From the NCBI RefSeq assembly GCF_000006565.2, contig NC_031478.1, positions 2,091,874-2,155,873 of the forward strand: a stretch of DNA of 64,000 nt, given 5' to 3'. A program made the translations under genes and the position numbers. Below are positions 1-64,000 of this stretch, in pieces (the stretch's first letter is position 1; each line of letters begins with the position of its first letter). A model generated the notes under the pieces. The model was not told the origin of the DNA and made no database searches. It saw nothing but the letters and a program-made list of their open reading frames with translations. This DNA comes from Toxoplasma gondii ME49 (Eukaryota > Apicomplexa > Conoidasida > Eucoccidiorida > Sarcocystidae).

Positions 1-3000
1 TATGGAATAACGGAAAGTGTCTCAGGAAGGAGGAAATGGCGGAGGAGCGTTGTACATGGAATAAAATGTTCAAATGGAGCTCCTGCGATCGGAAGAGCCC
101 TCCCGCTTCCGAGATGGACCTATGTAAAGCCAGTATCGGGCGGCGTTGCGTTTCGCAATCCCTCAAATAATCGCAGCGGCCATGAGGACGCACCTTTGCC
201 GGCACATGGACATAGGGTCAGGCGCTCTCCAACGAGCAGCCGCCGTAACATCAATGTTGGAGACAGCAACTGCATTATCGATGAATCGAGGCGCTCCACT
301 ATCAGTGAGCTGACAGATGGCACCATTGCAGCTAGCCTTGCGGGGGTTGGTGCAAGCCCACTCTTGTGCGCCTCTGCGAGCCTGGAGGTCGGCTGCTGCT
401 TCCTGAGACGCCTGGAACAGGCCGCATGGGACGACCATGAACACGGACAAGGTCTGTCACAATGGGGCTCCACACTAGGTGGCTGGGGAAGCCGAAATGG
501 GGGGCGACACCAGCACAGATATCCATCCCAAGGGCGAACGACCCGTTCGGCGTGTTCTAATGCGGCCACATCTGAGAGAAACGAGGAAATGGATGGCATG
601 GCTTCAACCGTCTGCGGTTTTCACGGCCCCGGTCTCCTTGCCTTTCGTGCGTGTCGGGGTAGGGAAAACAGTAAAGCTCATACGACGTCTGATAGCTGGG
701 AAGGGCAGAGGAGCGAGTCTTCTTGTCATGCCACAAATTCCTCTAGACAAGGCAGGGAGCAACTGTTGTTGCCTGGAATGTGCTGGCCTCCGGGTTGTGG
801 GGTCCAAAGCGCCGAATCTGCATTTGACACGGTGCAATGGTGTCGCCGTCGCCTAGCCGCCACAACTGCCATGAACCAATTCATTCTCAGCGCAGGTGTT
901 CTAGATATCCGGGTGCTACTAGATTCTGGTTCTCTGCTCTCGTATTTTTCAGTGTTACACAGACGTGACACAAAACAAGAGGGAACTATCTCGACAGAGC
1001 AAGCCGATGGTGGAAGCTCGTGCCTGGATCCGCATTGCTCCGCCTTTTTACCTTCTACCATTTCTCCACCACACGCGGCTCTACCGTTGAGAGTCGGCTG
1101 TTACGACATGGTCTTGCAGCAGTCCGGAACGTGTACTCCGGACACACATCTGCTTTGTCTAACGATGTTCCCGGCGTTGTTTCACAACCTCGTTTCTTCC
1201 TCTCTCCCTCGCTCAACTCTTCGCGGAGCTCCGAGGGCCTCGTTTGTGTCTGGCTCCAGGCTGACTCGAGCTGGGACATCCCTGTCCTTGTACGGAGCAT
1301 CGGACACCTGGTCGGAGAATGAGCACGCCGACAACAGCAATGGTGACGCGAAGGAGGATGAGATTTTGCCTTGTCTGTCGACTGCGACTCCGCTGCCAGC
1401 CGAAGAAGATCGCTCTGCGGCTTCCTTTCCCAGAGCAGCCACATCGTTCCCCTGTTACGTGTCATCGGCCACTTCGCTGTCTACTGCCCTTTTGTCAGCG
1501 TCCTCTTTGCTGACAGCTCGGTCGGTGTTGCTCCAGTGCGTGCCTCGGTTTGTCTTCATTAATTCTCTAAATGTGGACTTGGAGATTCGGCAGGCTAATG
1601 TGAGCGTGCCTTTTGCCATGCTTTCTTACTTCCCTCCTGGATCTCACAGTTACGGGTTTCACGACCGCGGCAGCAAGGATTCCCCTTCAGCATTCGCTTT
1701 GAATCGAAGACGCGATTCCGCGATGTGGCCCGATAGGGGGGTTGGTGGGTCTTTCGGTATTCCAGGTGACGACGATGAAGTTGAACAAGAGATGTCCTTA
1801 TTCAACACCGTATTCATGACTCCCTCGTCCCCCATTCTCTTTTTGCCAAAGGGTGCTGCAGCAGTGTTTCATTTTCCGGATCCAACAATGCCGTACGCCG
1901 TCAATATTAGACTAGCGTCTCACACGTACTCCTCACCCCAAACGACCAGATTCCGTCGACCGCAGACACATAACCTGCACGTGCATCAGCCGGATATCTA
2001 CCGCATGCTCAATGCTGGAGACCACTCCATACCATCTGATTCTCCTTTGCTGCTGCCTCATCCTTCATTTGAAGGAATGCGTCTTCTTGACGTTCTCCGC
2101 GAAGAAAACATCCTCTTCATGCAAGATCGTTATTGCCGAGATGGCGCGGCCGCTGCGCTGGCAGCCGCCAGTGATGGAGAGCATTTATCAAATTCCCGCG
2201 GCAGTGCGAATGGTAGTGTCGCATCCTGGAAGGATCAACAGATGCCTTTGAGGAACACTCAGGCCGACGACAGTTATCATAGCCGGGAACCAGCTGAAGA
2301 TGTAGGCGATATGCTTGGTGGCATAAGTGTGCACTCGCATCGTGGCCGAATCATGCCACCTTGGAAAGGAGATGAATCTATGCCAGATGCCACCAAGCAT
2401 ACTCAGTTCCACGAAGGACGAGGAAGCCAGGGCTGGAGTCGAAGCAGAGTCGACGCTTCTTTCCCATCAGGGCATCTTGTCAGTGTTGATGATCGTTGCG
2501 GCCTGGAAAGTTACCCTTACTGGCACCCACTTTCGACGGCTGAGGGGAGGCTTGCTCTATATCCCGTGCCAGAGACGGATGGCCTTGAAAGTGTCCGAAC
2601 AAAGCCTCAGCCGCACATTCCGCTTCTGTATGATGAGTCGGAAGGAGATCTGAGAGATTTCAGGCGACCTGTGGGAGCTGTTCGAGCAGAATGGGAGGAA
2701 GCCTGGGGACACGAGCCACATGACGTGCCGCGACGGCGAACAACTTTGGGAAGAAGCGCGAGAGATTCACAATCTCTTTCTGTTGATGCTACGCAATTGC
2801 GACGTTCTCAGTCCGCGTCACTTGCGCTGGAGTGGAGCTCCCGTGTTGCTGGTCGCCAAGTGCCTCAGCAACAGACAGGTATTCCGCTCCAAGGCTACAA
2901 TAGCAAGGGGGTGGGCAGTGGCGGTTCTCTGTTAAATGCTTCTTCAGGCCATACGAGCACAATCGATGTGGACGCTACCAACGCGCAACGTGGACAGGCC

Positions 3001-6000
3001 TTCCAGACACGGGACCCTGTGACCTCGACGCTATTTGGTCGGAATGTCTCTTACGGACGGGACGGCACATTCTCTCCGGTAGGATATCGTGCCCAGACGT
3101 CGTGGACAAACCTAGATCGAATCGGTGGGTTGCATGCGCTTCGCCGCCATTGGCGAGAACGAGGAAGAACCGCAGTCTCCGCTCGCCCTGATTCTAAGCA
3201 TCATTTCGGGACAACATTTCAAGTCATCGGGGATCACGGGGACGCCAGACGCGTGCGAAATACCTTACGGTGCCCAATCAAATTGGCGGATACTGTTAGG
3301 CGCCGCAAGTGGCCCTCAGCCAAACTTCGAATGTCTAGACTGTGGAACATTACTTCAGATACTCGATCAGGCGACCTTTGGGATACAGTGACTCAATGCG
3401 CCGGCCCACAAGAAGGTTTTCCGGGGGTTGCTTCTTCACACTTGCGCCTCGGCACTGGGTCAATGCGCAACCTGTGGCAGTCCGTTCGGTCTCCGCCGCC
3501 TTTAGCTCACTCATCTCCTCTTGATCGCGACTTCCTCGGAGCGGTAGCATCGCCGGCAGGTGCTGCCACTCGGGTCGAGCCGAGTAGGCGTCCGCCTCAG
3601 GCCTCTAGTGTGACTGTAGGTTCATCGAATCGTACAGGATCTCTCACCAGTGAACCACAACGCCTCAAGCGCACCCTTTCTAAACTAGAAGGCACACACA
3701 AACAACCACAAGGCCGGGAAGAAAGCCCTTTGGGTCGCGCGTTTTCAGGTGGTCGGTTTGCACCTGATCGCAGTAACGTCGTACCGCCGAGGCTCTCGTC
3801 ATGCGGCTCCTCCGTCGTACTTCCCCGTCATCCGCTGAGACGTTCCCGTTCCTACCTTTCATCAACTTCACAGACTTCAGAGGAGTGCGCGTCATCGTCA
3901 GGAAACCGTGTCTGCGCAAGCACTTTTTCTCGTAGTGGCAACGGAGCGCCCCATCGTTTCCAAACAACTGGTCACTGGTCAAAGGGATTCTCTGACGAGC
4001 GTCTTCCCGGAGTGCCGCTCCTTCCCTCGTTGTCGCCTGAGCACATTTGCCCCCCGCTGCCGTACTTTCTCTGGACAGACTGCCTCTATGTTTCTTGCCC
4101 GGCCCCGGAAACGTCGGCGTACCGCCGCATTGATCCTGTCGTGGCAGCAGACATAGGTAACGAAAAGATTTCGCCACGTCGTTTGGACGTCTCCTCCAGC
4201 TATTCGTCATATGGAAGCAACTCCGCTGTATCTGGGATATTGAATCCTCTCCTAACGACTTGCAGGGGTCCTGACATCGCATCCAGGAAGGCGGCCTCCG
4301 CAGAGGTAGGAGGTAAGGATGCAGTTTCACACGCGGTGTCAGCAGACCCCGAATGCTCGGCGGAAGCAGCTCTGGCTGCAGCAACGCGCAGCAGCAGTCA
4401 GAGCTTTCCAGTCCTCGACTGCCTTGGTAACCTGTTTGCCGCGGTCGAGGCGACTATCGGAAACAGCGACGATGGTAAAGGTGGCATTTGCTGCGTGACA
4501 TTTTCTGCGGCCCGAACGGCACCAGTGCATGTGGAGAACCACCTTGAATCATCCTACATTCTCGTGGCCACTAGCTCTCCAGCCTGTTTCACAACCGCTG
4601 CGTGCGCCACATTTGCTCCTGGAGCCTCGGAATGGAGGGCCACGAAACGGAACCGGGTGACTACGACCGCGGGAGAGTCGTCGGACAGTGGGAACGCTGG
4701 ATTTCGGAAGCGTCACCCCCACATTGATTCGGATTGGTCTGACGGAAACTGTGGGCCTCCGCCCGTGTGCATTGCGCCTCGACAGAGCAAGCCCTTCTGG
4801 CTGCAGCGAGCTCTGCCTCTCTGCCCTGCCTGCGAGGCGGCGGACATCGCTGCAACAAGTGCGTCAAGGAGTGCAGCCGCGGCTGCGGCGGCAGCAGCGT
4901 CCGCCGCTATCGAAGCAGATCGCCTCGTCCAGGTCCGTGCTGCGAGATCGGCGACAGTGAAGAGGCTCGACACGGAGCGCATCAAACTAAAGGGTGGTCG
5001 TCGTTGTGTGGCACGCCATAATAATAAACGACCAGCAGGATTCAGGTTTCCAGGTGATCTGGATGAGAAGCAGAAAGGACGTCGAGTCGCTTCGCGCGAC
5101 AATGTATGGAGTAGTAGACGGACAAGCGTGGCACGCCCGAGTGGATCACTTCGAAGACCCGCAAGTACTTCCGATAATGGATGTAGGAGGGCCATCCCAC
5201 GAGGCGCGCACCTTCACGATGGCTCTACGGATGATGATCCCGAGGAGTGGTATCACAGTAGCGTAGCCATGACGGATTCCGGTATCTCGTGTAGCACGCC
5301 TGTGGTAAGCGAGGACTGGCACGGGGATATGCGCGAGTTAAGCGTCGACTCTGTTTCCTCGTTATCCTCTGAAAGTTGCAGGCGAAACACGGTGAATGTC
5401 CATCGTGGCTGCACGTCATCCTCGTTCGAAAGTGACACCCTTTCAGACCGTTTTCTACAGAAGCGGGGACGATTCGGAGGAGATGACATTTCGCTGGAAA
5501 ACGGCTCCGTCAGCGATTTCCTGTGGCCTCCCCCGGCACTTCGTCAAATTCAGAAACAGTTAGAGACAGCTTTTGGGGAAGGGATAAAGAAATGTCAGCA
5601 AACTGCCGCTGCAACAGCCGGAATCCTCAAGCAGTCGCTGCAGTGGCCAGAGTTGACAGACACCGAGGATCACATCCGCCGGCTGCAGGCCCTCCCAGCC
5701 ACGCGAAGTTGGGGTCGACAAGGTGTGCTACGCTGGTTTGAAAAGCTCGAGGCAGCGGAACGGCAACCAGGTCAGCCTATTGAGCATGTCGCGAATTGTC
5801 CTCGACGCCGGTTTTCAACGAATATGGCGGCAACTAGTGGTCAGCCCGACCTTGCCGGTAGCGTGAGGACTCCATTAGATCGAACCGCAGAAGGGAGGTC
5901 ATGGGGCACTAGCCCCTTTAGGGGCGCCGAAGAGTCTGGAGGGACGGCATGTGAAGCTGCCGCAGGCACAGCGGAAAAATATGACGGAACCTTGAATATG

Positions 6001-9000
6001 AACTGCCTACGAGAGAAGTTGTACATTCAGATTGTCGGCGAGGACGTGGCATGGGTTGAGGTGGATGTTTACAAAAAGAAGACAACAAAACTTGTGCTGC
6101 AAAACCCTCGTCGAACATTCTACTTCTACTCCCGCACTGAGGGTCGCACTTCCATTCTCAGTGTTTCCCATGTCCCTCCACCAGAGTCCCTGTCAGTTTT
6201 GAATACGCCGGAGAGGGGAGGAGCACGGACGAGTCAGGAGAAGGCCTCTCTTGACCCGTCTGAAGGTCTGTCAAGAAGTGAGACAAGTAGTGAGGAATCA
6301 CTCGTTACTGCGCACGGCAAAGGTGCAGCCCAGAAGGACAATATCCCGAACCAGCGCACCACAGGTGCAAACAGAGACGATCCTGCGCAGTGGTCTGGGA
6401 TGGAGGGTATGGCTGAACCGGTCATACCCGAGATTGACGGTGCAGGGAAGCGGATGCACCAAAAAGAAATGAAGGGTAAGTTCAGACATGGCTGGACACG
6501 ACACAGCCAGTCGCACGTAGCCGTTTGTACGCAGGATATTGGCAGTAAGACCGGTTTGGCTAGTAGCATTGTTTTCCGACAGCTTATAATCTTCTGCAGT
6601 CAAGAGTTTCTGTGAATGCTTTCGGTACCTGCTCCCTGCTGTGCTGATGTTCTTCTGCAGTGGCCCTTCAGTTGCCGTGCCTCTCGTTCTCCTTTATTTT
6701 CGGTTCACCGCCCTCAGCCGTTGATCGAGCGATGGGTGTGTACCGGAATCCACGGGAGGCATCGTCGCAGGCGTTAAGCTGTCCTTCACAATTTCAGCTG
6801 GATGTGCGGTCCCTCAAGTTCAGCATCACCAGCAGGTACCTGGTCCCGTACAATTTCGCTCGTATAAATGGGTCCGGGGGAAGCGGTGGACACGCTCTTC
6901 TCGCGCGTCACTTGTGCAGCTTCTCTATTCAGCAATTTCACCTTTTCGACTTCTCTCCAGAAGCTACTAACTTCCCAGTCGTTCTTGCCCCTGCCTCGCG
7001 TGCGTACTACTCGGAAGGCACCGCCGCTGCCACTTTCCCCGGGGCAGCAGAGTGCGAGAGCATCGGCAGGCAGAAATCCGCGTCTTTTTCCGGAGCAGAT
7101 AGGACCGGCATTCTGCCAGTTTCGAGGCGATGTGTTCGCAGAAACAACAGAGATGGACTCGTTGATGACGCGGGTCCCGCTCGGATACAGGACAAGGCAT
7201 CTGCGGCAGCAGAACTGCACACGGACCCAGCTACTCTGCGCATTGACGTTTTGGCTTCTTCCAAGCGACAACAGGGGTATCCTGGAATGTACCCCTTCAT
7301 GGTGTACGTTCAGCAGAGCATCTGTGACCTCCGCGTTTCCTGCGCTCCTCTTGTGATCAAAATTGATATAGGTCGGATCCTTTCAGCTCTGCGCGACTTT
7401 CTCGAAATAGCCCGGGGCACCGCATCACCCCTTCTCCTTCAATTACAGTCTCGCCCGTTCCGCCTACCCGCCGGTTTGCAGGACAACTTGAATATCTCGA
7501 CACGAGCGGGGATAGTAGGCACGCTCCTGCCCGAGGTGGCGGGAAACATTGATCGTGTCTCATCAGAGTGGTTCTTTCCTCCAGGTGTTATGTTTCAAGA
7601 AGGCCGCCGGCGTTCGCCAACGTCCTCCCTGTCTGCACACCGTTGCTTAGTGACATCGTCCTGGTCCGGTACCGCAGACGGAGAGTCGACAGCATGCTGC
7701 GCCTTAGCGCCAGCTGCTCTTGGGCGACAGAATCGGACGCAGGACGGTTTCTGTCTTTCCTCTTTGGAGAGATCAAGCAGCCCTTCAGCAGGGCCTGCGC
7801 ATACTGCCTCACCATCAGCTGTGGCTAGCTTTCCGTCCTTCTTCTTCACTTGTTTCCCGTCTGCGTCTGTGCCGGCGTTCGGTCCATCATTTACGCCTCC
7901 AGCCCCGCCAGCGACTGAGATCACAGAACTCGCCGTTGATTCACTCTACATTGACCCCGTTATTTTGAGCATATCCTTTTTCTTTGACGATCTTCTGAAA
8001 GGGGCAAGGGAATCGCGGTCCGCGCAAGTCATGGTCGAACAACGACGGACAGGCATTTGTCACACTGATCTTAGCCCTCAAAAGAATCCTGGTGAAAAGA
8101 CGAACGAATCAACTCCTGGGCAAATGGCATTGATGGGAGGAACGTTTTGGCTAAGAGAAGCAGAAGATCCTGCCAAGACGGAACGTCGCATGCTACACCA
8201 GAAACTGCCTCACGAGCATTCAGTAGCGGACCGTCTGTTGTCTGTTTTCTTGCGGTCGCTGAATGTTGACAACGCCGTCGTCAACATCCGAGACTTCTCA
8301 TTCGAGTACGCTGGTCTGCCGCTTTCTCTGGTTTTGTTTTTTCTTACCCAACACTTTCGAAAACAGCTCACGACGGCTGCGACCACCACTGCGCTTTCAA
8401 CTGGCGGCCTTTTGAATGTGGGAGCTTGGCAGGACCGCATGAAGGCCTTTGATGCATTCATTGCTACAGTGTTTTCTCCCAGTGCCGACAGTCTCGAAGC
8501 GTCTTCTGTAATCAATGCGACATCCCTTCCGGCACAGAGAGGATACTGTACCGGGAGGCCAGCAGACGCCCGACATGAAACCATACTCAGTATCCGTCGG
8601 CGAAGAGGAGAAAACTCCCACTTCGTGCCGCCCATGAGGGTCGATCCAAATGCTCTCGCCTCAGCAATCCGAGCAGACCCTGATCTGATCAGAAGTAACG
8701 TGCTCATGAGAGCAGAAGCTCTCGGCGCCGCAGCGTCAGTAATCCTTGAAGGTAACCCCAGTTTCATTTCATTTTCGGAACTAGCAAAGGGTTACCCGCG
8801 TAAAAAATCGGTTGATTTCTGGCCTCTTACAAAATTCTATTGTGCCACAAAAACACCTGCTGGTTACGCAACCCACCATAGGCACGGTAGACGCATTTAA
8901 AGCGTTCAACCTGACCGGTATAGAAATGCGATGCTCTGTCGGTAGTAGCCTTGGTTTGTGCTGCATTGTACAACTGCCGTACCCGTGGCATCTCATCATA

Positions 9001-11909
9001 AGTCGTTCAGTAAAGCCAGTCGCAACTTCTCTGTTGTTGCGGATGTGTCGTTGGAGCAATCGCCATCGCCTTGCAAGAGCGGGCACGTTTTTCTAGAGAG
9101 GCGCATCTCCTGTCAGGCTACTCTTGGTACAGCCTATGGTTGTGGCAACCACCAGGCTTTGACAGTTTTCAATCGCCGCCTGTTGTTTCAACAACTGCAG
9201 AGTGTTACGTCTCTGTGCGTTTTTTGTTCAGGTCTCGCGGATGCCGTTTCGCGTGTGTTCGGCCTCTACGGCGCCGCAGTGCTGTCTGCGTTCATGGATA
9301 TGTCCCACTCCAATATGGAATCTCGTGGTGGGCATGGCAGTATTGCCTCATCGGCCACCAGGACCCTCCAGCTGATGGTGCCGGCTCCGCAAACAGCCGG
9401 GTTGGCTGATGAAGTGCGGGAAGTTCAGCGACTGCCTCCGGCACTGTTGTTTGAAGGTCTAATACGAGGATGGACACGGCTTGTGCAAGATTGCGGAGAC
9501 GCACTCCAAGGTGAGGAGTAACTGACCGCTGGGGCAGCTTCAGACGCGTTCGCTTTGCAGTGCTAGAATGTCCATCTAATCTCCGACGCTGCAGCGCAGA
9601 CGTTGCGTCCAGACTCGAAGCATTTGGAGCCACCTGCTCCGCGGCAGCAGAACGCATGTTTAGCGCCCGCCACGTTTGGTGTGTCCCGGCGGTGCTGGAA
9701 CCTATTCCCGGTTCCTTATGCTCCTGGATCACCGCCAGGCGCCCCTGTGCCCAGCAGCTGTATCAGCCTCACTGCGGCATGATCTTCCATTCCTGTTAGC
9801 CATGGGGAATGTGCTTCGCTGCCAGCCGAAGCTCACTTGGACCGTGAACCTTGTCTCCAGTTCCGCTGCCATCCAGCAGTTCCGTTTATGCAGTGACACC
9901 TCGCATTCTCTGTACGAGACCGCTGCAGACGTTTCACGGATTCTCAATAAGTTGTTTATGAACTGGTGTCTGCAGATTTCGTGAGGTACCCTTTGGTGTC
10001 GGCGTCGACCCACGGCGTGGGACGTCTTCCCGGCGCCGTTCTGTCAGGGTGTCTGTCACTGATGCTGAAGCCGCTCATAGGCGTCTGCGAGTTTATAGCA
10101 CTGTCGGCGTCCGGATTGCAAAACGAGCTCCGGCAGCGCCGCCCTCAGCTGAGTAGTTCGCAGCAGCTCCTCCTGCAACAGCTGCTTCTGCTGATGCGTG
10201 GGAGTCCGGTCGGAGGTGGGGCAGCGCCTGCGCCCTTCCTGGGCTCTGCCACTATCGCTCCTCACTTTATATTAAGCACGAACTCTGCGCAGCTGCCCAT
10301 GCTTTCCCGGTCGCCAACGGCCCCTCTGTCTGCTTCCTCGGCTGCGTCAGCGGCGCTTGCTTTCGCCTCGTCGTCTTCGTACACAAACCTTCTACCTCTG
10401 CCGCGCATGCTGTACGGTCCGGAACGCGTTTTGCAGCCCTACGACTCACGCGACTCCTTCATCCAGTTGATGCTGATGCAGCTCCCGGCGCTGCGAGGAC
10501 TTGCATACACAACTCATGCACGGGATCGACGACCCCCTGCCGCGGCTGCCGAAGTCGCTCACGCCATGGGCATCGCATTTAAGCGGCACCCAGAGATTGG
10601 ACCAGCGCTCTGGAAGGCTCCGCCGTCGGAGGCGTACCCGGAGATGCCCTCTGGTCTTCTCGTGGAGGCGAGACACGGCAGCCACGAGCGTGGCGGTCGG
10701 CGACGAAGTGGGTACTGTTCTGCTGGCGTCTTCATTCTTGTTATCGCAGGAGACACGTGTTTCGTGGTAATAGGGTGGCCTCTCGTCGTTCTATTGCGTT
10801 TCAAAGTCAAACATATCTCAAGTGTACACTGCGTGCAAGTTCCCGCGCGGTCAGTCCGGCCGCCTCCTGGAGAGAATGCTTCGTCTCGTGGCAAACAGAG
10901 GTCTCGTAGGGACTGGCGCCGAGACAGCGGGGGTGGTGACCCTCTCGCCACCACTCCAGCGCGGCGAGAGCCGGATCAGGCAGATGAGAAGGCGAACACC
11001 GCTACGGCCACTCCAGACAAGAACAGCAAGGATCCAGGCCTCGAATATCAGCTGATGCCCGAGACGTCCTTCCGCCGAAAGCGCGGACCACAGTCCAGCC
11101 ACCGTTGCCGCGTCGTTATCTGCGTGGCTATGGATGACGAGCTCAGTGACCAAGTCAGCCGGTGCAATGCCGCGGTCTCAGCAGCTTCTGCGTCGATCGC
11201 TTCCTCTCATGTCGGTGCTGCCGGAGCCCTGAGTGCCACAAGCAGGGGGATAGGTGGTCCTTTCTTCGGAGCAGGATTTGCAGCTATCGGACGTGTCTGG
11301 CAGAAGTCCGTGGGTTTCTCGCAAGTCTCTCTCGACGACACAGACGGGTCAGAGCAATTCGAACACCCAGCGGCCATGCATCGTCTTTTCTGGGTCGTAG
11401 ATGTTTCGCCTCCTACACAGAGAGAAAATGTGGGTGACTTAGCCTCTTCAAGCAGTCCGCGACCAGCTGGCAACGAATCGCGCCCCGTGAGGAATTCCCA
11501 GTTCCGTAGTGGACTTGCAGAGGGTGCAGCGGCAGACTCTACTTCCCTGCCAGTTGACGAATCTGATCAAGAGAACGATCATGCGACCGGCTCTCCGCTA
11601 GTGCCAGGCAGAGCCAGCCCTTCCGGGGATGGTGAAAGGCGGCGCAGTATCGCAGCCTCAACAGTGTCCAACAAGGTAGGCCCGCAAACGAGTGGCAGGA
11701 CGGCCACGAGTCCGAGAGTTGGCCAAGATGGAGGTGGCACAAGAGACGGCAGAAGCTTGCGATGGATGGTTCTCCAAGTAAGCGACAACTTTGAAGGGGC
11801 TCGATCAGTACGCGGTGACTTATTGATAGCTGGTCACGCAGAGAGGCTAGCGGTTTTCTCTTGTTTACGCCTTACACCGAGAGACTGTGTGGAAGCAGGG
11901 TCGGCGTGA
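1..11909 (+). CDS. VPS13: VPS13-family bridge-like lipid transfer protein, C-terminal part (5' end outside window)
   Basis: The frame is open from base 1, so the gene starts left of the window. Exons are 1-6475, 6661-8751, 9232-9510 and 9976-11909. All three introns (185, 480 and 465 bp) are phase 1 with GTAAGT, GTAACC and GTGAGG donors, and the join gives 3,592 codons plus stop. Family evidence: a strand near 1543-1593 (FVFINSLNVDLEIRQ) resembles the start of the VPS13 adaptor-binding/SHR-BD domain. The segment around 7916-8010 (YIDPVILSISFFFDDLL) matches the VPS13 C-terminal 'Pi..iSf' pattern. Exon 4 opens with a glycine-rich helix region (LMLKPLIGVCEFIALSASG) typical of the VPS13 C-terminus, then strands near 10,720-10,840 that could form the PH-like end. 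VPS13 proteins move phospholipids between membranes at contact sites; which membranes are served here is unknown. Most of exon 1 is Ser/Arg-rich low-complexity sequence. The domain calls are by eye. Confidence 0.82.
4873..4908 (+). repeat. Alanine-run coding repeat in VPS13 exon 1
   Basis: Nine consecutive alanine codons using mixed GCN codons, followed by Ser-Ala-Ala. The mixed codons argue against recent triplet slippage. It lies in the low-complexity insertion of the VPS13-like protein. Confidence 0.8.
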
Positions 11910-14900
11910 ATAGAAAGACAATGGATCAATGGCTGTTGCAGGAATGGTGGGGGGGGGGGGAGGTTCCGGTGTGATGTGGTATAGGAGCAGACGCCTCAAA
12001 GTCTGAGACTTCTTTACTTTCTGCCGCCACAATTGAAGTAAAATGTGCACGCTCAGCGCCCTAGGATAGAGTGCTTCTTTAGCCAAGCAAGAGGTTGTGC
12101 AGCAGACGCCATCGTATGACAGTAACGTTTTACCACACGAGTGATACTGCGGGAACCCTCGCCACATAGTGAAAAACCAAGGCTGTTTCGCATATTTCTG
12201 AGTGTGCCCGCGCGTGAAGCTTCGCTGATGCATTGCGTCTTTCATCGGATCTATAGCATGAGGGCCAAGGCTGCAAAGCTGTCCATATCACCAGTGCTTA
12301 ATCACGTTTGTCTGTTTGATCCGAATCGTTTCTCGTAAGCCGGAGACCGGATTATTTCTTATGACTCTCCATGGTTTTACCGTCGGCTCTCACAGCGCCG
12401 TGTCGCGCTCTGCATTCTCCCTCTGCAGCTCAACTCCGTCGATGAAGACAAGGCCCAGGAGTTCAAGAGAGAGATCGTTCGGGTGAACGCGTTGTCTTGT
12501 TGAAGCCAACACTGAACGAAGGTTGTGTTGCTGTTAGTCTCGTGTCTAGACGCGTCTAAAGCCTTTGGCAATTCCAATGAAAACGGAAACACGACGCGAG
12601 ATACCTTTATATCCATACAGAACGTCTTGTTTTGCTTTTGTGCACCATCTTACAGTGTAAGACGCGATTACTACTAAGCGGGTTTACTATCTGCGGGAGC
12701 TCGAGAGAGTGAAAAGCTTTCCTGATATGTCTGCCCCCATGTGTCGAACGACAACCATATCACCTTTTTCCTTCTGTTGTTGTAAAGCCTGACGCATGGG
12801 CCATCATTGGGAGCGGTGGTCGTGCTCCCTTGTGACTTGGCCGGTTTTGAGAGGTGAAGGACGGTGACGAGTGCGCTGGTTTCATCGCGATCCCAAGAGA
12901 ATACGAGAAAAATGATGGGTATCACCTTTTAGGCCTCTGTCTCGCTGTTGCTGGGCGATCTAGCCTTTAAAAGATCCCCTTCCTTTTCCTGCGTACGCTC
13001 TAAACATTCTAATGACTATTGCGTCCAGTCGTTTCCTGGTGTGTTCTTGCGCGAGTCACAAACTTCGGAGCTTCTTCAGGTTGTTGTTCATTTCTTCCCC
13101 GGTGTCGCGGCGCTACCGCCGTGACCGGGGCAGGCTCTATCGAACAGGGCACTGAAGGAGGGCATAAGGAAGCAGATGAAATTCGCTGTTGGGTATAATA
13201 TGCACAAAAACAGATGTACAGCTGCATAAGCGCGTGAACTAGAGAACTGAGCCAAGAACAGACACAGCAGCATCCCTTCTTCACCCACGATTTCGGGTTT
13301 CTGCCCAGACGACAGGAACTATCAGATTAGGAATAACGCACTAACTAAGTGTCAGGGAATAGCGGAGAACGCGCTGCTTGCACTCAAGCGCCTGCGTCAC
13401 ACAAAGTGAGGTGTACGTTTCGAAAAAGGGCAACCATGGATATCCGAAACGAAGCGTCGACGCAAACAGCGGGATGCGCGTGTGTACATTGTGGCTCAGC
13501 ATAAAAACGCGACGCTTAGTTCTAGTCTACAAGGTCGACGGTCCCAGCAGAAGTCCGGGCCGGGTCTTATCAAAACCTCCGGCAGGCACTTGTTCGAGCA
13601 GGACGCGTTCGACCTCATCTTCCTGACAACAGCAGAAACACAACACAGATGCGCGAAAACGGTTTACTGGCGAATAGTATAAACGGCTAGAGTAGGCGAA
13701 GACGCAGCGACGTAACCGTGGATCACGCAGGCATTCGCCCGAGGCCTAGAGCCACGAGGATACAACGCGAGATGAGGCTTCAGGACCCTGACCATGTTCA
13801 CTCACATCTGTGGCCTGAAACGGAAAAGCCAGAACTGGAGAAATCGGAGATTCCGCGTCACTGCAGAAAACAAACCGGCAGCTGTGAAACCTTTGGGCAA
13901 GATTCGAAAGCGGGAAAACGGAACACAGCCGGCCCAGACGTCGCTAGCAAGCAATAGCTTGAGGAGAGAGTTGTTTAGAGTTGCCGCGGAGTTACACTCG
14001 AGACGCACAAGAATTGCACCAGAAAGGCGCAGGGGTCTCAGACACAGGCACAACGTCGAGGGTCGACTGTGATAGTCACTCACCAGCATGCGTTCGTGAA
14101 GCCAAGTGTAGCGATCCGAGATGATCTCTCTCTCATTCAGCTTCCGGTAGCGGCAGGATGCGTAAACAGTCTGAAGCGAGAGGCCACACGAAAGCAGCAG
14201 ATTCACGTCTAGACCGCCAGGAGGCGTAAAGAAAGTCAGAAAATGCCACTTCTAGCGACAGGTACGCTGCACTCTGTGTGTCGAAAACACAACGGGACTT
14301 TGAGGTTGCAAGCGCGAGCCATACGGGTATGCCTTGTCTTTTCTCGCGTAAAACAGCTGCCCTCTTGGAGACAAGCAGTCTCTCCCTTGAAGACATTTCC
14401 GGAGGGGTGATAAGTCCACACTCTGTGTCTTCGCCTCACACGGTCCGGCGCCCGTTTCAACAGCTCCAAACGTTCTGTTCTCTTGGCTGTTGGGGAAAGT
14501 CTAGGTTTTTCCTTTTTACAGGTCCCCTGTGGCTTGAGGAAGATGCTGGACAGGGAGCGAAAACCCGTGTGGAAGTGGAGGAATGTCTTCAGCTGATTTC
14601 GAATCGGGAAGAACGCCATGAGGCACAGCCTTGGAGAATCCACTTTTTTTACATTGTGAACAAGACATTCGTTGACTCGCTATTCCTTGCAACCTCCTGC
14701 TCACCTTGATTCCTTGGTACCAGAAAGGAGACGTGAACAGAAAGAGGAAGAAGGGTCCGACGTTGGCCTTCGTCCAGAAATATTCCGAGTCGAAAAACTG
14801 GGAGAAGGAAACTCTGCAGGACCGGGCACAAGGATAAATAAAAAAGCGAATGGGCAAGCACGCTGAAGGGGAGGGAGGAACCGCACGACGATCGGAAGGG

Positions 14901-16969
14901 TACAGAAGGGTGACGCAACCGCGGCGTTGAAGCCAGCCCATCGTCTAACACGGGAAACTCGCAGCGTACACTCGCTAGAAAAAGTCTACACTTAATCCCG
15001 TTGGAATGGTTATGACTCTCAGTACGAGGGCGCTGGTCATACTCCATCCTGTCCGCTTTTAACCAGGATCGGTGTAACCATGGAAGAGGGAGTAAATGAC
15101 ACATTAAGAGAGTATTGTACACCCTGAAAGAGGCATGATAACACTACACACAGTGAAAAATGGAAAATGCAGCTGGTGTCCAGAAAGCTGTCTTCGGGCT
15201 CTCCCGGCCAAGTTACCCTGCCGTAAACGCCCGGCCCGTCCTTACGGGCAACCAGGCACGAACAAAAATGCTAAAGAGAAGCTCTGCTTCGCATTTTCAG
15301 AATTGTGGACGCAGGCAATGCGTTCTAGGACGGAAGCAGGCTTAGGTGGCAGCGCCGCCGTATCGGCCAGGCAACAAACAGCGACGTGTTTCTTGGAAGC
15401 ATTTGAAGTGAAAACGAGGAATTCGAATTCATCGGAAATCAGGTTTTGCCCTCGCCCCAGAGAGACGACGAGAAACAATCAAGGTCTTGTTTGCCTGATC
15501 AAAAGTTCTAGTGATGGTTGAACTGCCGAGGAGGCGAGCACTGTCCAAACACACCAGCCGCAGAAAGCGTCCGTCCTGTTAAAAGGCACGTTGTCCCTTT
15601 GCTTTGTCGCTACTGAACAGAGTTTTTCTTGCTCTTTTCATCGTAAATATGTGTTTCTTCTGCTTCGTCCGTACCTCTCTTTGGCGCCGCCGAGTTTGAC
15701 GCTCCTCCCCAGTGGCAGCAGCCCGAGCCGCGGGCTCGACATGCGGAGAAGTCTCGTAGCCCAGGACATTTTGTCGAAACGGTGGAAAACTAGAAAGAAA
15801 AGAAAGTGCGAGAGACACACAAACCGTCACGCAGACTCCGCGAACCCACGTTCAGCTGGCGCGTGTTCGTTACTTCCTGGCGACTGGAGAGAAAGAAAAC
15901 AGTGGACTAGGAACCCGACGCTGCTCACAGACACAATGGTAGTTTGCGGAATTTTCGGGGATTCCGAAAAGCAGAGTCGAAGTGAAGATTCCTTCTGATT
16001 GGTGTGCCGGCATTTGCTTCGCTGACCGCAGGTCACACAACTCGCGACAAACCGCCTGTCGTGGAGACTACAGGGGCGCAGAGATCGCGGGAGCGAAGAA
16101 ACAGACAATTTCACTTTGGGAAGACACCAGAAAAACAGAACAGCGCACGAGACACGCTCCGGAAAAGATACAGCGAAACACTCTGCTGGTGGCGTTCGGC
16201 CAACACAGAAATTCAGACGTCGACTGTCTCATCAGAGATCGTCACTGGTTGCGAGCATACGCCGATTTCTCCCTCGCCAGGATTTCGAAAATCCCCTGCG
16301 CGCTGCATGCGCGCTTTTTGCTGAACACGCGACTGCCGGGAGAGCTCAACGAGGCAGAAAGAGACCAGTACACATGTTTCGAGGAAAAATGTTTCGTCCC
16401 GGGGATCCAAGGAGGACCCAACGAAGGTGTGAAAATGTCGGATACCTAGATATCTCCCTTCCCAGTCGCTCCAGGTGTCACGCGCCGGTTCTCCGCGATT
16501 GCCCTCGTCCCTCTTCTGTCGCGTCGTCAACTGCCTCTTTTCGCCTCTCGTCATTCGTCTTTCCTCAGTCGACAGTCTTCTGCATCCATTCGGTGTGCAA
16601 TTCTCGTGCGCCCCTGTCTGGAAGCAGGCACATACAGCCTGAGATAGCCTCGACTGCACATCCTGAATGTGCGTCGTAAGGAGCTCGGCCTCTCCTCCAG
16701 GCGGGGTACCTCCGACTCTCGTCTTTGATTCTGCCCCCTGTTTATGATACCACTGTTTCACAGTCGTTTCCTGCCCGCTTATATGGACACAATTGGCGGT
16801 CGAGTTACTAGGGACGCCCCGTTGACAGCAAGACAAGCTGCCGGGCAACACTCCCGGAAAACCAGGCTCAGAGACCGGCGGATATGACTACAAGGGAACT
16901 GCAGTAGAAGAACAGAAAACGAAAATACGAAAATACCTGTAGCGTCTCCGCGGCGTCTTTGTGAAAACA
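11910..16969. other. 5 kb intergenic stretch, no convincing gene
   Basis: This lies between the VPS13 stop and the start of the mitochondrial-type gene. Open frames occur on both strands (for example about 14,278-14,709 on plus and 16,213-16,851 on minus). None has family features, a favoured start context and phase-consistent neighbours together. A segment at about 14,521-14,640 (acceptor-like TTTTTACAG, then PLWLEEDAGQGAKTRVEVEE) looks somewhat coding but could not be joined to anything. The rest is presumably 3' UTR, promoter and 5' UTR. Confidence 0.6.
11949..11960 (+). repeat. G12 homopolymer
   Basis: Twelve consecutive G residues, 40 bp downstream of the VPS13 stop, in the presumed 3' UTR. 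It is a likely spot for length polymorphism or sequencing error and has no visible coding consequence. Confidence 0.9.
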
Positions 16970-19495
16970 ATGCTGCCGGTGGCGTCAGGCGGCCTCCCGC
17001 GGCACGCAAAAGCGCTGCGGAGTCACGCCCGACGAGGTTTCTCTGAGAGGAGCATGTCCAGTTCTTGCTCAGGAGGCAAGTTTGTTCTGTCTGCTTCTCC
17101 TCTCTCATCTGTCTCCGCCTCCAATGCGTCGCAATCCCGTTCTCCGGCCGGTGTGTCTCTGAACCACCCTTTTCTGTCTGCCTCTCTGCCGTGCCACTCC
17201 CGCTCTCTATCTGCCGCTTCCTCTGCCTCTTATCCTCTCTCCTCTGGTTCGTCTCTCTCTCCTGTCCTTTCCGCTCGTTCTTCCCTGTCTCGCTCCGAGG
17301 TCACTCTGTGCTCCGCTTCGCTCTCTGCGCGGTCGCCGTCTGCAGGCGCAGGTGGTCGCGAGTCGTCTTTCGCGAGTTCCCCGTCCTCCACTCGTCGTTC
17401 GGTGCTTCCTTCCCTCCTTGCTTTCTCTCCACACTCCCGTCTTTCAGGCCCTGCCTCTCTCTGTCGTCTTTCCGCCCTCGCGTGTCCTGTTTTCTCGCCT
17501 GCTGCTGTTCCCTCTGCTGCCTCGGCCTTATCGGACGGCCTGGGTCCAGTCCGCGCTGCCCACAAATTTGCAGCTCCACCTTGTCCCAATCTTTTGCTTC
17601 TGCGAAAAACCATCCATCAGCGTCTCCAACCGATTCTCTTCTTCCTCAAAAATGACGTGACTATGGGCAACTACGTCTACGATCAGCATTTCAAGGTGCG
17701 GGGAAAAAGTCGCGCGCTTCCATGTGACGAGAATAATCATTTGTGATGTAGACACGCGGCCCTGTGAGCACAGGCGCAGTGCCCAGTTCGCCAGTGGTGA
17801 TGCTTTTCGCCTATGTATGCGTCCGGAGACCGCGTTGCTGATGTAGGCATGTGAAACATTTTATCTCTCTCTCAGTCCCCGGACTTTCCGTGACTACCTT
17901 TTTAAGTGCACAAATACAGGGGCCTCCAGCGCAGATCTGAAGACACAGCACTCTCAGCAAGCATGTGCGTTTAATACGGTGATAGATTTTTTGGCAGTCT
18001 CCTCCCGAGCCTCCAGTCGCGCATATCTGCCACCCACCGCTGCGCGATATGACCCCAGGAAAGCTCTCTCTCTAGAGCTATTGCAGACTGCTCGTGCACA
18101 GCAGCTCGGAGTTGCAAACACGGCGGCTTGCACTCGCCCCGTGAGAACTAGAGAGCTATGATATGAGAATGCATTGCCTCTCGAGGGAAGGAAATCCTGT
18201 GTCGGTCGCCAGGGAGAGCAGCTGGACATACGTTTGTTCGTTGTCACGTTTCTTTTGACTGCTGCTGCAGGGTGTCCTGTGTTCTCCCTTGTTTGAAGGA
18301 AAGTCCTACAAGGAAATCTACGCGATGGTGGACCGCGTTCTTGAAGACATTGGTGAGCAGTATTTCTTGCCGCCTCACCATGTGGGTGCTGTGTCGTTTT
18401 CTGACTCCAAAAAGCTCCTTCCTAATGACAGTCTGAACGGAATTCATGGATCGAATTCTCGTCGACCCAGCACCTGGGAGCGGGAGACCTGAGCGCGCCT
18501 GTCCGCAGTCACTTCCCTGGCGTCGGGCGCCACCACGCGGATCACCAAGAATAGCAAGCAACCGCTGCAGGCTGATGTAATGTACACAGATATGTGTATG
18601 CATAGGTGTGTGTATACCTGAATATACGAAAATGTAAATACGTATACGTGTCCTCAGGCAGATGTATTGTTCGCCCGAGGTAGAGACTGATTTTCTTGTC
18701 AGTGTCGGAATGTTTTCTGCTTCGTGCCGTAGGCAGTCTAGAGGCTGAAATCGAGAATAACTTCAGTGCAGACCCGGCACGCACGAGTGTTTCAATTAAA
18801 GATGCGTAACAGTGTGCTTTTCCTCTCTAGTGAAGGGGTGCATGGATTCATACGGATCTGAAAGCGGGTTTGCGTCTTTCCGCAAATGACTGCTGACTCG
18901 TTTCCCTCTTGTGGCACGAAGCAAGAGTCATCTGAAGAGCTTTGGATGGCACGGAGGCCAAGCATGGTCCAAGGAAGCCTTTTTTCTTGGCTCGGTCTCT
19001 CTCTTGTTGCCAGTTCACTCTTCTAAGTGGGCTCGAAATTGTGCGACTGAGACGGACGTGTTTTGAGGTGCCTTATTGCCGTTCTGCGTTGTCTTAGGCC
19101 TCAGCGGGCGCGTCAAACTCTACTGCGAGCCGCCTTCCCTCTTGCACGTAAGCAGCTGGGACGACGGAAGTCGAGGGTTCTTTGCAGAATGTATGGCTAC
19201 AAAAAAACGATATTCATCGTCTGCAGAACTCCGTTTTTGCCGCTTCAAAGAAAAAAGCAAACTGGGTTTCGAAAAAGGTGCACGAAGTTTCCCTGTCGCA
19301 ACCTCAAACCTTCGTCCGCGAGAAACGCATTCACCTTGCCAGTGGGCGTCTAGCGAAGTCGTCCGGCGCAGCAGCCCTTGTCGAGACAAGCTCAAAGAGA
19401 GAGCGCCACCGGAAGCTGCATTTAGTCTTGCCTCCCTTCCTTGTTTGCAGAAAATGAAGTACCACGTTCGGAAGCACTGGCCGCTCGAGAAGTAG
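16970..19495 (+). CDS. Predicted mitochondrial protein of unknown function (4 exons, 300 aa)
   Basis: Exons are 16970-17695, 18271-18352, 19098-19147 and 19451-19495; phases agree at each join and the total is 903 bp. The ATG at 16,970 has A at -3. The N-terminus is Arg-rich without acids (MLPVASGGLPRHAKALRSHA) and is followed by RRGF-SER, a typical presequence-processing pattern, so import into the mitochondrion is likely. Residues about 30-200 are an almost pure Ser/Ala/Pro/Leu linker. The conserved-looking part is the last 100 residues, including RKTIHQRLQPILFFLKN, SYKEIYAMVDRVLEDIG and a basic end (MKYHVRKHWPLEK). The compact basic C-terminus would suit a ribosomal or respiratory-complex subunit, but I do not recognise the family. 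Introns are 575, 745 and 303 bp. It converges on TIM22. Confidence 0.62.
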
Positions 19496-20188
19496 GAGAA
19501 CGACTCCGAGCGGAAGCATCTGCGTCTCAGAAAAACGTTCATCTCTCGCCTTCCGTTTCTATATGTTGTCAAGAAGCAGGGGCCAACTTTTTTACCCTTG
19601 TACTTGAGGGGTATATATATATATATATATATATATGCATGTATATTTATATAGATGTGCGTAAAAACAAGAGTGCGAAGACGAATACGGTCTGACGGAA
19701 ATCGGATGTGTGTCGGCAGTGCACATTCCACACTGAAGATCCGAAACTGGAGCCATCACAGATCATGCATGCAAATTGGCGACCGGAGAACGATCCCCAA
19801 TCGCAGAAAAGGAGCGCAGGTTGCGGCATCAGAATCCCGACGGCATTGTCTAAGTGCCAAGGTAGAAGAAGGGGAGCGGAGAGAAGCATACTGAAAACTG
19901 AAACGAAACCGCTCATAACAAGGATCATGATACTTTAGAAAACCAGAAAAGCATTTCGGTCAACTTCTTCTAGGCCCGCATGCCCGGGCAGCGACACCTG
20001 CTGGGATTGCTTGCATGCTAATACGGTTTGGCGGACAGAGAAGACTAAGATAAACACAACAGAGAAGAGTTACGATGAACAGAAGCAAAAATGAGACGAA
20101 ATAAGCACTTTCCATTTTTAGTTAAAACGAGCAGAAACGCGGATGGCATTCTGGGCAGAAGCATTTAGCCAACAAATTCTTTCCCCGA
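19496..20188. other. Convergent intergenic region between two mitochondrial-type genes
   Basis: The 693 bp lie between the stop of the mitochondrial-type gene (+) and the stop of TIM22 (-). They must hold both 3' UTRs. A TA microsatellite is present; nothing else is recognisable. Confidence 0.7.
19612..19636. repeat. (TA)n microsatellite
   Basis: An uninterrupted 25-nt TA run, followed by further AT-rich sequence (ATGCATGTATATTTATATAG). It lies about 120 bp after the stop of the preceding gene. Such repeats are common strain-typing markers in coccidia. Confidence 0.9.
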
Positions 20189-22864
20189 TCACGCTCCCAT
20201 GTTTCCAAAAGGCTGAAGGGTCTCCATGATTCCCGAGAATGCAGCGAATCCTGCGCATCCTGCAGCAGCTGCCCATGGGCCACCTGCAGAGAGAAAGCAA
20301 GCACCCATATCGCGACTGCTCTTTGGTTGCACCTACAGTTTACACAGAGAGCGGTGTGAAGAAGCTAGAGGGAAATGTGTAATGACTTGGAGTACAAAGG
20401 TCACTGCAGATACGAAGCCAAAAAAGGTGAAAGCAGATTCACAACATGCCGATGAAAGACAAGGTGTGGCCGAGACAGGCTCAGATATGTATTGAATGTT
20501 CCAAACACCGTGACGAATCAAAAGAACTTGGATCCGGTAAACAATGACATCATCCCATCCAGGACACAGGTGTTGTTTGTACTTTGGCCCGCCGACGGGA
20601 AGAAGCCGAGGAAGAGAGGGCAGGGATTTTGCACAATGGCAAGAAGAAATGGAAAACTCAAACAGCGGCACCGGGTCTGCTGGCCGGCTGCACCAGAGAG
20701 TAGCCTGAGTCTGGAGACGCCAACGTTTGTGAGCACAGTTCTGGGGGAAATGAAAGTGAAAAGCAGAGGCCGGAGGGAGATACCGACGCATAATAGTCTA
20801 TCGTGAATGAGAGAGACCAGAGGGAGGTTGGAACGGAGTTGGCCACTTGCGTGCAGTGAGGGCAAAACAGAAGAGAAGCGCAACACAGCCAGTCAAAAAA
20901 GGAGAAGCGATATTGGAAGGATTCACACAAGCTAAGGCCGACGCGCATTGCAGTTTCCGCATTGTCTAGAAATACGTGGGACTCAACCACAGAGAAAAGA
21001 CCGATTTATTGACTGGTACAAATTGACGGGAAATCGACACTTGAAGGTGGCAGGGAACTCGATCAGCAGACCACAACACGGAATTTGGCGACGATCGTGA
21101 TTCTACCCCTACGGACCTTTGTAAGAGAGGGCAGCTCCTGTGAAGCATCCAGCGTAGATTGCGTTGTTTATGTCGTGGACCGCCCTTTCCTGGGTTTAGA
21201 AACGCACAGACCAGCGCCACGAAAAGCTGTAAAAACGTCTCTTAAGCCCTAATCATCCGCGGTCCTCACGCATTCACGGAAAACGCAGAATCCCTACACG
21301 ACAGCCCATCTCTTTCCGCTGGTCATTGATCACTTCTTGCTAATGAGGATGAGTCAGTACGTAAAAGCAGGACTCCCGGAAAGGTGCTGATACACAAACG
21401 CGCGCAGTCACTCGCGTTGTCACCCACCATTTCTTCCCGTATTCGTTTTAGACACCTAGACACCGTGCTGGTCTACCTTTACGCAACACACAGCTCGCGT
21501 CCCGAGGCTGGATGATCGCTCTCTTACTCTCTGGATGAAGCATTCCGCAAGGGAATAGAGAAAACCCAGTTTGGCAAAACTCTTGGCAGAGCGTCCAACT
21601 TCCGGCAGGAAGTTCCGATATTGCTGCCGCATCTGGTCACGGAAAGGGAGACTGGTGTCCACGTCGACGGGCTTCATCGTGAAGAAGAAGGCGCCGAAAA
21701 GACCTCCTGGAGTAAGCGGCAAAGTGAGAAGAAAATCAAAGTCATTCCATTCAAAACCGGTGACTCGTGAGTATCAACGTCATCCACGATCAAGACCTTC
21801 GTTTCGGGGGAAGTCGTTTCGGGGGTAATCGTCTCGAAACGCCCCAGTTCATAATGTGTAACAGGAAGTCTAGCTTCAGAGTTCAGGGTCGCGGATCATT
21901 TGTATCGCAACAGTATCCATAATGTGACACCAACAAGGTCTTCCGCCGATGCCAGCGAGTTCAGGCAGACCCCGAGAAGCAATGGCAAAGCATACGAATG
22001 CACGGCTAGGGAAGCAAACGTGGGAAAAGGGGAACGAGCAAAAACAGAACAGAAGGCGGCAGAGAGAACAGCGAACCTCAGACACGCACATACAAGAGGG
22101 TACCGAGGAACGAAGAAAGAAACCATAGAATAAGGCGAAACGAAGAGAAGAAGGCAGTGAAATAGAGCGCGAGAGGGGCTGCACGCGACGAAGCCGAGGA
22201 CACGGAAATCCAGACATGGAGAGAAACCCACAGGTAGTTGCCACGGCGGAGTGGGCCACACGAGGTTGCAGGCAGAAGGGAGAAGGCAGGCACGAAAAGG
22301 CACAAAAAGCCAGCGAGGGACGGATACGAGCGCTGCGTGCACAGCAAGGGAGATCAGACGTAACACCTGGGGGGCGAGAGGGAGGAATAGGGAACGAAGA
22401 GTTTCACATGCAGACACCCACACGCTGTCGCGGAAGGTAGAATTTTCCGTATCCCTCGCTATGAATGATTTCTCTGCTACCGCCTCGTGCCAGCAGAGAG
22501 AGAAACACCGCATCCTCTTACCCAGGACTCCGCCTCCAGCCCCCATGACGGCTGCCCGCGCCAGACAGCCCTCCGTGAAGAACCGTTCGACTTTGTTTTG
22601 TAGCAGAATCTGTTGCTGTATCTGTTTCTGTTCGTCAGTCAGAGTCGTCGCGTCGGGCGTCAAGTTCAAGGTTCGGTATCTGTCGCCCAAGAAAATGTCC
22701 ATGGGCTTCTCCACCGGACGCTCGGAGGGAGAAAAGGGAACCGCAAAGTCAGAGATAGAAGAATGGGTCGACGGGTTTTGCTGAACCGCTGCGGGCGACG
22801 GAGCGGGTGAAGTGGGGGACAAAGCCAGGGGGGAGGGGGGCTCTCCTCTGGAAGACTGAAACAT
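20189..22864 (-). CDS. TIM22: TIM22 - mitochondrial inner-membrane carrier translocase channel subunit
   Basis: Exons on the minus strand are 22864-22522, 21706-21528, 21189-21117 and 20283-20189. Phases (1, 0, 1) agree at every join, giving 690 bp and 229 residues. Family evidence, in order: a glycine-rich first membrane segment (GGGVLGGLFGAFFF), the Tim17/22/23 signature SFAKLGFLYSLAEC ahead of a basic stretch, the loop and third segment (YAGCFTGAALSYKG) and the last segment (GPWAAAAGCAGFAAFSGIME). TIM22 inserts multi-spanning carriers into the mitochondrial inner membrane. The first 100 or so residues are a Pro/Ser-rich leader longer than in the yeast or human protein. Introns are 815, 338 and 833 bp. 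The start ATG at 22,864 is the first in the open frame. Two of the four exons are short and would be missed by ORF length alone. It is head-to-head with the 25,486 gene. Confidence 0.92.
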
Positions 22865-25485
22865 CTTGTGAAGGATCGAACAAATGGAGTTAAAGTGTGC
22901 CAGCGAGAACGGATCAGAAAGGAAAACAACGCGGAAACGCAGCCGAGCAAGAACCGCGAGGATCTGCCCGTAGGTGAGGACGGAAGAGCTGTGCAGCTAC
23001 AGCGGTAGATGTAGGGGCAGAGTCACAGGCAGGGCGAATGAGGTCTTCGTGGGTCTTTCAGGTGATGTGGAGGTGTCGGAGTGTGGGTGGCCTGGTGTCT
23101 GGAACCCGCTTCGCATATAGAATGCGTCGCAGGAAAAGGTTCAGCACACGGGACAACGAGGGGAAGAAGCCAGTGGTAATCCAGACGAAGAAAACTAGGA
23201 GGTACAGAGGGAGAAGGGAGACAATCGAAGATAGCGGAGTCAGACAATCGGACAAACAATCAGACAGCCGCGGAAACGGGAAATGAAGTCACAGATTCCT
23301 GAATGTCCTGTCGGAGAACATGGGGGAGAGAAACTGGTTTTTCTGTGTCTTTGGCTCTTAGCTTCGTGGAATTGCGGTAGGGCGCAGAGAGCGTCTCGGG
23401 CGGAGACACGGGGAAAAAAAGGTGCTGAATAATCACGAAAATTGTCAACAGCTTCCCCTCGCTAACAATCCACAGGAAAATAGCTGTGTTGGGTTTGACA
23501 GACCTCAGGATAATGCAGATTCTGTTGTTAAGTGTACTCAAAGGGTAAGCTACACCTTTTCACACGCGGCGAAGTTGAGTAAAGAAGCGTTCTCTACTGT
23601 GAAAAGTACCTGTAGCTGTCGATGGCAGAAGGCTTTGCCAGCGCGCAAGGCATACACCGCGAAAAAAACGCGAAATGCCTACGCTGCGTAAATCTACAAA
23701 AAATAATTGTCTTCTCGCAAATTGTCCTCTAAAAGGTGTAGGTACTTTCTGGTGAAGAATCCGGTAGTTCTTTGTCCCGCACACAAGACGTGTCGAGAAT
23801 TGCGTGTCCCTGCCAGTCCCGTTCCGTCAATGGTGTCCCTAGGGTGTGGCCTGTGGCAGGTAAGCGTCGTTTTCCGACTGCTTCCTGATACACAGACTAA
23901 TCCACGAACCTCAAGAAACATCTTCCAGTGAAGAACACCCTTGTCCAGGCATCCTCCTCTGTTGTCTTGTATGTGCCCGCGGTCAAATCGAGAAAGGCAG
24001 TCCTGTCTTCCGGAATGAGCTTTTGAAGAGGGTGGTTACGCTGTTGGGCGCCCGGTATGCAGAAACAGCAGCGGTGGCACTCAGCGAAAGAGCGCGTCTG
24101 TGTATCCAGATAGTTGACGCTCGCAACTGCATGAGTTCTTCTAAATTATAGATTGTGCGACACTGTCTATCTATAGTAACTGGACAAGCGTGTTTATTAT
24201 CCCTGTGTGCTTCGTATGCCTCCGTGGACCGTAGTCAGGCGCGTGTGTCACCATGATCCACGATTCCTCTCCTGCGCAGACAACGGAAGCGACTGAGAAA
24301 CTAGAGGAGTTTTCGCGTGCACATGGCCGAGGGGAGTGTATGAGGAATCCAGGGCTTGCACGCAGTGAGAGGAGACTTCGTGCAGCACGTTGAGAAGGAA
24401 TTGCTGTTACCCAAGTGATCCCCTCGCTAGCTAGTTTGTGGCGGAAGGGTCGTGCTGAGTACCGAAGCTGCGCAGACCTGCCTAGCTGTCGATGCTTGCC
24501 TGTTTGTCCGTGCGCGCGGGTTTGCCCTGGACCATGGATAAGGTGACGGAAAATTCAGGGTTTCTACAAGGTCTTGTGTTTGCTGAGACCTTTTTTCGCC
24601 TTACTCTCAGCAGACGACAATCGGTAACCCAAAACACTTGCGCCACCTTATATACTTTCCGCGATAGACACTGGCGTGCACTGATCGCGCTGCCAGTCCA
24701 CCGAACCACGCGATGCAACGGTCGCTGCCGTCCTGGCACCTTTTTCTCTGTTTCCATTGCAGAGTTTTGTCGATACTATGTGTCTGTACTGCGTGTACTG
24801 GGAATATTTGTCCCAGTATTTTGTTGGAAAAGCCACGGTCGTCTTGGTATTCCTTTGTCGCGGCATTTTCGTGAGATAATTTTCGCCGTTGTCGTAACGC
24901 CTCTGTCACGCCTACAACCGACAGTCTTGTCAAAACTGAAGCCAACTAGCGGAGCGCCGGTGCGTGTCGGAATTCACCAGTTTGGAGACTTGTTGCTTCG
25001 CACCCTGTTCTTTCAGGCATCTGGCTTCTTCCTTCCGAAATCATCTAGCTTCCTTTGCTCGTCCAGAGGTCCCGGATTCTGGTCTCCTCAGTCGTAACGC
25101 TACACCGGCTACGCGAGTGTGTCGCTGTCACAAGTCTTGTGTAGGTTCTTGATGCCTCCTTTTGCCCTCGGGGATTGCTGGTCAAGAACGGATATCTCCA
25201 GTTTTTCCAGTTTTGGGACAATGGTGGAGTGTGCGTGCAAGGGACGGAACTTAGCGTGAAACTTATTTCTGCCAATGCTCACCGATCAACCTTCCTTTTT
25301 GTCTCGATACCCTCCACTGTTGCTTGCTAGCTGGCGCGTTGACGGGAGCTTCTACCCCGAGAGGTGCTCCTTCTGACGGGGTGTCTGTAGATCGGTTGTT
25401 TTACCTTGTGGACGCCGATCCTCGTCCTCAAGTCTCGGGGGAGGAAGACCACAACTGCATCTCGTTCAACGGTTTGCCCACCAAG
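22865..25485. promoter_or_regulatory. Divergent intergenic (bidirectional promoter) region
   Basis: The 2.6 kb lie between the TIM22 start (minus) and the start of the 1,816-residue gene (plus), so both promoters and 5' UTRs must be here. An open frame at about 24,492-25,097 has no family features or clear splice partners. No core promoter element can be placed with confidence. Confidence 0.55.
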
Positions 25486-28400
25486 ATGGCGTTGCCCCGG
25501 CTCCCGTCTAAGGAGTCGAACGCCCTCACCCGGCACGACTCTTCCAACACTGCGTACTTCCAGGACTACTGGTCGGAAAACTCGTCGGATTCTGGACTAT
25601 CCCAGGGACAGGACAACGCTTGCACTCCCTTATGCGGAAACGGAGGTCGTGTCCGTGGGTTTCAAGCATCGGTTGTCGTGCCACCCCCTGCGCCCTCCCC
25701 CGGACATCAGACGGGGCAGTTCACTACACTGAGTCACCCCTCGCAGTATGAAACAGTTACCGCTGCTCACGAAGGTGGTGGCGTCCCACAGCACCAACAG
25801 GAAAGCAGTCTCCACCATTCTTCTGTGTGTCATATTCCTCCGGGTTCTCAATGCAGCCCACTTCAGCGATCTGCTGTGGATTTGACCTCTGCTTCTGCAG
25901 GTGGCCACTCCCCTTCTGGGTACTCACGCCCGCAGCAACTGCCGATAAGAGACCACCTGAGTAGTCAGGCCAATTCTCTCTTTGTTTCCGCCGCGAATGG
26001 TCACCTCGTGACGCAGAGTCAGGGTCAGGCGAAAGTCGAGAATCCGACGAACCACATTCAGCCTACCCTTGCCCACAACGGCGATGCAGGGAACCCTGCG
26101 AGTCGGGGGACGGGAGCTGAACGGCCTGAAACGAAGAAGGGGAAGCGATCGCAAGGCAAGAAGGCGGGGGAGGGAGCTTCTCGCGGAAAAGGCACTCCGC
26201 AAAATACGGCGTCGAAGACCAAGGGAAACGAACAGCAGCCGCAAGGCGCCAGCGGTAAGCAGGACGCGAGCAAACAGAAACGCACGACGTTAAAGAGAAA
26301 CCCCGCTGGTAAGCCGGAGCTTGCCGGTGTATCAGCCAAATCACTCCCAGTGGGTGACGCATCGATGGGCGCTGAAGCAGCTCTTGGAGTTGCCATATCC
26401 GCAGACTACCTAAAGAGAAATCAACAGGAGGACAGCGGTGTAGCACCTTCACCGAGCGAAGCTGCCGTGACCACTCAGTCAGGTGGAGAAGGTTCTAGGA
26501 TCTCGGCTGGCATTTCACCAGCGCAAAACCTTCCCGGTTCGTCGGCCGCTGGCGCGTCGAAAGGGGTCGTCGCTCTCGCGCATGATATTACCCCAGGGTG
26601 GGGGATGCTGCCGGCCGAAGCACAACACTATTCCGCCACCACAAGTCAGCAACAGCGAGAATGGAGGAGCTTGAAAGAGAGCGTTAGAGAGAATCAACAC
26701 GGATCAGATAAATTGGCAGGGGAAGGTGTCTTTGTAAACAAGGTGCCTCGGCAAATTCTACCCAGTCCCCCAAATCCGGCCCTCTGTGTAAACACAGAGC
26801 GACCACCATCAAGGCCGTGCATCGATATCAAGTTCCGGCTTCTGTCACGCCAAGAGCCGCGCGCCGGCGGTGTCCTGTCCAAGAGCCTCATGCAGCCGAT
26901 GTTGACAACAGGGATCACACCGAGGTCGAAAGCAGCGTCCAGAAAGGTGTCAGAAGCAATATCCAGAAAGATGTCGAAAGCGACGTCCAGAAGGATCTCG
27001 AAAGCAACTGCCCTGCCGATTTCGAAAAGTGACATCCTGTCAGAGCCCGGCGTCGTTGACTCTGAAGGGAAGGTGCGATTCCGAGTGTTCCAGGTGAAAC
27101 GTCCGGGAGAAGATAGATGGTCGCTCGTTGCATACAAATGGCTGAATCACAAGCGTTCGCCTCAAACTGCAGAAGATTGTGTGCCTCTCTCCTGCAATGA
27201 GCAGTGCGGCGGCACTTCCACTGCAGTCTGTGGAGCCTCTGAAAAAAGCGTTGCCATCTCACACGGCACGGGTGCGAGTAAACAGGAAGGCGGGCTGAGT
27301 TCGTTTGTGTTCCCGTGCGCCAGTACCGTCTCGCTACAGATCCCTGGATGCATGGACTCTGTGCAGACACCTGCTGTCGGCGATCAAGGCCGGTGCAACA
27401 CCTCTTGCCTCCCGACTGTTGAGGCTCCCCAATGGTGCTCTCAAGGACAAGTCCAGCAATGCAGTGCAAGCGACAACGCTGAACTTGGGCTAGTTGCTTC
27501 AGGGGAGACAGCTCCTGGCGAACCGTACCAACTCAGTTGCTACGGGATAGATGCGGGGCAATATTGTCAGTTCGGGGATGGCACACCGGCTGAGCCTGTG
27601 GAATCATGGTGGACACCTCAGGCATCGGCGGAAGACTTACAGATGGTCGACACGCATTATATGGACGCAGAGGCATGGAGCCAGCCGAACAATGGTGAGG
27701 GCGTCTGGAGTGATCAGTTCGGTATTGGAGATTTCCCACAGGCATTCAATTCTCAGGAGGCCCGACGGTCCTCGACCAAGCTCAAGCAAGGAAATCTGCC
27801 TCGAGCATCGCTGGCACAAACAAATCCAACATCATCCGCCGCAGTCGCTGTGACATCGAGTATGCCTGTGAATCAGACGGAGTCAAGAGCGTCTCGAGCA
27901 CATGTTCGACAACGCACATCGCAGCAGCCCCCAAGCCGGAAGGCCACCCGTGTGTCAGTCCCTGCTGAGGCGAAAGAAGGTCGAAAGTCCGTCGGCGAGC
28001 CAAGACATTCGATCGGGATTGGCAAGCGTGTGAGTTCGACATCAGCTTCTCCAGGAGGAGCTTCAACCAGTTCTCCAGCCAGAGTGATCTCGTTCGCGCC
28101 AGCGTCCTATCTAAAGCGTGCTACTTCAAAACGGGGAACCGTGGCTCAGGAAGTTAGCTCCTCTGGTGCCGCAACCGCATATACATTGGTGGCGGATGGT
28201 GGTGCGCAACATTCACCACAGTCCATGGCCAGCTTTTCGAGAGTCGAGCAGAAGTCTCCGTCGGCGAACATGGCTGATGTTGCGTGCTCATCGTGGCAAT
28301 GTAAGCCTCTCAGCTGCTGTGAGAAAACTGAATCGTATGTTTCCGCTCCTCCTGTCTCTTCTTGCACCTGGACTCGGGCCGGAACGACCGCAAATGAGCA

Positions 28401-30936
28401 GCAGGTGCCCTCTCCAGCCGTGAGCTCTGAAGAACTTGACGTTTTACAACAGGTACCTGCACACCTTCGCTCATCGGCATTGTTGACTGGACCTGAAGCA
28501 TCCCAGGCCGTACCACCTGCTCGCACGACAACCGCACCGACTGAGTATCAAGTCCCCGTAGGTGCCGACGCATCTGACCGTCAGACAAAGAAAGAGTTTT
28601 CGTTGAAGAGCTGGCTAGTAAATTCTTTGTTATGGTCAGCCTGCCGAGAATCAGACAATGCAGACACGAAAAAATCAGAACCCTCTCCGGAGGTCTCAGG
28701 CCTTGTCAAGGAGGAAGAGGAAGGGGAACTCCCCCAGATATCTCAGGAACAAGCAAAGCAACTCAAGGACGAAGCAGAACACGCGGATGACCGTGTAGAT
28801 GTCTTCCCGCCCCACCAAATCTCACGCGACAAACAGCGGAAGGATGGTAGCATTTCGGTCTTTTTCCGAGAGATAAAACGACGCCAAGACACTCGCAAAT
28901 TGCATAGTAGACGCCAGGACAGTCGAAGCGCTACGGCCATCTTGGAAAGGCTGGCGTCTGCATCTTCCGTTTCTGCTGCTGCAGCGACAAAGCCGGAAGA
29001 TGAACTCATGTCGCTTCTGTCAGCCGCCACCATCTACAAAGACAAACCAGAGCCCGTCTTCCTCTTCCGCGTAATTCAATCCCAACAGGCCAAGGACAGA
29101 GAGTGGAGGCGACTTGTTGCATTCCGACCCCCCGTGCATGTGCGGCAACCTCCCGCGCCTTATCTGCCTCACACAGAGAGTCACATGGCGAACAGCCAAG
29201 GCGTTCACGGAGATTCCGCTTCCATGAGATGTGTCGTGCCTTCAGCGTGTTGCCGCTCTGCTTCTGTTCAGTCCGATGACTCAATTGTGACGCGCAAGTA
29301 TGAACACCGAACTAGCTACGTGCCTTTAGCCACGCGAGGCAAGACGCTCCATGTTGTGACACACCATGGGGTTGAAAACGCGACGCAGAGCGTCCTACGG
29401 GACGAACAAAAGACGCAAAGCGAACGCCTTCCGTGCGTTTCCTCATTTGCTGTCAAGATGGCTAGAGAGGCGGCTGAACGCATGGCAGTGCGTCAAGCGA
29501 TCAAAGAGGCGAGGGGAACTGGGTCAAGTGACCGAAGCGGGACAGAGCTCCAAACGACAGAGGAAACGGAACTCGTCGAGACTGACAGGGAAGAGGAGGT
29601 GGACGATCACGAGGAACCGATACAAGAGTACGAATTTCAATGGGAAGGTACCTGGAGGAGCATTGCCGGAGCGGCAGAGCTGTTCTGTTGCTCTGATGCA
29701 TGTGCAAGCCAAACACCTATCACCCCTTCAACTCGTCGGGAAGCACCAATGGTGATGATCGAGGATAGTGCTGATGAGGAAGACAAGACAGATGTTGAGG
29801 TGGTAATTGAGGAAGGACAGGAGGAAACTGAAGACGCTGTTGAGGAAGGAGGGAAACAACTTCATGGTGCAGTTGAGGAAGGATATAAAGAAGCCGAACA
29901 GGTAATTGTTGAGGGAGAGGAAGGACCTGTGGAAACACTCGAGCAGCAGGGGGAGCAAGATGACGAGGTAGAGAACGCTGACTCCTGGTGTATGCTCTCA
30001 TCTGCTCCGGAAAGCGTCCAAAGGGGAAGCTGTACTTCGTGTTGTGACGGGTGGAGATTGACTGACAACCCTCCAGCAACTATAAGTCCGTCATGCACTT
30101 CTGTCCGAGACAGCGCACCGGAATCTCGCAGCGAAACAGTACTAAGTCAGGGGACGGCACAGTATTCTAGCCTTTCCTCCTCACGTTCTCTACAGCCCAA
30201 ATGTTCATACAGCTGTTGGGGCTTCCCTAAATATCCTTTCTCGTCAAAAGAAAGCGTCGCCTCGGAGACGGGCCCCCGAATGCCCCGTGAGTCGCCCTTG
30301 TTGAGTCCTCCATCTGCACAAGAAGGAGATACGGCATACGAAGACGGTTTTCCTGTTGATGATGGTCTTGAAGAAGAGCAACGACAAACCCCTGTCTATG
30401 TCATCCCTCCTGCATCAGCAAGTCTTGGTTACCAAGCGGATGGAAGCTTCCCTTACACGACACTATGGGGATACTCCTACCAGCAGCCCCCTGTAGCCGC
30501 AATTCCTGTTACAATTCCTTCACCAGCCACGACCTTTCCATCTACGCTGTCTCATTCTGTCATGGAGGGATCTGGTGTTGGGATTCCTCATCAAACGTCA
30601 TTTTCTACGAGCAGCCCTGAATTTCCTGTTGCTTTTCTGCCCACAACTGTGGTGCCCTTTCCGGCTGCTCCCGCGCCGGAACCATCGCACGTACGGCTCT
30701 CCAAGATTCGTTTACCGCCACCCCCCCCACCAGAAATGTCTGAGAGTGAAGGCGCACGGCTGTTGGTCACGTCGAGAGAGGAAGAAACACAACGAGGTCC
30801 CCCAACATGGGCGGTTGTCCCCACGCCGACCCATCGAGTCAGGATCGCAGTGCTGCCGGGGCGGCAACCCTCGTCCGGGGGAGATGATGCAGTGCCATGC
30901 GAGTCTTGGTGTGGTACTCAGTACTGCTGCGAATGA
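25486..30936 (+). CDS. Large low-complexity protein with repeated FRVxQ...W..LVA motif (1,816 aa), unknown function
   Basis: This is a single long exon. The ATG at 25,486 sits in CACCAAGATGGCG, a strong start context. The frame is open upstream only from 25,255 and has no earlier ATG there. Most of the protein is Ser/Gln/Pro-rich and probably disordered. Three short ordered-looking islands resemble each other: 27,073-27,135 (VRFRVFQVKRPGEDRWSLVA), 29,056-29,124 (FRVIQ, then WRRLVAF) and 29,632-29,670 (EFQWEGTWRSIAG). The first two follow Arg/Lys/Ser-rich stretches. There is a 24-bp tandem repeat at 26,932-27,027, an acidic Val/Glu/Gly-rich stretch at about 29,752-29,985, a Pro run near 30,715 and a Cys-containing C-terminus. 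There is no signal peptide or membrane span. I do not recognise a family. A spliced 5' leader is possible. Confidence 0.75.
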   Translation: MALPRLPSKESNALTRHDSSNTAYFQDYWSENSSDSGLSQGQDNACTPLCGNGGRVRGFQASVVVPPPAPSPGHQTGQFTTLSHPSQYETVTAAHEGGGVPQHQQESSLHHSSVCHIPPGSQCSPLQRSAVDLTSASAGGHSPSGYSRPQQLPIRDHLSSQANSLFVSAANGHLVTQSQGQAKVENPTNHIQPTLAHNGDAGNPASRGTGAERPETKKGKRSQGKKAGEGASRGKGTPQNTASKTKGNEQQPQGASGKQDASKQKRTTLKRNPAGKPELAGVSAKSLPVGDASMGAEAALGVAISADYLKRNQQEDSGVAPSPSEAAVTTQSGGEGSRISAGISPAQNLPGSSAAGASKGVVALAHDITPGWGMLPAEAQHYSATTSQQQREWRSLKESVRENQHGSDKLAGEGVFVNKVPRQILPSPPNPALCVNTERPPSRPCIDIKFRLLSRQEPRAGGVLSKSLMQPMLTTGITPRSKAASRKVSEAISRKMSKATSRRISKATALPISKSDILSEPGVVDSEGKVRFRVFQVKRPGEDRWSLVAYKWLNHKRSPQTAEDCVPLSCNEQCGGTSTAVCGASEKSVAISHGTGASKQEGGLSSFVFPCASTVSLQIPGCMDSVQTPAVGDQGRCNTSCLPTVEAPQWCSQGQVQQCSASDNAELGLVASGETAPGEPYQLSCYGIDAGQYCQFGDGTPAEPVESWWTPQASAEDLQMVDTHYMDAEAWSQPNNGEGVWSDQFGIGDFPQAFNSQEARRSSTKLKQGNLPRASLAQTNPTSSAAVAVTSSMPVNQTESRASRAHVRQRTSQQPPSRKATRVSVPAEAKEGRKSVGEPRHSIGIGKRVSSTSASPGGASTSSPARVISFAPASYLKRATSKRGTVAQEVSSSGAATAYTLVADGGAQHSPQSMASFSRVEQKSPSANMADVACSSWQCKPLSCCEKTESYVSAPPVSSCTWTRAGTTANEQQVPSPAVSSEELDVLQQVPAHLRSSALLTGPEASQAVPPARTTTAPTEYQVPVGADASDRQTKKEFSLKSWLVNSLLWSACRESDNADTKKSEPSPEVSGLVKEEEEGELPQISQEQAKQLKDEAEHADDRVDVFPPHQISRDKQRKDGSISVFFREIKRRQDTRKLHSRRQDSRSATAILERLASASSVSAAAATKPEDELMSLLSAATIYKDKPEPVFLFRVIQSQQAKDREWRRLVAFRPPVHVRQPPAPYLPHTESHMANSQGVHGDSASMRCVVPSACCRSASVQSDDSIVTRKYEHRTSYVPLATRGKTLHVVTHHGVENATQSVLRDEQKTQSERLPCVSSFAVKMAREAAERMAVRQAIKEARGTGSSDRSGTELQTTEETELVETDREEEVDDHEEPIQEYEFQWEGTWRSIAGAAELFCCSDACASQTPITPSTRREAPMVMIEDSADEEDKTDVEVVIEEGQEETEDAVEEGGKQLHGAVEEGYKEAEQVIVEGEEGPVETLEQQGEQDDEVENADSWCMLSSAPESVQRGSCTSCCDGWRLTDNPPATISPSCTSVRDSAPESRSETVLSQGTAQYSSLSSSRSLQPKCSYSCWGFPKYPFSSKESVASETGPRMPRESPLLSPPSAQEGDTAYEDGFPVDDGLEEEQRQTPVYVIPPASASLGYQADGSFPYTTLWGYSYQQPPVAAIPVTIPSPATTFPSTLSHSVMEGSGVGIPHQTSFSTSSPEFPVAFLPTTVVPFPAAPAPEPSHVRLSKIRLPPPPPPEMSESEGARLLVTSREEETQRGPPTWAVVPTPTHRVRIAVLPGRQPSSGGDDAVPCESWCGTQYCCE
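26932..27027 (+). repeat. 24-bp tandem repeat, four copies, coding for an SRK/SK octapeptide
   Basis: Four in-frame 24-bp units (26932, 26956, 26980, 27004) encode AASRKVSE, AISRKMSK, ATSRRISK and ATALPISK. The last copy is degenerate. The units are basic and rich in possible phosphorylation serines, and lie just before the first FRVxQ island. Confidence 0.85.
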
Positions 30937-33899
30937 AAAGACATGAACGGAAAATTGATTCGCATGTGCAATTGTACACTCAGATAAGAACCTCCAGAGA
31001 CAATTTCACAAAGGGCAGGTGATGAAAGGTTGTTTAGCCAAGTTACGGTTTTGGACGAAAGTTTGTGGTTCTTGTCCCTTCCTGCGTTTGAGAAGATAGG
31101 AAGCCTCCGTCATGTTCTGTTTGTTGTTACCCGGCTCACACCGGATATAGTAACTGTAAGCTGGCTTGAAGAAGCCTCTGTAGATTGTTTAGTTGTGTGG
31201 TAAAAACTGTTATGTGTCTGCGAAGGTCCGAAGTCCGAATCAAAAATTGAATTAGGGTATTCTGGTAAATGATACGTGGAGCTGATCTCACCTCTAGGAA
31301 CAGAGTTTTCGCCCTTGTCCGGAAACCGCTTATGAAGTGACTTCCCAAAGCAAGGATTTTTAGGTTTCCAAGAGATGCTTTGCAGTCTCCGGTCTCACTT
31401 TCAAAAGGGTTGCCATAGAGTGAGAAAAGGGCATCCCTGTGCGAGGTGATGGTTCTCGCCTGTGTTGATCGTGAACAGCACTAGGCACGAAGAACAGAAC
31501 GTGTGACTCCTCACATCCCACCCACCTTGCACCATCTTATTTCCTCGCATGGCACAGCCGGGTGTAATTTTCCGGGATGATTGGTGCGCAGCCATTCTGT
31601 ACAAAGCAGCGTTCTGCATCATCGTTATGGTCGAGGATGTTTTGCTCATGATGAGCGTTTTCATTATCCGCACCAATCCTTGCGAGACTTTCTTGCCCCT
31701 CATTTGCTGTCTCGAATGGGGAAAACGACGTCATCTTGTCTAACGACTGCGCTAACCCGTACACAAATAGACGTCAGTCTGTGCCGGAACAAGGACCAGC
31801 AGGCGCGTTGTGAGACAAGATGGTAACGTTGTGGAACGTGCTTATTCTTGAGAGCAGACTGGTCCATGAGGGTGCTCTCGTAGTGAGGTGCAGTTTCAGT
31901 GTGGTTGATATCATGTCCTTTTCGGAAGCCGTCACTGCAGCAAAATGTGAGGCGCCTTCCCAGTTTGCGCTGTTGGATTTGCGGTATCTCAAAATCGCTG
32001 AATGATGCAATAATTGTGGAGACAACCAATTACGTTTTCTAGGAAACGCTGCTCGGAAAATAAGGTGCTCTCTCAAAATTTGTTTGCTAATTTGTTAACT
32101 CGTGGAAACTGAAAGTAAGAATAAGTATGACTGGAGTACGATCAGGCATTTTCGTCGGCAAATGAAGTAGCTGAGAAAGACGATGTGTCACCTCGGCGGC
32201 CTCATCAAGATGTGCAGAGGAAGGGCATCTACACCGACGTCATTGCAACTTTCCTTAACACTCAATCCAGCGCGGAGAGTAGAATACCGAGCTCTGGATA
32301 CGTTCACGCGGTATCACCAAAGTATGCTCAAGAACGTTCGGACACATACTACTCAGTGGCAATGAGATTTGTGTGGAACTAGTTGTTGAATGAAAAAGTT
32401 GATAGGTGTCGACAAGAGTTTTCCTCGTCAGCAAATCAATCCCACACCAGGCAGATGAGACAATGACAGAAGAACGACTCTCACACCATGAAAGGCAGAT
32501 TCGATGCCAGTACAGTTTCTTTTGCATTAGGCCGCAGTTGTCGGTTTGAGCAGTTACTGTTTCGGAATCCCCACGGAAAGCACATTCTAGACTGACTAAC
32601 CAACTGTATACCGGTGAGGTTCCGATTGCGACCCTGCTAACGAGTCGCGCGACCGTCGCAACACGTGTTTGAGCCTATGTCTCCATTGCTTCGGTGAAGC
32701 CCAGTCGGCTGCCTTTTCACTGGAAAGTTCCCAGAAATGTAAACTGTAGGATATTTCGTGTACGCAACGAAAAGTGGAGTGTCGCAGCCACAACGGTCTT
32801 ATCCTAACGCTTCCAACTGTAGAGGAGGCGCTACCAAGGCTTTATGCTTTCTTACCCTGTACACGGGGGGCGAATATGCTCATCGCCTTTGCCCTGTGCT
32901 GAAGTATGGGTCACGGTAGAGCGTCACTTGACCGTGACTCGAGATTTTGATAGATATTCAACGGTACGCTTACCTCGCCCCACACTTGAGGGCCTGAAAC
33001 GCCTTCGATTACCCACGCGTTGGTGGAGACTCACACTTTAACAGTACACAGCAGCAGAATGCAGTGCAACTGCACACTTGTTGTGGCTGTGTGTGCGTTC
33101 GCTCGTTGACGCATAAATGGGCGCACGTCTTTGTTTAGAAGCAGCAGAGAGCCAACTCCACAGCATGCGAACAGAACTCTAATTGCAAGTGTCGCTTCTG
33201 TTCAGTTGTGGTCATCAGACCACAGTTTTCCCAATGCTTGAACCGAAGTAGCAAAAAAACAAGCATGGAACCATCTGATCAGCTACATCCCATCGGAGTT
33301 AGACAAAATTTAGTTTCTTTCGGTTCCTGAGGATGAGAAAGAACATTTTCCCACACCGACAGCGTGGGGTTTCGGCTTCACCAAAGTCTGCTCGATTGAA
33401 TGATTATACCAGTCTAGACAGTTTCAGCTCTCGCCTACATTGACGTTGTCTTGAGATTTGGCACAGGAAAAAGAGCTACTCAACACAGACTCCCCCTGAA
33501 CGCATCGATGCTAAGTTAGCGGTAATCCTCCTGCCAGTGAGGCTGAAAAGTTTTATTGGACAGTAACAGGTCACTGAGTGCTCAGCCAACTGTCAGACCG
33601 GGTCATGCGACAGGAAGAAAGTTTCTGCCATGGTAGCATATGTTCTACATTTCACAGTTCGAACGCTTGTAGCCCCCCCGTCCCGTCATCCGCCCTCACG
33701 ATTAGAAAATGCTGGTTACTGTTGGTTTTGCAGTTGCTGACAGTGGTAGACCGTAGCTTTCGCATTAAAAAAGACGCTCGTTGTGGAGCAAGCGGTGACC
33801 AGAATCCAGTTTCTTCGGTTGTGTAGCGACAGGTCGTAACACAATCACAAAGAGGAAGCGTAACAGGGCTATCGGGGAGCCTGCCCCTTCAGTGAAAAA
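30937..33899. other. Intergenic region, no gene recognised
   Basis: This lies between the stop of the 1,816-residue gene and the start of the TPR gene. It is visibly more AT-rich than the sequence to its left. Short frames such as 31,820-32,005 (+) have no start context, splice partners or family likeness. It probably holds a 3' UTR, spacer and the promoter/5' UTR of the next gene. Confidence 0.6.
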
Positions 33900-36800
33900 A
33901 TGCAGGCGACGGAGTCGCCAGACGCTGTGGCGGGGGCTGCGGAGAAAGTAAGCAAAGATGCGATATCAGTTCATAGATATGTGTATGTTTGGGGAGCATC
34001 AGTAGACGTTTCGGTCCGTCTGACCAATGCTGGTGAGTGCAAGACGGCAACATTCACATCATCTGTACGCTTTGGTACTCGCGCAGGTGGAGTCTTTGGC
34101 AAAGAAGTTGAATTTCTGCTCGCACCTACGTGCCGCCGAAGGTAGGAACATCTTGAGTCGTCTACCTGATGCATCCTCAAATCTCCTACTCGTCTTATCA
34201 CGAGGATAGCAAAGTTCATGGAGGAGACCGAATTTGTAATAACAATTAGACGTTTAGTGGGACCAGTGGCATTTCGGACGATACGGTGTCAGGAACCAAG
34301 GTCTTGAGTGAGCAGGGAGCCTGGAGCCTGAAGGCAACATGGGAGACCCTACCAGTGATGACGGTGTCCTTGGAGTGATGCAGAGACCATGGACGTGTTA
34401 GATATGCTTGAGGGCTGCATATTAGTGTTCACTAAGGCGCAATCGGGTTTTCGAAAGAACTAGATTAGGGAAGTCAGATGAAATATTACGTACTTCGTGA
34501 TAGTGGGCGCGAGTGCAGTGTGATTGAATACCTTTTCGACCATCACTTGACAACAAAACAAGCGTTCCATTTCAGGATCGTGAAGCATCGAGCGAGAACG
34601 GCTAGAAAATATTCACGTTGGAGCCACAGGTGTCAATGTTGTCGCGCCTCCGTCCACGTTGCCATTCTGATCCGGGAAGGTGGACACGCCAGAGTTACAC
34701 TAGATTGTTGCTGCCTGTAGATATCTCGTGTTCGATTGGTTAGTTTTTCGGAAATATTTTTTACGATCAGAATTGACATTTTCGCACGACCATGTCGCCA
34801 TTCGGCAGAACCTGATTTCCTTGATCTGGTTTGCCCGAGGTGACCGCATCGCTAAAGGCTCGGAACTGATGAGGATCGTTGACATGTAATCCAGTGTCGA
34901 CTTCATTCGTACTAATATTCATGTTTACAATGTGTTGGAGAGTGTCATGCTTCAGGAAAAGCAACGGAAGGAGCTGAAAAGCTCAGGAAATTAATATCCA
35001 TCCTAATTCATGATGAATTTGTTGTTGAACCGTGGTTGCGAGTCACCCTTCTTGAAGCGACTCACAGCAACCTACTGTGCCTTCTTCTGATGGCCGGCAA
35101 CATGGTAGAGGCCACAGAACAGGCTCAGAAAGTTATGGAACTACAGCACGCATTTGGGCTAGAGACCCTTACGAGCGCAGCTGTTCACCTGAACATATGT
35201 TCGTTACTTTCCCAAACGAAGCAGTAGGCGGCAAAAAACGAACCCCATAAACCATCACTCAGGAAGTTTCGTTCGGTCTACGCTCTTTCCATAAGTCAGT
35301 TTCACTGAAGTTGGAAGGGAATACAGCGTCAATCATCCATACTTTCGCCGTGGTCGAACGCTCCATAGGCAGCGGAAGGTGCATTCGCACACTCCCGTGA
35401 ATACTCGGCAGAAACTGTTTCGTGTTCTAGCCTGCGATCTGGACGAGTCTGAAACAGTTTTGATGTCGGCTTTTTGTCAAACACTGGCGTCGAGAGCCTT
35501 CTAGAATGGCTCCGGCAAATGTTTGAGGTGGCTGGGAATGGTTGTTTCTGGTAAAATGGGAAACACGGTAAATCCTACATTCGCCATGAGATTCCATGCA
35601 TCATTGTCTGTCTGCGCCATATCCCGTCTGTTGTGTTTTATAGGCATTTCGACGCCCTTAAACATGCTGGCTATGCACTTTCTCTTCTTCAGCGGCAGGC
35701 AGAAACTTTTGCTCCCAAGCGTTTGCCGGGTACACCACCAGAGCTCCTCAATTCTGCAACAGCAAAGAAGAGATGATCTGCTCAGAATTCGAACTGATAC
35801 GTGAACACAGCAAAGACCTGCGCAAATGTTCACTGCAATAGGAAGGAGTCGGATTTGGGGGTTGTCAGACACGGACACCGTGACTGATGGACAGGTTCTA
35901 CACACTTTGACTTGTCCCATAGAATGATGCTTGCAGCCCCCGGTCAACAAGCATTTCAAGCATGCCATGTCTATTGGAATGATCGCCGGAGCTCGAACTA
36001 CAGGAAACTTCTCCGCATTCAACGAATGACTGATGAATCGCTATTGCGTTTTATCATTAGGTGTCCGAGTGTTCGAGGAACTTTTCCCTTATGTGGAATA
36101 GCGCGTGTCGCGGGGACATAATAAACCGTGGTTGTTTATCAATTAGAGCACTTGCATTTTACTCCATAAAAGATGGAAGGGAATAGACTTTTCCAGACAA
36201 AAACATATCGCGGCGGTCGTTGGCCTCCGATTCTGTGCATATGCCAAACTATATCCTGCAGTGAACAGCCACTGTGGCGACTGTGATGTGTGGTGTTTAA
36301 CAGGAGACTATGCCGCACTACTTGTTGCATCTCATTTTAGCGTGGGTGTCCAGAAGGAGTATCTACACATCAGAGACGCTGTTCTGAGCTACAGTGTGGC
36401 ACTGCAGATCGCAAGAGCAAGTCTTGGAATAAACCATCCGATGATCCCTCTTCTCCGAAAAGGTATTTCTTCCCTTAGAACGGTGGGTCCCACACGCATA
36501 TATTTCTCGATTACGGACGTCTTCTGTTCCGCGCAGAAAGCTCTTGCGGTCATGCATGCCTAGGTAGGGTGAGAGGGTTGCTCACGCCACGAAAAATGCG
36601 TCCGACACTTTGAATAGCGATTTCCAAGCTCCAGGAACGATGATTTCGTGCTCATCATCAACAGATACACAGGGTTGGTGAATCCGTGTGTCTGGCCATG
36701 TCAGTCAGGCCGCCTCGGTCATCTGGCCACAGCGAGTATGTCTCGTCGATTTTCAAACAGTCGCCTAGGCTCTCCACCTCGAAGGGGTGAGCTACTATCT

Positions 36801-39800
36801 CCTACTTGCTGGCAATCCTCCATCTCTACGAAGTCCCCCTTGACCTGATCGTCCCCACAGAACTGGTTTGGAATGGGTCATGGTGCTGAAATTTTATGGC
36901 GTACTTATTTGAATGTTGCTGATGTCATTTTCGTAGGAACAATCGAATCCGATGAGAACCGTGGAGGTGCTGTGTCAGTCGACTACTGGAACAAGTGGAA
37001 TAGATCTGCCGGCTGCCTTCAGGTGATAAGCAACACAGAAAAACTCTTCACGGGACACGCAGACGTGAACATGTGTGCGGCCTCAGCATTGTCCACGTAA
37101 TTGTTAGGATTCGGCAATGCCACCTGATACATAAACCTTCCTTTCTGCCACCCATCGTGTAAACAGAACAGCGCCTTCCGAGTTAGTAATTTCCAGTTTC
37201 ATTCTGAGCATTACGTTTTACAGGGGTTGAAATCTCTGCGGTTAGATGGGGCGCACGCACGAATCTGGCCAGCCTCAGAGCTGAGGAAGGTACGCTTCAA
37301 GGACTTGCTGCCGAAGGTATCTCGAGAATGCATTTACCTGCGACTTTACATTCTGTCACCTGTGAATGCAGAGTGACGAACGTGACTACTACTACTCTCT
37401 ACCTGCAGAGCCTGAAGTAGCGATAGAATGAAGCAGACGAGGAACGTAGACTTTTCTGTCAATCACTGCAGTACGAGCAGCTGTCTGCTTCCCTTCTTCG
37501 CCTTGTTTATTGTGACAAGTAACTGGATGGGGTTCCAACTGAGTGACGCGTGTGACTTGTGTGCCGCACAAAATGGCGGATATTTTTGACAGGAAGCATT
37601 CACAAACGGGTCCGAACTCCTCTGCTGCCAGACACGATATTTTATGTCCCTTCTGCAGCAGAATGACATGTTCAAAAGGGAAAACGAGTGCGTAGCAGAA
37701 TCTGCACCACAAAGTGTAGACGAAATTCTGTCGGGCGAGGGAAAACAAGGGATTGATGAGTTCTTCGAAGATTGCATCTCTCACTACAAATTACAATTTG
37801 GTGGGAGATGCAGTAAGTAAGTCTGTTAATTCATAGGAAAAGAGCGGAGGAATGTCATCTGGAAGCCAACCACACCCCTACCGTTCTGGTCTTCTTTGGA
37901 CTGTCTGAAGGAATTTTATGTACTGGGAATACAGGATCTGAGAGGATATGAAAGATTGTGATCAAAGAAGAATTTGTCCCCCGTCTGACTGAATCCCTCA
38001 ACGACAGTCCGTCTGTGTTAAGGTCGGGTGTGCTTGTAGCTGCTAGTTTTTGACAGCACGAAATGCCTGTTCGATTCATCGCTGGGTGACGTGTGATGCG
38101 AGATGTTTGTAGTGGTCACGAGCATAACGAGTCTGGCGGCAAGAATAAGGGAGCTGATATTTCAGAAAAAAATGCGCAAATCACTGGTGCCAGTATCAGG
38201 TCCAGCAAAGAATCGAATTCCTCTCGGTACGTGTTCAGTAGATCGCGACGCAGTTCAGGCGATTCCCACGGAAGTGTCGTTCTGTCAGAAAATTAGCGTC
38301 ATTGTCTTCTGGTGGTTTAAGATCTCTGAACCGCTACGCTTGATGGACATGGATGTGTCGTTTCTGACGTGTCAGGAAAGTGTAATGGTTTTTGTCTGCC
38401 GCAACCCGTCAGAAACGAGAATCTGGGACATCGGGGCTTTTTATGCTGTAAAAAAGTTATATATGTTATCCCGTCGATATGGTGAACAACTGTGACACTT
38501 TCCACGAAAGAGGGCCCTTTCCTGTGCCGCCTGAGTCGAACGAAAATTCAGCTGTCGGTAGTGTCTCCCCTCCAATGTGCAGAGTAACGCCGCCAAACTC
38601 ACGTTGCAGGCCATTGATTACTGTGGATACCCGGACGAGAATTTCGTTTGGAACTCACCGCATCAAAGCGCATCAAAAATCTATCTGTGAATACGCAACG
38701 TCCTCAGAGGATTCAGTGACTTACGGTTCGGGCACGCAACTGTCAAGCTCAACCGCCATGCTTGTACCACCAAATAGAGAACGAACAGCTGCTAGTGCCG
38801 TCACAGGCGACCAGTTGGTGTGCTCAGCAGGAGTGCAGTGCGAGCTGCTACGGGATTCACACTCGCAAATCTTGCAACGTGAGAGTTCCACAAGCAACCT
38901 GCCTGATCAAGAAGATCTCTCTGGTAGCCAACGGGGTTCTGAGCGGAGGCGGGTCAGCTTCTCACAGAATGCTGCCGAAATCATCTGTCGAGAAGGAAGA
39001 GAAACAAGCCAATCAGAGGAAACAGAAGAGCTCTGTTTTTCCTCAATCAGTGATGGGCCACCTCTCAATTTCGGAGAATCAGTCACTTCATCCAAACATT
39101 GGCATGTTGAGAAAAAAATTCAACGGCCAGAGGAGGATATTTCTGCGCCTAATGCTATCGCTTCTCACTCAGGCGACGGCGACGATAACAGCGAAAATGC
39201 TGACGAAACACTGTCCATAACTGGAGCCATTGACCATTATAACGTTCCCTCTTCTACACCAAGACGATCGAGCCTGAGAACGCAAGGGCAGTCTTGTCGA
39301 CGTCCGAAAAGTGGTCGGCGTCGAGTGAGTTTTCAAGAAGGAGCACAAGTCCGTTTTGCAAGCGAATCCAGCGTTTTGGGTACCTTGGCCGAAGATCAAG
39401 TCGTGAATGTGGCGAAGGGGTATCTCAGCAGGATGTTCGATACTTACACTACACGTAGGCAAAGCCCGATAGAGAGGCGGCCTACCCCGTGGCCGCGGAT
39501 GCTAACCAAACTGTCGAAAGTCAAACAACCGACCTTGGACAGCGAGGCTGCGAAAGAACTGTCCAATTCTTATGTTGCCAGTCTCACTTTGAGAACAGCA
39601 CTATCCTCTGAGGCAGCCTCTATTGTTGGGGATATAATATATCAGGCAAGTATTCTAGCGTCCAAGCAACACTCGCCTGAACAGGATCGTCGGGCTGTTT
39701 GAAGAAATTGAAGGCGTGATTCACCTCCTCAAGTTTAACTTTGGCGCATCGCGCAAGACGCCTTCATGAGCTGTGATACTAGGTCTAAGAGAGAACTCAT

Positions 39801-41817
39801 AATAATAGAATGCTGAAGCTACCGTGAAGTAATAGAACGCTGAAACTACTGTGGAATCTTTGTCCATGTTTCATGACGAACTTCGGAGTGGGTCACTGGC
39901 GCTACTCCTTCCTGTACACGCCAAACGACCCTACGTGATGCCTCCACAACGCATTTACCGGTCTGTTATTTTCGAAAAACACGCAGTATAACTACACAAC
40001 GAAGGAACTATGGCAACACACCAGCTTTGAACTTTTCTTGCCAATGATTATGTCCAGGAACCCTCATCATCAACAACAGCACTGACACTAACCAGCACGA
40101 GCTAAAAACGAGATGGAGGGCGCTGCAGGAGCTCGAGGAGAGCGACATTGCACTTTGTTACAGTACACAGATGACAGATGACAGGCTGCATTCGACTAAA
40201 TAGGGCTGGCGTCAGTTGCGTAGTGTAAGGTCCGCATGTGTGATATCTTTCCCCGCTTGTTTTACATAAAGCAGTCGCCAAGCATTCACGACATCAATGT
40301 TTGCCTGACTTCATGGATCTGGTCCACCATAGAATTATTAAGAACTGTATGTCCGTACGACCTTTTTCATTCCCTCCTTTTTAGCGAAACGAATTGTCTT
40401 TGGGGTGTTGAAGATCCAAAACTGCTGACTGGCTGCAACTTGCCGTCAGGGGTCAGCATCCAAACTAGGCCCGCGCCCACCAGGGCCACAGAGAGATGGG
40501 TAAGCTGCAGATGTGGCACGGTCAAGGGGGCTAACTGAATCCGCCAGCAGGAGCTCAGTCCCCTTGGTGGTGGACGTGACTTCAACCCTGCTCATGAGCA
40601 AAGATGATATACTGCATCCAGGTGCCTGTGCAGAACCTTGAGGACAACATGCGCTTGACGTTTAACCTTCGAGCTCCTGTAGTGTGGTAGAACAGAAATG
40701 GAGTGAGACAAGTAACTCTGTGGCAATGCCTTGTTTCTCCAATAAAAGTGTGTCCACATAGGCCCTCCATCTATTTACAACCAGAGGGCAAGAGTCAAAG
40801 TCAACATGTAATTGTTTTGATCTCTGAATAACTGTGGCAGTCTGGTACCGACTGTGTACATTGTGCTTGAACAATTTGTCAACCGCTTGAAGCTACAGTT
40901 CTGCAGCGAAACCCGTTTGACGACAGGAAGCTCTGAAATATGTTGCAATAGGGGGGTAAACCCAGTATCGGCATGCAGTGCTGTATTATATAGAGATCCG
41001 CAACCCCCCATTTACTTCTTACTCCCTGCTGCTCCGCAGCCCCCCCTCTTCCCGCGCCCATATGCACCGGAAAAGTCTATTAGTATCTGCAAATTTATCC
41101 CGTGGAACAGCGAACTGCGTAGGAAATGGAGACATGAGGTCATCCGGTTGACCTGAAAAAGACCTGTTGCATCTAAGCCCAACTTTTATAGGTAGCACTA
41201 GGTTTGCAGCCGAACTGCAAATACTCACTGGGGCAGCACGACTGGCAGTACTGACAAGATCCGGGAGCACAGGAACCGTGGGTGTCGGACCGCAGTCATC
41301 ACGGCCATCTCCTCCGACTCTCGTGTCGTCTGCCTTCTGACCCTGATGGAGGTTGGGCAATATGGCTTCAGTTTGAACAGGTGCCTCCAGAATCCGGTTT
41401 TGCTTGCAGGTGGCTGAAGCAATTCCATTGATCCAAAAAGTCATGACCAGGCAGTAATAATTCGGCTATCAATAGCTCCTCATGGCTCGCTGCGCGAATG
41501 CATGTCACCACTAATACGATGGTAATCAAAAAGAAACAAAAAAGGGAAATATCTGTCGAAACGTCGTGTCGGGGGGAACTTCAGCGCTGGAACTGAGTGG
41601 GCTTGTACTGGTTTGAACGGTGGTTTTTTTCAAGCATCATGAGCAACTGAAGAACATATTGAGTTTCCAGTTGAGGACTTCTGCGTTTGTTTGTCCCACG
41701 ATGGTTTTTTTTTCTGTTATGAAAGGCTTTCTGTGTCGTGCCCCGCTTCGTGTCGAGCCAACGCGAGGACTCCTGCGCGAATGCCAAGCTGTACAACGCG
41801 AACACCCCCTTGACTAG
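33900..41817 (+). CDS. TPR-repeat protein with two RVSF (PP1-docking type) motifs, 14 exons
   Basis: Exons are 33900-33947, 34087-34141, 34956-35223, 36341-36462, 36709-36786, 37224-37316, 38166-38226, 38610-39649, 40275-40346, 40450-40499, 40622-40678, 41040-41146, 41210-41409 and 41726-41817. All phases agree and the total is 2,343 bp (780 aa). The ATG follows an A6 run. Exons 3-4 encode TPR-like helix pairs (MVEATEQAQKVMELQ, AVHLNICSLLSQTK, VALQIARASLGINHP), usually a protein-binding scaffold. Exon 8 is a long Ser-rich region containing RRVSF at 38,950-38,961 and again at 39,322-39,333. R-V-S-F is the classical docking sequence for protein phosphatase 1. After exon 8 the reading continues (DIIYQA-I-AKHSRHQCLPDF, then NLEDNMRLTFNLRAP and PPLFPRPYAPEKSIS). 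An alternative is that the gene ends at 39,702 and exons 9-14 belong elsewhere. Exon 5 and the 63-bp intron 12 are the weakest parts. Confidence 0.55.
39803..39856 (+). repeat. Imperfect 27-bp tandem duplication
   Basis: Two adjacent 27-bp copies start TAATAGAA and differ at a few bases (GCTGAAGCTACCGTGAAG against GCTGAAACTACTGTGGAA). They lie in predicted intron 8 of the TPR gene, or just after its stop in the shorter model. Confidence 0.75.
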
Positions 41818-42541
41818 AAAACGACGTCACTGCAGTTGTTTCCAGCCTCGCATGCACAGGCGTGGCTACAGTGAGGAAATGCACAGTAATACACTTCAGC
41901 CGGAACCAGACGGAATTGCAGTCTACAACTCTGGATGTACGAACATTGCCGCTCTACCGTCACGACAGCTCCACCACCAGTCCAAGCACCGTTCTGTGAA
42001 TACTTGTTTCCATGTGGCTGAATGCCTTACCACACAGAACCAAACAGGCATCTGTTTGATCCCTTTGTGTATACACGTCTCCTACAGAAGAAGTGTCGAT
42101 CAAGAAGTCTCCCATGTGTCTGCAGCGCTCAGCTTTGTTTCTCTCCACTTGCTCATTTTTCCGCTGAGACTCCGAATTCCTTTCTGTGTTTCCCTTCCCT
42201 AGACCCATGGGCACTCCTTTGCCGATTGTTCTTGAGCCGGCACCTGATTTCTTTATTCTGAGTCACAGAGCAATAGTACAGTGGCCTCGCGTACTCGCAG
42301 AACCTCTATGCTACTTGCGGAATTGCGCTTGGCGTAAGTGTCTCGGAGGTTGTTGTGGTGGTGCTTAGAGCCCCCAGGACGCCCATGCTACACTCCTGAA
42401 CTTGCGTTCAGCAGGTGCATCCAAGACAAGGTGTTCCGTTGTTCAAGGTTGTCTTCCTTTGAGCACTGCATCTGTGGTGTACCTGCCACTATGCGAGTTC
42501 AACCACGTGTTAGTCTACCCAGATTTGGAAGCAAGCTTCTC
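41818..42541. other. Convergent intergenic region
   Basis: It lies between the stop of the TPR gene (+) and the stop of the coiled-coil gene (-). It must carry both 3' ends. A frame at 41,738-42,202 overlaps the last TPR exon in another frame and looks fortuitous. Confidence 0.55.
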
Positions 42542-45500
42542 TCACTTGGCTGTCTCTTTCTTTCCATAGTAATCTTCTAGTTGCTTGCGAAGGAATTTGC
42601 TCCGCAGCTCCCGCTTCCTCTCCTTTTCTTTGAGGTAATTTTGGTTTTCGATCTCCCGCTGCTTCTTTTCTTCCAGTTCCTTCAGTTTGGCGTCCAGTCT
42701 GCGTTCCCTGTACTCTTCTATGGCGAGCATTTTAGCGACCTGATTGCGGATGATAGAGAGTCAATGATGGAACGATAATATCAGCAAAACATCGTCGGTC
42801 CTTATAAGCCGTTTCTAGGGATATTTACGTTGATTTTCGAGATCGGGTAGCGTGTACAGGGTCAGTGACAGTGCCACTGACGGCGTTGCTGTTTCATTGA
42901 TTGAAAAACAGAAATGTTCCACCAATTAAGTCCTTTTCATAGAATCATGCGAGGACGACTCCGAGCGCAGAGGATTTCCCTCATGATGGCAAAAAATGGC
43001 AGGAGTATTCAGGTCAGGAATGACGAAATGAAAAAGCCCTAAAACGAGAGCTTGTGACTCCACAGCAATCTTCTGGATGCCTGATCACTACCGTAAGGAC
43101 TCTTTAGACAACACGTGCTCACCTGGGCAGCCTCGATTTCCTTGCTTTTCCGCTTGCTCTCGACGGACTGCAAACACATCCGGGAGATAGCAGCCATTAA
43201 CTCGATTTGCACTAACGCGGTCTGTTTCTTCGCGATAAGAAAATGTGGTAAGATTAACTGGGTGTAATGCCTCCTTTTTAAACCACGCAGCAGCTAAATT
43301 GGGATACGGGACTGCAATCATGTCCACATCATGTCCGTTGGACCCTTCTATCTTCCGTAAATTGATTTCCAGTAGTCATGGAAATTTCTCCATCCAGCTG
43401 GCATGTCCATGAACTATCTCGCACGCAGATGTGCGACGTATTTTCCAGGATCAACTTGATTGCAGCTTCACACGTCAGACGAACAGATTTAATTGCCAGC
43501 CTTCCCTCAGGATTGATAGCGACAGTAAAGAGAAGTCTTGGGTTATGCAGTGTTAGCACAAGGGCATCTCGACTGTTGGTAGCCTACGGCTACATTGTCA
43601 AAAATCTTTGTTGTGTCTGACAAGTCCATAATTTTTCCTGCAAACAGTACCAACCTCCGGCCGTTGGCTTTTTATGAAGGTACAACAACTCCATCTCAGT
43701 AGCAGTGGCAGGAGAAATGGCAGACAAAAAGAGCGGTGAGCTCCTACATCTATAAATAGTCTGTTAACCTCCCCAACATGTGGCCTCTTTCGCCTCTTTG
43801 CCGTCCTCAGGGCACACGAAGGCTTTGAACGTTATCACGTAGGGCTCTTTCTAGTAGTAAGATCATTGCCTGGGGAATCAGACGTTTTGAGGTCAACCTG
43901 CAAGCGATTTAATGGTTCTGCTTCAATGTGCACTTTCCTTCGCGAGCTTAAGTTCTATGTTACCTCCATTGCGACCTCCCGGTCACGTCTGTAGCGTTCT
44001 GGAAGACAGCCAGCAAACAACATATCGCAGAGGTAGGCGGCTTGGTCTCTCGCACCACCATCAGACAGTGCTGCAGCGGTGAACGGCGACTGTACAAGGT
44101 CACCGGCAGGCTGATTTCGTGGGAAACCGGACAATCCCTGTGGCGAACGGAGCTGAAGGGGTTCAAGAAGAGCCTCTTGATAGCTTCGTTTGAACCCTGG
44201 CTGCTTATTAGCAATAGAGAAACCCGACGGTAACGTTGACGACGTGTTTTTCTTCACGGTAGGAGACGGCAGTGTTGCCTGAGGTGGCCGGTACTCGCCA
44301 AAATCACTATTTCCTTGGATTCCGCCTTCTGCCACTGCTTTGCCACGTCCAATCTGGGCGGCAGCGGATCTTCTTTTTGGATCCTTCTGGGGCAAAAGGA
44401 TTTGAATTGGTGGTGGTTCTGATTGCTGGTCGCGGGGAGATCCCCCAATAAGTCGGGCTGTCGCTGGCCGGCTACATGGCGAGCATGTGGCACCGCCCTC
44501 TCGTTCGCTGGCCACCCCTAGTGGAGACGCATCTAGGCAAGCAGCGCGAGACGGTGGCAACAAAGAAAGGCCGAATTCGCTCAAAGCACTAGTAAGATTC
44601 GCTTCCAGCGACCGGGTGTAGTAAGCGGCTGCTGAGGAGCCTCCTTGCACGTTTTGTGCTTCCAGAGTTGATGGCTCATATTGTCCAGAGAGAATCATTT
44701 CGTTCTGGTAGTGATGGCTTGTTTCCCCACATGGGAGAGGAAGCGTGCAGACGCAGCACCTTCCCAAAAAGGGGAGCCGACATGATGCGTTGTTTGCGCA
44801 TGTCTTGACAGCCTTACTAAGCAGGACCAGAGTGAACGGTTCCAGGAGGCTATCGCCGACGATTTTTAACATTCCACGCCTCTGTAAAGTAGTTCCAAGG
44901 AACAGTGCAAGACTCGAACTTAAAGTGATGCATCAATGACCAGTAAAATCCTAGTAAACCGGCAAATCCCACAGACTCTTATAGGAGGCATGGGATAGAC
45001 TTGTTCGGCCATGCTTCACCTTCAACGTATAACCAAAAGACTTCCCTTCGTCATCATCGTCATTGCCACTTTTATCGGATGAACAGTGTGGCCGGGCACA
45101 TGTTCCTTTTTCCTCTAGGATATGTCTATCAAAAGGGCAGGTGGCCTACCTGAACCAGGCTGATGAGCTGCGGAGTGAGCCCCTCGCACGGCATTTTAAT
45201 GAAAGCATCTTTCCCCTGAACGTTCAGAAGCAGAACACTTGGAGAGACACCTGAGGACACGCGCAGCTGCTGTTGCCCTCTGTGCACCGGTTGTTTTACA
45301 ATCGACAATGGTGAGCTGTCAGCGTACGAACGGTATCGCCTGCCTCTACTCCGGCGGTCGCCTCCTGTTCTAGTTGGTAGCGAAACAACGCTCGTTATCT
45401 ATTTCGGTCAACAAGCTTGGAATGCCGTAGCTCAGCTTAAGCAAGTTCTAGAAGAAGTGATCCTGTTTCCCGGCTACAATACACTCGAGAATTTGACAAC

Positions 45501-45923
45501 TGCTTGCGAAAGAATCAACCAGCGCGCAAAAGTGGAGATGTGGTGTATGTGATTGTAGTTACAACATATACAGGTATACGGTGTCAGATGAATTATCGGA
45601 AAGTCTGGTGAAACACTTGAAACGGAACGTTGCAGGCGTAGTGTAGCTTGTGAATGCTCACCGGATTCTGGAGAAGAGGTCGAGCGTGAACCAAAGGGAA
45701 CGGAACGAACGGAGGCCAGCCTCGTTTCTGAAGTGCTACTCGGAGGATTCTGGTCATAGCATATGGCAAGGACATTATCTCGTGCCGCATATGTACTTAT
45801 GCTGATGTCACCAGACTGGCGAGATATGAGTGAGAAGCGTGCCGTTGGGATAACGCCGCCGGTGCAACCATTGTAGCAGAATAAGATCAATAACAAAGAA
45901 ACGTAGAGATGCACTGTACGCAT
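42542..45923 (-). CDS. Coiled-coil protein with signal-peptide-like N-terminus (5 exons, 545 aa)
   Basis: Exons on the minus strand are 45923-45662, 45364-45150, 44881-43964, 43167-43123 and 42739-42542. Phases 1, 0, 0, 0 agree and the sum is 1,638 bp. The ATG at 45,923 begins MRTVHLYVSLLLILFCYNGC, which reads as a cleavable signal peptide or membrane anchor. Exon 2 has an ordered-looking stretch (PSVLLLNVQGKDAFIKMPC). Exon 3 begins with a hydrophobic, cysteine-rich segment (about 44,730-44,880), then a Ser/Pro-rich linker. The last 90 residues are a highly charged coiled coil beginning at RYRRDREVAMESVESKRK and ending YYGKKETAK. There is no internal membrane span. It may enter the secretory pathway. 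The start lies only 214 bp after the stop of the kinesin-like gene on the same strand, so exons 2-5, perhaps with part of exon 1, could be the tail of that gene instead. Confidence 0.55.
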
Positions 45924-46137
45924 AATTCCACAGTGTGTTACTATGGTCTCCACCAGGAGGAAAGATGGATGCGGCAGATCAAGCCTAGCGAGCCATTTTT
46001 CTAAAGAGGATTGGTCAGCACAGGCACTGAGGAGAAACTGCCGAGCGTTTACAGATGATTCAGCAAGACGTGTACAGAAGCGTCTGTGAGCGCGAAAGGA
46101 AATACGTTTGTAACTTCTCGAACTAAATATGGTTCTC

Positions 46138-49100
46138 TTAGACTGACTTCAGCTCTCTCCTCAGACTCTCTAGATTATCCAGATGGCACTCCGTAATGCG
46201 TGAACTCGCCACGGCGGGAAGGTCCAGCGTGAGACGCAGCCTCTCAATTCTGTTTTTCAACCCAGTCACTTCCTCGTCGAGTTGTGTTGCGAGGTCGTAT
46301 TGCCTGCCAAGATGACACCAATGAACTTTTCGGGGGGCTATAGCAAGTCACCTGGACAAGCATGAAACGGGGTGACAGGAGACTTAAAATCAAGTTTGAG
46401 AACAGAGACAGCAGTTCACAACGTATCGTCCACCACCTCTGATGCTGGCTCACGACGTTTTCTCCCGGGAGAGGAAAAATCGAGATCGGCCGCGATTGTG
46501 GTGGACGCGCAGTGAGGTGGTATGTTCGACAGTTCATGTAAACACTACTCTCTGGACAAGAAAACTTCCTTTGTTGAAGATGACACAACGCCCGGTTGCA
46601 ACAAATTTCAGAGAACCACGTGAAGGCCGTACTCACGAAGGCTTGTTTGGTATGGCTTCCATTGTCTTCAGTAGCCTGCGTTGGACATTCAAGCCGGTTT
46701 CCGCAGTGCATTGATGTAGGAAATAATTAGCGAATTTGATTCACATCAATTGCGTCGTTATTTCCTGTGAGGCAGTTCGATAACGAAAAGCGTCTTTCTT
46801 TCGTTTTTTGAATAGCCAAGATTTATGAGCCCCTTCAACAAATTTCTCTGATTTTCTCGTCATCCTCTTGTCTGTCTCTAGTGAAGATCTGGCAGCTTCT
46901 CCGACGGCAATTGAAGTATTCATACAAGGAGACACAATGTGTTGCAGATAGGGTAGCCTCTAGTTCGCCGAGCTCATGCAGTTACTTACCTGATCAGGTG
47001 GTCAGCTTCTGGACTGCTGACATCAGACACAGGAACTGTTCCGATCACAGCAGTTCTCCAAGATTCGTTTAGAAAAGTTTCCTGTGCATACAATACCACA
47101 CAGTGCCTTCTGCTGCCGATACATGAACCAGCAATCAAGAATTAAAATATCCAAAAACCCTCTACTGAGCGATTACTCCGATAGTATTTGCTGTCGGGCC
47201 TTTCAAGCCGTTATGCGATCTTCTTAAAAGGCATACTTGCCTTCAGAACTGTCCTGAGAATACCGCAGTCGCCGTCAGCCTGCAAGAGCAATCAAGTGGG
47301 GACAGTCTGGACACAAGTGATACTCATATTTGGAGAGCGATCTAGAAAAACACAAGGTTCGTGTTACCGACAGGTTCTGTTGTAATCGCTGACCATGAGT
47401 GGAGTTGGCGCTCCGTCACCACGCAGGCTGCTCAACGTTCCGGGGAGAAGAGACTCGAGTAAAGTGAATATTGCATTTCTTGAAAGCCTTATGTCGTTTG
47501 CTTCTTCTGGAGAGCTTCCGTCGCTTGCACAAAGCGCGCTGCAACACAAGATAATCTCCACGACGGTCGTGTCCGGGGGCATTGTTTTACGCGGTGGGAG
47601 TAAACGAGCAGCGCTGCGAATGTGGAAAACTAAGAATTTGGATGATTCAACGCACATCTCCGGAGGTGTCCTTCATCGTTCCACAGAGCGACACTGCATG
47701 TCAGAAAATATTCCGTTACACCTCCCTAGGTGATGTAAAAGTTCTCTGAAAACTCATGGATCGCAGAGCTGTACGAAACATGAATATAACGTCCGCTCCA
47801 GTGTCTGCTTCTGGCCTTGCACGATTGGTGTGTTCTGGTGATGTTGTTTACTCGATCGACATGCTTTGCAAGTTCTTTCTCCTCACTCTGTATCGCGAGT
47901 GTGAGAAGAGAGATCTAGAAAAACCAAGCGCCCTCGTTGCAATTCATTTGTACCCCGGTCCTTTCGCTCGATGGTAAAAATCACAATGCGATGAGGCGGT
48001 GCCCGTCTGATATTCTCTTCGACGCGATGATCGAGCTCTGGTTGCGATTCGCTTTGTCCACAACGGTCTGCAACAACATACGGAAAGAACAATTTATGCA
48101 CCCTAACCGCATGTGGTATGCTGATTGTCTCATGTGTTCGAAGAGCGGGTATAAAAGTTTTGGGAAACAGAGATATGTTTCCCCACACAAACGATGGCAC
48201 AAAGCTCTTTTGGCGTTCGAATTCTCCTTTTCCCCTCACGTGCAATGATTGGCTTACGTGCGCTGGCGATGAAAATCCTCGCGAGGGAATCCATAGAATC
48301 AATCAGCCATTCTGATGCTCCGCGAAAGCGTATGGTGGATGGGCCGTTAGTGCAGCCTGGAGGCTGCTCTAGCTCACAGAGCGCATCACCTCCAAGCGCG
48401 TCGCGCATTTCTCCATGGGAAATTTCCAAATACGTAACGCCTAGTTCCGAGGATTCGTGTACTGTTAGTGCATTATTATGTAGCTGTTCCAGTAGCCACC
48501 TGTCAGTTCACCCAGTGCACAGGAAGGCGAGAGTATAATTCGAGTTGCAGGCATAGACCAGGATCATGTAGTAATGCTTGTCGAGTTCCTTATATGTATT
48601 TACCTCACTGCGCACTCTGGATCATACGAAAAGAGTTCACTGGAGGTACTAGGAAATAGGATTTCGCGTTAGGCCTTGGGAAAACGACTTTCGAACCACC
48701 AACGTATCTTGGTACAAAGGCACTCACAAACCTGACATCAGTGTCCATACGAACGTATGCAACAGAGGTGTTTGCCTACGTCTTCACGTTTGTGTGCAAG
48801 AACAGTGCGCAAGTGCAGGATTCGATGTATGGTGAAGGTGATATCGTCCACTTGTTCGTGGAATGTTTCGGGAGGAGCGTCAAAATGATCAGGTTTGTGC
48901 TGATATGTCGTTGGCATGTCATCTTCTATGAGGAGTATTGTGAGCTTGAAGTTTGCACTGAGGTTGCGCAAAATGATGGTAAAACAAACGTACTTCCCAG
49001 TCTCGAAAACCAGGCCTCCCCGATCTTCAGATGTGAGGGCATCATAATCCGAACACCACTCATCATTTTCGCCTGAAGAGTTCTGTTTGATCGCTTTCAC

Positions 49101-52100
49101 GATGGTAGCAAAAGCTTGTCCTAGGAAGCGGTGAGTTTCCTCCGCGCCTGTGAAAAGTAACTAATGATGGGCAAAACGCGGCGTTAAGCTTAAGCACCCG
49201 CTTATGTAATTCTCGCTTCAACCAGACTGCGAGGCTAGAACATCTCGTTTTCTATTGTTAGCACGAAAACCGTGCCTATTGGGGGGTGGGATCACAGACA
49301 CATTCCTTGATTGACTATCGTGACACAACACAACAGTCTCGATGATTCCCCGTTGATATGGGTTGCAGTATTACCTCGCATTCCCAGTAACAAGCAGCAA
49401 CCGTCGTAGCCGTTCAACGCGGAGTCCACAGCATCCTTAATCGACTCGAAAATTAGACTTGGGCTTGACTCCGTCCCCAATACTAGGCTAGGCAGATTCC
49501 TGCCAATGTTCGTAGCAGGGAGCATAAGCGTATGTTTTCAACGAAGCAGTAATGTTGCTAGCACATCCATGTCTTCGGCAGAGACAACGCACACGAGCGT
49601 GATATGGAAAATGTCTATAAACATTTAACACGTATCTCTATGCTTGAGGTGATGACAAGGAGATACGGGTAGGATATGGAAACATTTTTGTCTGTTCTAA
49701 TATTCTGGATTGACAACAAACATATACCCACAGTCACCATATGACTTGAAACATCCGATCATGGTGGCCTCGTCGCCGCTCCAGCAGAGGCCCGTCTTTG
49801 GTGATGGTCATCCATGTATTCCTGATCAAGTTGACAGCCTTCATTCACTAGTCTAGTCACGTGTGGTGCATGTTAAAATCTTCACTGGACTTGGATCGGT
49901 TTGTCTAAAAGACTCAGGCCCATAGTAATTGTTCTGTCCATGTCGATGAAAAAGTGTCTGTGTAGATAGTCTGCAGCATAATGTTTTGCTGATGCAGTTT
50001 TAGCCCAAACAGAAATCATGCTGGAAACTGAGCCATGCCTACGAGCTTCAAATTGCACACCTGCTCACTCACATGATAAAGCTGTCATGAATTTTTGAGC
50101 TTGTTACTTTAGCCTCTTCCTTAGTTGGGCCTTCGGTGCCGCTGTTTGAAAACCGGCACACGACCCGAGTGAAACACGTTTTTTTGTCCATAATTGGCTG
50201 CAAGCATCATGCTTGGCAAACGAGTGATTAACACCCACTTCTCACACACGACCAGCGAGGGCAGCCTGCGGCATGGTTGTTTACGTCCAACTACCAAGGG
50301 TCGTGCATTTCTGCCAGCACGTGAGTACAGTGAATTTCTATAGTCACTCCATGCACGGAGGCATTGGCATCATTAGCCTTAACTGTGCAGGACACTACTG
50401 CTGTCCCTCTGAGAGCACAGCAGAGGAAGCATTCGCCCCCTTCTTATTTGGGGAAGACCATCAGCTTAACACTGTTTTCCTTGTTTATGCGAATAGCAAA
50501 AACACAGATCGAGGAGTGGGGTGGAAGCCTTAGTCGCCAACATACAAAGTGATGTTGCACGCTTGCTGTGCAGAGAGTATAGGAAACAATGTGCGTGTTG
50601 CTGAGTTAACATTTTAATGAAAATTCTTCACATCCATATGTAGCTAAAACCGACGCTTTGGTCAATCATCTCTACCATCGCGAGCTCTTATTGTGGGGAC
50701 TGCCGCCTGGCGTCCCACCAGCTACATTGGTGAACTATGAAATGAGGTACGCACACAAGTTGCACATTTTGTCTTGGAGAACAGGTTCTGCGCAGTTCCA
50801 TGTCCCTATGTTGTAAAGCTTTTTGAATAGAGTCGATGTCGTTTGTTTCTCAGTGAGGAACACTGGATTCGTTTACGACGCACAAGGTCCCGCAGATGTG
50901 GGACGTGGAAAAGGGGTCCGGTAAAAAACAACAAGGAATGATGCGCAGCCTCTGGCACTTCCCCCTCTACTTCGACGCTTAAGACACCGTTTATGTATAG
51001 AAATTAGTTGTTCCCTCAAAGGTATATAAGCGTAAGAATTTAGACTGCTGCAAGAACGGTGTGCATGCGTCCATTCAGCTGTTCGCCGATCGGGTCTGAC
51101 GCTGTGACAGCCTAAACACTGGCCCAGCGAATTAGAAGCCACATCATACGAGTGACAAAAGGGGGAAACCTCACTGTCGTCAGGCCTACGAGCTTCCAGA
51201 TGAACTGTAGAATCCAACAGTCTAGAAGCTAGAAAACTGTCCCCGCCGCGGGCAAAATGCCGAGAAAACAAGACTGTGGTAGTGACTGATGTCTAGCTTG
51301 GAAAACAATAGCATTCCTGCTTGTTCACACCGTGCTGTCTCCCGTCATCCTTTGCCTACCATGTCGGTCGGTAAATACGTGTTCATCTGCACAGCAGACT
51401 CATGAACGTGTGCGTCCCTCGCTTCCTAGACGGTGTCAAAGCATGTTTTGCACTTACTGAAACCCTCGTTACTTGCTGCGTAGTCTCTGAAAAAAGGAGA
51501 CTCTGCTGAAAATACAGCTCGTTTACGCTTCATGTGTTCTAGCTGTTGTGGCGCCACACTCCACGCGTGTACTGGGGATGCGGTTAGCGGTGAATGGTCG
51601 TATCTGAAATCGGCAAATCCAGCTGTGACGGATGCTTCTAGCACTTTAATACAAAACGGAAGCCCTCATGCAAAAAGAATCGACCACTTCATATTATTTC
51701 TTCTTGACATGAAAGCACCAGCATTAAACGAAGAAAAATGTTGTGAAGGAACAGCCCGAGTTGTGAATAATTGAGACATGAGATAAGCTGAAACTGACCT
51801 ACATGGTAGCCGCTGAACCTTGGCACCACCAGGTGACTGAAACTCGTGATCATATTCCTGCTTTAGAGACAATGGGAACTCCTCTACCTGCTGAAAGTCT
51901 CAGCTCTCCTACCCATCAACAGTTACAAAAAGAACCTGAGGTCGTGGCAAATCGATACGCACAAAATGCAGTGACTCTTGCCACAGCGTCGATAACCTGT
52001 TCGACGCGCTATAGAACGGATAGATCCTTTTGATTCTCCACTGCATTCATGCTGGCATCAATAGCGACAACAGGTGGTTATTTGTGATGTTTCGGATAGC

Positions 52101-52480
52101 ATAAAATAGGTATCAACACGCAATGCCGTCCTTACACCGGGAAAGATATTCACCTTGCAAAATCATGAAGCCTAAGTATTTATGCTCATTTCTGCATCAA
52201 TTAATTATACATGAACCTCTCTTTCTACTTTGCTGCAATGAGAGTGTCGGTACCCGTTCTTGACACCTGCGGGAGATAACAAAAGGCAAGCACGGTGAGA
52301 CCCGCCTCACCGCATGCATCATAATGGTATACGAAGGTTTACTGCACACGGTGTTGCTCAGGTACAACAGAGGCGACAGCAAAGATAGTGAATGCAGCAC
52401 GATGGACACATTGCGAGACCATTGCGCTGGAGATCTCGTTTGGACTTGTGATTGTGGCCTTTGAAGAAAACTGTCGCCAT
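46138..52480 (-). CDS. Divergent kinesin-like protein with degenerate nucleotide-binding motifs (16 exons, 669 aa)
   Basis: Exons, minus strand: 52480-52420, 52266-52211, 51890-51803, 51643-51458, 51228-51120, 50141-50073, 49499-49375, 49120-48994, 48775-48728, 48499-48258, 48067-47887, 47613-47368, 47112-46990, 46888-46745, 46675-46637 and 46303-46138. Every phase agrees; total 2,010 bp. The ATG sits in CGAAAATGGCG. Motor landmarks occur in canonical order: first strand (STVHLEARRPDD), the segment before the P-loop (IKDAVDSALNGYDGCCLLLG), the EIYNE region (VTYLEISHGEMRDAL), the IFTI strand, the switch II strand (GRLVFLDLSS), and the relay and late helices (SRNAIFTLLESLL; TFLNESWRTAVIGTVPVSD). 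The P-loop GxxGxGKT reads GMRGQAFA, switch I NxxSSRSH reads NIRRAPPH, and DLAGSE reads DLSSHT. A basic linker and short coiled coil (DEEVTGLKNRIERLRLTL) end the protein. It probably binds microtubules or partners without ATP-driven motility. Exons 5, 9 and 15 are the least certain. Confidence 0.68.
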
Positions 52481-53653
52481 TTTCGAGATTCGTCCGTGAG
52501 AGTCGGCTGTGCCAGTCCACACGGCCTCTACTGACCCCTCCACAGCTAGGGTACACCTTATTCTCAGCCTGATGCACATTTACTTCCTGTCATGAGGTGC
52601 ATGCATACCAAAAATGGAGCAGCTGAATGAGACACACGCAGCGGTAACAATTTTTGAAACTATTTTTGACCTTCTACTTCTTTCGATCGCGTTCTGCATT
52701 CAAAAAAAGCCCGGCAAGTTTTTAGTGTAATCTCGAAACAGCGGAAAGCGGTTCGCCCGCTTGCAAAGGGATGCGCTCGCCGCTTTCCCTGTCCTGATAC
52801 CCTGCTGCATGCAGTGCCGGATTAGCGTTAGTCGTCGCAGTCAGTGAACAGTCGCCGTTGGAATACCAGCATTTTCCCATGCAACGTAGTCCGTCTTACC
52901 AGCAAAAAATGTGACGCTTCAGAGTCACTTGAAATATGCCGTAATCACATCATCATCAGTATCTACTGCGTCCTTAAGCGAGGCCCTGTAGATCTCGTGC
53001 ATTTGTTACGAGCTATGTCTTCACAGTTGTGGCACACAATGATCTCTCTACACAGACTCTTGTGCTGACACGTTAAATATTTGCAGTGACATAAGGACCT
53101 GCAATAGAGTTGGTGCTGCATAACCCTGTCCGGAAGTGTCTTTATGAGCTGCGGGAAGGAGGCAGCTATTACGTTACGTGGAACAACCATCAGGCCTGCA
53201 TGAAGCGATCACGTTCTTCTGTCACAGTCGTTGCATGCTTATCTGTACGCTGTGTTCCAACAGTTTTTGATATGGTCCTGTTTACCAGATGCGCGCTGGT
53301 CTTGTTCAACTCATGGCAGTGTAGAGGGCGCCCCAAAGCCAACATCCTCCAAAATTTTCGTCACAGGTTAAGAAGTCACTGCTCGGCACATGCTTTCAGC
53401 TGACATCTATGCATGATGCCGATTATCGTCTCGAAAGAACGTGTGCCTCCAATAAGCCGGAACTGCATACAGGCTAATGAGTGCGTGGGGTGCTTGCTCT
53501 GTTCGGCTGCTTCGTTGCTGTAGCGACTGGTGAACTGCAAGGCTTTCAATCTGGTATGCACACGGGGGGACATCGTCGCTGTTTCAAAGCTGGTTGTGTA
53601 TTCGCTTTTTTTCTGCGTCTTCTGTTCGTGTGCGGTCCACCAAATTCAAGAAG
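52481..53653. promoter_or_regulatory. Divergent intergenic region between kinesin-like gene and PSMD9
   Basis: The 1.17 kb lie between two head-to-head ATGs, so promoters and 5' UTRs of both genes lie here. Open frames are short and scattered. No core element can be assigned by eye. Confidence 0.6.
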
Positions 53654-55258
53654 ATGGCGGAACTGCTTGAGAAGCTAAATGTTCTGGTGGAGAAACAGAA
53701 AAAGATGGAGGAGGAAATGGAGGCACTTGCAGACTACCTCACCCAGCCAGGTAATTTCATTTCTTCATGAAACACTGACAGTTGTGCCCCAATAAACTGC
53801 TTGTTCATTCGAAAAGTCTTCGTACCCAGCTGCAAAGCGGTGGTGAACCAGGTAGTACATCACTTAGCTGCGATGGAGGTATGCCTCTTACTGTGAGCTT
53901 CAGTACCTTCGCTTGACATTTGGAAGATAAACGAGACAGAAAATCCGACCAAATATTTTCAGGTATTTTGGAGTTAATGTTAGCACCAACTTATTCGTAG
54001 AAAGTCGGTGTCCTCTAAGGCTGGAGAAGCGTGGGGGCTGGAGTGCCGTAATTTTACCCACATGCATAAGCCCGGTTCGGATAAGCTCAGGAGTGATAAT
54101 TTCTGGGAGAATTACGTGCACTTCAGTTTGTATTGCCTCGTGGATCTTACGTTGTTCCTACAAGTCCAAAAATGGCGCCTTCTCTAGTGCAAGCCAAGAC
54201 TACTCTTGTCTCTCATTATGGCACTCTATTTTTGCCCAGGAATGCCTGGTTTGACTGGCGGGCTGGTAGACGACGAGGGTTTCCCGCGTGCAGATATCGA
54301 TATTTATGCCATTCGTGGTGCCCGCAACCGGCTGGCTATCCTTAAGACTGACTACAAAGAGGTCCGTTCTCAGATCGAGAAGGAGCTCTTTGCCCTGCAC
54401 GCCCAAGGCCCGGTGGCAGTTCCTCGCACGGGTTGTGTAAGCACAGGAGACGCTTTAAATGCAGCCTCGTTGTCCCCTGATTCGAACACTGGTGAGAGCA
54501 TGCAAGAGACACATGAATGGGACGCATTTTGTCGCCGTGTTAAGGAAGAGGTTTGCTCGTGTGAGATAAAAATAAATTGACAGATGAATTGTCATTGTCG
54601 ATTCTCTGGCCGGTGGTTATGCGATTGTTTACTTTCTTTCGACGCAAAACAAAGGCGCGCCAATATTCATAGCAGAGCACGAGATGTAGGCTGATGCAGC
54701 GATATTTCAAGCGTTGCTGTCGCAGAAGTTAAACCAGGTAGAGAACCCCATCGAGAGAAGTGAATGGGCACATTGTGCTGATGCCTCGTGCATGTTGCGA
54801 AAAAGCGGGGTGAGCGCAGTGTGTGAACTCAGTATCCAACTTCGTATCCCTGTTTTTGTTTGTGGCTTGCAGCACTGGAGGAAAATCCCTTCATTCCATT
54901 CGCGAAGATCAGTGAGCTGCATGAGAATAGTCCAGCGTCAAAAGCCGGTCTTCGTCTAGATGATCTCATCCTTCAGTTTGGTGCCGTCTTCATTCGCAGA
55001 AAAAGTCTGCCAGAACCGTCGGAAGGGGATAAACAGCAAGTTGCTGCTGATCCGGGAGGGGATAGACCCGGCTGCAGTAGTGTGGAGCAGGTTTTCGAGA
55101 GGCTTCCTCATGAAGTTGGGAACCACACAGGGGAGGAGATCGATATCACTGTCTTCCGCAATAATGCAATTCTAAATCTGAAGCTTATTCCTCAAACGTG
55201 GGAAGGCATGGGTCTCGTGGGATGCCGATTCACACCCGTAACAAAAGGGATGCTGTAA
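53654..55258 (+). CDS. PSMD9: PSMD9/Nas2 - 26S proteasome base assembly chaperone
   Basis: Exons are 53654-53750, 54240-54491 and 54873-55258; both introns (489 and 381 bp) are phase 1, giving 244 residues. The start is AAGAAGATGGCG. Exon 1 is a helical coiled coil (MAELLEKLNVLVEKQKKMEE). Exon 2 carries the family signature LVDDEGFPRADIDIYAIRGA, equivalent to 'lvD.eGyPRsDvDly.vR.aR' in human PSMD9, followed by a helix ending in LHAQ. Exon 3 is the PDZ-like domain (PFAKISELHENSPASKAGL, then LDDLILQFGAV) and the C-terminal strand ending MGLVGCRFTP. In yeast and human this protein binds the Rpt5 ATPase C-terminus and guides assembly of the 19S base. An insertion of about 30 residues in the PDZ domain (RRKSLPEPSEGDKQQ...) is the main difference from the human protein. 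Confidence 0.95.
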
Positions 55259-56218
55259 CAATTCTCTGTTTGCCTGAGCGCATTCTTCAGCGCGACAGCC
55301 AAGGCTGCGTAAAATTTTCACGTGACTAAGCGAAAGCGAAGTCGTCCGCGCTCTACCGTACGTTGTGGAGATTCGGGCTCCACTGACACATGATCCGGTA
55401 TTGCCTTGAACCTTTCCAGACGTTGCGGTGAAAGTTCACAGGAAGGCGTCACAAACACCATTGAGCGCCCGTAGCTTCCGAAAAACACTTCACAACAGCC
55501 AGGAACCTCCGCACGCTCGCTCAATATGCGATCAAGCGGTGACAAGTTAGCATGAATACACGCACGTTATTTGCCTCAAGAAATCCGTACGAAACCTCGA
55601 AATAATCTTCGAGATGTATCAGAAGTTGCAATCATAGTGGCCCTCTTCAGAGACGGGTAGCGGGAAACTCTGAGGGGCATACAATGGTTTAATACAAAGT
55701 AGAACTAACCAGTGTTTTCGCTTTTGCAGGCATTGTCATTCGAACGTCAGTTTACGCAAAGCAACTATTTTTGCCTTCGGTGTTTTAAGGTGCCCTGAGG
55801 CTGACGATTGACACGTTTATGAGTGCCTAGGTCACGAAGATGTTGAGAAACGCGTAATGCCAGTTTCAGAGTTGTTTGCCCCCAGCACCATGTTCCTATC
55901 GTGCACCTGGCATTACTAACGTGGAAGAATAGCAGTTATTTTTTATCACTAGACAGCGAATCACAAGAAACGTAGACAAATGACCCGTCTGAGTAACCGG
56001 AAATTCATGCAGTCCACGATCAAGGCATTAGGCCTTGTTAAGTGGGGAATCAAGAGTTTCCCATAGAAGGCATTCACAGACAATCAACGATCCGAGGCTA
56101 ACGAGGCGGTCACACAGTTTAGGCTGAGTGTCGCTTGGTGTCGCTATACCAGAGGGAGTCAACAGGGCAGTGTGGATAAATGCCGTGCTTGCCGCTACTA
56201 TGGAGATGATAGAGAGTA
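55259..56218. other. Convergent intergenic region
   Basis: It lies between the PSMD9 stop (+) and the stop of the long coiled-coil gene (-). Small frames at 55,318-55,545 and 56,028-56,243 on the minus strand have no supporting features. It is taken as two 3' UTRs. Confidence 0.65.
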
Positions 56219-58372
56219 TTAAGATAAACTTTCTGTAATGCACGATGAGCGTACACTACCGTTATCGAAAGAGGTCATCCCAAGAACATAGTCTTTGCTA
56301 GGAGGCAGCTCAAGAGACTGGAAAAGTTCTAACATTTTCGAGCGAAGAAGTGAGTTAGCAGAGCGTAACTTGGAAATCTTCGACTCTAGAGTGTTGCGTT
56401 CGTTATCATACTCTCGTTGCATTTTCTGTCGTAATTCTTCTTCTTCTTTCATGAGCTGTATGGCTTGTTGTTCCTTAGCTTGGCTTTCTTGGGCAAGAGT
56501 GCGAAGCTTCCCTTCTGCTAGAGACAACTGTTCAGAGTACTGACGTTTTACTTCATCGATCTCTTTTTCATGTTTCCGGCGGATGCCTAGAAGCTCATCC
56601 TCGATGGAGGCGTTCCTGCCGTTTAGTTCGGTAATTCGTTCCTTGAGTGCATCAAGGGATGACTGTGCATGGCGTTTGACCTGCTCCTCAGATGCCAGTG
56701 CTGAGCGCACCTGAACAAGTTCCTGCTCTAAACGCTGTTTTTCATTCACTGCTGCTGATACTGTGTCTGCAGTTGTCACTTTCAAAGCGTCTACTTCCTC
56801 ACGAAGCTTATCCCTTTCTTTTTCGAGGCTTATCTTCGTCTGCTGAAGCTGCTGAACAAGAGCCTGATGAGACCTGGAAGCGGAGCGAAGCTCTTGTTGC
56901 GCCTGAGTTGCTGCAGCATCAGAAATCTTACATCGACGCTCCGCTGCTTCTGTTCGCAGAGTCAGATCCGAATTTGTTGTTGCCAAATCCTGAGTTCGTT
57001 GTCTCAGTTGCTCTACCTGCTGCTGAAGCTGGTTCGTGGCTCCTTCGAAGCGGTCATCCATCAAGCTTCTCTGAAGGACAAGCTCGCTCGCATGTTGCTC
57101 CCGGATTTTGTCGAGTTGATTCTTGACCACTTTTGCTGACGCTGAAAGTTTTTCCTTTTCAATCGCCAGTTCTTGATATTTCTGGTTGAGTTCTGAAAGG
57201 CTGTTCTTCACTTGCTCATTTTCTTGTTCTAAGGCACTCGCCTTCTCCTCTAAGTAGTCAATGATCTCTCGAGCCTTCTGTGTCTCCCGATCCGCATCCT
57301 CGTTTTCATGAGACAACTGCACAAAGTTATCCTGCATATCTGTGAGCTGATTCTCGAGGGCCTGAACCTGTAATTGTTTTTCTGCCTCTCTGGACTTTGA
57401 TGCTTCCTCGGCTTCCTGCGCTATCTGGCGTTCCTTGTTTAATTGCTGCTGCAGCATTGCGGTCTGATCCTCCAGTTGAGAGCACTTCGACCTAAGCGTA
57501 CTTAGCTCCCTCTCTTGATGTTCCTTACTAGCCTGCAAGCTGTCTCTTTCTTCGAGGAGCTCCTCCAGCTGAATCTTTGCCTCATTAAGCAACTGCTCCA
57601 AGGCTTTATTGTGACGCAGTGTTTCGCTGGCTGCGGCTTCTTGCTCCTCCGCCTCTACAACCTGAGAACGCAGAAGTTCCATGGTTTGTTCGCATTGCTC
57701 GACATGACATTTCATAAGGTGATTTTGCTTCAGCAGTACTTCATTTTGCTCCTTCGTTACGTTGTGTAATTCCTCAAGTTCGTCTTTTTCGTGCAGTAAT
57801 GCAACAATACTTTTCCCCCCAGGTTTCCCGTCGCTGTTCCCCTCTCCATCCCCAGCGAACAGCGCTTGAAGCTGAGAAGCTTTGCTTCGCACGTCGTTTC
57901 TCAGCGCTTCGTTTTCTTTTGTCAGCGTCATGACATTTTCAGCCAGAGCTTTGACATCTGTTTCCCGCCTGTCTAAAAGAGCCTGTTGGTCCTTAAGTCT
58001 TGTATCGTAAGCAGATATGAGCGGACACATAAGCTGCATGTCCAATGTCCAAGCAGGTAAAGGGATATCGTTGAAGCGTTCTACCCCTCGCACACTCTTT
58101 TCAGCTTCAATATGGAAGACTTCGGGTGCTGTGTTCGTGTCGATGGGGCGTTCAGCGGCTGTTCGAGGAAGATCCGAGTCCTGCTTCAGTTGCAAAGCAC
58201 GTAGTTCCTTTGTTACACGTTCGCTGTAGTCACGAAGGTCTGCGATTTCTTGCCTCAATCGCGCTAGGTGCTGCATCAGCTCAGGATGGTCGGATTTTCC
58301 CACCGCGGGCAACAGCTGGAGAGGAGTCCATTTCTGCTCCGGACGCTTGATGTCAACGGTATGACTGAACAT
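56219..58372 (-). CDS. Long coiled-coil protein (717 aa), probably centrosomal or cytoskeletal
   Basis: This is a single uninterrupted reading frame with its ATG at 58,372 (TCAAACATGTTC, A at -3). After about 40 N-terminal residues there is a first coil, then a less charged segment with PLISAYDTRLKDQQALL. From there almost 500 residues are continuous heptad-like Leu/Glu/Gln/Lys sequence without helix breakers, ending in a short Ser-rich tail (SVRSSCITESLS). The composition is that of rod-forming centrosome, basal-body or golgin-type proteins. No globular domain or membrane span is visible, so the family cannot be named. The frame stays open upstream of the ATG past an acceptor-like CTCTGCAG about 55 nt before it, so a small 5' exon is possible. 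The gene is co-oriented with its two right-hand neighbours. Confidence 0.85.
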   Translation of the reverse strand: MFSHTVDIKRPEQKWTPLQLLPAVGKSDHPELMQHLARLRQEIADLRDYSERVTKELRALQLKQDSDLPRTAAERPIDTNTAPEVFHIEAEKSVRGVERFNDIPLPAWTLDMQLMCPLISAYDTRLKDQQALLDRRETDVKALAENVMTLTKENEALRNDVRSKASQLQALFAGDGEGNSDGKPGGKSIVALLHEKDELEELHNVTKEQNEVLLKQNHLMKCHVEQCEQTMELLRSQVVEAEEQEAAASETLRHNKALEQLLNEAKIQLEELLEERDSLQASKEHQERELSTLRSKCSQLEDQTAMLQQQLNKERQIAQEAEEASKSREAEKQLQVQALENQLTDMQDNFVQLSHENEDADRETQKAREIIDYLEEKASALEQENEQVKNSLSELNQKYQELAIEKEKLSASAKVVKNQLDKIREQHASELVLQRSLMDDRFEGATNQLQQQVEQLRQRTQDLATTNSDLTLRTEAAERRCKISDAAATQAQQELRSASRSHQALVQQLQQTKISLEKERDKLREEVDALKVTTADTVSAAVNEKQRLEQELVQVRSALASEEQVKRHAQSSLDALKERITELNGRNASIEDELLGIRRKHEKEIDEVKRQYSEQLSLAEGKLRTLAQESQAKEQQAIQLMKEEEELRQKMQREYDNERNTLESKISKLRSANSLLRSKMLELFQSLELPPSKDYVLGMTSFDNGSVRSSCITESLS

Positions 58373-59065
58373 GTTTGAAACACTTGTGCCGTTTTCCGAA
58401 TCATTCGCCCGTTTTCGTCTGCAGAGGGATGCGTGGTGCGATACGCGAACACACTGCGCAACTGGACAAGCACGTCTAGATATGGAAAACGATGGGGATG
58501 TTGATTCAAAGTAATTCTACGAGTGAGTTTGTCTTTTCCACCAACAAACGGCCTCTCCACCTGTGTGACTGCGTCATTCCAGGACCAATTTTAATCCAAA
58601 AAACCTATGAATCGCTGTTAGGGCAAACAAACAGCACACCTAACAAAGTCCCGCATTCGCAATTCACTGTCGAGCCTCTTTCCCGGCTCCCTGGCGCAGT
58701 AAGTTCCAACAGTAATGCGCTTTCGCAGTTGAGGACTTTCCTTAAGCGTATCTACTACAAACTTGCTGACTACCCGCAGACAGTGTTACTCTTTTGAAGC
58801 CCACTTGCATTTTGGGCGTAACATTTTTTCCAAAACAGAACGCCATTTGATTGCCCGTGCTCATGGTCAAGTATCCGGGTTGGGAACTAGGCCTCAAAGC
58901 ATGGGGCTACCACAACCATCAACTTCGATACAGGAAAGCGATGCCACGACAGATTTTACGGTGGGGCCCGACAGGAGTGAAGCGCATGCAGCTAACTCCG
59001 AAGGCAATCTGAATTTCGTTTTGTTGCCAACAGCCCACAAAAAGGAGAATAAGTCCTCCCTCGGG
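58373..59065. other. Short intergenic region between co-oriented genes
   Basis: It should contain the promoter and 5' UTR of the coiled-coil gene and the 3' UTR of the membrane-protein gene. Plus-strand frames at 58,492-58,797 and 58,763-59,110 have no splice or family support. Confidence 0.55.
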
Positions 59066-60124
59066 TCACCACCCATGTATATTCGTCGCCACTCTATACC
59101 TCACCCGTAGCCCCGCCTCTACAAACTGGAGGGGGCAAGCAGTACCCTTATAGACTGCAGTCCTTTTCTTGAGCCTCTCCCAATACAGCTTGATAGAAAT
59201 GAGTTGATTGTGGATATTCTTTTCACGTTCGCCACGAAGTGTCCAACAAAAAGAACAGAAGTGGCAGCATGAAAAAATCGCACTGAAAAAAATGAATACG
59301 TCGGGCAGTATCACCCGGCACGTCAATCCCGACATAGCTACGGAAAGCAGACTCCCTATCTGAAAACGATTTTTAGCGGAACTCAGTCTATGAGCTCCAC
59401 CTCTATTCTCTTTTTCAAGAGGATGATAACCCCATTTAGAAACACTCGTGGTCCGAAGTGTAGGTTTAAAATTCAACGCACAAGTCGCAGTTGGCTCTCT
59501 GGCAGAGGACTCAGTGTAAAGCACGGTGAGCCACACAAGAAGTGTGTACAGAATACACATCAACGAACAAACGTAATACGCAGACGGCAACGTTAAATTG
59601 CCCCAGTACCCGATCTTCGGATGCTCGAAATTCACAGGGGGGGGAAGCGTTGCTTGCTGAAACCGGCATCTTCCTTGCCGTATGCCTCCCACACACTAGT
59701 GAGAGCGACAGGAGATACGCAGCTCTACTCGACAAATTGGGCTTCCCTTGTCTTGCATATGGATCGAATGTGCAAGTGTCAAAACACTTACATTTGCTTT
59801 ATGCCCTCTAATATATATACGGCTCTTTTTCGCTATTTCTTCAGGATATCTCGCAGTACCCAAACTAGGGTCACTACTGCTGAACCACATACGCATATTC
59901 TGGAGCAAGTCCAAGAAATAATTTGGACTTACAGAATGCATCGTCTTCAATAGTGCAGAGGCGCGTTGTTTATCAGGGGAGAGCTGATACGATAGAACCG
60001 AGCTATGATATCGCAAGCCGGTTCTCTGGGGAAGAAGTAGAGTATCAGTCGCATTGTCGTTCGTAACAGACGCTTCATTCCACTGTTTCGTCTTGAATTC
60101 TAGTGCCCTTACAGTAGATATCAT
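59066..60124 (-). CDS. Small predicted membrane protein (2 exons, 260 aa), unknown family
   Basis: Exon 1 is 60124-59933 and exon 2 is 59656-59066, with a phase-0 join (donor TCT|GTAAGT, acceptor TTTCAG|CAA). The ATG at 60,124 follows GCAAAC. Exon 1 encodes a polar N-terminus (MISTVRALEFKTKQWNEA). Exon 2 has one clear hydrophobic stretch (PSAYYVCSLMCILYTLLVWL) and a second, Cys/Phe-rich one (LPDVFIFFSAIFSCCHFC), suggesting two membrane spans. There is no signal peptide. The second half of exon 2 is T-rich, so its hydrophobicity could be a base-composition effect and the model may end earlier. No homologue is recognised. Confidence 0.42.
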
Positions 60125-60889
60125 GTTTGCAAGGGCTTGCTTGAGTACCCAAACCTCCTACGTGGGACGTTCCAGTTCCTGAAAAAGCATTTCCTGTTAG
60201 ACGAACGCTACATCTTTGCTTACGCTCATTCGTCAGTGAAGCCTGATGGAAGTTTTACGCAGTTCGTGTTTCGGGACTCTAGACCCTAAAACAAAACGTT
60301 GCTACGAGCTCACCATGACACCGACAAGGGAGTTCAACATCGCATTCATGCAAAATGGAAAATTTACCTACCAGCATAACGATCATGTGCAGAATTTGGC
60401 ACGATCAATCACTGTCGGCTACTCAGAAACCTCCCCAGCAGCGACGGGTGAACGAATCCATCAGAAACACAAGGCACGCATTAATGACCCACCGCTGGAT
60501 ATTCATGGTAGCACTGAACAAAATAACCTGTTCCGTTGATGGTCTCTGTTCCGCGTGGCAAGTTGTCCCCAGGACGAGATAAAAGGGGACAATGTATGGC
60601 ATTGACCGTGATTGAAGAAGAGTTTTCACACCGCGACTTGCACTGGTAAGTACTCCAAGCGATTCTCGTACGGCGACAGCCTTCGACGTCGACAGCCTTC
60701 GACGTCGACACCACATTTCACAAAGTGGCATCGAATGATCAGGGAGACCATATTCGTCGAAAGACACTTCTTAGATGCACCGAGCACAATTTTCAGTGAT
60801 GCACTCCTGTGATTCATCACACTCGTCTCCCCTCGGTATAGCTTTCGAGTTTTTCACTTCCCATCAACAAACACTGCCTTGAAACATCC
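60125..60889. other. Short intergenic region between co-oriented genes
   Basis: It lies between the stop of the right-edge coiled-coil gene and the ATG of the membrane-protein gene, both on minus. It contains a 16-bp tandem repeat; the remainder is presumed UTR and promoter. Confidence 0.6.
60674..60710. repeat. 16-bp tandem repeat, 2.3 copies
   Basis: The unit CGACAGCCTTCGACGT starts at 60,674 and 60,690, followed by a partial third copy. Each unit contains TCGA and ACGT palindromes. It lies upstream of the membrane-protein gene. Confidence 0.9.
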
Positions 60890-63800
60890 TTAATCGTGAA
60901 AAAAGTCGTTTATGTTCTCCTCACGAGTGGACAACTCTCTTGCACAATTTGCTGTGCAAGATTGGCACGTTGCAACGTGGCGGTTCAAAAACTCTTGTAT
61001 GATGCTTTTTCCACTCGGTCGGTGACGACTCCCATGTCTCTCTCGTCTTCGTTGGCACTGCTTCATTTGTAGCATCAAAGCCTGGTGGCCTAGAGCCGCT
61101 ACGAAATGCAGATCTCGAGGGCGTTTGGTTTTCTCTGGCATCTCCGGACATACTTTCACCTCTAACCATTCCAGCAGTTCACTGGTGGAATCGCGCTGTG
61201 CTTGTCTTTTCTGTGTCGACAACAGCCGCTTCTGGGCTTTCAGCGCTTTCCACCGCCTCATTAATGAAGGTTTCTCGACGCGTACAACCCGTCGGATCAC
61301 TGTCTTTATGATATGGTGTGGCAACCGCTCGTCAGGCGGTGGACACACCAGCTCCTCTGTACCGGAGGAAAGGTAGCATAGCAATAACCGACCCACAGAT
61401 TCTCTCGTTGGTGACGAGGTTGACTGAGGTGGACTCTCTGGAGGAAACATTACGGAAGGCAAGGGTGGCTCCTCGTCATGCAACATCACTACAGCAGGCT
61501 CAGGAGCTACCCCTGAAACACGGCCCGAAGGCGCCTCTTCCTCACAACGTTCCAAAGGCAGTGACCACTGCTGCGTTGTAGGCCCTGACGGTGGCTCTGA
61601 TGCTCTTCTTTTCTGTATCTGCGGTAAATTCATGTCGCTGCCCGTTCGCAGTAGCTCCTCAAGCAGTGACATGCCCCGTATCCCGCTGTCCACGTCGATC
61701 TTCTGTGCCAACTTGTGGAAGGCTAACATCTGCGAACCGCGCTCTGGTCGCCGTAGAGGTAGTGTATACGCGCGGTAACCAGAAATGAATGGGAGTGATA
61801 GAAGAGACTCCATTTCTTCAACTAAAGACGTCCTCGCGAGTGTGTCGGAAAAGACTTTCGTGCCATACTGTAACTGTCTGCTTGCCGCACGTTTGGCCGC
61901 AGCCGCAGTCAAATTTGCAATCTTCTCCTCGGCTGACTCCAGCTGATCGTGCAACGTCGCGTTCTCATCTGACACTCTGAGCACAGAACCCCAAATAGCC
62001 GACCACACGGAATTACTTGATACACACTCTCCCGATTTCACCAATCTACAGCCGACATCCACCTTCCAGTAACTTCTCGCACCCCATTTCCAGTGAAAAA
62101 GCTCCATTCTGGAACATGTCGATGGAAATATCCTGCCAAGGTCGAGCAGGGCATTCAACTAGCCGGCGACATGTCGAATTAATAACAACCTTCTGTCGCG
62201 AGCGAAGTAATCAAACGTATTTTTATTTCTGGTGAAACTGCATGAGGTGTTCATAGAGAGGGCATATTTCATATTGGCGCGCCAGGCACACGTATGTCAC
62301 CTCTCCGTGCTAAGAGAACGAGTGATCACCTTGATTTGTGTTTCCTACTTCACATGCTTCCGTTTCAACACGTCGTAGAGGCGACGACTCTCTTCCACGT
62401 CCTCATCGCGTTTCCGCAGTTCCTCAATATGTGTTTGGTGTTCTTTCCTCAGACGGCTCTGCAGTTCAACAATTACTCTCTCCTGAGCAGGCAACATGCC
62501 GGAAAGAGCCACAGACATGACACACATACAACTGAAGTCCTGTTTGCACTCAAGACGCCAACAGCACATGCTCAGGCATTCTCGCTGCCACTGAAACTGT
62601 GTGAAGCAAATAGAACATGAACAAAGAACTCCCTTTGAGACTTAATCTCAACACCGTTAAGCGAATTACCGACGAACCCACTCGTCTTCGATCGATGTCG
62701 TCGCGTGTTTGAATGTCCCTTTCCAGTGCGTCAAGCTGCTCGCGCTGCTGCTGCACTAGCTGTAAGAGAACGCAGACACACCAGCACTGAACGTTGATGC
62801 AATTTAGGTAGCTAAAAACGGCCATATAAAAGCTACGACGGCCAACGTGCTACGAGAGTGGTCAGCCGCTACCGCTATCTACATTCTGCCTGTACTGTGA
62901 TGTTTCTGGTCGATGGACAGAGCCTACCGAAAGGCCCTCCGGTCCTTCAGTGTCACTCATCTACTAGGCGACACGCATTACTGCAACAACCTGGATACAG
63001 TGTCTCAAGTGACACGAACGTTGGGCTACGGTGTGAGACGTTCAAGTTGCGAAGAAGCAATGTGAATTAAATATCAGCCCAGCTCACTAAATACGAAAAA
63101 CGACATCACTATGGCGACCGATGGCCCGTGCCCTGTGCAGAAGTTGAACACTTCTGCATTTCAGTTACCATGAAAACGGGGAAAAATATGAACACTCCGT
63201 GTTTCGAAACGATTTCTCACATCGAAATTGATCTTCAGCTTCTGCTCCATCAACTGGACCCTTGTTTTGTATCTGTCTAGGGTATCTTGAAGCTGCACGC
63301 GCCACAACAGCAGCCACAAGACACTTCTGCCCACAGACAGCTAAAAACATCATCTCATCTACTCTTTCCATCTGAATCGAGGCACAACAAGCATTGCAAA
63401 CGTTAGCGTCTGCAACCACTGCGAAGTGATAAAATAGCTAAAAGAAACCATCAGCGGTTTATGTCTGCCAATAGGTGGCTGAGTAGCTCTCGCCTCACGC
63501 GACTCAACACGGAAACAAACAACGGCCATGTTCAAATAGTTCGCACTCCTTCGTTTGCACTGTTCCAACGCCCCTGACTGCTGTCAGAGTACGGCAATTC
63601 CTTACATGCTGGCGCTCTTCAAGTTTCTGCTCCTTTTCTTTGTTGAACAGAATACCGAAGTGGTAACACAAGGAAAGAAAGAAGTCTGTCATTTGTAGAA
63701 AACTCATTTTCAAATGTGCTGCGTGCGTCCAATCGAGCACAAGACCTCCGTCGACAGCAGCTACATGCCGCTCGTGAACTGCGTCGCCGACTCTTTCACC

Positions 63801-64000
63801 TTTGTTTCCTGTTGCCACGATAGCTTCCTCCTCCGCCGTCACATCCGTTCCGGAGCCACCGTCGATGGCATTCGAAGTCTTGTTCCTGTCAGTTGCCTTT
63901 AGTACCTTGTTTACAGAAGACCGTTCACTGAAAAAAGCACTAGCTGAACTGTCTTCTCGTTCTCCTTCCTTCGCGACTTCACCCTCAATTGAAAAGTTCG
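60890..64000 (-). CDS. Coiled-coil protein, 5' end outside window (at least 6 exons)
   Basis: Exons on the minus strand are 64000(open)-63606, 63292-63221, 62759-62682, 62482-62354, 62108-62083 and 61976-60890. Joins between the first five are phase 0 or close with a phase-2 26-bp micro-exon, and all agree. The frame is open to the right edge, so the N-terminus is missing. The first visible exon ends with a hydrophobic patch (FFLSLCYHFGILFNKEKEQK). Exons 2-4 encode an unbroken coil (LDRYKTRVQLMEQKLK; LDALERDIQTRDD; ELRKRDEDVEESRRLYDVLK). The last exon continues the coil (HDQLESAEEKIANL), then a Pro/Ser-rich linker, a basic segment (RRWKALKAQKRLLSTQKRQA) and a Cys-rich end (CQSCTANC). The 26-bp exon (62,083-62,108) is the weakest element. 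The function is unknown; a structural cytoskeletal role is an inference from composition. Confidence 0.62.

What the first reader, a model, noticed from the sequence alone, without database searches (positions are those of the whole stretch)
46138..52480. A kinesin fold with all three ATPase motifs lost: a likely pseudo-motor
Seen: the deduced protein keeps motor-domain landmarks in order (GYDGCCLLLG before the P-loop, YLEISHGEMRD, IFTI, LVFLDL, relay helix). Yet P-loop GxxGxGKT reads GMRGQAFA, switch I NxxSSRSH reads NIRRAPPH and switch II DLAGSE reads DLSSHT. Known: the P-loop Lys/Thr, switch I Ser and switch II Gly are needed for nucleotide handling in kinesins, and a few non-motile kinesins (Kif26/VAB-8, Cos2 types) have diverged there. 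Inference: this is a static microtubule-binding or scaffold protein in a coccidian, possibly with a specialised cytoskeletal role.
Basis: partly seen in the sequence, partly recalled or inferred. Interest (0 to 1): 0.78.

Follow-up and report, generated by a model that had tools for sequence, protein, structure and literature searches.

The report
Toxoplasma kinesin-like pseudo-motor gene
A Toxoplasma gene that public gene models show only in part appears to carry a kinesin-like head whose ATP-binding motifs are lost, so it is probably a scaffold and not a moving motor.

Summary
The main point holds; the details need correcting. The minus strand holds a divergent kinesin head: the spliced model scores 35.5 bits against Pfam Kinesin (cut-off 29.3, E 7.2e-9). 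P-loop reads GMRGAEET, switch I NIRRAPPH, switch II DLSSHT. None of 5,053 donor-acceptor pairs tried restores GxxxxGK[TS]. The gene runs past 46138 to 42542: 14 exons, 855 aa, GT-AG introns. Relatives of the tail exist in T. gondii, Hammondia, Neospora and Besnoitia; those database proteins lack all or about half of the head and 0 of 5 match Pfam Kinesin. Hammondia shares the switch losses; its P-loop is not in its model. Of 19 other kinesin loci in this genome, 18 have a readable P-loop and all 18 keep the lysine. Best reading: an ATP-independent kinesin-fold scaffold of Toxoplasma and its kin. Microtubule binding is unproven, exon 1 is tentative, the head's fold could not be predicted here, and a relic head is not excluded.

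The parts
50073..50191 (-). Exon 1 (tentative): start MDKKTCFTRVVCRFSNS, resembles kinesin strand 1 by eye; the RxRP motif would read RFSN
   Evidence: Open frame, GT donor, phase fits exon 2; no score of its own, adds 0.4 bits
49375..49499 (-). Exon 2: ends GYDGCCLLLGMR, first part of the P-loop
48994..49147 (-). Exon 3: opens GAEET, second part of the P-loop (GMRGAEET)
48258..48499 (-). Exon 4: YLEISHGEMRD
   Evidence: its end is in the Hammondia protein
47887..48067 (-). Exon 5: switch I NIRRAPPH and switch II DLSSHT
   Evidence: in the Hammondia protein
47394..47538 (-). Exon 6: relay-helix region
   Evidence: in the Hammondia protein
46990..47081 (-). Exon 7: helix 5 / last strands of the head
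   Evidence: in the Hammondia protein
46637..46675 (-). Exon 8: end of the head (helix 6), ...AIPNKPS; absent from the Hammondia model, so less certain
46148..46303 (-). Exon 9: neck-like helix
   Evidence: in Hammondia and Neospora proteins; helix in the Neospora model at pLDDT about 60-75
45662..45749 (-). Exon 10
   Evidence: joined to exon 9 in the Neospora protein
45150..45215 (-). Exon 11
   Evidence: in Hammondia, Neospora and Besnoitia proteins
43964..44881 (-). Exon 12: 306 open codons with a Cys-rich motif at 44800-44729 and a variable stretch
43123..43167 (-). Exon 13
42542..42739 (-). Exon 14: long charged C-terminal helix and stop codon
   Evidence: helix at high pLDDT in the Neospora protein

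Best explanation
The locus is a 14-exon T. gondii gene (its relatives in H. hammondi and T. gondii RUB carry the tag 225590). It encodes an N-terminal kinesin-derived head that can no longer use ATP in the kinesin way, a short neck-like helix, a conserved cysteine-rich motif, a variable stretch and a long charged C-terminal helix. Shown by computation: the head's homology to kinesins, the loss of the three canonical nucleotide motifs in the best-scoring splice form, and conservation of the tail in four genera. Inferred: that the head is translated and folded, and that it works as an ATP-independent docking or scaffold module held in a complex through its helices, as non-motile kinesins do. Not shown: that it binds microtubules.
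For: Pfam Kinesin 35.5 bits over the cut-off. Own profile 34.7 for exons 1-8 of the final model; the earlier form beat 5,000 shuffles. P-loop, switch I and II changed; no P-loop rescue among 5,053 splice pairs, and no DLAG in six frames of 42000-53600. 18 of 18 readable P-loops among 19 other kinesin loci keep the Lys. One open frame over 14 exons with GT-AG introns. Head residues differ from Hammondia less (16 of 200) than intron read-through does (16 of 97), p 0.044. Neutral decay to 50% or 30% identity left 0 of 200 runs free of stops each.
Against: No transcript. No database protein holds the whole head. The six-frame PF00225 search missed the locus. Some splice choices were guided by kinesin resemblance. 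Exon 1 has no statistical support and the end of the head only weak support. The Hammondia comparison uses stretches picked by hand; head and tail do not differ significantly (p 0.39). The P-loop change is seen in one genome only.
Confidence: 0.55

Rival explanations
1. The head is a relic: its exons are no longer translated or are decaying, and the working product is the tail.
For: The T. gondii RUB, Besnoitia and P0005 database proteins have no head and the Neospora one begins at about the head's end. Head and tail diverge from Hammondia at rates that do not differ significantly, and the head is only marginally slower than intron read-through (p 0.044). Recent decay is not excluded: at 90% identity 35 of 200 simulated frames had no stop.
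Against: One open frame through the head with GT-AG introns. At 80, 70, 50 and 30% identity 5, 3, 0 and 0 of 200 simulated frames had no stop, while the head is only 17-24% identical to the kinesins compared. Switch changes are shared with Hammondia.
Confidence: 0.22
2. The head still binds microtubules without nucleotide and serves as the non-catalytic partner of an active kinesin, as Vik1 and Cik1 do for Kar3.
For: Complete loss of the nucleotide motifs fits a non-catalytic partner; Vik1/Cik1 are a described precedent (passages of PMC4338441). A neck-like helix and a long helix could pair.
Against: Microtub_bd profile only 17.8 bits against a 27 cut-off. Basic residues of the loop 12/helix 5 region are mostly changed, on a weak alignment. 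The head is N-terminal here; in the Vik1 construct of that paper it follows the tail (residues 351-647).
Confidence: 0.15
3. It is an active but atypical motor that binds ATP with other residues.
For: The P-loop keeps Gly, Gly and Thr, and switch II keeps Asp-Leu.
Against: P-loop Lys, switch I SSRS and switch II AGSE are all replaced, while all 18 readable P-loops of other loci in this genome keep the Lys.
Confidence: 0.04
4. It is not a kinesin: the likeness comes from choosing exons that look like one.
For: Some splice choices were guided by kinesin resemblance. PF00225 in six frames did not find the locus at E 0.001.
Against: The first hand-joined model passed Pfam's cut-off at once (29.6 bits); the later changes to exons 6 and 7 follow the Hammondia protein and that to exon 10 the Neospora one. 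Exons 2-6 score 31.9 against a best of 11.4 in 2,000 shuffles.
Confidence: 0.03

Closest known systems
VAB-8 / KIF26 (non-motile kinesins)
   Same: Kinesin-like head without a functional P-loop, non-motile (passage of PMC12646758)
   Different: No orthology shown; the tail here has no Pfam match and its relatives found here are all coccidian where the source is named
Vik1 / Cik1 motor homology domain (partners of Kar3)
   Same: Kinesin-like head lacking the elements needed to bind and hydrolyse ATP (passages of PMC4338441)
   Different: Microtub_bd (PF16796) is under its cut-off; the head is N-terminal here
Costal-2 (Cos2)
   Same: Atypical kinesin that may have no motor activity (passage of PMC2867816)
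   [quoted passage not shown] not shown here; sequences not compared
Kinesin-X3 and -X4 of Apicomplexa
   Same: Divergent kinesins enriched in Apicomplexa (passages of PMC9333250)
   Different: Their motifs were not compared here; X3 is described at the pellicle and X4 at axonemes of Plasmodium

Membership tests
Kinesin superfamily (by homology) | Match to the kinesin motor domain profile PF00225 over its curated cut-off | tested here: met
   35.5 bits against 29.3, E 7.2e-9, profile 48-308 of 327
Kinesin superfamily (by homology) | Kinesin fold of the head | not testable with these tools
Active kinesin motor | P-loop GxxxxGK[TS] | tested here: not met
   GMRGAEET; no rescue in 5,053 splice pairs
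Active kinesin motor | Switch I NxxSSRSH | tested here: not met
   NIRRAPPH, also in Hammondia
Active kinesin motor | Switch II DLAGSE | tested here: not met
   DLSSHT; DLSSQA in Hammondia
Active kinesin motor | RxRP motif of strand 1 | tested here: inconclusive
   RFSN in exon 1, which is itself tentative
Vik1/Cik1-type domain (PF16796 Microtub_bd) | Match to PF16796 over its curated cut-off | tested here: not met
   17.8 bits against 27
Vik1/Cik1-type domain (PF16796 Microtub_bd) | Pairs with an active kinesin and binds microtubules | not testable with these tools
   Needs protein work
VAB-8/KIF26 | Orthology by tree | not tested
   17-24% identity to each of 22 kinesins compared, none of them KIF26; too divergent for a tree I would trust

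The most novel reading that the evidence does not exclude
Toxoplasma and its relatives have kept a kinesin head stripped of all its nucleotide motifs as an obligatory non-catalytic subunit of a parasite-specific cytoskeletal complex, for example as the partner of an active kinesin, joined to a tail for which Pfam has no family.
Probability: 0.15. Interest if true: 0.72.

Novelty: new variant of a known kind. Interest (0 to 1): 0.52.

Why it matters
Few proteins with a kinesin fold and no ATP site are described, and they teach what the fold can do without fuel. This would be a coccidian example. The five database proteins that I found for the gene hold no head or at most about half of it and none matches Pfam Kinesin, so surveys of predicted proteins would miss it. 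The six-frame genome search with the Pfam model missed it too, which says where to look for more: in spliced sequence. If translated, it is an uncharacterised cytoskeletal candidate in an important parasite.

Tried and rejected
Candidate exon 47279-47241 with a GC donor: first included, dropped because the Hammondia model skips it and the profile score rises from 31.3 to 34.7 without it.

Open stretch 46083-45905 and further pieces down to 45750, present in the Hammondia model: first taken as exons, dropped because the Neospora protein joins exon 9 to exon 10 directly and the frames do not connect in this genome. A frameshifted gene, which I briefly considered, is not needed to explain it.

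Longer form of exon 6: 28.0 against 31.3 bits. Two other N-terminal pieces: 33.7 and 33.2 bits against 33.9 with none and 34.3 with exon 1.

Leaving out exon 8 as Hammondia does: 33.3 against 34.7 bits; I keep it.

The full-length protein search, made with the older model, gave no hit.

Fold of the Neospora protein: mean pLDDT 44.9, pTM 0.23; no fold search was run on it. Rfam: 0 matches in the window. NCBIfam: nothing near a cut-off.

Codon-usage scores favour the modelled frame in 13 of the 15 exons of the older model, but the other frames are penalised for stops, so I give this little weight.

Paper searches: TGME49_225590 gave 0 papers; '225590' with Toxoplasma gave 9, of which 8 were listed, none about this gene by title; searches for inactive, degenerate or divergent kinesins with Toxoplasma listed nothing on this gene by title. 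led to two other divergent Toxoplasma kinesins, TGGT1_273560 and TGGT1_201230 (passages of PMC9436416).

Full report
What the window is. It lies in a 65.3 Mb genome of 1,959 contigs. The tail of the gene is 99% identical to a T. gondii RUB protein (TGRUB_225590, P0002) over 71% of the query, so I take the genome to be T. gondii; the strain is not known to me.

The gene. On the minus strand I joined exons by hand. A search with the tail found five proteins: T. gondii RUB (99% identity), Neospora (70%), Besnoitia (49%), Hammondia (88% over 20% of the query) and P0005 of unnamed source (35%). The Neospora protein fixed the junction of exons 9 and 10. The final model has 14 exons, 855 residues, one stop at the end and GT-AG introns only.

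Is it a kinesin? The head scores 35.5 bits against Pfam Kinesin, E 7.2e-9, over profile positions 48-308 of 327. My own profile has 22 rows, three copied from alignments of solved structures and 19 from this genome. The earlier form of the head scored 31.3 on it; of 5,000 shuffles 2,014 were listed, the best at 6.6; the reversed sequence was not listed. Without the dropped exon it scores 34.7. Identity to the 22 rows is 17-24% over the aligned columns. Support is strongest over exons 2-6: 31.9 against a best of 11.4 in 2,000 shuffles. It is weak at the end of the head: with the final exons 16 of 5,000 shuffles score as high for the last 54 residues and 76 of 5,000 for the last 85; with the dropped exon 80 and 242 of 5,000, without exon 8 72 of 5,000; earlier forms gave 42 and 27 of 2,000. 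Exon 1 alone was not listed and adds 0.4 bits, so it is tentative. The six-frame genome search with PF00225 gave 60 matches and none at this locus.

The motifs (the reference motifs are recalled and agree with the kinesins). Exon 2 ends GMR and exon 3 opens GAEET, so GQTGSGKT reads GMRGAEET; the Lys is Glu. NxxSSRSH reads NIRRAPPH and DLAGSE reads DLSSHT. Of 5,053 donor-acceptor pairs around the P-loop none gives GxxxxGK[TS] within 40 residues of GYDG. A scan of 42000-53600 in six frames found no DLAG, one SSRSY at 46124 (in an intron of the model) and one Walker-like GYRRCGKS at 51997 (upstream of the model).

Control. I grouped the 60 PF00225 matches into 19 loci by hand; one more match, on the small contig C718, has the same score and span as a C2 exon and was left out. 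A P-loop is readable in 18 of 19 (not in L030) and all 18 keep the Lys followed by Ser or Thr. DLAG is found in 18 of 19 by the motif scan; the miss is L025. A full switch I motif, allowing one change, is readable in 13 of 19 rows; the other six rows are cut, misaligned or empty there. So loss of all three is peculiar to this gene among the loci that I could read.

Is the head under selection? Against Hammondia the head exons differ at 16 of 200 residues, the tail at 8 of 152, and stretches that Hammondia's model translates but that are intron here at 16 of 97. Fisher tests: head against intron p 0.044, tail against intron p 0.007, head against tail p 0.39. The stretches were picked by hand from what Hammondia's model covers, so this is modest support. 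Neutral decay of another kinesin frame (346 codons, substitutions only, 200 runs each) left 35, 5, 3, 0 and 0 runs free of stops at 90, 80, 70, 50 and 30% identity. An open frame after so much divergence suggests that the protein was kept while its motifs were lost; recent decay is not excluded.

The tail. It has a neck-like helix, a Cys-rich motif (CANxASCRLPFxGRCCVCTLPLPC, kept in Neospora and Besnoitia, in P0005 with one Cys changed, and outside Hammondia's model), a variable stretch and a long charged helix. AlphaFold of the Neospora protein has low overall confidence (mean pLDDT 44.9) but a helix at 430-520 whose blocks from 441 to 520 have pLDDT 82 or more. Pfam found no family up to E 1 in exons 12-14.

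Mechanism. From the motifs I infer that the head cannot use ATP in the kinesin way. The most likely use is a docking or scaffold module held in a complex through its helices. In passages that I read, VAB-8/KIF26 are non-motile and lack a functional P-loop (PMC12646758), Vik1 and Cik1 carry non-catalytic heads (PMC4338441) and Cos2 may have no motor activity (PMC2867816). Microtubule binding is open: the Microtub_bd profile is under its cut-off (17.8 against 27) and the loop 12/helix 5 basic residues are mostly changed, on a weak alignment. A relic head with a working tail is the main rival.

Why it may have been missed. Of the five database proteins, P0002, P0004 and P0005 hold no head, P0003 begins at about its end, and P0001 holds part of its second half; 0 of 5 match Pfam Kinesin. 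The 2010 kinesin survey left its 166 most divergent sequences out of its tree (passage of PMC2867816). Searches for the gene tag found no paper about it, in a library of open-licence papers only.

Limits. No transcripts, no DNA of other coccidians and no fold of the head were at hand. The P-loop change is shown in one genome only.

Noticed in passing
window 54188-55258, + strand: Neighbouring gene that looks like the proteasome chaperone Nas2/PSMD9: Nas2_N at 70.2 bits in 54188-54580 and a PDZ match below cut-off in 54827-55258. The name PSMD9 is recalled.
   Followed up: partly
L025 (G000:C11:682500-688500): Another very divergent kinesin locus: keeps GGKGSGKT, but no DLAG or switch I motif was found by the scan.
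   Followed up: no
window 44800-44729, - strand: Conserved Cys-rich motif CANxASCRLPFxGRCCVCTLPLPC in the tail, possibly metal-binding (guess); no Pfam match.
   Followed up: partly
P0002 (TGRUB_225590) and P0001 (HHA_225590): Public models of this gene look wrong: the RUB model starts inside exon 12 and ends in read-through of the intron after exon 13; the Hammondia model translates stretches that are intron here and skips most of exon 12.
   Followed up: yes
window 56219-58516, - strand: Open frame of 765 aa, rich in charged residues and coiled-coil-like by eye, with no Pfam family over its cut-off.
   Followed up: no
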